This document shows positions 1 to 64,000 of a stretch of DNA of 64,000 nucleotides, piece after piece (within the stretch, counting starts at the first letter, position 1; each line of letters begins with the position of its first letter). The position numbers were made by a program, and so were the translations under genes. The stretch lies in NCBI GenBank assembly GCA_902621165.1, contig CACNKX010000005.1:1-64000 (forward strand). Reading direction: 5' to 3'. The stretch is from an uncultured Alphaproteobacteria bacterium (GTDB lineage: Bacteria > Pseudomonadota > Alphaproteobacteria > HIMB59 > GCA-002718135). The notes under the pieces are model-generated. The model was not told where the DNA came from. It made no database searches and was given only the letters and a program-made list of their open reading frames with translations.

Positions 1-142
1 TTTAAAAAAAGAAAATGAATTTTACCTGGATAGAATTAAAAGATTACAACCAAATACTATAGATTTGGACTATTTAGATGAGACATTTAGGAAAGTTACA
101 GGATTTACTTCAGAAAACGAAACAGTTATAATTATAGAATAG
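1..142 (+). CDS. Septum formation initiator (FtsB/DivIC family), C-terminal fragment
   Basis: The reading frame enters at the window edge and ends at the TAG at 140-142, leaving about 46 residues. The visible peptide has the DivIC/FtsB-like pattern ENEFYLDRIKRLQP followed by DLDYLDE, the stretch after the coiled coil in alphaproteobacterial members of this family. These are small single-pass membrane proteins of the divisome. The position fits, because in many alphaproteobacteria such a gene lies directly upstream of pdhA, as here with a 50 bp gap. The N-terminal membrane segment and coiled coil are outside the window, so the family call rests on the tail and on synteny. Confidence 0.7.
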   Translation, partial: LKKENEFYLDRIKRLQPNTIDLDYLDETFRKVTGFTSENETVIIIE

Positions 143-192
143 ATTGATTTATTTGACAAAAAATCACCCTAATTATAATTAAAGATTATCAT

Positions 193-1155
193 ATGAAGAA
201 ACTTCAAAAAGCAGATTATATTAAGATGTACTCTTTTATGCTCAAAATTAGAAGATTTGAGGAAAGAGCAGCTCAACTTTACGGAATGGGTAAAATAGGT
301 GGTTTTTGTCATCTGTATATTGGCCAAGAAGCGGTTGTTGTTGGTATATTAATGACAATAGATAAGAATGACTCAGTTGTAACAACTTACAGAGATCATG
401 GCCATATGATTGCTAGGGGATTAGATCCAAAACGTATTATGGCAGAATTGACTGGTAGAGAAGATGGTTATTCTGCTGGTAAAGGCGGTTCAATGCATAT
501 GTTCTCTAAAGAAAACAATTTTTATGGTGGTCATGGTATTGTAGGAGCTCAAGTACCAATTGGAACCGGTATAGCATTCACGCACAAATATAATGGAGAA
601 AAAAATATATGCAGAACATATATTGGCGATGGAGCAATGAACAATGGTCAAGTTTTTGAAGCTTTTAATCTAGCTTCTTTATGGAAGCTTCCTGTTTTAT
701 ACATTATTGAAAATAATAAATATGGAATGGGTACATCTGTAGATAGAGCGGCGGCCGGATTAGATTTATATAAGAGAGGGGAGGCATTTGGTATTCCTGG
801 TGAGAAGGTAGATGGAATGAATGTGTTCTCTGTTATAGAAGCAGCAGATAAAGCAGGTAAGTATGTTAGAGAAGGAAATGGGCCTTATATTATTGAAGTA
901 CAGACATATAGATATAGAGGACATTCAATGTCAGATCCTGCAAAGTATAGAACGAAAGAAGAATTAGATAATTATAAACAAACCGATCCTATTGAAATAG
1001 TCAAAGCTGAAATTTTAAAGAAAAAAATTGCAACTAATGATGAAATTGAAAAAATTAACAAAGATACTTTAGAAGAAATAAAAAATGCAGCTGAATTTGC
1101 AACCAATAGTCCTTTTCCAAAGGACAGCGAGCTTTACACGGATGTTTATTTATAA
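193..1155 (+). CDS. pdhA: Pyruvate dehydrogenase E1 component, alpha subunit
   Basis: With PdhB this forms the thiamine-diphosphate E1 enzyme that decarboxylates pyruvate and acetylates the lipoyl arm of E2 in the cytoplasm. The 320-residue protein has the usual family length. It carries the ThDP/Mg motif GDGAMNNG with the paired Asn in IIENN, the early QLYGMGKIGGF stretch, and the conserved phosphorylation-loop-like region YRYRGHSMSDP. The ATG at 193 has no clear Shine-Dalgarno sequence. It is the first gene of a run in which pdhB starts 3 bp after its stop. The call is secure. Confidence 0.97.
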   Translation: MKKLQKADYIKMYSFMLKIRRFEERAAQLYGMGKIGGFCHLYIGQEAVVVGILMTIDKNDSVVTTYRDHGHMIARGLDPKRIMAELTGREDGYSAGKGGSMHMFSKENNFYGGHGIVGAQVPIGTGIAFTHKYNGEKNICRTYIGDGAMNNGQVFEAFNLASLWKLPVLYIIENNKYGMGTSVDRAAAGLDLYKRGEAFGIPGEKVDGMNVFSVIEAADKAGKYVREGNGPYIIEVQTYRYRGHSMSDPAKYRTKEELDNYKQTDPIEIVKAEILKKKIATNDEIEKINKDTLEEIKNAAEFATNSPFPKDSELYTDVYL

Positions 1156-1158
1156 ATT

Positions 1159-2538
1159 ATGAGTACAGAAATTTTAATGCCCGCATTATCTCCAACAATG
1201 ACAGAAGGGAATCTGTCTAAGTGGTTAATTAAAAAAGGTGATACTGTTAAAGCTGGTGATTTGATTGCCGAAATTGAAACTGACAAAGCAACAATGGAAG
1301 TAGAAGCGGTAGATGAAGGTGTTGTTCTTGATCTTTTATTTAAAGAAGGAGAAGCCAATATTCCAGTAAATAAAGCTATAGCTATTATTGGCGATCCAAA
1401 TGAAAAAGTTGAAGTAAAAAAAGAAGCTCCAATTGAAAAAGTGATTGAAGAAAAGAAAATTGAAAAAAATATTGAGACAAAAATTGAGAATAAGAAAGCT
1501 AATATAATCGATACACCATCACCTAAAATAGAAGAAGATAGAAATTTAAGTTCAGAAGAAATTACTATGCGTCAAGCATTAAGAGACACAATGGCCGAAG
1601 AAATGAGAAAAGATAATAAAGTTTTTATACTTGGAGAGGAAGTTGCCGAGTATCAAGGTGCTTATAAAGTAACACAAGGTCTTCTTCAGGAATTTGGCAA
1701 AGAAAGAGTATTAGATACTCCTATTTCTGAACATGGATTTACTGGATTAGCAGTTGGAGCAGCGTTTAAGGGATTGAGACCAATCTTAGAATTCATGACT
1801 TTTAATTTTTCTATGCAAGCAATTGATCAAATTATAAATTCAGCTGCAAAAACACTTTACATGTCAGGAGGGCAAATTAATTGTCCTATTGTTTTTAGAG
1901 GACCAAATGGTGCTGCGGCGCAAGTTGCTGCACAACATAGTCAGGATTTTTCTTCCTGGTATTCTCAAGTTCCAGGTTTAAAAGTTATTGCTCCATCTAC
2001 TCCTTATAACGCAAAAGGTTTGTTGCGTTCTGCAATATCAGATCCAAATCCTATAATTTTTCTAGAAAATGAAATTCTTTATGGATTAAAAGGTCCTGTT
2101 AATAATGATGTTAACTTTTCAATACCTATTGGAAAAGCAAATATTGAAAAAGAAGGAAAAGATTTAACAATTGTCACTTATTCTATAATGTTACAGAAAT
2201 CGAAAGAAGCGGCATTAAGATTAAAAGAGGAATATAATTTAGATGCAGAAATTATTGATTTACAAACTTTACGACCTTTAGATACGGAAACAATTTTAAA
2301 TTCAGTTAAAAAAACTAATAGACTAATCACTGTCGAAGAGTCATGGCCATTTGGCAGTGTTGGTTCTGAAATTGCAAATATTGTTCAAAGGGATGCATTT
2401 GATTACTTAGATTCACCAGTGATAAAAGTAAATAGTGCGGATGTTCCAATGCCATACGCATTGAGTTTAGAAAAATTATACCTTCCTCAAGTTGATGATA
2501 TTATAAATGCTGCAAAAAAAGTAAGTTACATAAAATAA
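1159..2538 (+). CDS. pdhB: Pyruvate dehydrogenase E1 beta subunit with N-terminal lipoyl domain
   Basis: This is the beta half of E1. It has 459 residues, against about 330 for a plain E1 beta, because a complete lipoyl domain occupies residues 1-78, with the lipoylated lysine in [11 protein letters not shown] charged Lys/Glu-rich linker (about 85-130) leads into the transketolase-like E1 beta domain, beginning near [10 protein letters not shown] and containing [13 protein letters not shown] lipoyl domain on E1 beta is a known alphaproteobacterial arrangement. It gives the complex one lipoyl arm on E1 and one on E2. The first 60 residues closely match the N-terminus of the following E2 gene. 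Confidence 0.97.
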
Positions 2539-3768
2539 ATGGCAATTAAAGTTTTAATGCCTGCATTATCACCTACTATGTCAGAGGGTGTAATTAATAA
2601 GTGGTTAGTTAATATTGGCGATACTGTTTCAGCTGGAGATATATTAGCTGAAATTGAAACTGATAAAGCAACAATGGAAGTTGAGGCAGTTGATGAGGGA
2701 GAAATTACACATTTAATTGATACAGCACCAGATAAACAAATTGCCGTTAATTCTGTCATTGCTCTAATTAATGGTAGCAAAGATGAAACATTAGAGGATT
2801 ATAATGATAAAGATCAAACAGTAAGTAATGAAGAAAAAAATGGAGTTTCAGAAACACCTAAAGTAAATACTGAAGTAGATAAAAGTCAAATAATAGAAAG
2901 AAGTAAAGATACAAATACTAAACAAAATACAAATTTTGCATCACCGTTTGTTAAAAAATTTTCTAAAGATAACAATATTGATTTAACTCTTATTAAAGGG
3001 TCTGGACCTGAAGGTAGGATAATAAAAAAAGATATACAAAATTTTGAACTACAAATTAATGATGAAAATATTTCTGTAATTGAGCCCTCTAGTATTAGAA
3101 AAATAATTGCTGAAAGAACAACACAAACTAAAAATGAGGTTCCACATTTTTATCTTACTATTGAAACAAGAATGGATAAGTTAATAAATTTAAGAAAAAA
3201 AATTAATTTAAATAGTGATATCAAAATCTCTTTTAACGACCTTATTGTTAAAGCATGTGCAATGGCAATGGCTAAAAATCCAGAGACAAATATTTCTTGG
3301 GTCAATGGTAAAATTCACCAATATAAAAATATCGATATTGCAATTGCTGTTGCTTTAAAAGAAGGATTGATCACCCCTATTGTCAAAGAAGCTGATACAA
3401 AAGGATTAGCTGAAATTTCTACAGAAATTAAATCACTAGTAAAAAAAGCTAATCAAAATAAATTATTACCAGAAGAGTATAGCGGAGGTTCTATAACTAT
3501 CTCTAATTTAGGCATGTTTGGAATCACAGAATTTCAAGCAATTATTAATCCGCCACAATCAAGTATTATTGCAGTTGGATCTATAATTGAAAAACCCGTT
3601 GTTAACGCTGGCAGTATTGAAATAGGGCATACAATGAAATCTACCATTTCAGCAGATCATAGATCATTAGATGGTGCTGTTGCGGCAAAATTACTCAAAG
3701 ATTTTAGCGATATTTTAGAAGATCCTTTCGAAATTTGGTTGAATAGCATGGATATGGAAGTTATTTAA
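2539..3768 (+). CDS. pdhC: Pyruvate dehydrogenase E2, dihydrolipoamide acetyltransferase
   Basis: E2 transfers the acetyl group from lipoamide to CoA and forms the core of the complex. The 409 residues show a single lipoyl domain (1-78, lysine in [10 protein letters not shown]), an acidic linker, a peripheral-subunit-binding domain (about 132-168, with [13 protein letters not shown]) and a catalytic domain ending with the active-site motif DHRSLDGA. The ATG follows the pdhB stop with no gap, implying translational coupling. The next gene is lipA. The E3 gene lpd, commonly placed here in alphaproteobacteria, is absent from the window. Confidence 0.97.
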
Positions 3769-3773
3769 CCTAC

Positions 3774-4709
3774 ATGAGTGGACCGCGTCATCCTGAAAAA
3801 GTTAAAAACAAATCCAATCCAATTCCTAAAAAACCAAGTTGGATTAGAGTAAAAGCACCAACTTCAAAATTTTTCAAAGAAACTAATAAGCTTTTAAAAG
3901 AAAAAAAAATTGTAACTGTATGTGAAGAAGCTGCATGTCCAAATATAGCTGAATGTTGGCAAAAAAAACATGCAACATTTATGATACTCGGAGATATATG
4001 TACTAGAGCTTGTGCATTTTGTAACATTAAAACTGGCAAACCTCATTATATAGATCACGGTGAAGCTATAAGAATTGCTGAGTCAGTTAAGCAATTGAAT
4101 TTAGAACATGTTGTAATAACAAGTGTTGACAGAGACGACCTAATAGATGGTGGAGCACTACATTTTATCAATGTTATAGATTCAATTAAATCTCTAAATC
4201 CAAGTTGCACAATTGAAATTTTAACTCCCGACTTTAAAAATAAACCAGAAGCTATAGATATTTTATCAAAAAATTTACCTGACGTCTTCAATCATAACTT
4301 AGAAACTGTGCCAAGATTATATCCATCAATTCGTCCGGGTTCACGTTACTTTGTTAGTTTGAATCTACTTAGTCAAATTAAAGAAAAAAACCCAAGTATA
4401 TTTACAAAATCAGGTCTAATGGTTGGTTTAGGTGAAACTAAAGAAGAAGTATATCAGGTAATGGATGATTTAAGAGCAGCTAATGTTGATTTTATTACAA
4501 TAGGGCAATACCTACCACCAACACAAAAACACGCTAAGCTAGAAAAATTTATTACTCCTCAAGAATTTGATGAGTATAAAAAAATGGCATACGCAAAAGG
4601 ATTTTTAATGGTGGCATCATCACCCCTAACTCGTTCAAGTTATCATGCTTCTGATGATTTTAAGATCATGCAAGAAAATAGGAAAAATAAACTTTATTCA
4701 ATTCAATGA
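3774..4709 (+). CDS. lipA: Lipoyl synthase (radical SAM)
   Basis: LipA inserts two sulfurs into octanoyl chains on lipoyl domains such as those encoded just upstream. The protein has 311 residues, the normal length. It has the auxiliary cluster cysteines in [13 protein letters not shown] (CX4CX5C) and the radical-SAM triad in CTRACAFC (CX3CX2C), plus the C-terminal RSSYHA segment that provides the serine ligand. It starts 5 bp after pdhC and overlaps the next gene by 4 bp, so it is probably in the pdh transcript. No lipB is visible in the window. Confidence 0.97.
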
Positions 4710-5143
4710 AATCTTCAAATAGAGAGGAAATAGTCGATCACAACGCAAAAGGACTTTTCGATATTGTTTTAGATATTGAAAGTTACCCATATTTTATTCC
4801 CTGGTGTTCAGCAATGAGAATTCATTCAAAAAATAAAAATGAAATATATGCTGATATGGTCGTGTGGTATAAATATTTTATGCCCCAAACTTTTGGTTCT
4901 CATGTCACTTTTGATAAAAAAAAACTTTCAATAAGTACAACCTATATTGAAGGACCTTTAAAAGATCTTAAAACTAATTGGATTTTTGAATCATTAAAAA
5001 AAAATCAAACACGAATTCATTTTAATGTTGAATTTGAATTTAAACGATTTTTTCACCAAAAAATTGCTGAAGCTTTTTTTCCATTAATTGAAAATAAAAT
5101 GATTGAATCATTTAAAGTTCGTGCAGATGAAATTTTAGATTAA
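4706..5143 (+). CDS. COQ10/RatA-like START-domain protein
   Basis: This 145-residue protein belongs to the polyketide cyclase/START superfamily related to COQ10. That family is thought to bind quinones and assist respiratory ubiquinone use; the E. coli relative RatA has been linked to ribosomes. The N-terminal half has the characteristic [14 protein letters not shown] stretch and the C-terminal helix contains [14 protein letters not shown]. The ATG overlaps the lipA stop (ATGA). The 3' end overlaps the convergent cinA-like gene by 9 bp. The lipA-coq10 pairing is common in alphaproteobacteria. Confidence 0.85.
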
Positions 5144-5599
5144 TTGATTAATTTTGCTAAATATAAAATCTCTAGTTTTTCTTTGTATATCTAATCTTTC
5201 TCCCTTGTATATTTTTTTAAAAATATAATTTTTTTTATTAATTTTAATCCCAATATACACTAATCCTACTGGCTTTAACTTTGTTCCACCATTAGGACCT
5301 GCTATACCAGTTGTAGAAATACAGATTTGTGTGCTTTCATTTTTATACAAACCATTAATCATGTCCTCAGCTACTTCTTTACTTACAGCTCCAAATTTAG
5401 AGAGATTACTTTTTGAAACAAATAAATATTTAGTTTTAGCATTATTAGAATAACTGATAATCCCGTAAGAGAAAATTTTTGAAACTCCACTATATTTGGT
5501 AATAGTATTTGCTATTAGTCCACCTGTGCATGACTCAGCAACTGAAATTGAGATATTTTTTTTTATTAATTTATCTATAATTTTTTTAATAGAAGGCAT
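5135..5599 (-). CDS. CinA C-terminal domain protein (nicotinamide-nucleotide amidase family)
   Basis: The 154 residues correspond to the stand-alone CinA C-terminal domain (PncC type), which deamidates NMN in pyridine nucleotide salvage. The family signature is clear: SVAESCTGGLIA near residue 20, ISTTGIAGPNGGT near the middle, and KPVGLVYIGI. The N-terminal molybdopterin-binding-like domain of full CinA is absent, as is usual in alphaproteobacteria. The start overlaps the end of pgpA by 14 bp, so it is the last gene of a three-gene minus-strand operon with ispDF and pgpA. Confidence 0.92.
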   Translation of the reverse strand: MPSIKKIIDKLIKKNISISVAESCTGGLIANTITKYSGVSKIFSYGIISYSNNAKTKYLFVSKSNLSKFGAVSKEVAEDMINGLYKNESTQICISTTGIAGPNGGTKLKPVGLVYIGIKINKKNYIFKKIYKGERLDIQRKTRDFIFSKINQLI

Positions 5600-6062
5600 T
5601 TAATATATAAAGAATAATTGTTGTATATATTCCAGCTATTAAATCATCAAGAATTACACCAAATGAAGATTTAAGTTTCTTATCAACAATATTTGCAGGA
5701 AATATTTTTAAAATATCAAAAAAACGAAATAAAATAAAAATTGATACAATTGTGACATAAGGATTTATTATTATAATTTGATCATAAAATATTAAAATTA
5801 AGTATATTCCTAGAAATTCATCAATAACTATTATTTTTGAGTCATGTGATTGTGTGTGTGAAGAGAATTTATTAATAAAAAATAATGACAATAAAAAAAT
5901 TAAAATAAAAACAACTACAAATATTTCTAAAGAAATAATTTTGTATTCAACAATAGGAAATAAAATAACTATTGATAAAAAGGATGCAAAGGTTCCTGGC
6001 GGTATTATTTTAATATATCCAGCAAATGAAAACGATACAAAAAAATTAGCTAATTTTATCAT
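5586..6062 (-). CDS. pgpA: Phosphatidylglycerophosphatase A
   Basis: PgpA removes the phosphate from phosphatidylglycerophosphate to give phosphatidylglycerol at the inner membrane. The 158-residue protein is strongly hydrophobic with about four membrane segments. It retains the N-terminal FSFAGYIKIIPPGTFASF pattern (GxGxxPxAPGTxGS in other members) and acidic motifs including VIDEFLG and FGVILDDLIAGI. It overlaps ispDF by 17 bp at its start and the CinA-like gene by 14 bp at its end. The first motif is somewhat diverged; the acidic motifs make the call. Confidence 0.9.
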   Translation of the reverse strand: MIKLANFFVSFSFAGYIKIIPPGTFASFLSIVILFPIVEYKIISLEIFVVVFILIFLLSLFFINKFSSHTQSHDSKIIVIDEFLGIYLILIFYDQIIIINPYVTIVSIFILFRFFDILKIFPANIVDKKLKSSFGVILDDLIAGIYTTIILYILNAFY

Positions 6063-7185
6063 TTTTTATATGAACTATTGACTCAGCTGCAATTCCTTCA
6101 CCATTTCCAATAAAACCAATCTTCTCATTTGTAGTTGCTTTAATAGACACAGAGTTATTTTTTATTTGAAGTAATGTTGAAATTTTTTTAATCATTTTTG
6201 AAACATACTTATTAATTTTAGGTTTTTCAGCTATTATATTTATATCTAGATTTATAATAGAATAACCTTTTTCTTTAAGTTTATTTCTACAAAAAATGAT
6301 AAATTTTGATGAATCTGCATTTTTCCATTTTTTATCTGTGTTTGGAAAGTGATAACCTATATCTCTTAGAGAGAGTGCTCCAAAAATACTGTCACAAATA
6401 GCATGAAGTACAACGTCTGCATCAGAATGACCAATTAATTTAGAGAAAGGAATTCTAATACCTCCTAATTTTAATCCATTTTTAGTTTTTTTATCAATTT
6501 TATGAATATCGTAACCAATACCATATTTTGTTATTGGCTTTCTAAATAAATTAAATAACTTAATATCTTCTGGATAAGTAATTTTTATATTATTTTTCTC
6601 ACCTTTGATAAAATTTATTTTCACTTTTGATTTTTGTAATAAACCAGCATCATCATTAAACTCAAAATTTTTATATTTGATATGTTCTTTTAATATGAGA
6701 TCATAATTAAAACCCTGTGGTGTTTGTACGTTAATAGCTTTTGTTTCTAATTTACTTTTTTTTATTAATTGTCTGTCATTATATTCAACATATGGTATCG
6801 CATTATTATTTTTATCTAATTTAGAAATAATTTTTTTAATTAAATTATTACTGCATAAAGGCCGTGCAGCATCATGTATTAATACCTTCTTAATTTTAAA
6901 TTTTTTTAAATTTTTTAGAGCATTAAAAGAAGAAATTTGTCTTGTATTGCCAGGTTTTGAAAAGGTGATTGTCACTTTTTCAGAAAAGATCTTATGATTA
7001 AAATAAGTATTTTGATATTTTTTATCTATTGAAATGTTAATTATATCGAAGTTTGATAAATCTAAATTTGAAATAAAATAATTTAAAAAATTTGTATTCC
7101 CAATTTTAAAGAATTGTTTTGGAATTTTTTGACCAAATCTCTTTCCTTTTCCGCCAGCTAGAATTACAAGTGCATTTTTCATCAT
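6046..7185 (-). CDS. ispDF: Bifunctional IspD/IspF isoprenoid enzyme
   Basis: The fusion carries out two steps of the MEP pathway: cytidylyl transfer to MEP (IspD, about residues 1-210) and cyclisation to MEcPP (IspF, about 222-379). IspD has the nucleotide-binding AGGKGKRFG loop with KQFFKI, and the IHDAARPL segment. IspF has YGIGYDIH with the metal ligands, GHSDADVVLHAICD and ATTNEKIGFIGNGEGIAA. The first two codons are both ATG (7185 and 7182), so either may be used. It is the first gene of the operon and is divergent from ntrY with about 60 bp between them. Confidence 0.95.
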   Translation of the reverse strand: MMKNALVILAGGKGKRFGQKIPKQFFKIGNTNFLNYFISNLDLSNFDIINISIDKKYQNTYFNHKIFSEKVTITFSKPGNTRQISSFNALKNLKKFKIKKVLIHDAARPLCSNNLIKKIISKLDKNNNAIPYVEYNDRQLIKKSKLETKAINVQTPQGFNYDLILKEHIKYKNFEFNDDAGLLQKSKVKINFIKGEKNNIKITYPEDIKLFNLFRKPITKYGIGYDIHKIDKKTKNGLKLGGIRIPFSKLIGHSDADVVLHAICDSIFGALSLRDIGYHFPNTDKKWKNADSSKFIIFCRNKLKEKGYSIINLDINIIAEKPKINKYVSKMIKKISTLLQIKNNSVSIKATTNEKIGFIGNGEGIAAESIVHIKNDKIS

Positions 7186-7245
7186 TTTAATTTATAAATA
7201 ATATTATTTTATAATCATTATTTGAAAAATTAACTAAAGTACACA

Positions 7246-9390
7246 GTGTTTGACCTATCAAAATTACTTAAATCTATTCATCTATCTAGATTATCTTTTT
7301 ATTTTTTAATTTTTTTAATCATACTAAGTTTTTCGATTACATTCTATTTAATGCTACCAAATAACGATTTAGTAAAAGATCCTAGGAGACTACAATTTTT
7401 TTTATTGGCTGATGTTATTTTTGTCATTTTATTGATTTCAATAATTGTTAGGCAAATTGTCCTTATTTTAGTAAGAAGAAGAAAAAGTTATGATGAATCG
7501 CGATTATATATAAAATTTGTTAATTTATTTGCTGCAATGGCTTTGGGCCCAGCCATTGGATTAGTTATTATTACATCACTTTTTTTCAATTTAGAGTTAA
7601 GAACTTGGTACGGAGATGCTGTAAGAGACGCGGTTGTCAATTCTAACATTGTAGCAAAAAATTATGAAAATGAGATTCAGGCAGAAATAGTTTCTGATAC
7701 ACAATTAATAATGAGAGAAATATTAAAAGCTTCTCAAAATAATGAAGTAAATATTCAATCAATAAGACTAGCTTTAAGTGAGTTTATTAATTTGAGAACA
7801 ATTTCAAGTATCTATATTTTTAATACTGAAGGAAATATCTACTTAAGTCTAAAAGATCCTGATAATGAAAATTTTTCTCTTCCGTCAAATGAGATATTTA
7901 AAGTTGTTAATCAAAACCAAGTTTATATTTTTCAGTTAGATAAAAATTCTATCACTGCCTATAAAAAAATAAATTTTTTAAATGATGTTTACATGCAAGT
8001 TAATAGAAATTTGAATACAAATATTTGGGATCATATTAGTGCTACAAAAGAAGCATTTGAAATTTATACTTTGAAAGAAGAAGAAAGTTCAGGAATTCAA
8101 ATAACTTATTCAATGATATTTGTTCTTTTCTCTATTTGTTTTATATTAGTGGCAATTTTGATTGGGTTTAATCTAGCTAGCAATCTTAGTAAACCAATTA
8201 CAAACTTAATCAAATCAGCAAATAAAATATCAGAAGGAAATTTTGATGCTAAAGTTAGTGAAACAGATCAATTTCAAGAAATAAAAGTATTACTATCGTC
8301 TTATAATAAAATGATTACTGAAATTGAGAATAAACAAAATGAGTTGATATCAAAAAGTCAGGAAGATGAAGAAAAAAGAATTTTTATAGAGGCAATCTTA
8401 AGTCTTTTAACAATAGGTGTAATATCTTTAGATAAAAATTTTAATATTTTATTATTTAATAAAACTTTAACAAAATTATTTAGAAGCACTAAAAATTTTA
8501 AAATTAATGACAATTTTCTATCCTATTTCCCTGAATGGAAAAAGATATTTGAGAATTTTGAAACCTCAAACAAAGTATTATTAAACTTTCAATACGATTT
8601 TACATTGTTTGATGATCAAAGAAATTTTAACATTAGAATTATTAAAGAAATTAATGATAATAAAATTGAGGGATATGTTGTTGCCCTAGATGATGCTACA
8701 TCTCTAATTTTAGCAGAAAAACATGCTGCTTGGTCTGATATAGCAAGAAAGATAGCGCATGAAGTTAAAAATCCCCTAACCCCAATTAAACTTTCTGCTG
8801 AAAGAATAGAAAAGAAATTTTTAGATGCAAAAACAGATAAAGAGGATATTTCACTTTTAACTAAAACAATATCAAGACAAGTAGATGATATTGGAAAGTT
8901 AGTTGATGAATTTTCTTCTTTTGCAAGAATGCCTGAGGCAGAAATCAAGCTTGATAACCTATCAAAATGTTTAGAAGAGGCATTCCTTTTACATTTCAAT
9001 ACAAGGAAGGATATAAAGCTAAATTTAATTAAACCTGAAAATGATATTTATTTTCACTTTGATACTCTTCAAATCTCAAGATGTTTCGGTAACTTAATTA
9101 AAAATGCTATTGAAGCTGTAGAAAAAATACCTAATCCAGCAGTCGAAGTATTATTGGCTACCGATGATAAATATATAACAATTGAAATAAAAGATAATGG
9201 TGTGGGAATTGATGAAAAAATGTTGAGTAAAATATTTGAGCCTTATTTTACAACTAAAACAAAAGGAACTGGCCTTGGTCTATCTATTGTCAAAAGAATT
9301 ATTGAAGATCATGGTGGTAAAATAAAAATTGAGAAAAATAAAAATATGGCAGGCACAACATCACTAATTAATTTTGAATACAATGCATAA
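7246..9390 (+). CDS. ntrY: Nitrogen-regulation sensor histidine kinase NtrY
   Basis: NtrY is the membrane kinase paired with NtrX, linked in alphaproteobacteria to nitrogen, redox and envelope responses. The 714 residues comprise three N-terminal membrane segments (about 18-37, 51-76, 89-116), an extracytoplasmic region to about 285, a fourth segment (287-313), HAMP, a PAS-like region (375-480), a HisKA domain with His505 in AHEVKNPLTPIK, and an ATPase domain with NLIKNAIEA, DNGVGID and GTGLGLSIVK. The frame starts with GTG at 7246; no better ATG lies nearby. It overlaps ntrX by 8 bp. The partner pair ntrBC, usually upstream, is absent. Confidence 0.95.
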   Translation: MFDLSKLLKSIHLSRLSFYFLIFLIILSFSITFYLMLPNNDLVKDPRRLQFFLLADVIFVILLISIIVRQIVLILVRRRKSYDESRLYIKFVNLFAAMALGPAIGLVIITSLFFNLELRTWYGDAVRDAVVNSNIVAKNYENEIQAEIVSDTQLIMREILKASQNNEVNIQSIRLALSEFINLRTISSIYIFNTEGNIYLSLKDPDNENFSLPSNEIFKVVNQNQVYIFQLDKNSITAYKKINFLNDVYMQVNRNLNTNIWDHISATKEAFEIYTLKEEESSGIQITYSMIFVLFSICFILVAILIGFNLASNLSKPITNLIKSANKISEGNFDAKVSETDQFQEIKVLLSSYNKMITEIENKQNELISKSQEDEEKRIFIEAILSLLTIGVISLDKNFNILLFNKTLTKLFRSTKNFKINDNFLSYFPEWKKIFENFETSNKVLLNFQYDFTLFDDQRNFNIRIIKEINDNKIEGYVVALDDATSLILAEKHAAWSDIARKIAHEVKNPLTPIKLSAERIEKKFLDAKTDKEDISLLTKTISRQVDDIGKLVDEFSSFARMPEAEIKLDNLSKCLEEAFLLHFNTRKDIKLNLIKPENDIYFHFDTLQISRCFGNLIKNAIEAVEKIPNPAVEVLLATDDKYITIEIKDNGVGIDEKMLSKIFEPYFTTKTKGTGLGLSIVKRIIEDHGGKIKIEKNKNMAGTTSLINFEYNA

Positions 9391-10714
9391 AGTATTAATT
9401 ATAGATGATGAAAAGGATATTTGTTTTCTTATTTCAGAAATTCTAAAAGATGAAAATTATAATACATCTATTGCGCTCAATTCAGATGAAGCAATTAGTA
9501 AATTTAATGAAATTAAACCTGATTTAGTTATATTGGATGTATGGCTATCTAACAGTAAACTAGACGGGATTGAAATTTTAAAAGAATTTAAATCGATTGA
9601 TAGTAATATTCCAATTATAATTATAAGTGGTCATGGAACTGTTGATCTTGCAGTGAAATCTATAAAAAATGGAGCATACGACTTTTTAGAAAAGCCATTC
9701 AACAGTGATAAATTAATTATTCTTACTAAGAGAGCGATAGAAAGTTCATCATTGTTGAGTGAAAATAAAAATTTAAAAGATACTTTAATCAAAACTATAC
9801 CACTAATAGGTACTTCAGAATTCATAAAAAAAATTAACAAACATTTAAATGAGCAGAGTTCAAGTAACTCAAGATTATTAATTGAAGGGCCATTTGGAAC
9901 AGGAAAAAAACATTTTACAAATTTAATACATCAAAATTCACCATATAAAGATAAGCTTCCTATATCAATTGATTTTAAAAAACTTACAAATGAAGCATTG
10001 GATAATATGTTTGCTGAAAATAAAAACGCAATTAATGAAAATATTTTTTATCGATCAAATAATAATACATTAATACTTCTCAATATTGAAACTCTTCCAA
10101 ATATTTATCAAAAAAAACTTTTAAATTTTCTAGAAAACAAAAAATTTTTTGAAGATCTTGATATTAAATTAAATCATAAAATTATTACAATTACTGAGAA
10201 AAATTTAGAAATAGAAATTGAAAAAGGTAATTTTATTAAAAGACTATATGATAGAATTTCAACAGACTTTATAAAATTTAAATCTCTTTCTGATAGGAGA
10301 GATGACGTTCTTCCTATTCTTGATTATTATTTAAATGAAAAAAGTGGAGGAAATTTAAATTTTAAATTTTCTTCTAAGGCCTTAACTAAGTTACAAATGT
10401 ATGATTGGCCTGGAAATATATCTCAATTAATTAACTATGTTGAGAAAAGTCTGATACTTAACCAAGATCAAAATATAAAAGAGTTAGAAGTTGATGATTT
10501 AGCTTTACAAATGGGAGATGAAACTGCGTCAAATTCTTCCAATAATTCACTGGATTTGTCATTAAAAGAAGCAAGATCAGAGTTTGAAAAAAATTATTTA
10601 ATATCGCAAATTAAGAGATTTAATGGTAATATAACTAAAGTTTCTGAGTTTACAGGAATGGAAAGAACTGCTCTTTATAGAAAATTTAAATCACTAGATA
10701 TTAAAGTAGAATAA
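9383..10714 (+). CDS. ntrX: NtrX-type response regulator with degenerate AAA+ domain
   Basis: This is the response regulator partner of NtrY. A receiver domain (about 1-118, with IIDDEKD and phospho-acceptor Asp in VILDVW) is followed by an AAA+-derived domain and a Fis-type helix-turn-helix (end, GNITKVSEFTGMERTALYRK). The central domain is eroded: Walker A is EGPFGTGKK, Walker B appears as LILLNIETLP without the Asp-Glu pair, and no GAFTGA loop is present. It is therefore unlikely to drive sigma-54 polymerase and may act as a conventional DNA-binding regulator. I prefer the ATG at 9383 (MHKVLII) over an upstream TTG at 9374. Confidence 0.92.
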   Translation: MHKVLIIDDEKDICFLISEILKDENYNTSIALNSDEAISKFNEIKPDLVILDVWLSNSKLDGIEILKEFKSIDSNIPIIIISGHGTVDLAVKSIKNGAYDFLEKPFNSDKLIILTKRAIESSSLLSENKNLKDTLIKTIPLIGTSEFIKKINKHLNEQSSSNSRLLIEGPFGTGKKHFTNLIHQNSPYKDKLPISIDFKKLTNEALDNMFAENKNAINENIFYRSNNNTLILLNIETLPNIYQKKLLNFLENKKFFEDLDIKLNHKIITITEKNLEIEIEKGNFIKRLYDRISTDFIKFKSLSDRRDDVLPILDYYLNEKSGGNLNFKFSSKALTKLQMYDWPGNISQLINYVEKSLILNQDQNIKELEVDDLALQMGDETASNSSNNSLDLSLKEARSEFEKNYLISQIKRFNGNITKVSEFTGMERTALYRKFKSLDIKVE

Positions 10715-10721
10715 CTAATCA

Positions 10722-12086
10722 ATGAAAACAATTATTTGTGGTGCTGGAGATGTTGGATATAGCATAGCTGATAAACTATCACGCGAAAACTTTGAAGTTA
10801 CAGTTATTGATGAAGATGAAAATAGATTAAATAAGGTATCTGAAAATTTGGATGTCAAAACAATAAATGGTATTCCTAGTATGCCATCAGTTTTAGAGAG
10901 TGCTGGTGCAAATGACTGTGAAATACTAATTGCAGTTACTAAGAGTGATGAAACTAATATGGTTACTTGCCAAATTGGCTACTCTTTATTTAAAATAAAA
11001 AAGAAAATTGCAAGAATAAGACAACAAGATTATTTAAAAAATGATTGGAAAAATTTATATAATGATGAAAATTTCCCAATAGATGCAATTATTTCCCCCG
11101 AACAAGAAGTTGCTAAAGGTATATTTAGAAGATTAATTTCTCCTGGCACAATAGATATGGTTGAATTATCAGATAAAAAATTAAAATTAATTGGTCTAAA
11201 ATGTGAAGATAATTTTTTACATTCAGGTCTTTCTGTAAGACAATTATCAGAAAAATTTCCTGACTATTTAGCTAACATTATGTTTATATTTAGAGGTGAT
11301 CATAAATTTACGGTAAATTCTTCAACTAAAATTGAAAAAAAAGATACCATCTTTCTAGTTGTGGAAACTGATAATTTGACAGACGTGTTATCTGAATTTG
11401 GCCATCAAGAATTGCAGGCAAAAAAAGCTGTGATTATCGGTGGTGGAAATATAGGATTTTCACTTGCTCAATTAATTGAGAATTCTGAAACATATATAAA
11501 AACTGAACTTATTGAAGCTAATAAAGAACGAGCAGAATTTCTTGCATCAAATTTAGAAAATATCACAGTGACATGTGGAGATGGTTTGGACAATCAGATA
11601 CTTGAAGAGGTAAACATATCAGATTCAGGATACTGTATATCAATTACAGAAGACGATGAAGTTAATATACTTTCATCTTTGTTGGCTAAAAGAGCAGGCT
11701 CCAACACATCAATAACTTTGATTAATAATAGTAATTATTCATCTTTGTTGTCTAATATTGGTGTTGATATGACCATAGACCCTAAAATAATAACAATTTC
11801 TAAAATTTTAGAAAAGGTTAGAGGCGTAAAAATAAGAAACGATTATTCTATAGGTGAAGGTTTTGGAGAAGTAATAGAGGCAGATATTCAATCAGAGTCA
11901 TTTCTTTGTAATAAAAATCTTAAAGAATTAGAATTACCAAAAGGTATACGTATTGGCTCTATTGTAAGGGATAAAAAAATTATAATCCCTAATAGCCAAA
12001 CTGTTTTTAAAGAAAATGATGATGTTGTTTTTTTTGCTGAAACAAACTGCATAAAAAAACTAGAAAAACTTTTATCAAAAGTTTAG
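10722..12086 (+). CDS. trkA: Trk potassium uptake regulatory subunit TrkA
   Basis: TrkA is the cytoplasmic NAD(H)-binding gating subunit of Trk/Ktr potassium channels. The 454 residues form two tandem RCK units. The first has the Rossmann loop GAGDVGYSIA near residue 6 and the second has GGGNIGFSLAQLIE near 240, each followed by a TrkA-C domain (the second includes KGIRIGSIVRDKKIIIP). The gene follows ntrYX by 7 bp, the normal alphaproteobacterial order. The channel subunit TrkH is not in the window. Confidence 0.95.
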   Translation: MKTIICGAGDVGYSIADKLSRENFEVTVIDEDENRLNKVSENLDVKTINGIPSMPSVLESAGANDCEILIAVTKSDETNMVTCQIGYSLFKIKKKIARIRQQDYLKNDWKNLYNDENFPIDAIISPEQEVAKGIFRRLISPGTIDMVELSDKKLKLIGLKCEDNFLHSGLSVRQLSEKFPDYLANIMFIFRGDHKFTVNSSTKIEKKDTIFLVVETDNLTDVLSEFGHQELQAKKAVIIGGGNIGFSLAQLIENSETYIKTELIEANKERAEFLASNLENITVTCGDGLDNQILEEVNISDSGYCISITEDDEVNILSSLLAKRAGSNTSITLINNSNYSSLLSNIGVDMTIDPKIITISKILEKVRGVKIRNDYSIGEGFGEVIEADIQSESFLCNKNLKELELPKGIRIGSIVRDKKIIIPNSQTVFKENDDVVFFAETNCIKKLEKLLSKV

Positions 12087-12090
12087 TTTA

Positions 12091-12936
12091 ATGCCAAATT
12101 TTGCTTATATAAATAACAAATTTGTAAATTTTAAATCAGCAAAAATTCATATTGAGGATAGAGGATTACAATTTGCTGATAGTGTTTATGAAGTTATCGC
12201 AGTTTTAAATAATAATTTAATTGATTTAGATTTTCATCTAAAGAGATTAAAATATTCTCTTCGTGAATTAGAAATCAAATTTATAATTAATAAAAAAAAC
12301 TTAACTAATATTTTTCTTAATCTAATAAAGAAAAATAAAACAAGAAATGGTATAATATATTTACAAATTACAAGAGGTATTCAATTTAGAGAACACAAAT
12401 ATCAAAAAAATTTAATCCCAACTTTGATTGTATACACAAGAAATAAAAGTTTTAATTTACCTGGAAAAAAATTTGTAGGAGTAAAAACAATTACATACAA
12501 AGATCTTCGATGGAAAAGACGTGATATTAAAACAGTAAATTTACTTCCAAATATTATAGCTGCAAATATGGCCAAAAAGAAAAACGCATATGAGGCAATT
12601 TTAATACAAAATGGAAAAGTAACTGAGGGCACATCTTCTAATATTTGGATTATAAAAAGAAACAACTTAATAACTCATCCAGCTAATTCCGATATTTTAA
12701 AAGGAGTAACTAGAACTTCTCTTTTAAAAATTATTAAAAAAACTAAACTTAAATTAGTTGAAAAACAATTTACCCATAAGCAATTAGTTAATGCAGATGA
12801 AGTATTTTTAACAAGCTCTGGAAGTTTTATTACGCCTATTTTAAAAATTGATAATAAAAAAATAAATAATGGTAAAATTGGCAACATAACATTGAAACTA
12901 GCTGAAATGTATACTGAAGCATGTATAAATGGATAA
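12091..12936 (+). CDS. Class IV PLP aminotransferase, probable D-amino acid aminotransferase
   Basis: The 281-residue protein is a fold-type IV PLP enzyme, related to D-alanine aminotransferase, branched-chain aminotransferase and aminodeoxychorismate lyase. It has the N-terminal HIEDRGLQFADSVYEV stretch, a catalytic lysine in DIKTVNLLPN, and EGTSSNIWII for phosphate binding. D-amino acid aminotransferase is favoured because a gene so annotated commonly follows trkA in alphaproteobacteria; a role in D-Ala/D-Glu metabolism would follow. Substrate cannot be fixed from motifs alone. It overlaps the next gene by 8 bp. Confidence 0.85.
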   Translation: MPNFAYINNKFVNFKSAKIHIEDRGLQFADSVYEVIAVLNNNLIDLDFHLKRLKYSLRELEIKFIINKKNLTNIFLNLIKKNKTRNGIIYLQITRGIQFREHKYQKNLIPTLIVYTRNKSFNLPGKKFVGVKTITYKDLRWKRRDIKTVNLLPNIIAANMAKKKNAYEAILIQNGKVTEGTSSNIWIIKRNNLITHPANSDILKGVTRTSLLKIIKKTKLKLVEKQFTHKQLVNADEVFLTSSGSFITPILKIDNKKINNGKIGNITLKLAEMYTEACING

Positions 12937-13735
12937 TATAAAGCAAGAAGACATAGAAGATATTTGTTTTAATGTAAGTAAAAATATTATTTTACCAAAA
13001 TTCAAAAATTTATCAGATGATGATATTAATTATAAGAATGGATCTGATTTGGTAACAGTAGCAGATATAGAAGCTGAAAAAGAATTAAAAAAAAACTTAT
13101 TAAAAATTATACCTTCCTCTAATTTTATTGGTGAAGAAGAATATTCTAGAAATGAAAACATATTAAACTTCTATAATGAAGATACATATTGTTGGACTGT
13201 TGATCCAATAGATGGAACAACAAATTTTGCCAATGGTAGAGATAAATTTGCAATTATGATTGCTTTAACATTTAAAGAAAAGATTTTACGTTCTTGGATA
13301 TATAAGCCTTTAGAAAAAATTATGTGTTCAGCTATTGTAAATGAAGGTGCTTATATCAATAATAAAAAAATTATTACAAAAGGTGTAAATATTATTAACG
13401 AAAGTATAGGGTCTATAAGTACAAAGTATTGGGAGCCAGGATTTAAAGAAAAGTTAAAAATTTTTAAAAACATATTTAAAGAAGTTAGCTCTTATAGATG
13501 CATTGGTTTTGAATATATAGATATAGGTATAGGGATTAGAAATTTTGCTATTTTATCAAAATTATCACCTTGGGATCATATTCCGGGTATTCTTTTTGTT
13601 AGAGAAGCAGGTGGCGATGACATAGATTTTGAAAAAAATAAATATGACTTTACAAAAAAGAATAAGAATTTAATTGTTAGTAATTCAGAAGATTTGAATT
13701 TAAAAATTTTAAAAAAATTAGGAGAATATTCATGA
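12929..13735 (+). CDS. Inositol-monophosphatase family phosphatase
   Basis: This 268-residue protein belongs to the Mg-dependent, lithium-sensitive phosphatase family. The metal-binding signature is complete: GEEEYS, then WTVDPIDGTTNFANG near residue 92, and a C-terminal WDHIPGILFVREAGG where the family usually has WDxAAG. Possible substrates are inositol phosphate, histidinol phosphate or a related sugar phosphate. It overlaps the preceding aminotransferase and, by 4 bp, the following dehydrogenase, so the three are probably co-translated. Confidence 0.88.
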   Translation: MDNIKQEDIEDICFNVSKNIILPKFKNLSDDDINYKNGSDLVTVADIEAEKELKKNLLKIIPSSNFIGEEEYSRNENILNFYNEDTYCWTVDPIDGTTNFANGRDKFAIMIALTFKEKILRSWIYKPLEKIMCSAIVNEGAYINNKKIITKGVNIINESIGSISTKYWEPGFKEKLKIFKNIFKEVSSYRCIGFEYIDIGIGIRNFAILSKLSPWDHIPGILFVREAGGDDIDFEKNKYDFTKKNKNLIVSNSEDLNLKILKKLGEYS

Positions 13736-14604
13736 GTATAAAAAATGTATCTTTTATTGGCTTAGGGGTAATGGGTTATCCAATGGCGGGCCATCTTCAA
13801 AACAATCGTTATAATGTAACTGTTTATAATAGAACAACTGCTAAGGCAGAAAAATGGGTAGAAGAATATAAAGGTAGCATGGCTAAAACTCCTGGTGAAG
13901 CTTCTCAAAATTCTGAAATTGTTTTTATGTGTGTTGGACGTGATGAAGATATTATTGAAGTAATGGAAGGTGAGGATGGAATTATTTCAAAAGTATCTGA
14001 AGGATCAATTATTGTTGATCACACAACGGCTTCCGCAGAGATAGCAAGAAATTATTATCAAAAACTTAAAGATAAAAAATTAAGTTTTCTTGACGCTCCT
14101 GTATCTGGTGGTCAAGCTGGAGCAGAAAATGGTGTTCTTTCTATTATGATTGGCGGTGATGAAAAAGATTATAATACTGTTAAGCCAGTTCTCACATCTT
14201 ATGGTAAAGCCGTTGAACTTATAGGGCCTTCTGGTTCGGGTCAAATTGCTAAAATGATAAATCAAATTTGTATAGCTGGACTAGTCCAAGGCTTATCTGA
14301 AGCAATGGCTTTTGGAAAAAAATCCAATGTAGACATGGAAAAAGTTCTAAGCGTTATATCCAAGGGAGCAGCTCAATCATGGCAGATGGAAAATAGATAT
14401 AGAACTATGCTTGATGGAAAGTTTGATTATGGTTTTGCTGTAGATTGGATGCGTAAGGATTTATCAATATGTTTTAACGAGGCCAGCAAAAATGGCGCAA
14501 TACTTCCTGTTACAAAAATAGTTGATAAATATTATGAAGAAGTTCAAAAAAATGGTGGGAATAGGTTTGATACATCATCCTTAATGACTCTTGTAGACAA
14601 ATAA
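13732..14604 (+). CDS. NAD(P)-dependent beta-hydroxyacid dehydrogenase (3-hydroxyisobutyrate dehydrogenase family)
   Basis: The 290-residue protein has an N-terminal Rossmann fold (GLGVMGYPMAGHL), the substrate loop DAPVSGGQAGAENG near 120-135, and the catalytic lysine segment GSGQIAKMINQ near 165-175, where many relatives have KxxNN. Family members reduce or oxidise tartronate semialdehyde, 3-hydroxyisobutyrate or related short hydroxy acids. The precise substrate is not clear. A clear AGGAG ribosome site lies about 9 bp before the ATG. The stop is immediately followed by the ATG of the transporter gene. Confidence 0.9.
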   Translation: MSIKNVSFIGLGVMGYPMAGHLQNNRYNVTVYNRTTAKAEKWVEEYKGSMAKTPGEASQNSEIVFMCVGRDEDIIEVMEGEDGIISKVSEGSIIVDHTTASAEIARNYYQKLKDKKLSFLDAPVSGGQAGAENGVLSIMIGGDEKDYNTVKPVLTSYGKAVELIGPSGSGQIAKMINQICIAGLVQGLSEAMAFGKKSNVDMEKVLSVISKGAAQSWQMENRYRTMLDGKFDYGFAVDWMRKDLSICFNEASKNGAILPVTKIVDKYYEEVQKNGGNRFDTSSLMTLVDK

Positions 14605-15519
14605 ATGTCAAGAAACTTAATGTTAGCAGTCATACTGTTAATAGCTTCTTCTTTATTTTGGTCAGGAAATTTCTTTTTTGGAAAAGTTGCTCATATTACT
14701 GATCTTACGCCATTTAAATTAAGTTTTTTTAGATGGTCTTTAGCTTTGCTTTTACTACTACCTTTCACCGTTAAAAGCATTTTAGAAAATTTAAATTATT
14801 ACAAAGAAAACTTTTTACTGATGACTACATTAAGTATTTTAAGTGTTACAATATTTAACTCATTTACATATATTTCATTGCAAACTACTTTAGTTTTAAA
14901 TTCTACTATAATGGCATCTACTGCACCAGTAATTATGATTGGTTTTTCTTGGCTAATGTTTCGAACTAAAATCACAAAACTGCAATTAATTGGTATAATT
15001 TTATCTTTACTAGGCGCTTTAGCAATAATTTTAAAAGGAAATTTAAATAATTTATATACCCTAAATTTTACTATTGGAGATATATGGATGTTTGCCGCTG
15101 TAATATCTTGGTGCTTATATTCCGTACTGTTAAAAAAAATGGATACATCAATTCCACAATTAGCAAGTTTAGAAGTAATGATTATTATTGGCTTATTTTT
15201 TATTATTCCATTTTATCTTTTTGAATCTTTCAATGGTACCTTTTTACTTTCATCTACTTATGACTTTTTCATTATTATTTATGTTGCTATCTTTGCAAGT
15301 ATTGCTGCTTATTTTGCTTGGAATAAGGGTGTGTATTTAATTGGACCAAATAGAGCTGGTTTATTTTTACACTTTATACCTGTCTTTGCTGCAATTTGGG
15401 CAATAACTTTTTTAAATGAAAGTTTTGCAATATTTCATATTGTAGGTGTTTTTTTTATAATTACAGGAATTATATTATCCAATATAAGATTTAAAAATGA
15501 ACAAAATAGTCAAAACTGA
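14605..15519 (+). CDS. EamA/DMT-family membrane transporter
   Basis: This 304-residue protein contains about ten hydrophobic segments in two five-helix repeats, the layout of the drug/metabolite transporter superfamily. The start ASSLFWSGNFFFGK and the second-half ISWCLYSVLLKK are typical EamA motifs. Substrate is unknown; relatives export amino acids, metabolites or drugs. It abuts the upstream dehydrogenase (stop then ATG) and overlaps msrB by 23 bp, placing it within one long transcript. Confidence 0.9.
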   Translation: MSRNLMLAVILLIASSLFWSGNFFFGKVAHITDLTPFKLSFFRWSLALLLLLPFTVKSILENLNYYKENFLLMTTLSILSVTIFNSFTYISLQTTLVLNSTIMASTAPVIMIGFSWLMFRTKITKLQLIGIILSLLGALAIILKGNLNNLYTLNFTIGDIWMFAAVISWCLYSVLLKKMDTSIPQLASLEVMIIIGLFFIIPFYLFESFNGTFLLSSTYDFFIIIYVAIFASIAAYFAWNKGVYLIGPNRAGLFLHFIPVFAAIWAITFLNESFAIFHIVGVFFIITGIILSNIRFKNEQNSQN

Positions 15520-15892
15520 TCAGGAATGGAGATCTCTTCTTACAGAAGACGAATATTACGTAACAAGACAAAAGGGAACAGAACCACCTTTTTCTGGTAA
15601 AAATTTTGAAATTATTAATGGCGGTATTTTTAAATGTAAATGCTGTGGTAATGAATTATTTAATAGTTCTACAAAATATGATTCTTATTGTGGATGGCCA
15701 AGTTTTTTTGAGCAAATATCACCTGAAGCAATTAAAACAGAGACTGATAGATCTCATGGAATGGTGCGTATTGAAATTATGTGCGCCAAATGTGATGCTC
15801 ATTTAGGTCATGTCTTTGATGATGGACCTGAGCCCACCGGCAAAAGATACTGTGTAAATTCGCTTTCTATTAATTACGAAGAGTTTGAATAA
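15497..15892 (+). CDS. msrB: Peptide methionine (R)-S-oxide reductase
   Basis: MsrB reduces methionine R-sulfoxide in oxidised proteins. The 131 residues include zinc-ligand pairs C47/C50 (in CKCC) and C96/C99 (in CAKC), the substrate-binding GHVFDDGPEPTGKRYC segment, and the catalytic Cys119 in RYCVNSLS. Length and motifs are canonical for a single-domain MsrB. The ATG lies inside the end of the EamA gene, and the stop overlaps the start of the MFS gene. Confidence 0.97.
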   Translation: MNKIVKTDQEWRSLLTEDEYYVTRQKGTEPPFSGKNFEIINGGIFKCKCCGNELFNSSTKYDSYCGWPSFFEQISPEAIKTETDRSHGMVRIEIMCAKCDAHLGHVFDDGPEPTGKRYCVNSLSINYEEFE

Positions 15893-17063
15893 TACTTTTT
15901 ATACACTCCTATTTTCATCAATAGGTCATGCACTTATGCATATGTTTGCAGCATTTTATTTTGTAATCGTTCTGACGATAGAAAAAGAATGGAATATTTC
16001 TTACGATCAATTAATTAGATTATGGTCTCTTGGAGCTCTACTAATTGGTTTAGGGGCAATTCCTTTTGGATGGTTAAGTGATAAATGGTCCCGTTCAGGA
16101 ACAATGACAATTATGTTTATTGGAATGGGATTAGCCTCAATTTTATGTGGTTTAAGCACATCAGTTTTTTTTTTATTTTTTTCCTTATCTCTTCTTGGAC
16201 TTTTCTGTTCAATTTACCATCCTGTAGGCATTCCTTGGGTAATTCACGCAGCAAACAAACAAGGAAGGGCGCTTGGTGTAAATGGTATTTTTGGTGGAGT
16301 AGGGATAGGCTCTGGAGCATTTGTAGCTGGTACTCTAACGGAATTACTTAATTGGCAACTAGCTTTTATATTACCTGGTATGATATCTATTCTTATAGGA
16401 TTTTATCTTATCTACTTAATTTTAATTGATAAAATATCTTATAAAAATTATTTTATTAAAAATGATGATCAGGATCATTCACGTAATGAAATGATTTTAA
16501 TTGCATTAATTATGCTTTTATCAATGTTTGCCCTTGGATTATCATTTCACAATACTCAAACAGCCTTACCTAAAGTTTTTGAAATACGAATTGGTAATAT
16601 AAACTCTATTCAAATTGGATTTATGATAGCAATTATCTATTTTATTTCTGGCGCTACAACATTTGTTGGAGGCTTACTTGCTGATCGATTTAATTTAAAA
16701 ACCATTTACTTAATCGGTATTTTTCTTCAGTTTCCTTGCTACCTAGGTATAGCTTACATATCTGGTTACTCTATAGTAGTATTATGTATTCTAGCCGCAG
16801 TATTTAATGCAAGTATTCTACCTACAGAAAATCTTTTACTTGGAAGGTTTACACCTCAAAAGTATCATGGTGTAGTATATGGAATTAAATTTATTTTAGC
16901 ATTTGGTTCAGGGCCAATTTCAGTATTCTTAATTTCAGAAATATATTCTATTACATTGGAATTTACATATTTATTTTTAATTAACGCAATAATGATGGCA
17001 ATTATTTCAATAATTATTTTATTCTTACCAGTAAAATTTAATAAGAATGTAGTAAAAAATTAA
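15885..17063 (+). CDS. Major facilitator superfamily transporter
   Basis: The 392-residue protein has about 12 hydrophobic segments, with the MFS loop GWLSDKWSR between helices 2 and 3 and a related GGLLADRFN in the second half. The general pattern resembles the fosmidomycin-resistance-like branch, but the substrate is unknown. The longest frame starts with TTG at 15885, overlapping the msrB stop; no ATG occurs before residue 18, so a TTG start is likely. It ends the plus-strand block and is convergent with the FkbM gene 31 bp away. Confidence 0.88.
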   Translation: MNNTFYTLLFSSIGHALMHMFAAFYFVIVLTIEKEWNISYDQLIRLWSLGALLIGLGAIPFGWLSDKWSRSGTMTIMFIGMGLASILCGLSTSVFFLFFSLSLLGLFCSIYHPVGIPWVIHAANKQGRALGVNGIFGGVGIGSGAFVAGTLTELLNWQLAFILPGMISILIGFYLIYLILIDKISYKNYFIKNDDQDHSRNEMILIALIMLLSMFALGLSFHNTQTALPKVFEIRIGNINSIQIGFMIAIIYFISGATTFVGGLLADRFNLKTIYLIGIFLQFPCYLGIAYISGYSIVVLCILAAVFNASILPTENLLLGRFTPQKYHGVVYGIKFILAFGSGPISVFLISEIYSITLEFTYLFLINAIMMAIISIIILFLPVKFNKNVVKN

Positions 17064-17094
17064 TTATTTAAATTAATCATTAAAATAAATAAAA

Positions 17095-17895
17095 TTATTT
17101 TGGTTCTGCATAAACGTTGATTATATTTTGTATATCAGTCTTATTTAAATCTATAGGTAATCTTTTTTCATTTATAGCGAATAAGTTATAATTGAAATCA
17201 TCAAAAAAATTTTGAATATTTTGTTTATTTTCATTTCTTACTTCAATAATAACTTTAGGCTTGTATTTGGAAAAAATTTTTCTACTACCTTCTAAAATTT
17301 TAAAATCTTCTCCTTCTGTATCAATTTTTATAGCCTTAACATGCATATCATTTGGAATTTGAAGTGAATCAAGCTTAATAGTTTGTATTGGTGTACCATT
17401 TGTGTCAATTTTACCACCTTTTGAAAGATATGAATTTTCTTCAATATTTTTGAATTTCGACATTCCATCAAAATTAGATACTGCCAATAAATGAGCACTT
17501 ACTTGTCTATGCAAATTATTTAATCTTAAGTTTGTTAATAATCTTGCAAGGTTTACATACAAAGGCTCAATAGCTATTACCCTATTCAAAGAATTAGATT
17601 TTAAAGATGTTAGAGTATACAAACCTGTATGAGCCCCCACATCTATATATACTCCAGCTTCATTTGATATTTCATGCCATAGATCAAGGCTAATTAAATC
17701 ATGTTGATCTTTCCAAAAAAATTTTACAGCCGATGAATCATCATTTAGGATATTCAATATTTTAAATGATGTTTTTGTAATTTTAAAATCTAATATTCCT
17801 GTATGCAATGGAAGTTTATTTAATTCATTTAAACTCATTTCCTTAAAATTAATATTTATATTATCTTTTTTAAATTTAATTGAATCCTGCGACAT
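17095..17895 (-). CDS. FkbM-family SAM-dependent methyltransferase
   Basis: The 266 residues match the FkbM methyltransferase fold. The SAM-binding motif is GVYIDVGAHTGLYTL near residue 85, followed by VIAIEPLYVNLARLL and, later, IKIDTEGEDFKILEGS and PKVIIEV. Members O-methylate sugars or natural products, often in cell-surface polysaccharides. No glycan genes are adjacent here, so the substrate is unknown. It is followed by a short gap and then the small unknown and pepC on the same strand. Confidence 0.85.
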   Translation of the reverse strand: MSQDSIKFKKDNININFKEMSLNELNKLPLHTGILDFKITKTSFKILNILNDDSSAVKFFWKDQHDLISLDLWHEISNEAGVYIDVGAHTGLYTLTSLKSNSLNRVIAIEPLYVNLARLLTNLRLNNLHRQVSAHLLAVSNFDGMSKFKNIEENSYLSKGGKIDTNGTPIQTIKLDSLQIPNDMHVKAIKIDTEGEDFKILEGSRKIFSKYKPKVIIEVRNENKQNIQNFFDDFNYNLFAINEKRLPIDLNKTDIQNIINVYAEPK

Positions 17896-17938
17896 TTGTT
17901 TTTATAATATCTTTAGTCGTAGCTTGTGTATACTTAAA

Positions 17939-18166
17939 TTATGATGGATTATTTTTTAATTTTTGAAGATATTTTATAACATCATTATATTTTTCATCTG
18001 GAATATCTTTATAGGTAATACCAAAATGATTTTTTACCTCTAAAGCCACATGAGCGTAAGGATTTCTTCCCTTTGGATGATTAGGGTGATCAGGTAATTT
18101 TCCTTTTAAAAAGTCGCCTGTTTCTTGAATAAGCTTCCAAATTTTAGATGCGTTATCTTTATTCAA
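17939..18166 (-). CDS. Small conserved-looking protein of unknown function
   Basis: A 75-residue soluble protein with no signal peptide or membrane segment. It is rich in Lys, Asn and Pro, with a central PDHPNHPKGRNPYAHVA stretch and a C-terminal helix ending YLQKLKNN. I do not recognise a characterised family. It begins 1 bp after the pepC stop, which suggests the two are co-expressed. The His/Pro-rich segment could bind a metal or nucleic acid, but that is only a guess. Confidence 0.7.
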   Translation of the reverse strand: MNKDNASKIWKLIQETGDFLKGKLPDHPNHPKGRNPYAHVALEVKNHFGITYKDIPDEKYNDVIKYLQKLKNNPS

Positions 18167-18167
18167 T

Positions 18168-19490
18168 TTATCTAGCTAAAGCACCCATTGGATCCCAAGG
18201 TGCTAGTGCTACTGGTTCCATATCTAAATATTTTAAAAGTTTTTTATTTAGATATTTTTTATCAATGACAACTTCATAGGTATATTCATCAAACCATTCA
18301 TCTGTCATCATCATATATCCTTGATTACCACTTTTTGTTCCCCAGCTATTTTCAATTTTCCATTTAGTTGAATTTCTTTTTTTAATATCGACACCTGTTA
18401 AAAGCATGGCATGAGTCATTTCACTATCACCGTACTCTAAACGAGTCTGTTTATTCATCTTAAATGAAGTTTGGAAGACATTTTCATAGTCGTAAATACC
18501 CATATCAAGCACGCCCATATCACGACTAAAACGTTTTCCAACATCACAACCAAACCATACGGCTTCATTGTTTTTTATTGAGTCCATCGCAGATTTTTTT
18601 AATTCTTTAATATCTACATTTAAATATTTAATAATTTGTCCCTCAACAACATTGCCTAGATATTCAACTGTGTACATTGTATTAAATTTTTTATTGCTCA
18701 TTGGAGCATGAATTAAGCAAACTTTATCTTTAATATTGATATCAGCATATTTTTTGCAGAAATCAATTGGTTTCATGTCTGAAATGACAATGTGTCTATT
18801 ATCTTTATTTCTAGTAGACCAATTGATAACATCTGGTGGCTGACCAAGAAACATTGCTAGTAAATTATAAATTGTTTCCATCATGTCTTTTTTAAGAGCT
18901 GTAGAATTTTTTGCTGGTTTCTTTCTTAGTATAGAAGCAAACTCTCTTAGTTTGTGAGTCAAAATATAATTCATAGCACCAGATTTACTGCTATGATTTG
19001 TTTCTGGCATTACGTCTTTAGGAACAGCACCATACTTATTAATTAAGTTTACAAACATATCCCACTGTCCGCCATCTTGCACAGGTGCTTTTAAAAGATG
19101 AGTAATTAATCTACTTTCATATGATTCATCTCTTGATTTAATAATATTCTCTAAAAAATAGTTTGCTTTTTCTAACTTATCCCAAAACATGAAATAATTT
19201 TGTGAAAACTCAAATGTATTTAGTTCAAGACTATCAACAACTTGTAAGCGCATAAGATTTAATCCTGCAAATCCCCAACATCTACCTGATGCCATTTGGT
19301 TTGTGGCAGGTAGTTCTTTTTTTATTAGATTAGAAAAATTATGATTGATTTGACTAAAGTTTTCCCAATTGAGTGCAACATTAGCTAAATCATTTTTAAT
19401 TAATGCATTTCGAGATGCTGTATTTTTATTACTTCTTAAAAATTTATTTTTGAAAGTTTTAATTGTTGATAGAGATATATTTTTTGCCAT
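18168..19490 (-). CDS. pepC: Aminopeptidase C / bleomycin hydrolase (peptidase C1B)
   Basis: A papain-fold cysteine aminopeptidase of 440 residues, the usual family length. The catalytic Cys71 is in SGRCWGFAGLN preceded by the oxyanion Gln in ATNQ. The catalytic His lies in EMTHAMLLTG and the Asn in KIENSWG. The family forms cytoplasmic hexamers that trim peptides. The C-terminus, which in homologues reaches into the active site, ends here with PMGALAR. This enzyme is better known from Firmicutes, Bacteroidetes and eukaryotes than from alphaproteobacteria, so horizontal acquisition is possible. No clear signal peptide is present. Confidence 0.93.
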   Translation of the reverse strand: MAKNISLSTIKTFKNKFLRSNKNTASRNALIKNDLANVALNWENFSQINHNFSNLIKKELPATNQMASGRCWGFAGLNLMRLQVVDSLELNTFEFSQNYFMFWDKLEKANYFLENIIKSRDESYESRLITHLLKAPVQDGGQWDMFVNLINKYGAVPKDVMPETNHSSKSGAMNYILTHKLREFASILRKKPAKNSTALKKDMMETIYNLLAMFLGQPPDVINWSTRNKDNRHIVISDMKPIDFCKKYADINIKDKVCLIHAPMSNKKFNTMYTVEYLGNVVEGQIIKYLNVDIKELKKSAMDSIKNNEAVWFGCDVGKRFSRDMGVLDMGIYDYENVFQTSFKMNKQTRLEYGDSEMTHAMLLTGVDIKKRNSTKWKIENSWGTKSGNQGYMMMTDEWFDEYTYEVVIDKKYLNKKLLKYLDMEPVALAPWDPMGALAR

Positions 19491-19520
19491 AACCTCTATT
19501 TAAAACTATTTTAGTTTAAT

Positions 19521-22046
19521 TCAATTCTTAACTGTTTTTTTCTTTTTTTTGAGACCCATTTTAGCTTTTCTTTCATCAATTAACCTAATGGCATCTTCTA
19601 ATTTTAAGTTATCTATTGTTTGATCACCAAGAATTGAAGCATTTATTTTTCCACATTTTACATATGGTCCAAATTTTCCATCATGAGCAGTAATGTTTTT
19701 CTTTTCTGTTGGATGCTCACCAAACGTTTTTAACGTCGCATTACCTCTCTGTGAAGGCTTGGCAATTAATTCAATGGCTCTTTCAAGTTCAATATCAAGA
19801 ATATTATCTGTTTTTTCGAGTGCTTTATATTTTTTATCATGCAGAATATATGGTCCGTACATTCCAATACCAGCACTAACAGTTTTATTTGTTTCTGGAT
19901 GAAATCCTAATTTACGTGGTAAGCCAAGTAATTGAATAGCTGTGTTTAATCCAATTTCATCTGGTTCAAAATTTTTAGGAATAGAAACTCTTTTTGGTTT
20001 CTTTTCTTTTGTCCCTTCACCAACTTGCATATAAAATCCATAAGGACCTTTTCGAAGAGTAATCATTTCTCCTGTTTCAGGATAAATACCAATTTCTTTT
20101 GGTCCACTAAGAGCAGCTCCATCTTTGTCATTTAATTGATTAAACTGAACCGTGTATTTGCAATCAGGATAATTAGAGCAACCAATAAAACCTCCAAACT
20201 TGCCAACTTTTATTCCTAGTCTTCCATTATCACAGGTTGGACATTTCCTTTTTTCATCTGCTCCGTTTGGCGGAAAGAAATGAGGACCCAGGGCTTCATC
20301 TAAAACATCAATGACTTCTCTGTTTGATTTACCTACAGTTTCATCGCAAAGTTGTTTAAATGTTTCCCAAAATTTTCTTAGAACCTCTTTCCAATCAAGC
20401 TTACCATCAGAAATTTCATCAAGTTGATTTTCAAGATCAGCGGTAAAATCATATTCGACATATTGATTGAAATATTTCTCTAAAAATATCGATACTATTC
20501 TTCCTCTATCATGAGGATTAAAACGTTTTTTATCTAAAATTACATAATCTCTATCTTGTAGAACTTTAATAATAGACGCATAAGTTGATGGTCTACCAAT
20601 ACCAAGTTCTTCAAGTTTTTTAACTAAGCTTGCTTCGGTGTAACGAGGAGGAGGGGAGGTAAAATGTTGTGTCTTTTCAACTTCTTTGAGATTTAAACTC
20701 TCTCCTTCACTCATAGCAGGAAGAATTGTTTCTTTTTCTTCATCTTTGTCATCATCTTTAGCTTCTTGATAAACTTTGTACATCCCAGGAAACTTAATTG
20801 TTGATCCATTTGCTCGTAAAACAATTTTTTTATCTTCGTTTGTAATATCAACAGCTACTTGATCTAATACAGCACTCGCCATTTGTGAACTTACCGCTCT
20901 TTGCCAAATAATTTCATATAGTTTATATTCTTCTAAAGTAATGTATTGCTTAATATCTTTTGGTGTTAGGTAAATATTTGTTGGTCTAATACATTCATGT
21001 GCTTCTTGGGCATTTTTCGCCTTCGATTTATAAACTCTTGGCGCTTCTGGTAAATAGTTTGCGCCATAATTATCAGTTACAAAACCTCGAACTTGGTTAA
21101 TAGCTTCTTTTGACATGACAACACTGTCTGTTCGCATATAAGTTATTAAGCCAGTTGTTTCTCCTTTAATGTCTGTTCCTTCATAAAGACGTTGAGCTGT
21201 TCGCATTGTTTGACTCGCACTAAGACCAAGTTTACGACTAGATTCAATTTGCATTGTAGATGTAGTAAAAGCAGGGTAGGGATTTCTTCTAGCTTCTTTT
21301 TTTGTAATATTTCCAACAGTGAAAGTAGAATTTTTAATATCATTAAAAATTTTTGTCGCTTCACCCTCATTTTTAATATCAAGTTTATCTACTTTATTCC
21401 CATCATAAACTGTAAGTCTTGAATTAATGATTTTATCTTCTTTATTTCTAAACTCGCCTTGTAAAGACCAATATTCCTGTGGAATAAATTTTTCTATTTC
21501 AAGCTCTCTTTCGCTTATAATGCGTAAAGCAACAGATTGAACTCTACCCGCTGATTTTGAACCTGGTAACTTTCTCCATAGCACTGGAGAAAGTGTAAAA
21601 CCAACTAGAAAATCTAACGCTCTTCTTGCAAGATAAGCATTTACTAAATTTTCATCTATTTCTCTTGGCTCTTTAAGACTATCAAGAACTGCATTTTTTG
21701 TAATTTCATTAAATGTAACACGGTGAATATTTAATTTTGAAAGTGATGAATTATCTCTAAGTAGTTTTTCTACATGCCAAGCTATGGCTTCACCTTCACG
21801 GTCGGGGTCAGTGGCTAGATATAAATTTTCAGATTTTTTTGCTGCATCTGTTATTTCTTTTATCACTTTTTTTCCACGATCACTGGTTTCCCATTTCATT
21901 TGGAAATCATTTTCAGTATCTATCGCATCATTTTTTGCTGATAAATCTCGAACATGTCCCACACTTGCGAGAACTTTGAAGTCAGAGCCTAAATATTTAT
22001 TAATAGACTTTGCCTTTGATGGTGATTCAACAATTAATACATTCAT
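19521..22046 (-). CDS. topA: DNA topoisomerase I
   Basis: TopA relaxes negative supercoils. I choose the ATG at 22046 (MNVLIVESPSKAKSIN) over one five codons upstream, giving 841 residues. The TOPRIM domain carries ESPSKA and DPDREGEAIAWH, the active-site tyrosine is in GLITYMRTDS, and a C-terminal zinc ribbon has CPTCDNGRLG with CSNYPDC. Basic topoisomerase-C repeats follow (GPYGFYMQ, GMYGPYILH, GKFGPYVKCG), ending in a lysine-rich tail. It sits downstream of plsY; the DNA-processing gene dprA, often between the two in alphaproteobacteria, is absent. Confidence 0.97.
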   Translation of the reverse strand: MNVLIVESPSKAKSINKYLGSDFKVLASVGHVRDLSAKNDAIDTENDFQMKWETSDRGKKVIKEITDAAKKSENLYLATDPDREGEAIAWHVEKLLRDNSSLSKLNIHRVTFNEITKNAVLDSLKEPREIDENLVNAYLARRALDFLVGFTLSPVLWRKLPGSKSAGRVQSVALRIISERELEIEKFIPQEYWSLQGEFRNKEDKIINSRLTVYDGNKVDKLDIKNEGEATKIFNDIKNSTFTVGNITKKEARRNPYPAFTTSTMQIESSRKLGLSASQTMRTAQRLYEGTDIKGETTGLITYMRTDSVVMSKEAINQVRGFVTDNYGANYLPEAPRVYKSKAKNAQEAHECIRPTNIYLTPKDIKQYITLEEYKLYEIIWQRAVSSQMASAVLDQVAVDITNEDKKIVLRANGSTIKFPGMYKVYQEAKDDDKDEEKETILPAMSEGESLNLKEVEKTQHFTSPPPRYTEASLVKKLEELGIGRPSTYASIIKVLQDRDYVILDKKRFNPHDRGRIVSIFLEKYFNQYVEYDFTADLENQLDEISDGKLDWKEVLRKFWETFKQLCDETVGKSNREVIDVLDEALGPHFFPPNGADEKRKCPTCDNGRLGIKVGKFGGFIGCSNYPDCKYTVQFNQLNDKDGAALSGPKEIGIYPETGEMITLRKGPYGFYMQVGEGTKEKKPKRVSIPKNFEPDEIGLNTAIQLLGLPRKLGFHPETNKTVSAGIGMYGPYILHDKKYKALEKTDNILDIELERAIELIAKPSQRGNATLKTFGEHPTEKKNITAHDGKFGPYVKCGKINASILGDQTIDNLKLEDAIRLIDERKAKMGLKKKKKTVKN

Positions 22047-22111
22047 AAATTTTGGCCCCAAATTTCAGTTTAAAGATAATTCGTCAAGAAATTTTAAAAA
22101 AAAGTATATTT

Positions 22112-22717
22112 TTACTTGGATAATTTAATTTTACTTTCAGTTTTGTTTACGAGTCTTTTAATGTTTTCTGTGTGTTTAAGATAAATAATTAAAGTTAAAT
22201 AAATAAAGAAAATTAGAATATAAAAATTAAAATTAATAAAAATATAATAAGCTTGAGCTACTAAAATTCCAATTAAAGATCCAAGAGAAGAGTATTTACT
22301 TACAAAAGCAGTAACAAGCCATACTAATAAAAATAAAAGTGCAATGTAAGGATTAAGACCAAATAAGAAACCAATATACGTTGCAACACCTTTTCCACCT
22401 TTAAATTTCAACCAGACAGGATAGATGTGACCTAATATGGCAAAGTGACAGAGAAGTATTTTATTCAATAAAGAAATATCTTGAAAATACATTTGTAAAA
22501 TGAAGAACGGAAGAAAGCCTTTAAAAATATCAAAACAAAGAACAATGAATGCTACAAATTTATTTCCTGTTCTTAAAACATTTGTTGCACCTACATTTCC
22601 AGAACCAACCTTTCTAATATCTCCCAAGCCAAATAATTTTGTAAAAATCAATGCAGAGGGTAATGATCCTATTACATAAAACAATATGATTAATGATAAA
22701 CTACTTACTAAAGTCAT
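22112..22717 (-). CDS. plsY: Glycerol-3-phosphate acyltransferase PlsY
   Basis: PlsY transfers an acyl group from acyl-phosphate to glycerol-3-phosphate at the inner membrane, the step after PlsX (57264-58277 here). The 201-residue protein has five or more membrane segments and the three family motifs: GSLPSALIFTK, GSGNVGATNVLR, and GHIYPVWLKFKGGKGVAT. Its start overlaps the pyrB end by 17 bp. A 65 bp gap separates it from topA. Confidence 0.96.
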   Translation of the reverse strand: MTLVSSLSLIILFYVIGSLPSALIFTKLFGLGDIRKVGSGNVGATNVLRTGNKFVAFIVLCFDIFKGFLPFFILQMYFQDISLLNKILLCHFAILGHIYPVWLKFKGGKGVATYIGFLFGLNPYIALLFLLVWLVTAFVSKYSSLGSLIGILVAQAYYIFINFNFYILIFFIYLTLIIYLKHTENIKRLVNKTESKIKLSK

Positions 22718-23846
22718 CTCTGTTTTTAATAATTAAGTCTAAGCATGCCATTCGTACTGCAACACCCATTGCGACCTGTTCTTGTATTAAGCTCCTCGTG
22801 ACGTCATCGGCAAGTTTGGAGTCTATTTCTACACCACGGTTCATTGGACCTGGATGCATAACGAAAGCATTTTTTTTTGCATATTTAAGTTTATTGTAAT
22901 CTAAACCATACTTTTTAAAATAAGTCTTTTGATTTGGCATTATTTTCCCAACTATTCTTTCTTTTTGAATACGTAGCATCATAACAATATCACAATTCTG
23001 TAATCCCTTTTTCATTTCTGTATAAACGTTCACAGGTAGTTTATTTAAACTTTTTGGTAACCATTCTTTAGGTCCAATAACATTTATTTTTGCACCTAAC
23101 CTTGATAGTATGATTATGTTTGATCGAGCAACACGACTATGTAAAATATCCCCGCAAATAGCAATTTTTAATTTTGCAAAATTTTCAAATTTATTTTTTA
23201 TAGTAAGTGCATCTAATAACGCTTGTGTGGGATGCTCATGACTACCATCACCAGCATTAATTACAGACGCATCTACTGTTTCTGAAATTTTTTTACTAAT
23301 TCCTCCCTCTGGATGTCTGACAATTAAAACGTCAGGATTCATTGAATTAATAGTAGTCATAGTATCGAGTAAGGTCTCACCTTTATTAATAGAACTATCT
23401 TTTACCACTACATTAATGAGATCTGCTCCTAGCCTTTTAGCAGCAACTTCAAAACTTGTTCTTGTTCTTGTTGAATCTTCAAAAAAAAGATTAAATATTG
23501 TTCTTCCTTCTAAAACATTAATTTTTTTAATTTTCCTTTTATTAAAAGTTATATATTTTTTAGATTCATCTAAGATGTGCTCAATTTCTTTCTTGGTTAA
23601 ATCAGCTGTTTCTACTAAATGAATTTTTTTAAAAATATTTTTACTTCTTTTTAATTTGATATTTGTTTTTGAAGAAATTGATGAATAATATTTTAAAGCT
23701 ATTTTTTCCGCATCTTTAAGAATTTTTGAACCTGTAGATGATCTGATTGCTTTTAATTTTGGCATTTTCACTTTCATTTGCCAATATTTTGAATTTTCTC
23801 TTTTATATAATTTTATGTGTCCTGATTTAAGTAGCTTTGAATTCAT
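22701..23846 (-). CDS. pyrB: Aspartate carbamoyltransferase with an extra integrase-like N-terminal segment
   Basis: The C-terminal ~310 residues are a complete catalytic aspartate carbamoyltransferase (first committed step of pyrimidine synthesis): FFEDSTRTRTSFE with S125-T130 binding carbamoyl phosphate, GDGSHEHPTQALLD, CGDILHSRVARS, and HPGPMNRGVEID. The protein is 381 residues rather than about 310 because residues 1-70 precede the normal start. That segment (LYKRENSKYWQMKVKMP, then RSSTGSKILKDAEKIALKYY) resembles the N-terminal arm-binding region of tyrosine recombinases. No ATG occurs between residue 28 and the ATCase start, so the extension is probably translated. pyrC, often adjacent, is absent. 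Confidence 0.93.
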   Translation of the reverse strand: MNSKLLKSGHIKLYKRENSKYWQMKVKMPKLKAIRSSTGSKILKDAEKIALKYYSSISSKTNIKLKRSKNIFKKIHLVETADLTKKEIEHILDESKKYITFNKRKIKKINVLEGRTIFNLFFEDSTRTRTSFEVAAKRLGADLINVVVKDSSINKGETLLDTMTTINSMNPDVLIVRHPEGGISKKISETVDASVINAGDGSHEHPTQALLDALTIKNKFENFAKLKIAICGDILHSRVARSNIIILSRLGAKINVIGPKEWLPKSLNKLPVNVYTEMKKGLQNCDIVMMLRIQKERIVGKIMPNQKTYFKKYGLDYNKLKYAKKNAFVMHPGPMNRGVEIDSKLADDVTRSLIQEQVAMGVAVRMACLDLIIKNRDDFSK

Positions 23847-23875
23847 ATGTGTAAATAATGTGTTAGTATGTGTAA
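23847..23875 (-). promoter_or_regulatory. Three phased ATGTGT(A/T)A direct repeats upstream of pyrB
   Basis: Within the 38 bp between ruvX and pyrB, the octamer ATGTGTAA occurs at 23847-23854 and 23868-23875, with ATGTGTTA at 23858-23865 between them (plus-strand reading). The starts are 11 and 10 bp apart, so the copies fall on the same helical face. The copy nearest pyrB begins next to its start codon. The arrangement suggests a protein-binding site or a very compact promoter region; no function is shown. Confidence 0.4.
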
Positions 23876-23884
23876 ACTAATTTA

Positions 23885-24343
23885 TTAATTATTTCTATAT
23901 CTATCTAAATATCCTTGTAAGATATAAGCAGCCGATTGTTGATCAAGTTTTCTTTTGATCTTTGTTTTACTCAAATCGGCCTTTCTCATTTCTTTAAAGA
24001 TTACATCTGATGAAAATCTTTCATCCCAAAGAGCTGTAGGTTTCTTAAAAAAGGTTTGAAGATTAATATTAAAATCTCTTACTAATTGGCTTTGTTTGTT
24101 TTCACTATTATCCAGGCTAATTGGCAGACCAAGAATAAATCCTCCAATTTCATACTCTTTCAAAATATCTTTCATGATAATTAAATCTTTATTAGTTCCT
24201 TTTCTTTGGATAATTGAAAGAGGTGTAGCGATTATTTTTGATCTATCGCTTACTGCAACACCAATCGTTTTAGTTCCTAGGTCTAGACCTACAAGTATTT
24301 GTGATGTATTAAGGCCATCGATTAAATTATTTTGATCATTCAT
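23885..24343 (-). CDS. ruvX: RuvX/YqgF-family RNase H-like protein
   Basis: A small RNase H-fold protein, implicated in Holliday junction resolution and 16S rRNA maturation (YqgF). I choose the ATG at 24343 (MNDQNNL), giving 152 residues; an ATG 13 codons upstream would overlap the gatC start. Motifs are GLDLGTKTIGVAVSD with the first catalytic Asp, FILGLPISLD, and LWDERFSS with the second, and a C-terminal QQSAAYILQGYLDR. It is divergent from gatC with 17 bp between the starts, and lies upstream of pyrB on the same strand. Confidence 0.93.
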   Translation of the reverse strand: MNDQNNLIDGLNTSQILVGLDLGTKTIGVAVSDRSKIIATPLSIIQRKGTNKDLIIMKDILKEYEIGGFILGLPISLDNSENKQSQLVRDFNINLQTFFKKPTALWDERFSSDVIFKEMRKADLSKTKIKRKLDQQSAAYILQGYLDRYRNN

Positions 24344-24360
24344 ATAATGGAGCTCATAAA

Positions 24361-24648
24361 TTGAAGATTGATAAAAATACAATAAATAAAATTGCTCGTC
24401 TATCTAGAATAAAGTTAGATGATAAAGAATCTGAAGATTATATTAAGGATCTTAATTCCATTTTAGACTGGGTAGAGCAGTTAAATGAAGTTAATACTGA
24501 AAATGTAGAACCGTTAAGTAACATATCATCATCAATTTTACCTAAAAGAGAAGATGTATCTAATGATACTAATTCTAGTGAGGAAATTCTTGAAAACGCT
24601 CCTGACAAACTCGAAGGTTTTTTTGCAGTACCAAAGGTGGTAGAATAA
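24361..24648 (+). CDS. gatC: Asp/Glu-tRNA amidotransferase subunit C
   Basis: GatC stabilises the GatAB amidotransferase that converts Glu-tRNA(Gln) or Asp-tRNA(Asn) to the amide forms. The 95-residue protein has the classic INKIARLSRIKLDDKE start and LNSILDWVEQLNEVNTENVEPL motif, and ends with the GatA-binding FFAVPKVVE. The start is TTG, supported by a GGAG eight bases upstream and the absence of an ATG nearby. Its stop overlaps the gatA ATG (TAATG). Confidence 0.95.
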   Translation: MKIDKNTINKIARLSRIKLDDKESEDYIKDLNSILDWVEQLNEVNTENVEPLSNISSSILPKREDVSNDTNSSEEILENAPDKLEGFFAVPKVVE

Positions 24649-26072
24649 TGTCTAAATCATCTTTGAAACAAACGTTAAAAGATCTCGTTACAAAAAAAAT
24701 ATCAATAAGAGAATTAAATCAGGATTATTTAAAAAGAATTAAGGAAAATGAAAACTTAAATGTTTTTATTCATTTTAGTGAAGAGAATGTTTTAAAGCAG
24801 ATAGATAACTTAGAGAATGATAATTCAGCAAAAAAATTAAAAGGTATTCCAATTGCAATCAAGGATCTATTTTGTACTAAAACTATGCCTACAACTGCAG
24901 CTTCAAAGATTTTAGAAAATTTTAATCCAACTTATGAATCATTTGTTACTCAAAAATTATTAGATGAAGGATCTATTTTTGTTGGTAAAACAAATTTAGA
25001 TGAGTTTGCTATGGGCTCAGCTACTAATACAAGTTTTTTTGGAAATACAATTAATCCCCTATCAAAAGAGAATGAGCCTTTAGCTCCTGGTGGATCTTCT
25101 GGTGGTTCTGCAGCCGCAGTTGCTGCAGATTTATGTTTAGGGGCAACTGGAACAGATACAGGTGGATCAATAAGACAACCAGCTAGCTTTTGTGGTGTAG
25201 TTGGTATCAAACCAACATATGGTTTATGTTCACGATGGGGTATAGCTGCATTTGCATCTAGTTTGGATCAAGCAGGAATTTTTTCTCATAATGTTGAAGA
25301 TGCATCAATATTATTACAATCAATAGCTGGGTTTGATCAAAGAGATAGTACAAGTGCTAAAGTAGATATTCCAAATTATTTTGAAAATTTAGATGATGAT
25401 CTTAATGGGAAAACTGTTGGTATACCAAAGGAGTATTCTATTGATGGTACACCAATGGAAATAAGTCAGATATGGGAAGATGCTATCAAGGTTTTAGAAA
25501 AAAAAGGTGTTAAAATTAAAAATATTTCACTTCCTCATACTAAATATGCACTTCCTACTTATTATATAATTGCTCCTGCTGAAGCTTCCTCAAATTTAGC
25601 TCGTTATGATGGAGTAAAATATGGTTTTAGATCGGAAGAAATTGATTCTCTTGATGAAATGTATGAAAACACAAGAGCTCAAGGTTTTGGAAGAGAAGTA
25701 AAAAGAAGAATTTTAATAGGAACATACGTATTATCTGCAGGATATTATGATGCATATTATCTGAAGGCACAAAAAGTAAGAAAATTAATAGCCGATGATT
25801 TTAATAAAGCTTTTAAAGAGTGTGATTTTATAGTTACTCCTACTGCCCCAAGTGCTGCATTTCCTTTAAATGAAAAACAAAATGACCCTATCAAAATGTA
25901 TTTAAATGATGTGTTTACGGTTCCTGCTTCTTTAGCAGGCTTACCTGGTATTTCCATTCCCTTTGGGAAAGATAAAAATAATTTACCACTAGGTATTCAA
26001 ATATTAGGAAAACACTTTGATGAACAACAAGTTTTTAATGCCGCTGTATCTCTAGAAAGATCATATGAATAA
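24648..26072 (+). CDS. gatA: Asp/Glu-tRNA amidotransferase subunit A
   Basis: GatA is the glutaminase of the complex, releasing ammonia for transamidation. At 474 residues it is of normal length. The amidase triad is visible: Lys in [10 protein letters not shown], the cis-Ser in [13 protein letters not shown] and the nucleophilic Ser in [12 protein letters not shown]. The gene overlaps gatC by 1 bp and gatB by 8 bp, a tightly coupled CAB operon. A gatCAB operon implies that at least one amide aminoacyl-tRNA is made indirectly. Confidence 0.97.
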
Positions 26073-27540
26073 TTTAATAAAAGGTGAAAAGTATGATTGG
26101 GAAATGGTAATAGGTCTTGAAATACATGCTCAGGTAAAATCCAATTCCAAATTATTTTCTTCATCATCAACAAAATTTGGCTCATCACCAAATAGCCAAG
26201 TATCTTTAGTTGATGCTGCTATGCCAGGAATGTTACCAGTAATTAATAAGTACTGTGTAGAGCAAGCAGTAAAAACTGGAGTTGGTTTAAATGCTAAAAT
26301 TAATAATTATTCTGTCTTTGATAGAAAAAATTACTTTTATGCTGATCTTCCACAAGGATATCAAATTAGTCAGTATAAATATCCAATTGTTGGAGAAGGA
26401 AAAGTTACAATTGATTTTAAAGATGGAACCTCAAAAGATATTAGAATTGTAAGATTACATTTAGAACAAGATGCTGGTAAAAGTTTACACGATCAAAATC
26501 CTTCAAAAACATATGTGGATCTTAATAGATCCGGGGTTGCTCTAATGGAAATTGTTAGTGAGCCTGACATTAGAACACCTGACGAAGCTGGTATGTATAT
26601 ATCCAAAATTAGATCAATTTTAATGTATCTAGATACATGTGATGGAAATATGCAAGAGGGTTCGTTGAGAGCAGATGTAAATATTTCAGTAAGAAAACCT
26701 GGAGATGAATACGGAACTCGATGTGAAATTAAAAACTTAAACTCTATAAAGTTTATTAAACAGGCTATTAATTATGAAGCAAAAAGACAAATAGAAATTT
26801 TGGAGTCTGGCGGTTCTATTGAACAAAACACAATGCTCTTTAATACATCTACTGGCAAAACTAGACCAATGAGAAATAAAGAAGAAGCTCATGACTATAG
26901 ATACTTTCCCGATCCAGATTTATTACCACTCGAAATTTCTGAAGATGAAATAGGAAAAATTAAGTCATCAATACCAGAACTTCCGGATGAACTTAAGAAT
27001 AAATTTATTGAGAATTATAAATTGTCTAATTACGATGCCTCAGTATTAACTGCAGAGAAACAAACATCTGATTATTTTAATGAAACAATTAATTCAGATC
27101 CAGAATTAAAAAATCATGCAAAAATAGTTGTAAATTGGATTACTTCTGAATTGTTTTCATTATTAAACAAAAATAATCAAGATTTAAATAACTCACCAGT
27201 ACCACCTGAAAACTTAGGACAACTTATAAAGTTAATTTCTACAAATGAAATTTCTGGCAAAATTGCAAAAGATGTATTGGAAGATATGTTTTCTTCAGGA
27301 AAAACAGCTAGAAATATTGTAGATGAAAAGGGCTTGAAGCAAGTTACAGATCAGAGTGAAATAGCAAAAGTTATTGATCAGGTCATTGCAGAAAATCCAA
27401 AAATGGTCGAACAGTATCTTGCTGGTAAAGATAAGCTTTTAGGTTTCTTTGTTGGCCAAGCTATGAAATTAACTAAAGGAAAAGCTAATCCAAAAATGTT
27501 AAATGATATTTTAAAGCAAAAATTAAATAAAAAAAATTAA
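26065..27540 (+). CDS. gatB: Asp/Glu-tRNA amidotransferase subunit B
   Basis: GatB binds the misacylated tRNA, activates it with ATP and receives ammonia from GatA. The 491 residues comprise the cradle domain ([16 protein letters not shown], then [18 protein letters not shown], and [14 protein letters not shown]) and C-terminal helical and YqeY domains ([12 protein letters not shown] onward) that grip the tRNA. It overlaps gatA at the start and is convergent with, and overlaps by 18 bp, the small membrane-protein gene on the other strand. Confidence 0.97.
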
Positions 27541-27867
27541 ACGTAAAGAATAACATCTATAAGCAACAATTATAAAAGTTAAAACTATCCAAATAATACT
27601 TCCTTTGTAATTTTCTGCGGCTCTCCAAATTCCAATAGAAATAAATATTGTCCAAATAAAAATAAAAACTTTTGAGATTAAAGCAAGATTAGTGAAATCT
27701 AAAAATGGTATTTGGGAAACAGAACTATTTGTATTAAAAAAATAAATTTCAAGATTAAATATAATCAGCAAAACAAGGCCGTTTAATAGTTCACCAACTA
27801 ACCAATAGGATTTCCAGAGTTTTATCTTTCCATCAAAAAAATCTTTTATTAGATTTGTATTAGTCAT
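27523..27867 (-). CDS. Small membrane protein of unknown function
   Basis: A 114-residue protein with about three hydrophobic segments (roughly residues 21-43, 60-82, 90-108) and an amphipathic N-terminal stretch [17 protein letters not shown] do not recognise a characterised family. It lies downstream of the DUF4198-like gene on the same strand, 62 bp away, so it could be part of the same unit. The 3' end overlaps gatB by 18 bp. Confidence 0.7.
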
Positions 27868-27929
27868 TTTATTTATCTTTAATATTATAATTGTTCATAA
27901 AATTTTAATAGTAATTCAGTACCCTGAAA

Positions 27930-28742
27930 TCATTTATTTGGAGTTTTTATTGTATAAGAAGTCCACAAAGAATGCCATTTAGCATAATTATCTTTTTTCT
28001 TATTACTTCCTTCGATTATAACAACACTTTCAATTAGATATTTTGTATTTTCTTTAAATAAGTAATTAAAATATCCAACCTCGTTTGTTCTAAGATATTC
28101 TTTTCTAAAGTAACCATTATTTAAACTCATAATAGAGACTTTATGATTAGCCAGTATTTTATTTTTGTATTCTAATAGAATTCTCTTATTTTCATTTAAA
28201 TTTTTAAGAGGATTGTCTAAAAAAATTAATTCAAAGTCCATATTTGTGTCGATATCTTTACCATTAAAATTTTCTACACTAATTAATGACTTTGCATATC
28301 TTTTATAACTTTCAAAAAAATTTTCTGGATAGTTATTTTCTTTATGTTTTTGAGCTAAATTTGGATAACCTTTTTCTCTTGTAAATATTTCAAATTTTAC
28401 TAATTTTTCATATTCAACATATTTAGTAACTGATTCAACTTGTATTACATTTAATCCTTTGAACGTTTTTTTAATATTAAGAGCGGGAATATCACCTAAT
28501 CTACCTTTGATTTTTAATTTATTATCTTCAGTATGCAGGAATGATATTTTAAAATATTCTTTAGTAAATGGTATTGGCGATCCTTCAAAATTTTCTCCTA
28601 TAAATATATTTGCCATAACTTTTTCATTATTTGATAAGTGATAATTTTTTGGATCAATCCAGAATTCATGACACAAAGAGATTTTTGATATTGAAGTTAA
28701 GAAAATAATAAATATTAACCTTTTTATATAAAATTTCATCAT
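27930..28742 (-). CDS. Secreted DUF4198/NikM-like periplasmic protein
   Basis: This 270-residue protein begins with a clear signal peptide (KRLIFIIFLTSISKISLC) followed directly by HEFWIDPKNY, the hallmark of DUF4198, a family related to the periplasmic part of nickel/cobalt uptake systems. If cleaved before His, the mature protein would begin with a histidine, a likely metal ligand. The rest is predicted beta-rich with no membrane segments. The gene is head to head with the HupE/UreJ-like gene, the two start codons overlapping by 2 bp if the first of two consecutive ATGs is used (28742; the second is 28739). A role in metal handling is inferred. Confidence 0.75.
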   Translation of the reverse strand: MMKFYIKRLIFIIFLTSISKISLCHEFWIDPKNYHLSNNEKVMANIFIGENFEGSPIPFTKEYFKISFLHTEDNKLKIKGRLGDIPALNIKKTFKGLNVIQVESVTKYVEYEKLVKFEIFTREKGYPNLAQKHKENNYPENFFESYKRYAKSLISVENFNGKDIDTNMDFELIFLDNPLKNLNENKRILLEYKNKILANHKVSIMSLNNGYFRKEYLRTNEVGYFNYLFKENTKYLIESVVIIEGSNKKKDNYAKWHSLWTSYTIKTPNK

Positions 28743-29898
28743 GTTCTATTATATAAAAATTATAAAGTTATATCTATTTTTAATTCTAGTATGTTTTTTA
28801 AATTTATTTTCAACATCCTCTATTAGTCATGAAATCAAGCCATCTATTGCAGATTTTACTTATAATGAAAGTTATTTGAATTTTAAAATAAGATTAAACG
28901 CTGAATTGATATTATCTGATATTGATGCATCTATTGTTTCTAATACAGACTCTTCATCACTAAGTGAAATTTATGATAAATTTAGAATTTTAAGTAAAAA
29001 AGAACTTGAAGAAATGTTTCAAAATTCTTGGAGTGAAATAAGTTCTAATATTAATATTAAAATTAATAATGAAACAAAGAAAATAAATTTAATTAAAACT
29101 GAAGTTGAAGATATAAAAAATTTTGAAATAAGTAGAGATACGCATGTTTACTTTAGAGTTTTATTGGATGAAAATTCTGAACAATTTACATTTAGGTGGG
29201 TTAAAAACTACGGCCCAATTATTTTAAGAGAGAATAATAATAATAAATTAGAAGATGAATTAGTTACAGAATATTTGCAATCAGGAATTGAATCAAGTCA
29301 ATTTTCATTTAAGGAAAATAACTTTGGTAAAACATTTAATAGCTTCGCAAAATTTTTTGTATTAGGGATTCAACATATAATTCCAAAAGGATTAGATCAT
29401 ATTTTGTTCATATTTGGACTTTTTTTATTTTCATCATCTTTAAAAAAATTAATTTCTCAAATAACTATCTTTACTATTGCTCATTCAATTACCCTTATAT
29501 TTGTTTCTTTATCTTTAATGAGAATTCATCCTCAAATTGTTGAACCTATCATTGCACTTTCTATAGTCTATATAGGATTAGAAAATATTTTTAAAAAATA
29601 TATTAAAGAATACTTAAGATATGTTGTAATTTTATTTTTTGGATTACTTCATGGTTTAGGATTTGCATTAGTTTTAAGTGATGTAGGGTATAGGGGTAGT
29701 GATTTATTTATAAATCTCCTCTCGTTTAATCTTGGAATTGAATTTGCCCAAATATCTATAGTATTGGCTCTTTATCTATTAATTTCTTTAAAGTTTGCAA
29801 AAAATAAATATTATAGAATATATTTTCAGGTTCCATCTTCTATATTAATATCTAGTATTGGCTTATATTGGTTCTTTGAAAGAATTAATTTTTTTTAA
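28741..29898 (+). CDS. HupE/UreJ-family membrane protein with periplasmic N-terminal domain
   Basis: The 385-residue protein has an N-terminal signal segment, then a mature start near SHEIKPSIADF, an approximately 160-residue extracytoplasmic domain, and a C-terminal HupE/UreJ-2-type domain of about six membrane helices (from about 205). The family motifs GIQHIIPKGLDHILFIFG, TIAHSITL and FGLLHGLGFALVL are intact, with their conserved histidines. HupE/UreJ proteins are linked to nickel or cobalt entry. No urease or hydrogenase genes are nearby. The divergent DUF4198 gene makes a metal-uptake pair plausible. Confidence 0.85.
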   Translation: MFYYIKIIKLYLFLILVCFLNLFSTSSISHEIKPSIADFTYNESYLNFKIRLNAELILSDIDASIVSNTDSSSLSEIYDKFRILSKKELEEMFQNSWSEISSNINIKINNETKKINLIKTEVEDIKNFEISRDTHVYFRVLLDENSEQFTFRWVKNYGPIILRENNNNKLEDELVTEYLQSGIESSQFSFKENNFGKTFNSFAKFFVLGIQHIIPKGLDHILFIFGLFLFSSSLKKLISQITIFTIAHSITLIFVSLSLMRIHPQIVEPIIALSIVYIGLENIFKKYIKEYLRYVVILFFGLLHGLGFALVLSDVGYRGSDLFINLLSFNLGIEFAQISIVLALYLLISLKFAKNKYYRIYFQVPSSILISSIGLYWFFERINFF

Positions 29899-30578
29899 AT
29901 TTCATAAACGTTAATATTGTGATTTTTATGCCAACCTCTAACTTTAAAAATTAATTTATAGTTTTGAAAAAGGTCTGTAAACTCTTCTGGATTAGAAAAA
30001 ATATAGAGAACTTTCAAATTTTTATTTTTTAAATATTTTATTTCTTCTAAATTTTTTCTTACTATTTCTTTTCCAAATGAGTTTTTATTATGAAAAATTA
30101 CTGTTTCTGTACCTCTATCTAATGTTTCATAAAAATCTATCATTTTAAAATCTTCAACTTTTTTATTAACAAATTTAACATTTTTATTTTTAAAGTTTTT
30201 TAAAAAAATTTTTTTAAAGTCAATATCAAGTTCAACTCCATACAAAGCATTGTCAGAGTTTATAAATTTATTTAAAATAATTAATGGTTTACCATAGCCA
30301 CATCCAAGATCAACTATTGCATTTTTTTTAGATAATTGAAATTTATTTAAAAATAAACCAACTTTTTTTAATGGCGTATAAAATGTAGGTTGATAATGTT
30401 TATGTTTGTCAGGATTAAAATCAATATGTTTATATTGGTTTGCAAATTTTAAGTCTTTTGTATTTACCTTAAATTTCCAATCAAAATAATGAATTTCTAT
30501 AATTTCATCTTTAATTCGAAGTATACCTCTATAAAAACCATGAAATTTTATAATATTATAATAATCTTTGAAATTCAT
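29895..30578 (-). CDS. Class I SAM-dependent methyltransferase-like protein
   Basis: A 227-residue protein with the SAM-binding motif VDLGCGYGKPLIILNK near residue 90 and the acidic residue following strand 2 in YGVELDIDFKKIF. Motif IV-like FHNKNSFGKE follows. The layout fits a class I methyltransferase of unknown substrate; the first 85 residues are a family-specific extension. It overlaps the end of the HupE-like gene by 4 bp in convergent orientation, with about 190 bp of very AT-rich DNA upstream. Confidence 0.7.
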   Translation of the reverse strand: MNFKDYYNIIKFHGFYRGILRIKDEIIEIHYFDWKFKVNTKDLKFANQYKHIDFNPDKHKHYQPTFYTPLKKVGLFLNKFQLSKKNAIVDLGCGYGKPLIILNKFINSDNALYGVELDIDFKKIFLKNFKNKNVKFVNKKVEDFKMIDFYETLDRGTETVIFHNKNSFGKEIVRKNLEEIKYLKNKNLKVLYIFSNPEEFTDLFQNYKLIFKVRGWHKNHNINVYEI

Positions 30579-30771
30579 TAGTTGTTAATTGTTTTAATAT
30601 TATTTAAATAAATTAATAATATATATTATATCTTAATTCATAAAACATATTTATCTAATGTTTTATTAATTTTAAAAATGTTTATTAAATATTAATCCTT
30701 ATTTAATTGTATTTATTATACTTGATATTTATTTACTTAATATATAATGTTTTTAAAATGATACACCAAGA
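30579..30771. other. AT-rich intergenic region upstream of tRNA-Ser
   Basis: This 193 bp gap between the divergent methyltransferase and tRNA-Ser is the longest noncoding stretch in the window. It is almost entirely A and T with many short TTAAT and TTTATT runs. I see no ORF and no strong hairpin. It must hold the promoters of both neighbours; the best candidate is listed separately. Confidence 0.6.
30722..30748 (+). promoter_or_regulatory. Candidate sigma-70 promoter for tRNA-Ser
   Basis: TTGATA (30722-30727) and a perfect TATAAT (30743-30748) are separated by 15 bp, shorter than the optimal 17. A start about 7-10 bp beyond the -10 would lie about 15 bp before the tRNA. The same two hexamers at the same spacing are seen upstream of dctP. 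Confidence 0.5.
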
Positions 30772-30863
30772 GGAGAGATGGGTGAGTGGCTTAAACCACA
30801 GGTTTGCTAAACCTGCGAAGGAAGTAATTCCTTCCGAGGGTTCGAATCCCTCTCTCTCCGCCA
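30772..30863 (+). tRNA. tRNA-Ser(GCU)
   Basis: A complete class II tRNA. The acceptor stem GGAGAGA (30772-30778) pairs with TCTCTCC (30853-30859), followed by G and an encoded CCA (30861-30863). The anticodon stem CAGGT/ACCTG closes the loop TTGCTAA with anticodon GCT at 30806-30808, reading AGC/AGU serine codons. A long variable arm (GGAAG/CTTCC) and the T arm GAGGG-TTCGAAT-CCCTC are present. The gene ends 8 bp before the dapA start codon, so both are probably in one transcript. Confidence 0.97.
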
Positions 30864-30871
30864 TTTAAAAT

Positions 30872-31744
30872 ATGTTTAGTGGAAGTATTCCAGCTGTTGT
30901 CACACCATTTATTGACGATAACGTCGATTATAATTCCTTAGTTAAAGTATTAAATCATTTAATTGACAGTGGATCCCATGGGCTTGTTCCTTGTGGCACA
31001 ACTGGTGAGTCACCTACATTATCACATGATGAGCATAAAAAAATAATTGAAGAAACAATTAGAATTGCCGATAAAAGAGTTCCTGTTATTGCTGGAACTG
31101 GATCAAATAATACTGTTGAGGCTATAGAATTTACAAATCATGCTGAAAAATCAGGAGCTGATGGTGCATTAGTTGTAACACCATACTATAACAAGCCTAC
31201 TCAATCAGGATTATACTATCACTTTAAAACTATTGCTGAAAAAACGAATATTCCAATAATTATTTATAACATACCAGGGAGATCAATTGTTGATATGACG
31301 ATTGAAACTATGATTGAGTTATCAAAGATTAAAAATATTATTGGTGTTAAAGATGCAACAAACGATTTATTTCGACCATTACTTACTAGAAAAAAAATGC
31401 AAAATGATTTTTGTTATCTTTCTGGTGAAGATGGAACTGCTTTAGCATACTTAGCACAAGGCGGTCATGGTTGTATATCTGTAACAGCAAATGTAGCTCC
31501 AAAATTATGCTCACAAATGCATAATGAATGGCAAAATGGTAATATTACTCAATGTCAGGAAATTAATCTTAAATTATCTTCTCTCCATGATGCATTATTT
31601 TTAGAGTCCAGCCCGGGACCAGTAAAATATGCAGCCTCATTATTAGGTCTATGTAATGAAAGTACAAGGCTTCCTCTATCTGAGATTAATGATAACACAA
31701 AAAAAGAAATCAAAAGTTGTCTAGTAGAATTACAACTTTTATAA
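30872..31744 (+). CDS. dapA: 4-hydroxy-tetrahydrodipicolinate synthase
   Basis: DapA condenses pyruvate with aspartate semialdehyde in the lysine/diaminopimelate pathway. The 290-residue TIM barrel has GTTGESPTLSHDEH, the catalytic Tyr in TPYYNKPTQSGLY and the Schiff-base Lys in IIGVKDAT. The ATG lies 8 bp after the tRNA-Ser CCA end with no Shine-Dalgarno sequence between. The stop is immediately followed by the smpB ATG. Confidence 0.97.
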   Translation: MFSGSIPAVVTPFIDDNVDYNSLVKVLNHLIDSGSHGLVPCGTTGESPTLSHDEHKKIIEETIRIADKRVPVIAGTGSNNTVEAIEFTNHAEKSGADGALVVTPYYNKPTQSGLYYHFKTIAEKTNIPIIIYNIPGRSIVDMTIETMIELSKIKNIIGVKDATNDLFRPLLTRKKMQNDFCYLSGEDGTALAYLAQGGHGCISVTANVAPKLCSQMHNEWQNGNITQCQEINLKLSSLHDALFLESSPGPVKYAASLLGLCNESTRLPLSEINDNTKKEIKSCLVELQLL

Positions 31745-32191
31745 ATGAAAATAATTGCTGCAAATAATAGAGCTAATTATAATTTTACAATATCAAATAA
31801 AATAGAAGCCGGTATTGTATTAACTGGATCTGAAGTTAAATCTTTACGAACAAATACAGGATCAATTCGAGGATCATATATTATAGAACAAAATGGTGAA
31901 TTATGGCTTTCAAATTCTTTTATTAAACAATATCAAAATTCAACTGATAAAAATTATAATCCAAGCAGAAATAGAAAATTATTAGTAACAAAGAAAGAAT
32001 TTAACAAAATATCTGGATCAATTAAACAGGGCGGTTTTACAATCATTCCCTTATCATTATATTTCTCAGATAAAGGTCTTGCGAAGTTATCTTGTGGAAT
32101 TGCAAAAGGTAAGAAAAAAATAGATAAAAGAGAGTCAATTAAGCAAAGGGATTGGAATATTAAAAAGGAAAGATTGCTTAAAAACAATTAA
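31745..32191 (+). CDS. smpB: SsrA-binding protein SmpB
   Basis: SmpB binds tmRNA and positions it on stalled ribosomes. The 148-residue protein has the OB-fold landmarks AGIVLTGSEVKSLR, NPSRNRKLL and YFSDKGLAKLSCGIAKGKK, and the basic tail RESIKQRDWNIKKER that enters the decoding centre. It directly abuts dapA and precedes rpoZ. The ssrA gene itself is not in the window. Confidence 0.97.
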   Translation: MKIIAANNRANYNFTISNKIEAGIVLTGSEVKSLRTNTGSIRGSYIIEQNGELWLSNSFIKQYQNSTDKNYNPSRNRKLLVTKKEFNKISGSIKQGGFTIIPLSLYFSDKGLAKLSCGIAKGKKKIDKRESIKQRDWNIKKERLLKNN

Positions 32192-32229
32192 CTATTTACT
32201 TTTAAAATTTGATCACTATAAGCCTATCA

Positions 32230-32646
32230 ATGGCAAGAATTACTGTTGAAGATTGTATTGATAAATTCCCAAGTAGATTTGAATTAGTTTTAGTAGCATC
32301 TAATAGGGCAAGAAAGTTACACTCTGGTGAAAACCCAACTGTTGAAATTGATAATGATAAAAATACTGTAATAGCACTAAGAGAAATCGCTGAAGAAACT
32401 CTAACTACTGAAAAATTAAAAAATGACCTAATTGAAGAATACCAAACTAATACTTTTAGTGAGGAAGAAGATATAAATGAAATTGAGGATAATAGTGATG
32501 AAAATCAATCTGATGAAACTCAAGTTGATCTAAATGAATCACAACATGATGAAAATGATGATCATTCATTAACAGATAAGAACTCTGAAACTTCAGTAGA
32601 TAATTTTGAAAATTCATCAGATGAAGACAAAGTCCAAGATTTATAA
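32230..32646 (+). CDS. rpoZ: RNA polymerase omega subunit with long acidic tail
   Basis: Omega helps assemble and stabilise the beta-prime subunit. The N-terminal 75 residues are canonical ([41 protein letters not shown]). I choose the ATG at 32230 over a TTG at 32209. After about residue 85 the protein continues with roughly 50 residues dominated by Asp, Glu, Asn and Ser (such as [11 protein letters not shown]). Alphaproteobacterial omegas often have an acidic extension, but this one is strikingly low in complexity. Confidence 0.95.
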
Positions 32647-32689
32647 TAAAGATAATATTATAATTTAATAAATAATTTAAGAATTATTT

Positions 32690-34813
32690 ATGACTAAAGA
32701 AATTCACAAAGAACTAGAATTAATAACTTCATATCTAAGCTATGAAGAAAAGAATAAAGTAAAACATGCTCTTAAAATAAGTGAAGAAGCTCATAGTAAT
32801 CAACTTAGAAAATCAGGTGACCCATTTATAACTCATCCTTTGGAAGTCGCTAAAATTTTGACATCAATTAAATTAGATGCTGACTCTATAGTTGCTGGTT
32901 TGCTTCATGATACTTTAGAAGATACAAATTTAAATATAAATGATATAAATAATAATTTTGGTACTCAAATTGTTGAACTCGTTGAAGGTCTTACAAAAAT
33001 AAATAAATATTCCTTAAAAGTTAAGAATCAAAAATTTGGAGAGAATTACAAAAAATTAATTCTAGCTACCACAAAAGATCTCCGTGTAATTTTAGTTAAA
33101 CTAGCTGATAGATTGCATAATATGAGAACTATTCAATTTATAAATGATGAAAATAAAAAAACTAAAATAGCTTTAGAAACATTAGAAGTTTTCGCTCCAT
33201 TAGCTCAAAGATTAGGAATGAAAGAATGGCAAGATGAATTAGAAGATATATCATTTGAAATAATAAATCCTGATGCAAAAAAAACAATTATTGAAAGATT
33301 GGAATATTTAAAATCAAAGGATGATAATATTGTTGATGAAATTAGATATGAGTTAAAAAACATTTTTTTTCAGGAAGACTTATTTTGTAAAATAGAAGGT
33401 AGGATTAAGTCTCCTTATTCAATATGGAATAAGATTAAAAATAAAAATATTTCCTTTGAACAACTTTCAGATATTATGGCGTTTAGAGTTATTACTAATT
33501 CTACTAGAGAATGTTATAGGTGTTTAGGTATAATCCATAGACAGTATCCTTATATTCAAGGCCGGTTTAAAGATTTTATTTCTGCTCCAAAATCAAATGG
33601 TTATAGAGCTCTACATACATCAGTTATGGGGCCAAAAAATAAAAAAATTGAAATTCAATTTAGGTCAAACATTATGGAGCAAATTGCTGATTTTGGTGTT
33701 GCATCTCATTGGAAATACAAAGATCCAAAAAAAATAAAAGAAAAAGATGCTAAGGAATATAAATGGGTATATGATCTAGTAGATTCAATGAATTCTTCAG
33801 TTTCTCAAGATGAGTTGATTCAAAATTCTAAATTAAAAGTATTTCAAAATGATATTTTTGTATTCACACCTAAAGGAGATCTTTTGGAGTTACCAAAAAA
33901 TGCTACTCCAGTAGATTTTGCATATGCAATACATAGTCAAATTGGTGATAAGTGTGTTGCAGCTAAAATTAATGATAAGTTGCAACCATTAAAAACAATT
34001 TTAAAAAATGGTGATCAAATAGAAATTATAACGTCAGAAACTTCACAGCCTTCACCCTTATGGCAAAGGTTTGCAGTAACTACAAAAGTTAAATCACAAT
34101 TAAGAAGATTTTCTAGATTTAAGAAGAAGGAAGAACATATAATTTTTGGCAGAGAAATATTAATAAATTATTTCCAAAAAGAAAATTATGAATTTAATAA
34201 AAATATTGAAAACAAGATACTTTATGATTTTAATTATAAATCCATAGATGATCTTTACGCTTCAATAGGTTCAGGAGAAATTACAGCACTTTCAGTTATA
34301 AAAAAAATTTATCCTGAGTATAACTATATTCCAGTTTCTAAATTTAATGAAATTACTCAAAATCCAATAAAGTTAAAAGGTCTGACTGCTGGTATGTCTT
34401 ATCATTTAGCAGGCTGTTGCTCACCATTAAAAGGAGATAGTATCGTAGGTATAGTAACTGCTGGAATTGGAGTTGCTGTTCACACACTTGACTGTGATAC
34501 ACTTACTTCATACCAAGACTCACCTGATAGATGGCTTAACATCTCATGGGATAATCAAAATAATTTAGAAACTGTATCAAATGCTAGAATTGTTGTTGTG
34601 TTATTTAATAAACCTGGAAGTTTAGGAAAGGTTACAACTGTTATTGCAAAAAATAATGGTAATATATCAAATATTCTATTTTCAGTAAGAAAACCTGATT
34701 TTTTTGAGATTATAATAGACATTGAAGTTAGAGACGCTAATCATTTACAAAATATTATTGCAGCTTTAAGAATGGAAAAAGAAGTATCCTCCTTAGAGAG
34801 ATTAAAAGGTTAA
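32690..34813 (+). CDS. Bifunctional (p)ppGpp synthetase/hydrolase (RelA/SpoT homologue)
   Basis: This 707-residue Rsh enzyme makes and degrades the stringent-response nucleotide. The hydrolase domain has HPLEVAKIL and the HD motif HDTLEDT, with RLHNMRT. The synthetase domain has GRFKDFISAPKSNGYRALHTS and EIQFRS. A TGS domain (IFVFTPKGDLLELP), a zinc-finger/RIS region (AGCCSPLKGDSIVGI) and a C-terminal ACT domain follow. Both catalytic halves retain their key residues, so both activities are expected. The order rpoZ-rsh-acpS-lepB-rnc-era-recO is typical of alphaproteobacteria; pdxJ, often between rsh and acpS, is missing. Confidence 0.96.
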   Translation: MTKEIHKELELITSYLSYEEKNKVKHALKISEEAHSNQLRKSGDPFITHPLEVAKILTSIKLDADSIVAGLLHDTLEDTNLNINDINNNFGTQIVELVEGLTKINKYSLKVKNQKFGENYKKLILATTKDLRVILVKLADRLHNMRTIQFINDENKKTKIALETLEVFAPLAQRLGMKEWQDELEDISFEIINPDAKKTIIERLEYLKSKDDNIVDEIRYELKNIFFQEDLFCKIEGRIKSPYSIWNKIKNKNISFEQLSDIMAFRVITNSTRECYRCLGIIHRQYPYIQGRFKDFISAPKSNGYRALHTSVMGPKNKKIEIQFRSNIMEQIADFGVASHWKYKDPKKIKEKDAKEYKWVYDLVDSMNSSVSQDELIQNSKLKVFQNDIFVFTPKGDLLELPKNATPVDFAYAIHSQIGDKCVAAKINDKLQPLKTILKNGDQIEIITSETSQPSPLWQRFAVTTKVKSQLRRFSRFKKKEEHIIFGREILINYFQKENYEFNKNIENKILYDFNYKSIDDLYASIGSGEITALSVIKKIYPEYNYIPVSKFNEITQNPIKLKGLTAGMSYHLAGCCSPLKGDSIVGIVTAGIGVAVHTLDCDTLTSYQDSPDRWLNISWDNQNNLETVSNARIVVVLFNKPGSLGKVTTVIAKNNGNISNILFSVRKPDFFEIIIDIEVRDANHLQNIIAALRMEKEVSSLERLKG

Positions 34814-34815
34814 AT

Positions 34816-35202
34816 ATGATTATTGGCAATGGAATAGATATTATTGATATTAATAGAATAAGAAAAGTAATAGATAAATATGGTAATAGATTTAAAAAAA
34901 GATGTTTTAGTATTTCTGAGATAGAAAGATCAGAAAAAAGATTAAATTCGGTAGAATCTTATGCAAAAAGATACGCTGCTAAAGAGGCTTGCGCTAAAGC
35001 TTTAGGTACAGGCTTGGCTAGAGGAGTATTTTGGAAAGATATTGAAGTTATAAATAACCAATATGGTAAACCGTTTATAAAACTTCATGGTAAGGCAAGG
35101 ATAATTTTTAAAAATATGAATAAAACTTCAAATACACAAATTGAAGTATCACTTTCTGATGAAAAAAAATATGCAATAGCAAATGTGACAATCTATGACT
35201 AA
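34816..35202 (+). CDS. acpS: Holo-[acyl-carrier-protein] synthase
   Basis: AcpS attaches the phosphopantetheine arm from CoA to acyl carrier protein. The 128-residue protein has GNGIDIIDINRI with the metal-binding Asp, RYAAKEACAKALGTG with the catalytic Glu, and a normal C-terminus. It starts 2 bp after rsh and overlaps lepB by 8 bp. Confidence 0.97.
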   Translation: MIIGNGIDIIDINRIRKVIDKYGNRFKKRCFSISEIERSEKRLNSVESYAKRYAAKEACAKALGTGLARGVFWKDIEVINNQYGKPFIKLHGKARIIFKNMNKTSNTQIEVSLSDEKKYAIANVTIYD

Positions 35203-35929
35203 AGGTAAAAAAAATAGTTTTTTTGGTAATTTAAAATCAATATTTATAGCAATCTTTATAGCTTTATTAATTAGATCATTTATATTTGAACCGTTCAATA
35301 TACCTTCAGGATCAATGAAACCCAATCTTCTTGTAGGAGATTTTATTTTTGTTTCAAAATATTCATACGGTTTTTCAAAACACTCTCTTCCATTTTCCAT
35401 ACCTTTAATACCCGGTAAAATATTTGCAAACACACCTGAGAGAGGCGATGTAGTAGTTTTTAAAACTCCTGAAAATAATAGAACTGATTATATTAAAAGA
35501 GTTATTGGTCTGCCTGGTGATAAAATAGAAATTAAAAATGGTATTATTTTTATTAATGGATCAGAAATTCTAAGAAAAAAACTAAATGATTTTATAGATA
35601 CAGATAACAAATCTAGTAACAAAAGAGTTAGAATGTATAATGAATATTTTTTTAACAAAGAAATCAATATTCTTGATATCACAGACAATGGTATAGCGGA
35701 TAACACTCAGTTGTTTGATGTCCCACTAAATCATTTCTTTGTAATGGGTGATAATAGAGATAATTCACAAGATAGTAGATTTATAAGTACAGTTGGTTTC
35801 ATTCCTTATGAAAATTTAGTTGGTAAAGCGCAGTTTATTTTCTTTTCTTTGGATAATGCAAGATTTTTACAGATTTGGAAATGGCCTAACTCAATTAGAT
35901 ATGAAAGAATTTTTCAAAAAATTCAATGA
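35195..35929 (+). CDS. lepB: Signal peptidase I
   Basis: LepB removes signal peptides from exported proteins. The 244-residue protein has one N-terminal membrane segment (about 14-30), the catalytic Ser in FNIPSGSMKP, the general-base Lys in DYIKRVIGLPGD, and the conserved VMGDNRDNSQDSR box. It overlaps acpS at its start and rnc by 4 bp at its end. Confidence 0.97.
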   Translation: MTKGKKNSFFGNLKSIFIAIFIALLIRSFIFEPFNIPSGSMKPNLLVGDFIFVSKYSYGFSKHSLPFSIPLIPGKIFANTPERGDVVVFKTPENNRTDYIKRVIGLPGDKIEIKNGIIFINGSEILRKKLNDFIDTDNKSSNKRVRMYNEYFFNKEINILDITDNGIADNTQLFDVPLNHFFVMGDNRDNSQDSRFISTVGFIPYENLVGKAQFIFFSLDNARFLQIWKWPNSIRYERIFQKIQ

Positions 35930-36633
35930 TAGATAGTAAAAAAATCAAACTATTTGAAAAAAAAATAAATTATAAGTTTAAAAATAGCAAATTATTAATT
36001 CAATCTTTAACTCATCCAAGTTTTTATTTAGAAAATGAAAAAAAAATTAAAATAAATGAATTTGAAAGATTTGAATTTTTAGGTGATCGAGTACTTGGAT
36101 TAATAATAGCAAATTTATTATTTTCAAAATATAAAAAGTTTAATGAAGGTGATTTATCTAAAAAATATTCTTATTTAGTTCAAAAAAAATTTTTGTTTAA
36201 AATTTCTCAAGAATTGCAAATAGAAGATGTGCTTCAATATAATTTTAAGAAAAAGAATAATAAAATGTTAAATTCAATTTTTTCAGATTCAGTAGAGTCA
36301 TTAATTGGAGCAATCTTTCTAGATGGTGGATATAATTCTTCGTTTGATTTTATAAGTAAATTTTGGTCAAAACACCTAGACATTGAAGTTTCTAAAACCT
36401 TAGACCCAAAAACATTATTACAAGAAATATCACAACAACTTTATAAAAAACTTCCTGAATATAAATTAATCAAAAAAGAAGGACCGCCTCATTCACCCAC
36501 ATTCACTGTTTCAGTTAAAGTGGTAAATTCAAATAAGATTAATTCAAAAGGTTCTTCAATAAGAGAGGCAGAAAGAAATGCAGCAGAAATTGCATTAAAA
36601 AAAATTAATGAAAAGAAAAATATTAAAAATTAG
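35926..36633 (+). CDS. rnc: Ribonuclease III
   Basis: RNase III cleaves double-stranded RNA in rRNA processing and regulation. The 235-residue protein has the catalytic domain with ERFEFLGDRVLGL, DSVESLIGAIFLDGGY and the C-terminal dsRNA-binding domain (PHSPTFTVSVKV, then AERNAAEIAL). It overlaps lepB by 4 bp and era by 26 bp. Confidence 0.97.
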   Translation: MIDSKKIKLFEKKINYKFKNSKLLIQSLTHPSFYLENEKKIKINEFERFEFLGDRVLGLIIANLLFSKYKKFNEGDLSKKYSYLVQKKFLFKISQELQIEDVLQYNFKKKNNKMLNSIFSDSVESLIGAIFLDGGYNSSFDFISKFWSKHLDIEVSKTLDPKTLLQEISQQLYKKLPEYKLIKKEGPPHSPTFTVSVKVVNSNKINSKGSSIREAERNAAEIALKKINEKKNIKN

Positions 36634-37465
36634 TCTTGTCGGTAAGACTAATGCAGGTAAATCAACTCTATTAAATAACCTTGTTGGTGAGAAAATTTCA
36701 ATAACAAACAAAAAAATTAATACTACTGAAGATTTTGTAATTGGTATTGTTAATATTAAAAATACTCAACTAGTTCTATATGATACACCTGGTATCAGCT
36801 TTCTTAGAGATAATAAATCTCAAAAAACTAAATTGAAGAAAAATTTATGGGAAGGCTTAAATCAATCAGATATTATTTTGTATTTAATTGATTCAAAAAA
36901 GATTGAATTAAATGATTTAAAAAATGACTTTCCTAAACTTTATGAATTAAAAAAGAATATTTCAATTATTTTTAATAAAACAGATTTAATAAAAGCAGAA
37001 AATTTACTTAAACATATAAAATTAATTACAGAAAAATATAAAATAGAGAAATTTTTTAACATATCAGCTAAAAAAAAATTAGGTTTTGAAAATTTAATTG
37101 ATTATCTTTTTCAAAAATCAAAATATGGAAGTTGGCTATATAAGGATGATGAAATCACAGACAAAGATGATATTTTTATCACCAATGAATGTACAAGAAA
37201 TGAAATATTATCATTAATTCATAAAGAAATTCCATATAATATTGAAGTAACTAATAAAACTTTTAAATATTTGAAAAATGGACAGCTAAAAATAAAGCAA
37301 GACATTATTATTAAAAATGACAGATACAAAAAAATATTATTGGGTAGGAAGGGATCTAAAATAAAAGATATTAGAATAAAAAGTCAAAAAGAAATTTCTA
37401 ATATTTTAGATGTAAAAACTCATCTTTATATCAATATTATTTCATCAGATGCAAAAAAAATTTAA
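36608..37465 (+). CDS. era: GTPase Era
   Basis: Era is a GTPase required for 30S ribosome assembly. The 285 residues include G1 GKTNAGKST (usually GRPNVGKS), G3 YDTPG, G4 NKTD and a C-terminal KH domain with GRKGSKIKDIRIKSQKEI. The ATG lies inside the rnc coding end, giving the long overlap usual for rnc-era. Its 3' end overlaps recO by 17 bp. Confidence 0.96.
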   Translation: MKRKILKISLVGKTNAGKSTLLNNLVGEKISITNKKINTTEDFVIGIVNIKNTQLVLYDTPGISFLRDNKSQKTKLKKNLWEGLNQSDIILYLIDSKKIELNDLKNDFPKLYELKKNISIIFNKTDLIKAENLLKHIKLITEKYKIEKFFNISAKKKLGFENLIDYLFQKSKYGSWLYKDDEITDKDDIFITNECTRNEILSLIHKEIPYNIEVTNKTFKYLKNGQLKIKQDIIIKNDRYKKILLGRKGSKIKDIRIKSQKEISNILDVKTHLYINIISSDAKKI

Positions 37466-38165
37466 CGGAATACTTATACATTCAAAAGTTTTCAAAGATA
37501 ATGATCTATTAATTAAATTTTTATCAGATACTGATGAAGTACTTTCTGGAATTGTATACGGAGGACTTTCAAAAAATAAGAAAAATATAATGCAACTTGG
37601 TTTTTTTTTAAATTTGGACGTGACATACATTGGCAATCGCCCACCATCAATAAAAGCTGAATTATCAAAACCTTATTTATCAAATGTTATTAATGATAAA
37701 TATAAACTAAGCTGCCTACTTTCACTTGTATCTTTAATTAATGCCTCAGTAATTGAAGGACAGAAAATAAACCAAATATATAAAATTTCTAAAGATTTTT
37801 TAGAAATTATGATTAGTAAAAAAAAATGGTTAAATTTCTTTTGTATCTACTTATTTGATTTGCTTAAATATATTGGATACGAATTAGATTATGTTAACAA
37901 TAATAGATTGAAATATTTTGATACAGATACTTTAGAATTTAAAGAAAATTACTCAAACTATACTATTGATTTTCCTCATCATCTTTTTGTGAGTAATTCA
38001 AATAGTACATTCGATTATAACTCTTTAAATAATTTTTTTAAAATTTTTGAAATTATTTATATTAAAAATCATTTATCAAATTTAAATCATAAATTGCCAA
38101 ATCAGTATATTTTATTTAAGAAAAATATAATCAGTTTTTTAGAAAAGAATGAACAAAATAATTGA
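37449..38165 (+). CDS. recO: DNA repair protein RecO
   Basis: RecO loads RecA with RecF and RecR. The 238-residue protein has the N-terminal OB fold (FNGILIHSKVFKDNDLLIKFLS, GIVYGGLSKN) and the helical C-terminal half; the zinc-binding cysteines of some homologues are absent. It overlaps era at the start and parC by 17 bp at the end. Sequence conservation is low, so synteny with era and parC adds weight. Confidence 0.9.
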   Translation: MQKKFNGILIHSKVFKDNDLLIKFLSDTDEVLSGIVYGGLSKNKKNIMQLGFFLNLDVTYIGNRPPSIKAELSKPYLSNVINDKYKLSCLLSLVSLINASVIEGQKINQIYKISKDFLEIMISKKKWLNFFCIYLFDLLKYIGYELDYVNNNRLKYFDTDTLEFKENYSNYTIDFPHHLFVSNSNSTFDYNSLNNFFKIFEIIYIKNHLSNLNHKLPNQYILFKKNIISFLEKNEQNN

Positions 38166-40341
38166 ATCTAACTTAGATACTATACTGAGTGAAAAGTATC
38201 TTTCTTATGCAATATCAACCATTGTTTCAAGGTCATTACCTGATGTAAGGGACGGATTAAAACCTGTTCATCGCAGAATAATTTATTCAATGTATCAACT
38301 AAAACTTTTCAAAAGTTCAAGTTATAAAAAATGTGCAAGAATTGTTGGTGATGTGATGGGTAAATTTCATCCGCATGGAGATCAAGCTATTTATGATAGT
38401 TTGGTAAGGATGGCTCAGGATTTTTCTACAAGAATTACATTGGTCGATGGTCAGGGCAACTTTGGAAATATTGATGGTGATAATCCTGCAGCAATGCGAT
38501 ACACCGAGGCAAGATTACAAGATTATACAAATTATTTTTTTGATGGTATCGAAGAAAATTCTGTAGATTTTAAAGATAATTACGATGGTCAAAATTTAGA
38601 ACCTGTGGTTCTACCATCTCAGCTTCCTAATATTTTAATTAATGGAGCAATGGGAATAGCTGTAGGCATGGCCACAAACATCCCCCCCCATAATATTGTT
38701 GAATTAATTGATGCATTAAAATTAATAATAAAAAAAGATAAAGCTTCACTTACTGAAATTTTAAAAATTATTAATGGACCAGATCTTCCCACAGGTGGTG
38801 AAATAATTTTAGATAATAATGAAAAAAAGCAAATTTATAAGAATGGCAAGGGATCATTTAATATTAATGCTAAATACCAAATAGAAGAATTAAAAAATGG
38901 TCTGTATCAAATAATTATTACTGAAATTCCATATCAAGTTAATAAAGTTAAGATAATCGAACAACTTGCTAATAACATCAATAATAAAAAATTACCTTTG
39001 GACGATGTTGTCGATGAATCAGATGAAAATATTAGAATTGTTTTAAAACCCAAAACTAGAAATATTGATGCAGAAAAATTAATAAGCTTATGTTTTAAAT
39101 TAACTGACTTATCTATTAAGTACTCTTGTAATTTTAATGTATTAATTGATGGTATAGAACCCAAACAAATTGGAATTATTGAAATACTTTCTAATTTTTT
39201 AGAACATCGAAAAGTTACCATTAAAAGAAAATCCAAATTTAATATAGAAAAAATTAAAAAGAGACTAGAAATTCTTAAGGGGTATCAAATTGTCTTTAAA
39301 AATTTAAATTCTATAATAAAAATAATAAGAACTAAGGATAATCCTAAAAAAGAATTAATAAAAAAATACAAATTGTCTGATTTACAGTGTGATTCAATTT
39401 TAAGTATGCGTTTAGGATCTCTAAGAAAGATTGATGAAAAAAATATTAAAGATGAAATCCAAAAATTAAATGAAGAATTAAAATATCTTAATAAATTAAT
39501 TAAAGATAAAAAAACATTAGATAAATTTATAGTAAGTGAATTAGATCTTATAAAAGGTGATTTAGATATCGATATAAAGGAGAGAAAATCTTTAATTTCA
39601 TCAGAACAAAATAATGATATTGATATTAGTATTGATGAATTTAAAGAAATTGAAAAATTCACCGTTATCATTAATAAAGATTTTCAGCTCAAGAGAATTA
39701 AAGAGATAACTGATGAAAAGGAAATTGAAAAAATAAACAATGAAAATCTATTTTCAGTTAATTTAAATTCAAATCAAAAAATACTTTTGTTTGTTTCTTC
39801 CGGTAAAGTTTACACGATAGATCCAAATATTTTACCAGGTGGAAATAGTAACCCCAAATCATTTATTTATTTTGTTGATAGTATGCCTAAAGATAAAATT
39901 ACTGGATTACTTTCATCAATTGATCAAGAATTCTTAATTGTATCCAAAAATGGCAAAGGATTTATTAGTAATACTGAAACTCTTGTAACAAACCAAAAGA
40001 AAGGTAAGCAATTATTTAATTTAAAAAATAATGATGTAGTTATTAAAGTATTAAATCTTTCAAAAAAACACATAGCTTGCGTTACAAAGTTACAAAAAAT
40101 GTTAATTTTTGAAATTGATGCTTTGCCAAAATTACAAAAGGGTGGAGGAGTTCAATTAATTAAAATTAAGAAAGATGATTTTTTATCCGATGTCACTCAG
40201 TTAACTATTGAAGATGGATTAGAATGGAGTACTGGCTCTAAGAATAGAAAGTTAGAAGATGTTGATTTTTGGATGGGAAAAAGGGCTCAGGCAGGAAAAA
40301 AAGTCCCTAAATATTTTAATAAAAATCTTAAATTTGATTAA
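38149..40341 (+). CDS. parC: DNA topoisomerase IV subunit A
   Basis: ParC is the DNA-cleaving subunit of topoisomerase IV, which decatenates daughter chromosomes. The 730-residue protein has the GyrA/ParC N-terminal pattern (YAISTIVSRSLPDVRDGLKPVHRRI), PHGDQAIYD, and the active-site Tyr in AAMRYTEARL. The C-terminal beta-pinwheel lacks the GyrA box, which separates it from GyrA. It starts inside the recO end. A 41 bp gap precedes the next gene. Confidence 0.95.
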   Translation: MNKIIESNLDTILSEKYLSYAISTIVSRSLPDVRDGLKPVHRRIIYSMYQLKLFKSSSYKKCARIVGDVMGKFHPHGDQAIYDSLVRMAQDFSTRITLVDGQGNFGNIDGDNPAAMRYTEARLQDYTNYFFDGIEENSVDFKDNYDGQNLEPVVLPSQLPNILINGAMGIAVGMATNIPPHNIVELIDALKLIIKKDKASLTEILKIINGPDLPTGGEIILDNNEKKQIYKNGKGSFNINAKYQIEELKNGLYQIIITEIPYQVNKVKIIEQLANNINNKKLPLDDVVDESDENIRIVLKPKTRNIDAEKLISLCFKLTDLSIKYSCNFNVLIDGIEPKQIGIIEILSNFLEHRKVTIKRKSKFNIEKIKKRLEILKGYQIVFKNLNSIIKIIRTKDNPKKELIKKYKLSDLQCDSILSMRLGSLRKIDEKNIKDEIQKLNEELKYLNKLIKDKKTLDKFIVSELDLIKGDLDIDIKERKSLISSEQNNDIDISIDEFKEIEKFTVIINKDFQLKRIKEITDEKEIEKINNENLFSVNLNSNQKILLFVSSGKVYTIDPNILPGGNSNPKSFIYFVDSMPKDKITGLLSSIDQEFLIVSKNGKGFISNTETLVTNQKKGKQLFNLKNNDVVIKVLNLSKKHIACVTKLQKMLIFEIDALPKLQKGGGVQLIKIKKDDFLSDVTQLTIEDGLEWSTGSKNRKLEDVDFWMGKRAQAGKKVPKYFNKNLKFD

Positions 40342-40382
40342 TAAATACTTTTATTATAATTCAATAGGTTTAAAATTATTAC

Positions 40383-41501
40383 ATGAACAAACCTAATCTC
40401 AATACACAATCTGTTTTATCAATGAAAGGTGAGGGTTATTACTCTCAAAAAACTGTTGGGGCAAAAAATGCTATAGATAAAATGGAAGTATTAATTGAAG
40501 AAGCCTTTAAAAATATTCCTAAAGTTGACAAACTTAGAATAGCTGATTTTGGCAGTGCTGATGGCGGTACAAGTCAAGAAATGTGGTTTAATATTATTGA
40601 AAAAATAAAAAAATCTGGAGATAATAGAGAAATTGAAATGTTGTATACTGATTTAGCATCTAATGACTTTTCAGTTTTATTTAGAATGATGCAAGGAATG
40701 CAAGGTAATGATAATTTTGCTTACCAGAATAAATTTGAAAATGTTTTCGTGCACGGATGTGGTACAGGTTTTCATAAACAATTGATGTCTAATAATAGTT
40801 TATCGTTAGGATTCTCTGCGACTGCAATGCACTATGTTTCAGAAAGACCATGTTTGATAAATAACCATGTTCATATGGTAGGTTCAAATGAAAAAGAAAA
40901 AAAACAATTTAAAAACCAAGCTCTAAAAGATTGGGAAACAATTTTATTAAATCGATCAAATGAATTAGTTCCAGGTGGAAGGTTTATTTGTATAAATTTT
41001 GGAATAGATGAAAAGGGTCGATATTTAGGTAACACTGGCGGTCATAATATGTTTAATAATTTTACTAAACATTGGAAAAATTTAGAGCAAAATGGGATTA
41101 TTACTAATGAAGAATTTGTTAATGCTACTTTTACTCAACATTATAGAACTGTTGAAGAATTTAGAAAACCTTTTGATGACCCTAACTCAGAAATATCAAA
41201 ATCTGGGTTAATTCTTAAAAAATGTGAAACAATGTTTACCGATTGTCCTTTTAAAATTCATTATAATAAAAATAAATCTACTATGTCATCAAGGGAATAT
41301 GCTGAAACATTAATACCAACAATGAGAAGTTGGTCAGAAACTGTATTTAAAACAGCATTAGAAAAAAGAAATCCTAATGAAATAAATCAAATTGTCGATC
41401 AATTTTATAATGCTTATCTTGAGGAAGTAACAGAAAATCCATCAGGTCATGCAATGGATTATATTCATATAGTAATGGATATAGAAAAAAAAATTAACTA
41501 A
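40383..41501 (+). CDS. SABATH-like (Methyltransf_7) carboxyl methyltransferase
   Basis: The 372-residue protein has the domain order of the SABATH family, best known from plant salicylate, jasmonate and gibberellate methyltransferases. SLSMKGEG-type start appears as SMKGEGYYSQKT, the SAM motif is IADFGSADGGTS, a partner-binding region reads SLSLGFSATAMHYVSERP, and a central ELVPGGRFICINFG follows a WETILLNRSN helix. Bacterial relatives exist but their substrates are mostly unknown. The likely reaction is SAM-dependent methylation of a small carboxylic acid. It is last in the plus-strand block, convergent with and overlapping dctM by 4 bp. Confidence 0.8.
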   Translation: MNKPNLNTQSVLSMKGEGYYSQKTVGAKNAIDKMEVLIEEAFKNIPKVDKLRIADFGSADGGTSQEMWFNIIEKIKKSGDNREIEMLYTDLASNDFSVLFRMMQGMQGNDNFAYQNKFENVFVHGCGTGFHKQLMSNNSLSLGFSATAMHYVSERPCLINNHVHMVGSNEKEKKQFKNQALKDWETILLNRSNELVPGGRFICINFGIDEKGRYLGNTGGHNMFNNFTKHWKNLEQNGIITNEEFVNATFTQHYRTVEEFRKPFDDPNSEISKSGLILKKCETMFTDCPFKIHYNKNKSTMSSREYAETLIPTMRSWSETVFKTALEKRNPNEINQIVDQFYNAYLEEVTENPSGHAMDYIHIVMDIEKKIN

Positions 41502-43735
41502 AAATATAAAGAAATATCTTCATGTACAGATTTACATGAAGCTAAATAAATAGCTTGCTCTTTATTCAGTTTGTCTTGTTTTCTTAATCCAAAAGTCTCA
41601 GTACCAGTTTCAGATAATTTAATTAAATCACTTAAGATAATTTTATTACCACCCAATCTCCAATTTTTTTCAAAATTGTATATTTTTTTTGCTTCATTAA
41701 TTAAAGCTAATGCTTCTGTCTTCTTATTGTAATTTTTTTTCAACAATTTTCTTGCTTTTTTGATTGGTTTTGTAATATTTGAAGTGTCAGTGAAAGAATT
41801 AAATAATCTCTCGAAATTTTTAATTATTTCTTCAATTCCATCTCTTTCCTCATTAACATTATTTAATAACTCATTAAAATTAATTTCTAATTTTGAAAAT
41901 TCTTTAGCATTTTGAAAAATTTTGATAAATTTTTGTAAATCATTAAATGAGTTATCTACTGATTTATTATAACTAAGTTTCTTTTTCTTAAAATTATCTA
42001 ATATTGTTTTGAAATTATCATTTTCCTCTTTCCAATTTGATGGAATTGTCATTTTTATACTCTCAATTTCATTTTCTAATTCAAAAATTTCCTCTTCAAA
42101 CTTCTGAATTTCATTAAGTTCAGTTTCAAGTCTAATTTCTTTTTTAATTTTTTCTATCTTTGACAATTTCTTATAAATATTTTTTTCAATATTCCTTACT
42201 TTTGTGTGAAGTGGCTTATAATTAATAGAGTAATCGTTAAAATTTTTACGTGATAATTTTACTTCTTCTATCAAATTCTTTGAGTCATTGATGTTATTAA
42301 TCATATTAGTAAAATTTTTATTTTGTTTATCTGGTAAAAAATCAATATTGGTAGTCATTATGTCATTTGTAATTAATATTGATTCAGAAAAATTTTCTTC
42401 ATATTTATTATAAGAATAATCTATTAAACATTCTTGAAGTTTAGGATTAATTGGAGGGGGAGAAACTTCTGATGAATAATAAGATCTAAGAGGTAAATAA
42501 TTTACTAATTGTGGAAAATATCCAACTACACCTAAACCAACTAATTGAAGTACTATAAACACGCTTGCACCTTTCCAAATTTCAGTCGTTTTTATTGATT
42601 TTGGTGCTACTCCTCTTAGATAAAATAGTGAAAATCCAAATGGTGGAGTTAAAAATGAAGTTTGCATATTTACACCAATCATTACACCCAACCAAACTGC
42701 AGTAACATTTGCTGATGTTTCAGCTAATAGTATTGGTGCAACTATAGGAACAACAACAATAGCAATTTCTATGAAATCTAAAAAAAAACCGAGTACAAAT
42801 ATAACTGCCATTACAACTATAAATTGTGTCCAAAAACCTCCAGGAAGACTAGTGAGAAAATCCTTAACTATTTCTTCACCTCCGAAACCTCTAAACGCTG
42901 CTGTTAACATTGCAGCCCCAATCAGAATTATAAAAACCATTGAAGTAGTTAAACTTGTTTCAATCATTACGTTTTTTAAAACATTATTTATTTTAAATGT
43001 TCTCCAAAAACTCCAAACAACACCAACAAGTAAACCAGGTAAGAAAGCTCCTAAAAACATATTCCCAGCACTGACTGAATCTACACTAAATTGACTTGGT
43101 ATATTTGTAGAACCAGTTACGTTTTTATAATTTTCTATTCTCATATTATCTGCCGCATCTGAAGCAGATGCTAATTGATCTGACAAAATAATAAGGACAA
43201 TTGAAGGTGGAATTATTTGACCAAGTGTACCAGAAGAACAAACAATTCCAGAAGCAAGTGATTTATTATAATTATTTTTCATCATTGCTGGTAAAGAAAT
43301 TAAACCCATCGCAACTACCGTAGCCCCTACAATGCCTGTCGTAGCAGCTAATAATGCACCAACAAATATTACAGAAATACCTAATCCTCCTGGAATAGGT
43401 CCAAACAATTGCCCCATACTTATCAATAAATCTTCTGCAATTTTTGATTTTTCAAGCATTATTCCCATAAAAATAAAAAGAGGTATTGCTATCAATGTAT
43501 CTCTTTCTACCTCCCAATATACTCCTCGGAAATTTGTTATTCCTGCATTAAGCCATTGAAAAGGACCATCAGATATAAAATATTCGTTTGGATTACCTTC
43601 AATTAAATATCCTGCTAAACCAGCTAAAAATATTGATATAATAGCTGAACCAGGAAGAGCAAAAGCTAATGGATATCCAGAAGCAAGTGCAAATGCCATT
43701 AAAAATATTAATAAAAAAAGAAAAAATAATTCCAT
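41498..43735 (-). CDS. dctM: TRAP transporter large permease subunit with coiled-coil C-terminal extension
   Basis: The first ~420 residues are a TRAP DctM-type permease (12 or so membrane segments; GIVGATVVAMGLISLPAM, SGTLGQIIPPS, NMQTSFLTPPFGFSLFYLRG), which with DctQ imports a solute delivered by the periplasmic DctP using an ion gradient. Ordinary DctM ends near there, but this protein continues to 745 residues. The extra ~320 residues are soluble, Lys/Glu/Asn-rich, with heptad-like stretches (KIEKIKKEIRLETELNEIQ; FEEEIFELENEIESI). The function of the tail is unknown. It starts 2 bp after dctQ ends. Confidence 0.93.
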   Translation of the reverse strand: MELFFLFLLIFLMAFALASGYPLAFALPGSAIISIFLAGLAGYLIEGNPNEYFISDGPFQWLNAGITNFRGVYWEVERDTLIAIPLFIFMGIMLEKSKIAEDLLISMGQLFGPIPGGLGISVIFVGALLAATTGIVGATVVAMGLISLPAMMKNNYNKSLASGIVCSSGTLGQIIPPSIVLIILSDQLASASDAADNMRIENYKNVTGSTNIPSQFSVDSVSAGNMFLGAFLPGLLVGVVWSFWRTFKINNVLKNVMIETSLTTSMVFIILIGAAMLTAAFRGFGGEEIVKDFLTSLPGGFWTQFIVVMAVIFVLGFFLDFIEIAIVVVPIVAPILLAETSANVTAVWLGVMIGVNMQTSFLTPPFGFSLFYLRGVAPKSIKTTEIWKGASVFIVLQLVGLGVVGYFPQLVNYLPLRSYYSSEVSPPPINPKLQECLIDYSYNKYEENFSESILITNDIMTTNIDFLPDKQNKNFTNMINNINDSKNLIEEVKLSRKNFNDYSINYKPLHTKVRNIEKNIYKKLSKIEKIKKEIRLETELNEIQKFEEEIFELENEIESIKMTIPSNWKEENDNFKTILDNFKKKKLSYNKSVDNSFNDLQKFIKIFQNAKEFSKLEINFNELLNNVNEERDGIEEIIKNFERLFNSFTDTSNITKPIKKARKLLKKNYNKKTEALALINEAKKIYNFEKNWRLGGNKIILSDLIKLSETGTETFGLRKQDKLNKEQAIYLASCKSVHEDISLYF

Positions 43736-43737
43736 TA

Positions 43738-44658
43738 TTAATTCTTTCTAATTACTTCTAAACTTCTTAATGAATAAATTATAAATTGTATCAGCATTGT
43801 AAGAGCAAATATTATTAAAAAACCCGCCATTAAATATTTTATATTCATTCCTTGGGTACTTTGAGATGTTTCAAAATTCATTATTGGTTGATTTAAAACA
43901 CATTGTTTACAATACATCCCAAGAAAGAATACAGTTAAGCAAAGTGGAATACCCAGTAATAAACTTCCAAAAAGATTTACTCTTGCTTTATTTTTTTCAC
44001 TAAAATTAGTATACAAAACATCAACTCTAACATGACCATCTTTAATTAAAGTATAATAACTTCCAAATAAAAATAAGCTTCCATACCAAAATCTCACAAG
44101 ATCACTCATTAAAGTTTGTTCATATGAAAAAACAAATCTTAAAATAACAATTTGAAATTCTGCTATTACCACAAGAAATGCTAACCAGTAGAAATTTAGA
44201 GCTCTGAAGTAATATGCAAAAATTAATGATACAAATAATAGAGGAAAATGAACATATGGGGCTCGAAAAGAATTATTTGAAAATTTTATGTTCCAACTTT
44301 TTCCAATCATTTGTTCAAGGAAACCTTCAATTATTAGAAAAGAAATTATGGCGTCAATTATTCCTATTATTAATACTGACCAAAAACCAAATCTAATTAT
44401 AAAATCATTAACTCTTTCAAGGTTATTGGCAAGAGTCAAATTATCCAGTTTTTTATTATAATAAATAAATATTAATGGAAAAATAATTGCTAATACATAA
44501 AGAAAAAATTGAAACGATGAAAATATATTTGCTGAATTATATATTGTAAACGCTCCAGGCCAATCACCTGCGAAAGTTAAATAATTATTAACTATAAATG
44601 CAAATACTATTAAGATTAAACAAATTGAAAAAAATTTAGAAATATTTGAAATATTCAT
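43738..44658 (-). CDS. dctQ: TRAP transporter small permease subunit, enlarged
   Basis: The C-terminal half carries the DctQ-type signature DGHVRVDVLY followed by two membrane helices. At 306 residues with about seven or eight hydrophobic segments it is nearly twice the usual 160-190 residue, four-helix subunit. The extra N-terminal part (about 1-150) contains segments starting ICLILIVFAFIV and FFLYVLAIIFPLIF. The start codon directly follows the nine-base U-tract of a terminator; there is no Shine-Dalgarno sequence. Both features set it apart from common TRAP operons. Confidence 0.9.
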   Translation of the reverse strand: MNISNISKFFSICLILIVFAFIVNNYLTFAGDWPGAFTIYNSANIFSSFQFFLYVLAIIFPLIFIYYNKKLDNLTLANNLERVNDFIIRFGFWSVLIIGIIDAIISFLIIEGFLEQMIGKSWNIKFSNNSFRAPYVHFPLLFVSLIFAYYFRALNFYWLAFLVVIAEFQIVILRFVFSYEQTLMSDLVRFWYGSLFLFGSYYTLIKDGHVRVDVLYTNFSEKNKARVNLFGSLLLGIPLCLTVFFLGMYCKQCVLNQPIMNFETSQSTQGMNIKYLMAGFLIIFALTMLIQFIIYSLRSLEVIRKN

Positions 44659-44687
44659 AAAAAAAAAGTGGGGAGTAAACTCCCCAC
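44659..44687 (-). terminator. Rho-independent terminator between dctP and dctQ
   Basis: Read on the minus strand, the stem GTGGGGAG/CTCCCCAC (eight G:C-rich pairs, extending to a ninth with the loop) lies at 44668-44687, and is followed by nine T residues (44659-44667) and then the ATG of dctQ. It is among the strongest hairpins in the window. It probably ends most dctP transcripts while allowing some read-through, giving more binding protein than permease. Confidence 0.85.
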
Positions 44688-44699
44688 ATGAATTAAAAT

Positions 44700-45806
44700 T
44701 TAACCTTCAAGTACTCTATTTCTTTGAGTAAAGAAAGCTGAGTCAGCTTTTTCTAGCCAACCACTTATTTCACTTCTTGATTTTCTAAAGCTTGCAAGAA
44801 TTCTTCCAGTTAGTTCATTACCTTCAGCAAGTTCTTCATACAGTTGTTCTGCTGCTTCACCCATTGCGTCGATAACATCTTCGTTGAATTCTCTTAGCTC
44901 TACACCATGATCATTAACAAGTCTCTGCAATGCAGCTCCATTATTTGCATTATATTCAGTTAACATTCTTTCGTTTTGAACTGTTGAAGCATGCTCAATA
45001 ATCATTTGATCTGTTTTGCTTAAACTTGTTAACCAAGATTTATTACAACCTAGTGTTATTAATGTTCCTGGTTCATGACATCCAGGCCAGTAATAATACT
45101 TTGCGGCTTCATAGAATCTTGATCTTTCATCATTCCATGGTCCTACCCATTCTGTTGCATCGATGGTTCCATTGATTAAGTTTTCATATATTTGTCCACC
45201 TGGCACACCTACAACAGATAAACCAAGTTTAGACATCATCATTCCACCTAATCCAGGAATTCTCATTTTAAGACCTTTGAAATCATCTGGAGAATTAATT
45301 TCTTTATTAAACCATCCACCCATTTGAACACCAGAGTTTCCAGCCATAAAGTTTTTCAAACCAAATTCATCACCAAGTTCATCCCAAAGTTCTTGTCCGC
45401 CACCATGTCGTATCCATCCGTTGATTTCAGTTGCAATCATTCCAAAAGGAACTGCTGCAAAGAAACCCCAACCTGGATGTTGTCCAATCCAATAGTAGTC
45501 AGCACTATTATACATTTGGGCATTTCCAGATGTAACTTCTGTGAATACATCTAATGGTCCTACTCTTTCTCCACCAGCAAAGTGATTTACAACAATACGA
45601 CCATCACTTAAGTCTGATATTCTTTGAGAAACAGCTTCAGCTCCTGTACCTAGTCCAGGATAGCCTCTACCCCAAGTAGCAACGCAGTTGACTTCTATTC
45701 TATCAGCTGCAATAGCTGGAGCTGGGAAAGATGAAACGGCTGTTGCAGCTGCTGCACCAATTCCTGCCTTTTTAAGGAAGTCACGTCTTTTAAAGTTTTT
45801 TTTCAT
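44700..45806 (-). CDS. dctP: TRAP transporter periplasmic solute-binding protein
   Basis: A 368-residue DctP-family binding protein of the mannitol/chloroaromatic-type subgroup by general pattern. The start carries a twin-arginine signal (KRRDFLKKAGIGAAAATA, cleavage near PAPAIAA). The mature part has WGRGYPGLG, the membrane-subunit contact region MRIPGLGG and INGTIDATEWVGPWND, which includes the substrate-binding residues. A strong GGGAGGA ribosome site lies upstream. The ligand cannot be read from the sequence; small carboxylates are common. It is the first gene of the TRAP operon. Confidence 0.95.
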   Translation of the reverse strand: MKKNFKRRDFLKKAGIGAAAATAVSSFPAPAIAADRIEVNCVATWGRGYPGLGTGAEAVSQRISDLSDGRIVVNHFAGGERVGPLDVFTEVTSGNAQMYNSADYYWIGQHPGWGFFAAVPFGMIATEINGWIRHGGGQELWDELGDEFGLKNFMAGNSGVQMGGWFNKEINSPDDFKGLKMRIPGLGGMMMSKLGLSVVGVPGGQIYENLINGTIDATEWVGPWNDERSRFYEAAKYYYWPGCHEPGTLITLGCNKSWLTSLSKTDQMIIEHASTVQNERMLTEYNANNGAALQRLVNDHGVELREFNEDVIDAMGEAAEQLYEELAEGNELTGRILASFRKSRSEISGWLEKADSAFFTQRNRVLEG

Positions 45807-45810
45807 ATGT

Positions 45811-45884
45811 CCTCCCGAGATTATATGAATAAATTAATTAATTTATTTATTAATAGAATTATACAAAAATAGAAAATCTATCAA
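45811..45884 (-). promoter_or_regulatory. Candidate promoter and strong ribosome-binding site of dctP
   Basis: On the minus strand, TTGATA (45879-45884) and a perfect TATAAT (45858-45863) are 15 bp apart, predicting a 5' leader of about 45 bases. The leader ends with GGGAGG (45811-45816), four bases before the ATG, one of the clearest Shine-Dalgarno sequences in the window. This suits a highly expressed binding protein. Confidence 0.55.
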
Positions 45885-45914
45885 TTTCAAATGATATAAA
45901 TAATAAGAAAATTA

Positions 45915-47090
45915 TTAAAAACTAGAAATTCCTGTCTGATTTTTGCCTAAAATAAGTGAATGAATATCTTCTGCACCCTCGTAAGTTTTAACTGTTTCTA
46001 AGTTAACCAAATGTCTCATGATATGATATTCTTCTAATAACCCATTTGCGCCAAGCATATCACGGGCATTTCTAATTATATCTAAAGATTTTTTACAGTT
46101 ATTTTTTTTTAAAATACTAATTGCATTAATGATATCCTTTCCATCATCTAGAGCTTTAGAACTTAAAAGACATGATGCTAATCCTAAATTTATCTCTATT
46201 TGCATCTCAGATAATTTTTTTTGAATTAATTGATTTGATGCTAAAGGTTTTTTAAACATAATTCTATTTTCTACATAGTCTTTTGCAATTAACCAACATT
46301 CAGATGCTGAACCTAATACACCCCAGCTAATTCCAAATCTTGCTTTATTGAGACAACTAAAAACTGATTTCCATCCTTCGGTATTTTCTAAACACAAATT
46401 ATTTGGAACAAAAACATTATTTAAAATTATTTGACCAGTTGGACTAATTTTTAAGCTTGTTTTATTTTCTATTGTTGAAGTATTTAATCCTTCAGTATTT
46501 TTTTCAATTATAAAACCTTTTATACTTTTATGGCCTTTGTTTTCTTCAATAGCCCAAATAATAAATATGTCAGCAATTGGCGCATTCGTAATCCAGTTTT
46601 TAGATCCATTTATAATATATCCATCTTTAGTTTTTTTAAATGAAGTTTTCATTGAAGTAGGATCAGAACCAGCTTCGCTTTCTGTTAAACCAAAGCAACC
46701 AATTTTTTCTCCTTTAATTAATGGAGGAAGGTATTTATCTTTTTGTTCCTGAGATCCAAATTCATTTATTGGATGTATTACAAGAGAAGATTGAACAGAT
46801 ATTGAAGATCTATAGCTGCTATCTATTTTTTCAAATTCATATGCTACAAGTCCATACGCTAAATTTGATGTACCAGACCCACCATGTGTTTTAACTGTTT
46901 GTCCTAAAACTCCAAGTGATCCAAATTTTTGATAGAGTTTTTTATCAAATTCATTTTTTCTGTTTCTTTCAACTACTGTAGGTTTAAGTTCATTATTACA
47001 AAAATCTCTTACATTTTTCTGAATATTACTTTCTTCTTCATTTAAATGACTTTGAATATAAAATGGATCAAACCAATTATTTTCTTTCAT
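45915..47090 (-). CDS. gcdH: Glutaryl-CoA dehydrogenase (acyl-CoA dehydrogenase family)
   Basis: A 391-residue flavoprotein that oxidises and decarboxylates glutaryl-CoA to crotonyl-CoA in lysine/tryptophan breakdown. The acyl-CoA dehydrogenase motifs are present: CFGLTESEAGSDP, INGSKNWITNAP, and the catalytic Glu within KTYEGAEDIHSLILG, which has the glutaryl-CoA dehydrogenase-like TYEGxxDIHxLI pattern. Assignment to GcdH rather than another acyl-CoA dehydrogenase rests on this motif and overall pattern. It is divergent from rpiB by about 51 bp and upstream of the TRAP operon with a 108 bp gap. Confidence 0.88.
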   Translation of the reverse strand: MKENNWFDPFYIQSHLNEEESNIQKNVRDFCNNELKPTVVERNRKNEFDKKLYQKFGSLGVLGQTVKTHGGSGTSNLAYGLVAYEFEKIDSSYRSSISVQSSLVIHPINEFGSQEQKDKYLPPLIKGEKIGCFGLTESEAGSDPTSMKTSFKKTKDGYIINGSKNWITNAPIADIFIIWAIEENKGHKSIKGFIIEKNTEGLNTSTIENKTSLKISPTGQIILNNVFVPNNLCLENTEGWKSVFSCLNKARFGISWGVLGSASECWLIAKDYVENRIMFKKPLASNQLIQKKLSEMQIEINLGLASCLLSSKALDDGKDIINAISILKKNNCKKSLDIIRNARDMLGANGLLEEYHIMRHLVNLETVKTYEGAEDIHSLILGKNQTGISSF

Positions 47091-47141
47091 ACAATATTAG
47101 GCAATATCATTATTTTGATGTAAATAACCACAAAAATTATT

Positions 47142-47561
47142 ATGCAAAATAAGAATATATATATAGCCTCAGATCATGCTGGATTTGACCTTAAAACCAA
47201 ATTGTTAAAGAATTTTCCAAAAATTAATGATTTAGGAACAAAGACAGATGAAAGTGTTGACTATCCTGATTTTGCACACAAATTAACAAAAGAGGTTCTT
47301 AAGAGCAAGAAAAACGTTGGTATTCTAATTTGTGGAACTGGTGTTGGTATGAGTATTGCAGCTAATAGAAAAAAAGGAATTAGAGCTGGTCTTGCTAATA
47401 ATTCAAAAATAGCAAGATTGATAAGAAAGCACAATGATGCTAATGTACTTGTTTTACCAGGTAGGTTTATAAATACTAGCGAGGCAAAAAAAAGTGTTCA
47501 GGCTTTTCTTTCTACAAAGTTTGAGTCAGGACGACATAAAAGAAGGATTAAAAAACTATGA
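47142..47561 (+). CDS. rpiB: Ribose-5-phosphate isomerase B
   Basis: RpiB interconverts ribose 5-phosphate and ribulose 5-phosphate. The 139-residue protein has [10 protein letters not shown] near the start, the DYPDFAH motif, and the active-site region [22 protein letters not shown]. The pairing with glyA, whose ATG overlaps its stop, is a recurrent alphaproteobacterial arrangement. It is the first gene of a long plus-strand run to hppA. Confidence 0.95.
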
Positions 47562-48847
47562 TTTCAGATTTGTTTACTAAAGGAATTAAAGAAGCAGACC
47601 CAGAGGTTTATGGAACATTAAGCCGCGAACTAGAAAGACAGCAAAACCAAATAGAGTTGATAGCATCTGAAAATATTGCTTCAAGATCGATTTTAAATGC
47701 TCAAGGCTCTGTCATGACAAATAAATATGCAGAAGGTTATCCTGGTAAACGATATTATGGCGGATGTGAATTTGTTGATCAAGCTGAAGAGATTGCCTTA
47801 GAAAGAGTTAAAAAACTTTTTAATTGTAAATTTGCAAATCTACAACCACATAGCGGAGCACAAGCAAACCAAGCAGTCTTTCTAGCGTTGCTTCAACCGC
47901 ATGATACTATTTTAGGTATGTCTCTTGCATCAGGTGGTCATTTAACTCATGGAGCAAAACCTAATCTATCTGGTAAATGGTTTAATGCTGTTCAATACGG
48001 TGTAAAAAAAGAAGGCAATGATAAAGATTTAATTGATTATGATGAAGTCGAAGCTTTAGCGTTAGAGCATAAACCAAAAATGATAATAGCGGGAGCCTCC
48101 GCTTATCCTAGAACAATAGATTGGAAAAAATTTAGAGAAATAGCTGATAAAGTAGGAGCATATTTTTTAGTTGATATGGCTCACTATTCTGGTTTGGTTG
48201 CAGGTAAACAATATCCAAATCCGATTGAGCATGCACATGTAGTAACTTCAACAACTCACAAAACTTTAAGAGGTGCAAGAAGCGCAATGATTTTAACTAA
48301 TCATGAAGATTTATATAAAAAAATTAATTCTGCTGTTTTTCCTGGATTACAAGGTGGTCCACTAATGCATGTAATTGCAGCTAGAGCTGTTTGCTTTGGT
48401 GAAGCACTTAAACCTGAATTCGAAGAATATATTAAAAATGTAATTGCTAGTGCTAAAGTTATGGCACAAACTTTAGTTGACAGAGGATTTAGAATTGTTA
48501 CTGGGGGTACAGATTCACATATAGTTTGGTTAGACTTAACACCAAAAGGTTTAACTGGTGATAAAGCTGAAAAAATTTTAGAAGAAGTTGGATTGGCATG
48601 TAATAAAAATGCAATTCCATATGACCCTAACCCGCCAAAAATAACCAGTGGACTTAGATTTGGAACTGCTGCTGCTACGACCAGAGGTTTTAATCAGAAA
48701 GATTTTGAAAAAGTTGGAAATATGATTGCTGATATTTTGGATAGTCTTTTACTTGAAGAAAATGAAAGAACTGAAGTTTTTAATAAAACAAGAAAAGATA
48801 TAATTGATCTTTGCAAAAAATATCCAATTTATAGTGAGGCATTTTAA
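47558..48847 (+). CDS. glyA: Serine hydroxymethyltransferase
   Basis: A PLP enzyme that interconverts serine and glycine with tetrahydrofolate, the main source of one-carbon units. The 429 residues show [27 protein letters not shown], the PLP lysine in [13 protein letters not shown], and [14 protein letters not shown]. It overlaps rpiB by 4 bp and its stop is followed directly by the nrdR ATG. I see no glycine riboswitch; the space upstream of rpiB is too short. Confidence 0.98.
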
Positions 48848-49300
48848 ATGAGATGCCCCTTCTGTAGTAATGAAGATACACAAGTAAAAGATTCAAGACC
48901 TACAGAAGATAATACAGCTATAAGAAGAAGAAGAGTTTGTGATGCTTGCGGCTCTAGATTTACAACTTTTGAGAGAATTCAGCTAAGAGATTTGGTCGTA
49001 ATGAAAAGTAACGGTCAAAAAGAAAATTTTGATAGAGATAAAATGTATAGATCCCTTTCTTTGGCTTTAAGAAAAAGAAATGTTGATAATGAAAAAATTG
49101 AAAAAATTGTAAATGCTATTGTAAGAAAATTAGAAAACTCAGGTGAAACTGATATAAAATCTAATATTATTGGTCAGTACATTATGGAAGCTTTAATGCA
49201 TTTAGATCAGGTAGCATACGTCAGATTTGCATCTGTTTACAAAAATTTTAGAGAAGCAAAAGATTTTGAAGATTTCTTAGGTAATTTAGAAGATAAATAA
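48848..49300 (+). CDS. nrdR: Transcriptional repressor NrdR
   Basis: NrdR represses ribonucleotide reductase genes according to ATP/dATP levels. The 150 residues have an N-terminal zinc ribbon (CPFC with CDACG) and RRRRVC, followed by an ATP-cone domain ([22 protein letters not shown]). The glyA-nrdR-ribD order is typical of alphaproteobacteria. It directly follows glyA. Confidence 0.97.
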
Positions 49301-49306
49301 TTTTTA

Positions 49307-50389
49307 GTGTCTCAACAAAATATAAAGATGATTAATTTAGCACATGATATTGCTAAAAAAAAATTTGGAAAAACTTTCCCTAATCCCACAGTGGGCTGTG
49401 TGATTGCAAAAAATTCAAAAATAATTTCTAAAGCTGTAACGAATCAATCTGGAAGGCCTCATGCCGAAGAAATAGCTCTAGCTAAAGCTGGTCATAAAGC
49501 TAAAGGAGCTTCAATGTATGTTACTTTAGAACCATGTTTTCATAGTTCAAAAGATGGATCATGCACAGATCAAATATTAAGATCAGGAATTAAAGAAATA
49601 TTTATATCTGCGGCTGATCCAGATGTTAGAACTAATTATAAAAGTATTAAAAAGTTAAAAAAAAATAATGTAATTGTAAATGTAGGTTTAGAAAAGAATA
49701 GAACATATAATTTAAATAAATTTTTTTTTAAAAGTGTTTTAAAGAAAAAACCATTTACAAAAGTCAAAATTGCAACTTCTACAGATGAAAAAATTGCATG
49801 GCATGATTATAAAAGTAAATGGATATCTAATAAATCAAGTAGAGAATATGCTCATAAGTTAAGATCAATGAGTCAAGCTATTTTAACTACTTCAAAAACC
49901 GTATTAAAAGATGATCCAAGATTAACTATAAGATTAAAAAAAACTTTAGAGCAACATATTCCAGTTATCATAATTGATAATAATCTAAAAATTCCAATGA
50001 AATCAAAAATATTAAAAGATATATCTAAAAAAAGAATTATTATCTTTACTTCTAAAAAAAATAAAAAATCTGAAAATTTAATTAAATTAGGATGTGAAAT
50101 TATTTTTTGTAAATTAAATAAAAATAAAAAACTAAATTTAAAAAATATTTTTAGTAAAATATACTCATTAAAAATATCAGATTTATTAGTTGAAGCAGGG
50201 GGTATTTTTTTTACAGAATTGTTAAATAAAAATTTAGTAGATGAAATTCATTTATTTAAATCCAAAATTATTATAGGAAAACATGGTAAGCCAGCAATTG
50301 TTGGAAAAAAACTTAGTCAATTAAATTTATCTTTAAATGAAAGAAAAAAATTCAAAGACGACATATATACAAACTATCAGGTGAATTAA
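49307..50389 (+). CDS. ribD: Riboflavin biosynthesis deaminase/reductase RibD
   Basis: RibD deaminates and then reduces the pyrimidine intermediate of riboflavin synthesis. The deaminase domain has PNPTVGCVIA, the zinc ligands HAEE and EPCFHSSKDGSC. The reductase domain (about 145-360) has KVKIATSTDEKIA, a canonical RibD region, and LLVEAGGIFFTELL. At 360 residues it is of normal length. The start is GTG at 49307, 6 bp after nrdR. It overlaps ribE by 1 bp. Confidence 0.96.
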   Translation: MSQQNIKMINLAHDIAKKKFGKTFPNPTVGCVIAKNSKIISKAVTNQSGRPHAEEIALAKAGHKAKGASMYVTLEPCFHSSKDGSCTDQILRSGIKEIFISAADPDVRTNYKSIKKLKKNNVIVNVGLEKNRTYNLNKFFFKSVLKKKPFTKVKIATSTDEKIAWHDYKSKWISNKSSREYAHKLRSMSQAILTTSKTVLKDDPRLTIRLKKTLEQHIPVIIIDNNLKIPMKSKILKDISKKRIIIFTSKKNKKSENLIKLGCEIIFCKLNKNKKLNLKNIFSKIYSLKISDLLVEAGGIFFTELLNKNLVDEIHLFKSKIIIGKHGKPAIVGKKLSQLNLSLNERKKFKDDIYTNYQVN

Positions 50390-50979
50390 TGTTTACAGGT
50401 ATTATTCAAGATTTAGGAACAATAAAAAATAAAGATGTGGGACTTTACCAAATATCTACGAAACTTGATTTGAGTAATTGTAAGGAAGGTTCTTCAATTT
50501 CTTGTAATGGAGTGTGTCTTACAGCAAAAAATATAACCCCATCAAACAACAATTCATTTAGCTTTGATGTGAACATAGGAGAAGAAACTTTGAAAAGAAC
50601 AAATCTTGCTAACTCTATTTTAAAAAATGAAAATATTAATTTGGAAAAATCTCTTCAGATAGGTGACGAAATCAGTGGCCACTTTGTTTATGGTCATGTT
50701 GATACTACAACTAATGTAAGTGATATTTTAGAACTTGAAAATAGTTGGGAATATCATTTTGAAAAAAAATTTAATAAAAACAATAGATTTATTGTTGAAA
50801 AAGGATCTATTTCAATAAATGGTATTTCTTTAACAGTAGCAAAAGTAGAAAATAATACTTTTATGATTTCTGTCATTGATCATACATTTCATCATACTAA
50901 TTTAAAATTTTTAAAAAAAAGTGATCAAGTAAATATTGAATTTGATTATCTTGCGCGTTTTATTCTTAACAATGAATAA
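50389..50979 (+). CDS. ribE: Riboflavin synthase (alpha subunit)
   Basis: This enzyme dismutates two lumazine molecules into riboflavin. The 196-residue protein has two repeated lumazine-binding domains, with MFTGIIQDLGTI at the start, GSSISCNGVCLTA in the first and GSISINGISLTVAKV in the second, and HFVYGHVDTT between. Its ATG overlaps the ribD stop, and its last codons overlap the ribB start. Confidence 0.96.
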   Translation: MFTGIIQDLGTIKNKDVGLYQISTKLDLSNCKEGSSISCNGVCLTAKNITPSNNNSFSFDVNIGEETLKRTNLANSILKNENINLEKSLQIGDEISGHFVYGHVDTTTNVSDILELENSWEYHFEKKFNKNNRFIVEKGSISINGISLTVAKVENNTFMISVIDHTFHHTNLKFLKKSDQVNIEFDYLARFILNNE

Positions 50980-52075
50980 AGATAACATTGAAGAGTATCT
51001 ATCTTCTATTGAAGATATTATTGAAGATGCAAGAAATGGTAAAATGTATATTCTTATCGATGATCCTGATAGAGAAAATGAAGGTGATCTAATCATTCCT
51101 GCTCAATATGCTAACCCACAAGCTATTAATTTTATGGCAAAAAATGGAAGAGGATTAATTTGTTTAGCTTTAACTAAGAATAGAATAGAAGAATTGGAAC
51201 TTCCCTTAATGAATCCAAGTAATATAAAAAATGATTTAACTGCATTTACTGTTTCTATTGAGGCAAAAGAAGGAGTGACCACTGGAATATCTGCAGCTGA
51301 TAGAGCCCACACTATATCAGTAGCTGTAAACAATAATAGAAACAAAAACGATCTTGTTTATCCAGGACACGTTTTCCCTCTTATGGCTTGGGATGGCGGA
51401 GTATTAGTACGTGCTGGTCATACAGAAGCGGCAGTTGATATTTCAAAACTTGCAGATCTAAATCCTTCTGGTGTTATTTGTGAAATAATGAGCGAAGATG
51501 GCTCTATGGCGAGGTTACCAGAAATTATTAAGTTTGCAAAAATACATAATTTAAAAGTAGGGACTGTTAGTGACTTGATTAAATTTAGACTTAAAAAAAC
51601 TAAAATTGTTGAACAGATCTCCGAAAGGCCATTTGAAAGTGAGATGGGATCGCAATTTATTTTAAAAGTTTTTCAAAATACCATTTCAGGTGAAAAGCAT
51701 TACGCTCTAGTAAAAAATCTAAGTGATGTAAATGAACCTGTGCTTGTTAGGATGCACAGATTGAATGTCACAAAGGATATATTTGAAGAAAAAAATATTT
51801 TTGGTAGTGAAATTAAGTCTGCTTTTCAGCTTATAGAGAAGAATGGATCAGGAGCTATAGTTTTAATAAATAGTGATATGTCACCAAATATACTCAAAAC
51901 TTTTAATAAAAGAAAAAGATCAAAAAATAAATTAGAACTAAGAGAATATGGCGTAGGCGCTCAGATTTTATCAATACTTCAAATTAATAAAATTATATTA
52001 TTAACAAACAGTAAGAAAAGAATTATTGCCTTGGATGGATTTAATATTGAAATAGTCGATCAGAAAAAAATATGA
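50972..52075 (+). CDS. ribB: DHBP synthase RibB with degenerate GTP cyclohydrolase II domain (RibBA-like)
   Basis: The N-terminal ~200 residues are 3,4-dihydroxy-2-butanone 4-phosphate synthase, with DDPDRENEGDL, GVTTGISAADRA, FPLMAWDGGVLVRAGHTEA and GVICEIMSEDG. The C-terminal domain has the GTP cyclohydrolase II fold outline (REYGVGAQIL) but lacks all three zinc-binding cysteines; the corresponding segment reads VRMHRLNVTKDIFEE. That half is therefore probably inactive for GTP hydrolysis, as in the RibBX proteins of Rhizobium. I choose the ATG at 50972, which overlaps the ribE stop. Confidence 0.93.
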   Translation: MNKDNIEEYLSSIEDIIEDARNGKMYILIDDPDRENEGDLIIPAQYANPQAINFMAKNGRGLICLALTKNRIEELELPLMNPSNIKNDLTAFTVSIEAKEGVTTGISAADRAHTISVAVNNNRNKNDLVYPGHVFPLMAWDGGVLVRAGHTEAAVDISKLADLNPSGVICEIMSEDGSMARLPEIIKFAKIHNLKVGTVSDLIKFRLKKTKIVEQISERPFESEMGSQFILKVFQNTISGEKHYALVKNLSDVNEPVLVRMHRLNVTKDIFEEKNIFGSEIKSAFQLIEKNGSGAIVLINSDMSPNILKTFNKRKRSKNKLELREYGVGAQILSILQINKIILLTNSKKRIIALDGFNIEIVDQKKI

Positions 52076-52473
52076 ATAATAAAATTCTAATTGTATCAGC
52101 AAATTATTACAAAGAAATATCGAAAAATCTTGAACTGGGCGCAATCAATACCCTTAAAGAAAATGGTTATGAATATGAAATTATTAATGCTCCGGGTTGT
52201 TTTGAAATTCCCCATTTAATTAAAAAAAATATTGATAATTTTAAAGGATTTATCTCTTTAGGGTGTATTATTAAAGGTGATACATATCATTTTGAACTTA
52301 TTGCTAATGAAACTTCTAGAAAAATTATGGATCTATCTGTTGAGTTTAATGTACCAATTGGATTTGGTATCTTAACTTGTTACGATTTAGAACAAGCAAA
52401 AATCAGAAGTGACATTAATCAAAAAAATAAAGGTCGAGAAGCTGCTTTAGCCTGTATACAATTGTTAAATTAA
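52072..52473 (+). CDS. ribH: 6,7-dimethyl-8-ribityllumazine synthase
   Basis: RibH condenses the RibB and RibD products to form lumazine, the substrate of RibE. The 133-residue protein shows APGCFEIPHLIKK, LGCIIKGDTYHFELIANETSR with the catalytic His, and PIGFGILTCYDLEQAK. Its ATG overlaps the ribB stop. nusB follows 2 bp later, completing the usual rib-nusB order. Confidence 0.96.
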   Translation: MNNKILIVSANYYKEISKNLELGAINTLKENGYEYEIINAPGCFEIPHLIKKNIDNFKGFISLGCIIKGDTYHFELIANETSRKIMDLSVEFNVPIGFGILTCYDLEQAKIRSDINQKNKGREAALACIQLLN

Positions 52474-52475
52474 AA

Positions 52476-52946
52476 ATGCAAAATTATACCAAGTCACAAA
52501 CAAGACTTGCATTTGTTCAATATATTTTTCAGAATGAATTTTTAAATGCAGACTCTTCAGAAAGTATTGAAGATTTTCAAAAGCATTTTTATGATACTAA
52601 TATTGCTATAATTGATGAAGAAAAAGAATTTAAGCTTAAGTTTAATAAAAATTTTTTAAATAAACTTTTTTCTAGTTTTAAAAATAATATTGATAAAAAA
52701 AATATAATTAATGATTTGAATGACTTTATTAATATTAATCGAAAATTTGAAAAATGGGATAATATATTAAAATCAATAATGTTTGCTATTATTACTGAAT
52801 TAAAAATTACTGATAAAAATAAATTTAAAATTGTCCTTAATGATTATTTGAATATAAGTAAAAGTCTTGTTTCTGGAAAAGAAACTAAATTAATTAATGC
52901 TATAATTCAAAAATATATAGATAAAAATGAAATTAATAAAAAATAA
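52476..52946 (+). CDS. nusB: Transcription antitermination factor NusB
   Basis: NusB acts with NusE in rRNA transcription antitermination. The 156-residue helical protein has the start SQTRLAFVQYIFQNEF and the central WDNILKSIMFAIITEL. Conservation is moderate and the C-terminal LNDYLNISKSLVSGKETKLINAII supports it. The ribH-nusB-thiL order is normal. It overlaps thiL by 20 bp. Confidence 0.92.
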   Translation: MQNYTKSQTRLAFVQYIFQNEFLNADSSESIEDFQKHFYDTNIAIIDEEKEFKLKFNKNFLNKLFSSFKNNIDKKNIINDLNDFININRKFEKWDNILKSIMFAIITELKITDKNKFKIVLNDYLNISKSLVSGKETKLINAIIQKYIDKNEINKK

Positions 52947-53907
52947 TTTATCTGAAAAATTAATAATTAATAAATATTTTAAAAAATTAAATTTTAAAAA
53001 AAAAGGAACATTTAATTTTGAAAATGATGGAGCTTATTTAGAATTAAAAAATAAAAATTATAAACTTACCGTTACGACTGATAATATCTCTGAGGATATA
53101 GATTTTTTCTCTGATGACGACCCCAAATCAATAGCTCAAAAAATTACAACAGTAAATTTATCAGACATTTTTGCAATGGGAGCTTTACCTCATTCTTATC
53201 TTTTAAATTTACATTTACCAAATTATATTAATGAAAATTGGTTAAATTCATTTTCAAATGAATTAAAGAAAATACAACTTAAATATGGATTTTATCTTTT
53301 AGGTGGTGATTTATCAAAATCAAATAAACTTATTGTTTCTTCAACTTTTATTGGATTGATAAAAAATAAATTTGAAATATTTCAAAATAAATTTAATTTA
53401 CACGATGATATTTTAATAACTGGAAATATTGGTGAATCAAAGATTGGTTTAGAAATTTTAAAAAAAAAAATTTCATCAAATATAAATTTGAAGCAATATT
53501 TTATAAAAAAATATTTATATCCTATACCTTGTAAACTTGGACCGCTTATTGCAAATCATGTTAATTCAATGAAAGATATTTCTGATGGTCTAATTGGGGA
53601 TTTAACTGATATGTTAAATGATAAATATGGCGCATTAATTAATGTAAATAAAATTCCATTAAGTGTTAAAACAAAAAAAATTCTCAACAATAAAAATAAC
53701 TTTAGATTAGAAGATCTTTTGAACGCTGGTGATGATTATGGATTGATAATTATATCTAATCAAAAAAATAGAAATAAAATATTAAATATTGCTAATAAAA
53801 ATAATTTTAATATTACTTTGATAGGAAAAATAATAAGTGAAAAAGGAATTCATTTCGATTCACATTTAGACATGGAGAATATCAATAAATTTGATCATTT
53901 CTTCTAA
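52927..53907 (+). CDS. thiL: Thiamine-monophosphate kinase
   Basis: ThiL phosphorylates thiamine monophosphate to the diphosphate used by PDH E1 and others. The 326-residue protein belongs to the PurM/ThiL family, with the TVTTDNISEDIDF metal site, NLSDIFAMGALPHSYLL, GGDLSKS and KDISDGLIGDL. It begins inside the nusB end. A 56 bp gap with a strong ribosome site then precedes hppA. Confidence 0.94.
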   Translation: MKLIKNNLSEKLIINKYFKKLNFKKKGTFNFENDGAYLELKNKNYKLTVTTDNISEDIDFFSDDDPKSIAQKITTVNLSDIFAMGALPHSYLLNLHLPNYINENWLNSFSNELKKIQLKYGFYLLGGDLSKSNKLIVSSTFIGLIKNKFEIFQNKFNLHDDILITGNIGESKIGLEILKKKISSNINLKQYFIKKYLYPIPCKLGPLIANHVNSMKDISDGLIGDLTDMLNDKYGALINVNKIPLSVKTKKILNNKNNFRLEDLLNAGDDYGLIIISNQKNRNKILNIANKNNFNITLIGKIISEKGIHFDSHLDMENINKFDHFF

Positions 53908-53951
53908 AAACTTGATTTTTTCCATAGTTTCTGACATATCAGCCAAAATTT

Positions 53952-53957
53952 AAGGAG
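53952..53957 (+). promoter_or_regulatory. Strong Shine-Dalgarno site of hppA
   Basis: AAGGAG lies six bases before the hppA ATG at 53964. The same sequence precedes proteorhodopsin, while many starts in this window have none. Confidence 0.75.
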
Positions 53958-53963
53958 TTTTCA

Positions 53964-56069
53964 ATGACAACACTGCAAGTATTAATTGTTTTATGCGGTC
54001 TAGCAGCCGTACTATATGGTCTAGTAACATCTAGGCAAATTTTATCACTTGGTTCTGGAAATGATAAAATGCAAGAAATTGCTGGCGCAATTCAAGAAGG
54101 TGCTAGAGCTTATTTAAACAGACAGTACATGACAATAGCATTTGTAGGGGTTGTTATTTTTGCTCTAATATGGATAGTTTTTGATTTGGCATCTGGAATT
54201 GGCTTTTTGATTGGAGCATTTTTTTCTGGCGCTGCAGGTTACGTTGGAATGAATATATCGGTTAGATCAAATGTTCGTACAACACATGCTGCAAGTAATA
54301 GCTTAGCTGAAGGTTTATCAGTATCATTTAAAGCAGGTGCTGTTACTGGAATGCTAGTTGCAGGATTTGCACTTCTTTCTATAGCAATTTTTTATTTTGT
54401 TTTGCACAACTCTGGTTCATTTCCTGGTAGAGAGATTGTAGCTCCTTTAGTATCTTTAGGTTTTGGAGCATCTTTGATTTCTATTTTTGCTCGATTAGGT
54501 GGAGGTATTTTTACTAAAGGAGCTGATGTTGGAGCAGATTTAGTTGGTAAAGTAGAGGCTGGAATTCCAGAAGATGATCCAAGAAATCCTGCTGTTATTG
54601 CAGATAATGTTGGAGATAACGTTGGTGATTGTGCAGGAATGGCCGCAGATCTTTTTGAAACATATGTTGTTACAGTTGTAGCAACCATGGTTTTAGCTTC
54701 AATATTTTTTATAGAAAATTCTTATACCATGATGATTTTTCCATTAGCCATTGCAGGAGTGTGTGCTCTAACAAGTATAATCGGAACTTATTTTGTTAGA
54801 CTTGGTAAAAATAATAATATTATGGCAGCTCTTTATAGAGGGTTTGCAGTATCAGCCATTTTATCTGCTGTATTATTATATTTTGTTACTGATCATATAG
54901 TTGGTTTAAATAATGTCTTAGTAGTTGAAGGAACATCTACACAATTTACAGGAATGTCACTTTTTATTTGTGGTTTACTAGGATTAATAATTACAGGTTT
55001 AATAATATGGGTAACTGAATATTACACAGGCACAAATTATCGACCTGTTCAAAGTATTGCTCAATCATCAACTACTGGTCATGGTACCAATGTAATACAG
55101 GGTCTTGCAATTAGTTTGGAAGCAACAGCTCTTCCAGCGTTAATTATTGTTGCAGGAATTATATCAACTTATTCACTTGCTGGTCTATTTGGTATTGCGA
55201 TAGCTGTTACAACTATGTTAGCTCTAGCTGGGATGGTTGTTGCATTAGATGCTTATGGGCCAGTAACAGATAATGCGGGTGGTATTGCAGAGATGTCAAA
55301 TTTAGATGAAAATGTTAGAAAGACGACTGATGCACTTGATGCAGTTGGTAATACAACTAAAGCTGTAACAAAAGGTTATGCAATTGGATCTGCAGGATTA
55401 GGCGCGCTTGTTTTATTTGCAGCATATACGGAAGATCTTGATCATTTTTCTAAAGATTCAAGCAGCTCTTTATATGGAATAGAGGTTTCTTTTGATTTAT
55501 CTAACCCCTATGTTGTTGTGGGTTTATTATTAGGAGGACTGCTACCTTTTTTATTCGGAGCTTTAAGCATGACAGCAGTTGGTAGAGCTGCTGGTTCAGT
55601 TGTATTAGAAGTCAGAAGACAGTTTAAAGAAATTCCAGGAATTATGGAAGGCAAGGGTAAACCTGAATATGGAACTTGCGTAGACATACTCACGAAATCC
55701 GCAATTAAGGAGATGATAATACCTTCAATGCTACCTGTATTATCTCCAATCGTTGTTTATTTCGTTATATTATTTATCGCTGGACAATCTGCTGCCTTAT
55801 CTTGTTTGGGAGCACTATTACTTGGTGTTATTATTACAGGCTTATTTGTGGCAATAAGCATGACCGCTGGTGGTGGAGCTTGGGATAATGCAAAAAAATA
55901 TATTGAAGATGGTAATCATGGAGGTAAGGGTAGTGAGGCACATAAAGCTGCTGTAACAGGTGATACCGTTGGAGATCCATATAAAGATACAGCTGGTCCC
56001 GCTGTCAACCCTATGATTAAAATTACAAATATTGTAGCATTATTGCTTTTAGCAGCAATATCATTATAA
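53964..56069 (+). CDS. hppA: K+-independent proton-translocating pyrophosphatase
   Basis: This membrane enzyme couples pyrophosphate hydrolysis to proton export. The 701-residue protein has about 16 membrane segments. The catalytic motif is [25 protein letters not shown] (shown in part as [14 protein letters not shown]) and the C-terminal [10 protein letters not shown] and [15 protein letters not shown]. The subfamily-determining position is Lys in [14 protein letters not shown], the hallmark of the K+-independent type (K+-dependent enzymes have Ala). Pumping of H+ is inferred from this subfamily. It ends the rpiB-to-hppA run and is convergent with a lipoprotein gene 3 bp away. Confidence 0.97.
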
Positions 56070-56072
56070 AAA

Positions 56073-56501
56073 TTAAGGAGTAGTTGGTAATTCTTGTTGA
56101 GTACCAACTCCTCCAAATATTTTTTCTAGCAATCCTCTTCTTACTATTTGATTTGAAGTTTTATCTTTAGAAAATTTTATATTTTCAATTTCTTTTGTAT
56201 TAAAGACTTGAGATTCAATTATTTGATCATTTTTATCTATTTTAAAAACAAAAACATAGCTAAAATTTATTTCTCTTTTAAAAATTGATTTTTTCTCACT
56301 TTTTTCAGAAAAATAAAAAAATTTATTTTCTATTGGGTCAACATAGCTCGGAAATCCAAGTTTACTAATTAATTTCTCTTTAGTTTCAAAATTTATATCT
56401 TGCAATTCTTCTTGATTTAAAATTTTTCCAGAATATTTAGTTTGATTAGAACAATTTGCTAAAATAAAAAAAATAAATATACAAATTACTAAATTATTCA
56501 T
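56073..56501 (-). CDS. bamE: BamE/OmlA-family outer-membrane lipoprotein
   Basis: BamE is a small lipoprotein of the outer-membrane beta-barrel assembly machine. The 142-residue protein has a signal peptide with lipobox LANCSN and the SmpA/OmlA-type fold, with a domain containing KLISKLGFPSYVDP, followed by KREINFSYVFVFKID. Its start is divergent from the ubcC start with only 3 bp between the codons, an order also seen in other alphaproteobacteria. Sequence is diverged from E. coli BamE. Confidence 0.85.
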   Translation of the reverse strand: MNNLVICIFIFFILANCSNQTKYSGKILNQEELQDINFETKEKLISKLGFPSYVDPIENKFFYFSEKSEKKSIFKREINFSYVFVFKIDKNDQIIESQVFNTKEIENIKFSKDKTSNQIVRRGLLEKIFGGVGTQQELPTTP

Positions 56502-56504
56502 TAA

Positions 56505-56996
56505 ATGATATTACATTACTTTAAAAAAAAAGAAAATAAAGAGCAAATAATTGCTAATGAACAGTATAAAAGGATTTTATCTGAGAGTAACATATTTTTA
56601 AATTCTAATAATTTTTTTAAAGTTAAAGATTTCAAAACATCCTTTGAAATTGTTTCTATTTTTTTAATAATGTTTATTCGTAAAAATTTGTTAGAAGAAA
56701 ATAGAAGTTATTATCTTAAGATTAATGATGAATTAATATCTTTATTTATTTCTGATCTAGATGAATCCCTAAGAGAGAAGGGGATTGGGGATATGTCTAT
56801 AGGTAAATACGTTAAATCTTATGTAAAAAAATTTTATTTTAGGGTTTCTAAATTTCCAGATAATAACAATCTATATAAAAATAAATCTTTCTTAGAATAT
56901 CTTAAAGTAACCGATTTAATTAAAAATGATGATTATATTAATGTTTCAAGAAAATTTAATGATAAATTCTTGGATTTTTTAAACTCTAGAAACTAA
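56505..56996 (+). CDS. Ubiquinol-cytochrome c chaperone family protein
   Basis: The 163-residue protein resembles the CBP3/UbcC chaperone domain, which in mitochondria assists cytochrome b assembly. The recognisable core is SDLDESLREKGIGDMSIGKYVK near residues 85-105, flanked by FLIMFIRKNLLEE. In alphaproteobacteria it typically lies next to an omlA-like gene and upstream of a DUF177 gene and rpmF; here DUF177 is missing. The start is 3 bp from the divergent lipoprotein start. Confidence 0.88.
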   Translation: MILHYFKKKENKEQIIANEQYKRILSESNIFLNSNNFFKVKDFKTSFEIVSIFLIMFIRKNLLEENRSYYLKINDELISLFISDLDESLREKGIGDMSIGKYVKSYVKKFYFRVSKFPDNNNLYKNKSFLEYLKVTDLIKNDDYINVSRKFNDKFLDFLNSRN

Positions 56997-57067
56997 CAAT
57001 TTAAATTGTTTGTAAATTTTTGCAGATTTATCTTGAATTAATTTTAAAAACTAATATTTGGAAAAAA

Positions 57068-57259
57068 ATGGCAGTCCCTAAAAGAAAAACAAGTGTTTCT
57101 AAAAGAAATATGAGAAGATCACATGATGCTTTAAATAAGATTAATATTATTTTAGACAAAGATTCTGGAGAACCTAGATTATCTCATAAAATTGATTTAT
57201 CGACAGGTATGTATAAAGGTCGACAAATTCTTAAAAAGAAAACAAAAGAAAATAACTAA
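57068..57259 (+). CDS. rpmF: 50S ribosomal protein L32
   Basis: L32 is a small structural protein of the large ribosomal subunit. I choose the ATG at 57068, giving 63 residues that begin [21 protein letters not shown], with a basic tail. An upstream ATG at 57020 in frame would add 16 unrelated residues. plsX follows 4 bp after its stop, as is common. Confidence 0.96.
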
Positions 57260-57263
57260 AAAA

Positions 57264-58277
57264 ATGTCTAATAGGCAAGTTATAATTGCCATTGATGCTA
57301 TGGGTGGTGAGAATAGCCCGTACAAGGTTTTAAAAGGTACTGAAATTTTTCTTCAAAAAGAGAAAAATACAAGAATTATATTCTTCGGTAATAAACATTT
57401 AATTGATCAAAATATAATAAAAAATAAATTGGATATTTTTAACTACGAAATAATAGATACCAAAGATATTATCTCAGATGAAGATAATGTAAATACTATA
57501 TTAAGATCAAAAAAGAATAGCAGTATTTACAAAGGTTTACAGTTTGCAAAAAATAATGAAAATTCTGGTTTTGTATCTTCTGGAAGCACAGCAGCAATTA
57601 TGGTTTTATCAAGACTACATATGGGGATGATTGATGGAATAGACAGACCTGCAATTTGTTCTTTAATTCCAAATAAAAAAAATTATTCTTTAATGCTAGA
57701 TTTGGGAGCAAATGTTTTAGTCAGTGGCTCTAACTTATTTCAATTTGCTTTAATGGGATTTTGTTATTATTCAATAATTAATAATAAAACTAAACCAAGA
57801 ATAGGAATTTTAAATATTGGAACTGAAAATAATAAAGGATTAGAATTTCTTCAAGAAGCAGCAGATTTAATACTTTCTAGTTTTTTGAAGGATTATTTTA
57901 TAGGTTTTATAGAGCCAAATAAGATTACATCTGGAAATTGCGACATAATTATCTCTGATGGTTATACAGGAAATATTATGCTTAAATCTGCAGAAGGTAT
58001 ATCAAATTTTATTACGACAAACTTAAAAGATATTTTTAACAAGTCTTTAATTAATAAAATTGCTTATAAATTAATCGAAAAGGATTTAAGTAAATTAAAA
58101 AAACAAGTAAACCCTGATATTTATAATGGAGCAACATTAATTGGTTTAAATGGTATTTCCGTAAAAAGCCATGGTAATGCTAATCCTCTCGCATTTAGTT
58201 ACGCATTGAAACAATGTCATAATTTTATTATTAACGACCTGAATAAAAAAATTATCAAATCTATCCAAAATATATGA
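57264..58277 (+). CDS. plsX: Phosphate acyltransferase PlsX
   Basis: PlsX makes acyl-phosphate from acyl-ACP for PlsY. I choose the ATG at 57264 (MSNRQVIIAIDAMGGENSPY), giving 337 residues, the normal length, rather than an in-frame ATG at 57192 inside rpmF. Motifs are AIDAMGG, SSGSTAAIMVLS, LLDLGAN-type LMLDLGANV, and IISDGYTGNIMLKSAEG. It overlaps the IHF gene by 4 bp. fabH, often between the two, is absent. Confidence 0.96.
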   Translation: MSNRQVIIAIDAMGGENSPYKVLKGTEIFLQKEKNTRIIFFGNKHLIDQNIIKNKLDIFNYEIIDTKDIISDEDNVNTILRSKKNSSIYKGLQFAKNNENSGFVSSGSTAAIMVLSRLHMGMIDGIDRPAICSLIPNKKNYSLMLDLGANVLVSGSNLFQFALMGFCYYSIINNKTKPRIGILNIGTENNKGLEFLQEAADLILSSFLKDYFIGFIEPNKITSGNCDIIISDGYTGNIMLKSAEGISNFITTNLKDIFNKSLINKIAYKLIEKDLSKLKKQVNPDIYNGATLIGLNGISVKSHGNANPLAFSYALKQCHNFIINDLNKKIIKSIQNI

Positions 58278-58579
58278 TTGAAAAACAAAATATATCAAGA
58301 GATGAAATCGCTGAAGCTATGAAAATTGAGTTTGGTTTTAATAGGAAATTATGTTTAGATGTTGTAAACGATATTATAGAAATAATAATTGATGGTCTCC
58401 AATCAGATAGAAAAGTAAAGATTCATAATTTTGGTACCTTTAAATTGAATAGTAAGAAGAGCAGAATTGGAAGAAATCCAAGGACTAAAGAACAATATAA
58501 TATTTCAAGTAGAAACGTCATTACTTTTAAAGCTAGCAAAAGTTTATTAAAATACATTAATAACAATCTTAATGATTGA
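58274..58579 (+). CDS. ihfA: Integration host factor alpha-like DNA-bending protein
   Basis: A 101-residue HU/IHF protein with the family segments ISRDEIAEAMK, VKIHNFGTFKLNSK, GRNPRTKEQYNI and RNVITFKASKSLL. The position between plsX and a MerR-type gene is that of ihfA in many alphaproteobacteria, which favours IHF alpha over HU. It bends DNA at specific sites. Its ATG overlaps the plsX stop and its end overlaps the next gene by 8 bp. Confidence 0.93.
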   Translation: MIEKQNISRDEIAEAMKIEFGFNRKLCLDVVNDIIEIIIDGLQSDRKVKIHNFGTFKLNSKKSRIGRNPRTKEQYNISSRNVITFKASKSLLKYINNNLND

Positions 58580-58955
58580 TAAAAAATATCTAAATATTTC
58601 AGAGGTATCTAAATTACTTAACATTGAAGAGCATAAGATTAGATATTGGGATTCTTTAGATCCTAAGACTAATAAATATAGAATTGATGGAATTTCTACT
58701 AAAAGCAAGGGCGGTACAAGATATTTTAATAAAGAGAATATTAAAAAACTCCAAAAACTAAAAAGTATACTGTATGATGGTGATATTCAAAATTATTCTG
58801 TAAGGTTGGCAGATAGAATACTGTCTTCAAATAATAAATCTGGATTACAAGAAGCTAAAATTAATGAAGATAATAGGTATTTAGATAATGATAAAAAAAT
58901 TAGACAGATTCTTAATAAAATGAGAATATTGTTGAAAAATAATGATATAAAATAA
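58572..58955 (+). CDS. MerR-family transcriptional regulator
   Basis: The 127-residue protein begins with a MerR helix-turn-helix and wing (YLNISEVSKLLNIEEHKIRYWDS, then TKSKGGTRYFNKENIKKLQKLKSILYDG). The C-terminal half is a lysine- and asparagine-rich helix ending ILLKNNDIK with no cysteine effector motif. A MerR gene commonly follows ihfA in alphaproteobacteria; its target is unknown. It is separated from proteorhodopsin by 156 bp. Confidence 0.9.
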   Translation: MIDKKYLNISEVSKLLNIEEHKIRYWDSLDPKTNKYRIDGISTKSKGGTRYFNKENIKKLQKLKSILYDGDIQNYSVRLADRILSSNNKSGLQEAKINEDNRYLDNDKKIRQILNKMRILLKNNDIK

Positions 58956-59111
58956 ATTAATAAAAAAATATATATATATATCAGTAACTTAAATAATTTA
59001 TTTATACAAAAAATAAGAAAAAAAAAGTTATTTTTAATGTTTTATTTGTCCGTCAATTAAAATATATGAACCTCATCTTATTAGTAAGGAAACAAACTAT
59101 AAGGAGTTTTT
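58956..59111 (+). promoter_or_regulatory. Proteorhodopsin upstream region with strong ribosome site
   Basis: The 156 bp gap contains a TA repeat (about 58967-58981), A- and T-tracts (about 59014-59036), and an AAGGAG ribosome site (59101-59106) five bases before the ATG. It must hold the proteorhodopsin promoter, but I find no unambiguous -35/-10 pair. Candidate AT-rich -10-like sequence lies around 59058-59068. No strong terminator is visible for the preceding gene. Confidence 0.5.
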
Positions 59112-59876
59112 ATGTTAAATAAGACTAGTCTACTAGGTATCATTGCTGCTACTATAGCATTTATTGCTGTTCCAGCATTTGCTGCCGACACTTTCCTAGG
59201 CGAAGGTGATTTCGTAGGTATTACTTTCTGGATTGTTTCAATCGGAATGTGGGCATCTACAATCTTCTTTTTCTATGAAGGTATGAGAGTTTCTTCTAAA
59301 TGGAGAACTTCAATGGTTGTTGCAGGGCTAATTACTTTTATAGCCGCTGTACATTACATGTATATGAGAGACTTTTGGGTTGCTACAGGTGAGTCACCAA
59401 CAGTATATAGATATATTGACTGGATACTAACTGTACCACTTCAAATGGTTGAATTCTTTTTAATTCTAGTTGCTGCCGGCGCAGCTGTATCTAGTGGTGC
59501 TTTCTACAGATTGCTCATTGGTACACTTGTTATGATTGTTGGTGGGTATCTTGGAGAAGCAGGTCATATTTCGGTATTACTTGGTTTCATCATTGGTATG
59601 ATCGGTTGGGCTGTAATCATTTGGGAAATTTTCCGAGGTGAAGCAAGTCAAGCTGCTACAACTAAAGAGTCAGTAACTTCAGCATTTAATGCAATGAGAT
59701 TAATTGTATTAGTTGGATGGGCAATTTATCCTCTTGGATATGTGTTCGGTTTAATGATGGGCTCAGTTGATGCTGATACTCTAAACTGGATCTATAACCT
59801 TGCTGATTTTATTAACAAAATCTTATTTGGTTTAATTATCTGGAACGCTGCTGCTAAAGACTCAGCAACTGCATAA
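59112..59876 (+). CDS. Proteorhodopsin, predicted blue-absorbing proton pump
   Basis: A 254-residue retinal protein with a signal peptide (cleavage near AFAAD, residue 24-25) and seven membrane helices. Key residues: proton acceptor Asp103 and Arg100 in YRYIDWILTVP, His81 in AVHYMYM, donor Glu114, and retinal Schiff-base Lys236 with Asp232 in NLADFINKILFG. The spectral-tuning position (105 in the green type) is Gln111, predicting a blue-shifted pigment. It is likely to pump H+ outward in light. No carotenoid or retinal synthesis genes are in the window, so retinal is made elsewhere in the genome or taken up. Confidence 0.98.
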   Translation: MLNKTSLLGIIAATIAFIAVPAFAADTFLGEGDFVGITFWIVSIGMWASTIFFFYEGMRVSSKWRTSMVVAGLITFIAAVHYMYMRDFWVATGESPTVYRYIDWILTVPLQMVEFFLILVAAGAAVSSGAFYRLLIGTLVMIVGGYLGEAGHISVLLGFIIGMIGWAVIIWEIFRGEASQAATTKESVTSAFNAMRLIVLVGWAIYPLGYVFGLMMGSVDADTLNWIYNLADFINKILFGLIIWNAAAKDSATA

Positions 59877-59896
59877 TTTTACTTATAAATATTATG

Positions 59897-59925
59897 AAAA
59901 ACCCTCTTTGTAGAGGGTTTTTTTT
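59897..59925 (+). terminator. Rho-independent terminator after proteorhodopsin
   Basis: A hairpin with stem AAAACCCTCT/AGAGGGTTTT around a short TTGT loop (59897-59921), followed by a T-tract to 59925. It ends the proteorhodopsin transcript as a single-gene unit and separates it from rplM. Confidence 0.9.
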
Positions 59926-59971
59926 ATTAAAATATTGACTTAATTTTTCAATATATGTATTTGGGCACGCG

Positions 59972-60430
59972 ATGAAAACATTCACTTTAAAAAAAAATGA
60001 CATTAAGAAAAAGTGGGTCTTAATTGATGCTAAAGATGCAGTTTTAGGAAGACTTGCTGTTATTTCCGCAAATATCCTTAGAGGTAAAAATAAACCTGAA
60101 TATACACCTAACCAAGACTGTGGAGATAATTTGATTATAATCAATTCTGATAAAATTCATCTAAAAGGCAAGAAAGCTGATAATAAAATATATTACAGAC
60201 ATACTGGATATCCTGGGGGAATAAAAGAGACAACTCCTAATAAAATGAAGGAAAAAAATAAATCTAATGAAATGATCAAACTTGCAATAAAAAGAATGAT
60301 TCCAAGAGGACCATTAGGAAGACAGCAATTATCTAATTGCAAGATATATAGAGATGAAAATCATAAGCATGAAGCTCAAAACCCTCAAATCATTGATTTA
60401 GCATCAATGAATACTAAAAACAAAATTTAA
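59972..60430 (+). CDS. rplM: 50S ribosomal protein L13
   Basis: The 152-residue protein is L13 of the large ribosomal subunit, with [43 protein letters not shown] and [14 protein letters not shown]. The ATG at 59972 has no clear ribosome site; the preceding region reads GGGCACGCG. It is followed 2 bp later by rpsI, the standard L13-S9 pair. Confidence 0.97.
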
Positions 60431-60432
60431 CT

Positions 60433-60861
60433 ATGGAAAATCAAGAAAATCAAACTGAAAATATTTTGGATAGTAAAGAAAGAGCTTACGCAACTGGAAA
60501 ACGAAAAAATTCTATTGCAAGAGTCTGGTTAAAAAGAGGTAGTGGTGAAATTAAAATTAATGGTAAACCTTTAGATAAATACTTTTCAAGACCAGTATTA
60601 CAAATGATAGTTAACCAGCCCTTAGACGTCGTTAAAGCTGACAATTCTTATGAGATTATGGCTTCAGTAAAAGGCGGAGGTCTTTCTGGTCAAGCTGGTG
60701 CTATTAGGCATGGTATTAGCAAAGCATTAAGCTTATATGATCAGTCAAATAGACCACCTCTCAAAAAAGTTGGTTTCCTTACTAGAGACCCAAGAGTTGT
60801 TGAACGAAAAAAAGCCGGTTTGGCAAAAGCAAGACGAAGTTATCAATTCTCTAAGAGATAA
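60433..60861 (+). CDS. rpsI: 30S ribosomal protein S9
   Basis: The 142-residue protein is S9, with [16 protein letters not shown], the [19 protein letters not shown] motif, and a C-terminal tail ending in SKR that approaches the P-site tRNA. An approximately 15-residue Glu/Gln/Asn-rich N-terminal extension precedes the conserved start, as in other alphaproteobacteria. argC follows 6 bp later. Confidence 0.97.
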
Positions 60862-60867
60862 ATTTTC

Positions 60868-61896
60868 ATGAAAAATAAGATTAGAGTAGCCGTTCTAGGC
60901 TCAACTGGCTATGTTGGAATGGAGTTAGTAAAAATTCTTTCAAATCATACTCACATAGATATAAATTTTTTAGGATCAGAAACTATTCATGATAGTTATC
61001 TAAATAATATTGATAATACAAAAGAATATAATCAACTTCCTCTTTTAAAACCGAATGATAGTTTTAATGCCGAAGATAGTGATTATGTATTCTTATCTTT
61101 ACCACATGCAGTATCAAATAAATATGTAAAAAAATATTTTAATAAAATTAATATTATAGATTTATCAGCTGATTTTAGATTAGATAATTTTGATATTTAT
61201 AAAAAAAATTATGGCAATGAACATGAGTGCAAAGAGCATTTAAAAAATTTTATTTATGGCCTTGCTGAAATAAATAGAGAAAAGATAATAGGTTCAAAAA
61301 ATATAGCAGTACCTGGCTGCTATCCAACATCTATTTTGTTACCTTTAATACCTTTAATAAATAATAAATTAGTTGATACAAAGAATATAATTATAGATTC
61401 AAAATCAGGTTATAGTGGAGCAGGAAAAAAATTTGATTTCAATAAAATGAAATCAAAAAATGATTATAATTTTTATAATTATAACACAAATAATCATAGA
61501 CATATCGCTGAAATCCAACAAGAACTAAATAAGAATAATTTACAAAATGAAGTAAAGTTTTCATTTAATCCTCATGTACTTCCTAATTTCAGAGGTATGT
61601 TTTCTACAATTTATTGTGATCTAAATGTTGGTATAAAAAAAACTGATATTATAAATTTATTTCATGAGTTACAAAAATTAAATCCTTTTTTAAAATATAT
61701 TGATAATGATGAAACTCTTGATTTTTTTTCTGTTCAAAATTCTAATTATTGTAAAATTAAAATTTTTAATCATTATAGTGAGGATAAAATTATTTTAGTT
61801 AGTGCAATTGATAACTTAATCAAAGGTGCTGCCGGCCAAGCAGTACAATGTTTTAATATAGCAGAAAATATTGAAGAAACAGAATCTTTAGTATGA
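60868..61896 (+). CDS. argC: N-acetyl-gamma-glutamyl-phosphate reductase
   Basis: ArgC reduces N-acetylglutamyl phosphate in arginine synthesis. The 342-residue protein has the Rossmann loop VLGSTGYVGMELVKIL, DLSADFRL, the catalytic Cys in VPGCYPTS and the substrate-binding NHRHIAEI, and ends with LIKGAAGQAVQ. The rpsI-argC neighbourhood is usual in alphaproteobacteria. It overlaps the next small gene by 4 bp. Confidence 0.96.
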   Translation: MKNKIRVAVLGSTGYVGMELVKILSNHTHIDINFLGSETIHDSYLNNIDNTKEYNQLPLLKPNDSFNAEDSDYVFLSLPHAVSNKYVKKYFNKINIIDLSADFRLDNFDIYKKNYGNEHECKEHLKNFIYGLAEINREKIIGSKNIAVPGCYPTSILLPLIPLINNKLVDTKNIIIDSKSGYSGAGKKFDFNKMKSKNDYNFYNYNTNNHRHIAEIQQELNKNNLQNEVKFSFNPHVLPNFRGMFSTIYCDLNVGIKKTDIINLFHELQKLNPFLKYIDNDETLDFFSVQNSNYCKIKIFNHYSEDKIILVSAIDNLIKGAAGQAVQCFNIAENIEETESLV

Positions 61897-62078
61897 TTAA
61901 ATATTTTACAGTTTTCCTTCTATTTATTTTTATCTTTTCATGCGGATATCCTGATATTGATAATGTTCCTGATTTTAAAGACACAAAATTAACTGATGAA
62001 GAATTATTAGATTATTGTAGTATTTCTAATACTGATAAAAAAGATATAGATAAATGTATTAATGATTATAAAAGTTAA
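61893..62078 (+). CDS. Small predicted lipoprotein of unknown function
   Basis: A 61-residue protein with an N-terminal hydrophobic segment (FTVFLLFIFIFSCGY) ending in a lipobox-like FSCG, then an acidic soluble part with two further cysteines (LDYCSISN and DKCINDY). I do not recognise a family. It begins in the argC stop (ATGA) and lies 8 bp before hom, so it is probably expressed with both. Reality is supported by the overlap and lipobox, but not by homology. Confidence 0.6.
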   Translation: MIKYFTVFLLFIFIFSCGYPDIDNVPDFKDTKLTDEELLDYCSISNTDKKDIDKCINDYKS

Positions 62079-62086
62079 ATTTAGTT

Positions 62087-63385
62087 ATGAGTAAACTTAA
62101 TATTGGTATAGCGGGATTGGGAAATGTTGGGTCAGCACTAGTTGAGACAATAGAAGAAAATAAAAATTATTTCTTTGATAAGACAGGTGTCGAATTAAAT
62201 ATCGTTGGAATATCTGCAAGAACAAAAAATAAAAAAAGAAATTTTAATATATCAAATTATACTTGGTATGATGACCCAAGAGAAATGTCTAAAGATGATA
62301 ATTGCAACGTAATTGTTGAATTAATTGGTGCAGAAAAAGGAATTAGCTATGAAATAATTGAAACAGCATTAAAAAATAAAAAACATGTTGTAACAGGGAA
62401 TAAAGCTTTAATAGCTAATCATGGAAAAGAATTATTTGAATTAGCTAATACACACTCACTAGCTTTATCATATGAAGCTGCTGTTGCAGGTGGCATACCA
62501 ATAATAAAAACAATAAAAAATTCTATTAGTTTAGATAGAATTAATAAAATCTCTGGAATTTTAAATGGAACTACAAATTACATTTTAACAAAAATGCAAC
62601 AAGATAATTTGTCCTTTGATGCAGTTCTTAAAATTGCTAAAGATAAAGGATTCACTTCTGATCAAGAATCAAAATTAGATATTGGCGGATATGATGCAGC
62701 TCACAAGTTAACAATATTATCAACTCTTTGTTTTAAATCAAATTTAAACTTTAAAAATAATTATATTGAAGGAATTTCAAATATTAAAATTGAAGATATT
62801 AATTTTGCTGAAAAATTAGGATATAAAATAAAATTAATATCTGAAGCTTGCATAATTGAAGGAAAAATTTCAAACTTTACTTCACCAAAATTAGTTTCAA
62901 TGGATAATCCTTTAGCAAGTGTTGATAATGCTCTTAATGCAATTAATATTGAAACTATACATCTGGAAAATTTATTTTTAGAGGGTGAAGGAGCAGGAGG
63001 AAAGCCAACTGCTAGCTCTGTCTTGTCTGATTTATATGATATATCTCAAAATGAAAAATTTGATAATTTGGGTTTTAAAATTGATAAGTTACAAAACTTT
63101 GAAAAATATTCTTCAGAAAATATAATTAATAGCTATTACCTAAGAATAATGACAGTAGACAAACCTGGAGTTCTTTCGTCAATTACCAATTACTTTAGTG
63201 ATTTTGACATATCTGTTAAAAAAATACTTCAACTTCCTGATAGTACTGAACTAGATAAACCAATTCCCATTATAATAACTACTCATAAAATTCAGAAAGA
63301 AAAGTTAAGTAATGTAATTAATAAAATTGAAGGTTTAGAATTTGTAAAAGAAAAAATTACTGTTCTGGCCATTCATGATAATTAA
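62087..63385 (+). CDS. hom: Homoserine dehydrogenase
   Basis: This enzyme reduces aspartate semialdehyde to homoserine, the branch to threonine and methionine. The 432-residue protein has the Rossmann loop IAGLGNVGSALVE, VTGNKALIANHG with the catalytic Lys, EAAVAGGIPIIK, GILNGTTNYIL, and a C-terminal ACT domain (MTVDKPGVLSSIT) for feedback inhibition. glpX, often between hom and recJ in alphaproteobacteria, is missing here. Confidence 0.96.
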   Translation: MSKLNIGIAGLGNVGSALVETIEENKNYFFDKTGVELNIVGISARTKNKKRNFNISNYTWYDDPREMSKDDNCNVIVELIGAEKGISYEIIETALKNKKHVVTGNKALIANHGKELFELANTHSLALSYEAAVAGGIPIIKTIKNSISLDRINKISGILNGTTNYILTKMQQDNLSFDAVLKIAKDKGFTSDQESKLDIGGYDAAHKLTILSTLCFKSNLNFKNNYIEGISNIKIEDINFAEKLGYKIKLISEACIIEGKISNFTSPKLVSMDNPLASVDNALNAINIETIHLENLFLEGEGAGGKPTASSVLSDLYDISQNEKFDNLGFKIDKLQNFEKYSSENIINSYYLRIMTVDKPGVLSSITNYFSDFDISVKKILQLPDSTELDKPIPIIITTHKIQKEKLSNVINKIEGLEFVKEKITVLAIHDN

Positions 63386-63390
63386 TCAAT

Positions 63391-64000
63391 GTGAGTATAG
63401 AAAAATCACTAACAGATAAATTTTGGGAAGAAAAGCAAATAGACTTTAAGCACATTCAAGCTCTTTCACAAAAAAAATCAATTTCTGAAATTTTTTCAAA
63501 ACTTCTAATTTCTAGAGGTGTCTCGGAAGAAAATTTCGATAGTTATATAAATCCTAATCTTTTAAATAATCTTCCGGATCCTTTTAAACTCAAAGATATG
63601 AAAAAAGGAATTGAAAGATGTATTGAGGCTTTAAAAAATAATGAAAAGATTGGAATAATCGCTGATTATGATGTTGATGGATCTACTTCTGCTTCAATTT
63701 TATATAAATTTTTAAATAATTTTACCAATAATCTTTTTTGTAAAATACCTAATAGATTATCGGAGGGCTATGGTCCAAATATTAGGCTTATGAATGAAAT
63801 GCTTAATGAAAATATTACACTCTTGTTTACACTTGATTGTGGTACATCAGCATTTAACTCGATAGATTTGCCTAATTACAATGGTATTGAAGTTATAGTT
63901 ATAGATCATCATTTAAGTGAATTTAAACTTCCAAAAGTTCACTCGGTAATTAATCCAAATAGATTTGATGAAAACAATGATTATAAAGATTTTGCTGCAG
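63391..64000 (+). CDS. recJ: Single-stranded-DNA exonuclease RecJ, N-terminal part
   Basis: The frame is open from a GTG at 63391 to the window edge, about 203 residues, so the gene is cut. It shows the DHH-family motifs IIADYDVDGSTSAS (motif I), FTLDCGTSAF and the later IDHHLSE (motif III). RecJ is a 5'-3' exonuclease in recombinational repair. The GTG start is taken because the ATG at 63389 in another frame is followed directly by a stop. Confidence 0.93.
   Translation, partial: MSIEKSLTDKFWEEKQIDFKHIQALSQKKSISEIFSKLLISRGVSEENFDSYINPNLLNNLPDPFKLKDMKKGIERCIEALKNNEKIGIIADYDVDGSTSASILYKFLNNFTNNLFCKIPNRLSEGYGPNIRLMNEMLNENITLLFTLDCGTSAFNSIDLPNYNGIEVIVIDHHLSEFKLPKVHSVINPNRFDENNDYKDFAA

Follow-up and report, generated by a model that had tools for sequence, protein, structure and literature searches.

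The pyrB gene described here lies on the minus strand of a 64,000-nucleotide stretch of DNA from an uncultured alphaproteobacterium, the whole of which is called the window in the following. The gene forms a single open frame of 381 amino acids with an ATG start at 22701-23846 including the stop codon (22704-23846 without it). Profile searches identified the product as the catalytic chain of aspartate carbamoyltransferase (ATCase), with both Pfam domains scoring above their curated cut-offs (PF02729, 145.7 bits; PF00185, 76.9 bits); the Pfam match OTCace_N spans residues 76-217, and the curated PyrB model NF002032 covers residues 76-372 with 403.4 bits against a cut-off of 263. By these models, about 73 residues precede the enzyme part, in agreement with an earlier note on this DNA that had placed the start about 70 residues before the usual ATCase N-terminus. 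The locus is organized as follows:

22704-23627, minus strand: ATCase catalytic chain domain of PyrB, codons 74-381 (PF02729, PF00185, NF002032)
23628-23678, minus strand: variable linker, pyrB codons 57-73, differing among relatives in sequence and, by whole codons, in length
23679-23846, minus strand: pyrB codons 1-56, encoding a domain related to the N-terminal domain (arm-binding type) of integrases, as supported by two-way profile matches, alignment, AlphaFold model and pN/pS
23847-23876, minus strand: three direct repeats, conserved in the genus and integrase-like; predicted operator and likely former arm-type sites
23876-23867, minus strand: repeat TTTACACATA, first of the three before pyrB
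23865-23857, minus strand: repeat TAACACATT, second of the three
23855-23847, minus strand: repeat TTTACACAT, third of the three, abutting the pyrB ATG
23885-24382, minus strand: upstream gene on the same strand, which we take from its sequence to be ruvX/yqgF-like (start as in the list of open reading frames)

Ahead of the ATCase domain, in-frame ATG, GTG or TTG codons occur in the pyrB of the window at residues 1, 24, 26 and 28 only, so that the statement of the earlier note that no ATG separates residue 28 from the ATCase domain holds. When 24 intact genus loci are compared, all have in-frame start codons before this domain at residues 1 and 24 in common. An additional ATG among the first residues of ATCase is found in three of them (L021-L023), and a single TTG downstream of residue 28 but still ahead of ATCase in each of L019, L022 and L023, not shared by the rest. 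In one genome (G028, L063 1533-2685), the pyrB frame is broken in the linker region, through either a sequencing error or a real loss.

Conservation of the extension and the repeats

The comparison comprised 61 genomes, namely the genome of the window, 36 further members of the same genus, which are likely marine bacteria, and 24 genomes from a sister family. Of the 37 genus genomes, 28 have the extension, another (G011) has its first codons at a contig end, and the remaining eight contain no pyrB start. No credible match to the extension was found in the 24 sister-family genomes, where the best hit (E 0.008) lies in a dihydroorotase-like frame, and at two sister-family loci PyrB is a protein of 297 residues with a GTG start that overlaps the ruvX-like gene and lacks the extension. 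Weak matches in related genomes were set aside as unrelated, as they fall in a dihydroorotase-like frame (L057) or in unrelated frames (L060, L061). A search of 5.8 billion proteins returned 673 matches to residues 1-72, and 118 of the best 120 of these carry PF02729. Two apparent fusions to other proteins, one with an IspH-like part (P0002) and one with a sigma-54-like part (P0042), each come from a single short contig and were rejected as probably chimeric; if these metagenome contigs were real, the domain would be in the process of being passed to other genes.

Alignment with close relatives, as the earlier note had proposed, revealed that the domain is kept across the genus, with 24 invariant positions in residues 1-56 among 23 aligned relatives, while residues 57-72 differ in sequence and also in length, in steps of whole codons. 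Across 28 pairs drawn from eight loci (pS about 0.6), pN/pS was 0.19 in codons 1-56 and 0.11 in the 298 codons compared in ATCase. The extension is under purifying selection.

The three direct repeats at 23847-23876, which are absent from the description given in the earlier note, have their CACA cores within 23872-23848 at steps of 10 and then 11 nt. The repeat stretch aligns ungapped in 28 distinct loci of the genus (29 rows, L024 and L048 being the same place). The pattern CACA-N6-CACA-N7-CACA was found in 29 of the 37 genus genomes, always directly ahead of an extended pyrB start, and hence in all 29 whose pyrB start is contained in the assembly, including G011, where it precedes the first extension codons at the contig end. 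None of the 24 sister-family genomes contains it. One extra match of different sequence was detected elsewhere in each of G025 and G030, and the reversed pattern, used as a control across genomes, matched once (G036). In eight diverged loci, 23 of the 30 positions of the repeat region are invariant, compared with 11 of 56 third codon positions in the domain and 60 of 298 in ATCase. The step of 10 nt between the first and second repeat puts the conserved cores in different codon phases, and the conservation therefore acts at the level of the nucleic acid.

A looser pair pattern occurs at seven other places in the genus, and the three inspected (L230-L232) lie inside unrelated coding frames, with no regulon seen; the reversed form of this looser pattern gave similar counts and, for ACACA, carries no information. 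The occurrence of nearly a single triple per genome points to autogenous control rather than to a regulon. No promoter-like match was found on the minus strand in the gap between ruvX and pyrB. The absence of a Shine-Dalgarno-like match at pyrB says little, because 10 of 12 sampled gene starts in the window lack one as well.

Relationship of the extension to integrase N-termini

The extension contains the pattern YKRENSKYWQ ... RSSTGS ... DAEKIALKYY just as quoted in the earlier note, which had attributed it to the arm-type N-terminus of tyrosine recombinases. For residues 1-70, Pfam, PHROG and NCBIfam returned no convincing family (best Pfam E 0.09). Such a test of family databases alone would mislead; the integrases matched by the extension likewise lack an above-cut-off Pfam match over their N-terminal segment. 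In contrast, a profile of 51 non-redundant integrase N-termini, run against 388 frames of the window, found pyrB at E 2e-9, with the next best frame at E 1.4; the match to integrase domains that the earlier note had expected thus failed with the family databases and was obtained with integrase N-termini themselves. In the opposite direction, a profile of the extension gave 12 distinct matches at E<=0.003 outside the genus, all of them tyrosine-recombinase frames matched at the N-terminus, and integrase-type Pfam models hit 11 of these 12 frames at E<0.1. The proposed fusion of an integrase-like segment to PyrB is therefore borne out in both search directions, and homology of PyrB residues 1-56 to the N-terminal domain of tyrosine recombinases (integrases) is supported at the level of sequence.

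Several weaker hits were discarded: the frame of a phylum-level match (L202, E 0.008) is not a recombinase, and eight class-level matches (E 0.03-0.09) were left uncounted, none of the three inspected being a recombinase frame. Searches of phage records with the extension (tblastn) gave no match, and sequence comparison with solved structures gave none that is related, only four weak matches at E 0.65 and worse. An AlphaFold model of residues 1-75 (mean pLDDT 83) predicts a beta-sheet plus a helix and had no significant Foldseek match. PyrB contains no recombinase catalytic domain, the remaining chain being ATCase. Many genus genomes (e.g. G029:C1:500849-501430) share a separate recombinase frame, about 365 residues long and extended in its catalytic part, which is possibly the chromosome dimer resolvase.

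Repeats at related integrases and integrated elements

Upstream regions were checked for ten of the 12 profile-match integrases (all but L201 and L203), and five of the ten lack a CACA doublet. Five of seven class-level matches have upstream doublets at 11-nt spacing, and one of them (L097) has three CACA repeats at 11 and 10 nt; a tRNA scan of the seven loci located a tRNA gene close upstream in L096, L097, L099 and L100 and none in L098. No CACA doublet was found upstream of L110 and L101, nor upstream of L198, the best single match, L199 and L200. L198 (in G615) and L199 (in G478) belong to integrases from outside the class and rank among the best profile matches although they have no doublet, so that arm specificity seems to vary within the integrase family.

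The survey was extended to the best 80 of 346 integrase relatives in species genomes, three of which were dropped with less than 150 nt upstream. In the 200 nt preceding the match start, 55 of the 77 remaining integrases have a CACA doublet and seven a triplet, whereas 200 base shuffles gave a mean of 0.61 and a maximum of 4 doublets per 77. Neither 200 nt of the integrase gene body nor the opposite strand contained a doublet (0/77 each). These two controls were used instead of the reversed pattern (33/77), which is uninformative as ACACA reads the same backwards. When no motif was preset, ACACA came out as the 5-mer that recurs most frequently at a distance of 10-11 nt (27 loci), and after reduction of redundancy at 85% N-terminus identity the doublet was found in 35 of 50 integrases.

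A site matrix was then derived from 41 distinct integrase sites and compared with 20 two-base-block shuffles. By triple score, the pyrB repeats rank first in the window with 30.5 bits, against 21.9 for the highest shuffle; the runner-up at 10.3 is a shifted reading of the same repeats, followed by 8.9. By pair score, pyrB also ranks first, at 20.5 versus a shuffle maximum of 20.3, so that the pair alone is not decisive.

Arm-type sites are repeats that lie on both inner sides of a core, and two integrated elements could be compared with this layout, counting positions of the element-side repeats from the shared 24-mer. In G195, the tRNA-Met gene next to the integrase has a second copy of its 3' end at a distance of 24.7 kb; the repeats start at +78, +89 and +99 at the integrase end, while the far end has them at -102, -90 and -84. 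G069 contains further copies of the tRNA 3' end at distances of 22.3 and 37.1 kb. Matches at the nearer of these lie at -101 and -83, and an extra TACACA stands between them, while the third copy has one match, at -101. Repeats near both tRNA-duplicated ends of the two elements are arranged as arm-type sites are, judging from their positions. The G195 element, with arm-type repeats near both of the duplicated tRNA-Met 3' ends that enclose 24.7 kb, occupies G195:C1:2480-27193.

Probable capture, predicted autoregulation and alternative readings

We consider it quite likely that the homologous integrase domain was captured together with arm-type repeats, the fused PyrB being predicted to bind the three repeats and to repress its own gene. 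It also appears rather probable that arm-binding domain and arm sites were captured once before pyrB as a whole autoregulatory circuit, which would make PyrB its own predicted repressor, kept genus-wide. In this scenario, the integrase-side end of a mobile element, with its arm sites and the start of int, would have been located between ruvX and pyrB, and a deletion would have removed the rest of the element and joined the int N-terminus to pyrB. Domain and repeats would have arrived in a single event as a ready-made autoregulatory loop. The extension domain would bind the three repeats before pyrB and keep transcription from starting at, or passing through, the beginning of pyrB, and this feedback would limit the PyrB level. 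ATCase catalytic chains form trimers, and the three arms of one PyrB trimer could each meet one of the three repeats, which are spaced by 10-11 bp, or about one helical turn.

The closest known systems are the arm-binding domains of P4-like and HPI integrases (3rmp, 3jtz), together with those of lambda Int and Tn916 Int. The PyrB domain resembles them in its homology to integrase N-termini, many of which are tRNA-adjacent, and in upstream direct repeats that fit arm-type sites; its predicted beta-sheet plus helix may correspond to the three-stranded sheet and C-terminal helix of solved arm domains. Unlike in tyrosine recombinases, it is attached to ATCase and accompanied by no core-binding, catalytic or other recombinase part. 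Trigger enzymes such as PutA, BirA and NadR are enzymes that also regulate genes, and PyrB has their hallmarks, a DNA-binding-type domain fused to an enzyme and candidate sites directly ahead of the gene that encodes it, on which it likely acts; it differs in that its DNA-binding-type part and sites appear to be integrase-derived.

The prediction that PyrB is autoregulated rests on tRNA-linked integrases, for many of which repression of their own gene is predicted and for several of which it has been shown. Integrase genes, including intS of prophage KplE1, are reported to be negatively autoregulated at attL (PMC2951348), and IntS of the Mesorhizobium element ICEMlSymR7A is reported to repress itself (PMC11963761). 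Both systems are like pyrB in that the gene for a protein with an arm-binding domain immediately follows an att region containing arm sites, but negative feedback has been shown there and is predicted for PyrB, a biosynthetic enzyme; the arm motif given for ICEMlSymR7A differs from the pyrB repeats (PMC11963761). MrpR of prophage SPbeta, a tyrosine-recombinase protein turned DNA-binding repressor, keeps the core-binding and catalytic folds and has no metabolic enzyme attached (PMC10516654). BzdR likewise joins a DNA-binding domain to an enzyme fold, yet its shikimate kinase fold has lost catalysis and it regulates benzoate degradation genes (PMC3602430). The open-licence literature yielded no relevant paper on an ATCase with an arm-binding domain, on ATCase autoregulation with DNA binding, or on a DNA-binding N-terminal extension of ATCase, and nothing relevant on integrase arm sites with enzymes or AP2.

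Among the alternatives, binding of the domain to the CACA repeats in the pyrB mRNA leader, with a block of translation, would agree with repeats that abut the ATG, with the lack of a promoter-like match in the gap on the pyrB strand and with a possible co-transcription of pyrB with ruvX, as their gene order suggests. We nevertheless regard it as unlikely, as the domain is related to integrase segments that adjoin repeats of this kind in DNA, which twice lie near both element ends, and as the 10/11-nt spacing suits the DNA helix. Slightly less probable still is that domain and repeats were kept separately, the former for folding, oligomerisation or partners and the latter as a promoter or start-region element, with no contact between them. 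The contact is a prediction, and half of the ten profile-match integrases examined upstream lack the doublet; against this, the domain type stands beside the repeat in 55 of 77 related integrases, and domain and repeats are jointly absent from the sister family.

The earlier note had offered DNA binding or tolerated junk as outcomes of the fusion. DNA binding is favoured, at the level of sequence, by purifying selection together with integrase-type repeats directly upstream, while junk is disfavoured by this selection. A harmless one-time fusion without function could have been created by a single deletion, but it is very improbable in view of a domain pN/pS of 0.19 beside a varying linker and of repeat cores that stay invariant at high synonymous divergence. 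That translation instead starts at the ATCase domain, so that the extension is not made, has hardly any credibility: two sister-family PyrB proteins do begin about there with GTG, but the 24 genus loci share no ATG, GTG or TTG from residue 28 to the ATCase domain, only three have an ATG within the first ATCase residues, and the extension is conserved at the amino-acid level.

If capture of a self-regulating unit is the correct reading, a single step would have made an enzyme the regulator of its own gene, with operator and DNA-binding domain arriving already matched, and the source would have been an integrase that regulated itself. The long-standing idea of a recruitment of DNA-binding domains by enzymes would become directly testable, with the sister family representing the state before and the genus the state after the event. 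PyrI (PF01948) scored above the cut-off in none of the 61 genomes, many of which are incomplete, while the same search, run as a control, gave matches in 7 of 14 named genomes; on the capture reading, these small-genome bacteria, apparently without PyrI, would also have gained a way of feeding back on pyrimidine synthesis. The case would further be a warning that integrase arm domains outside family models may hide in other housekeeping genes.
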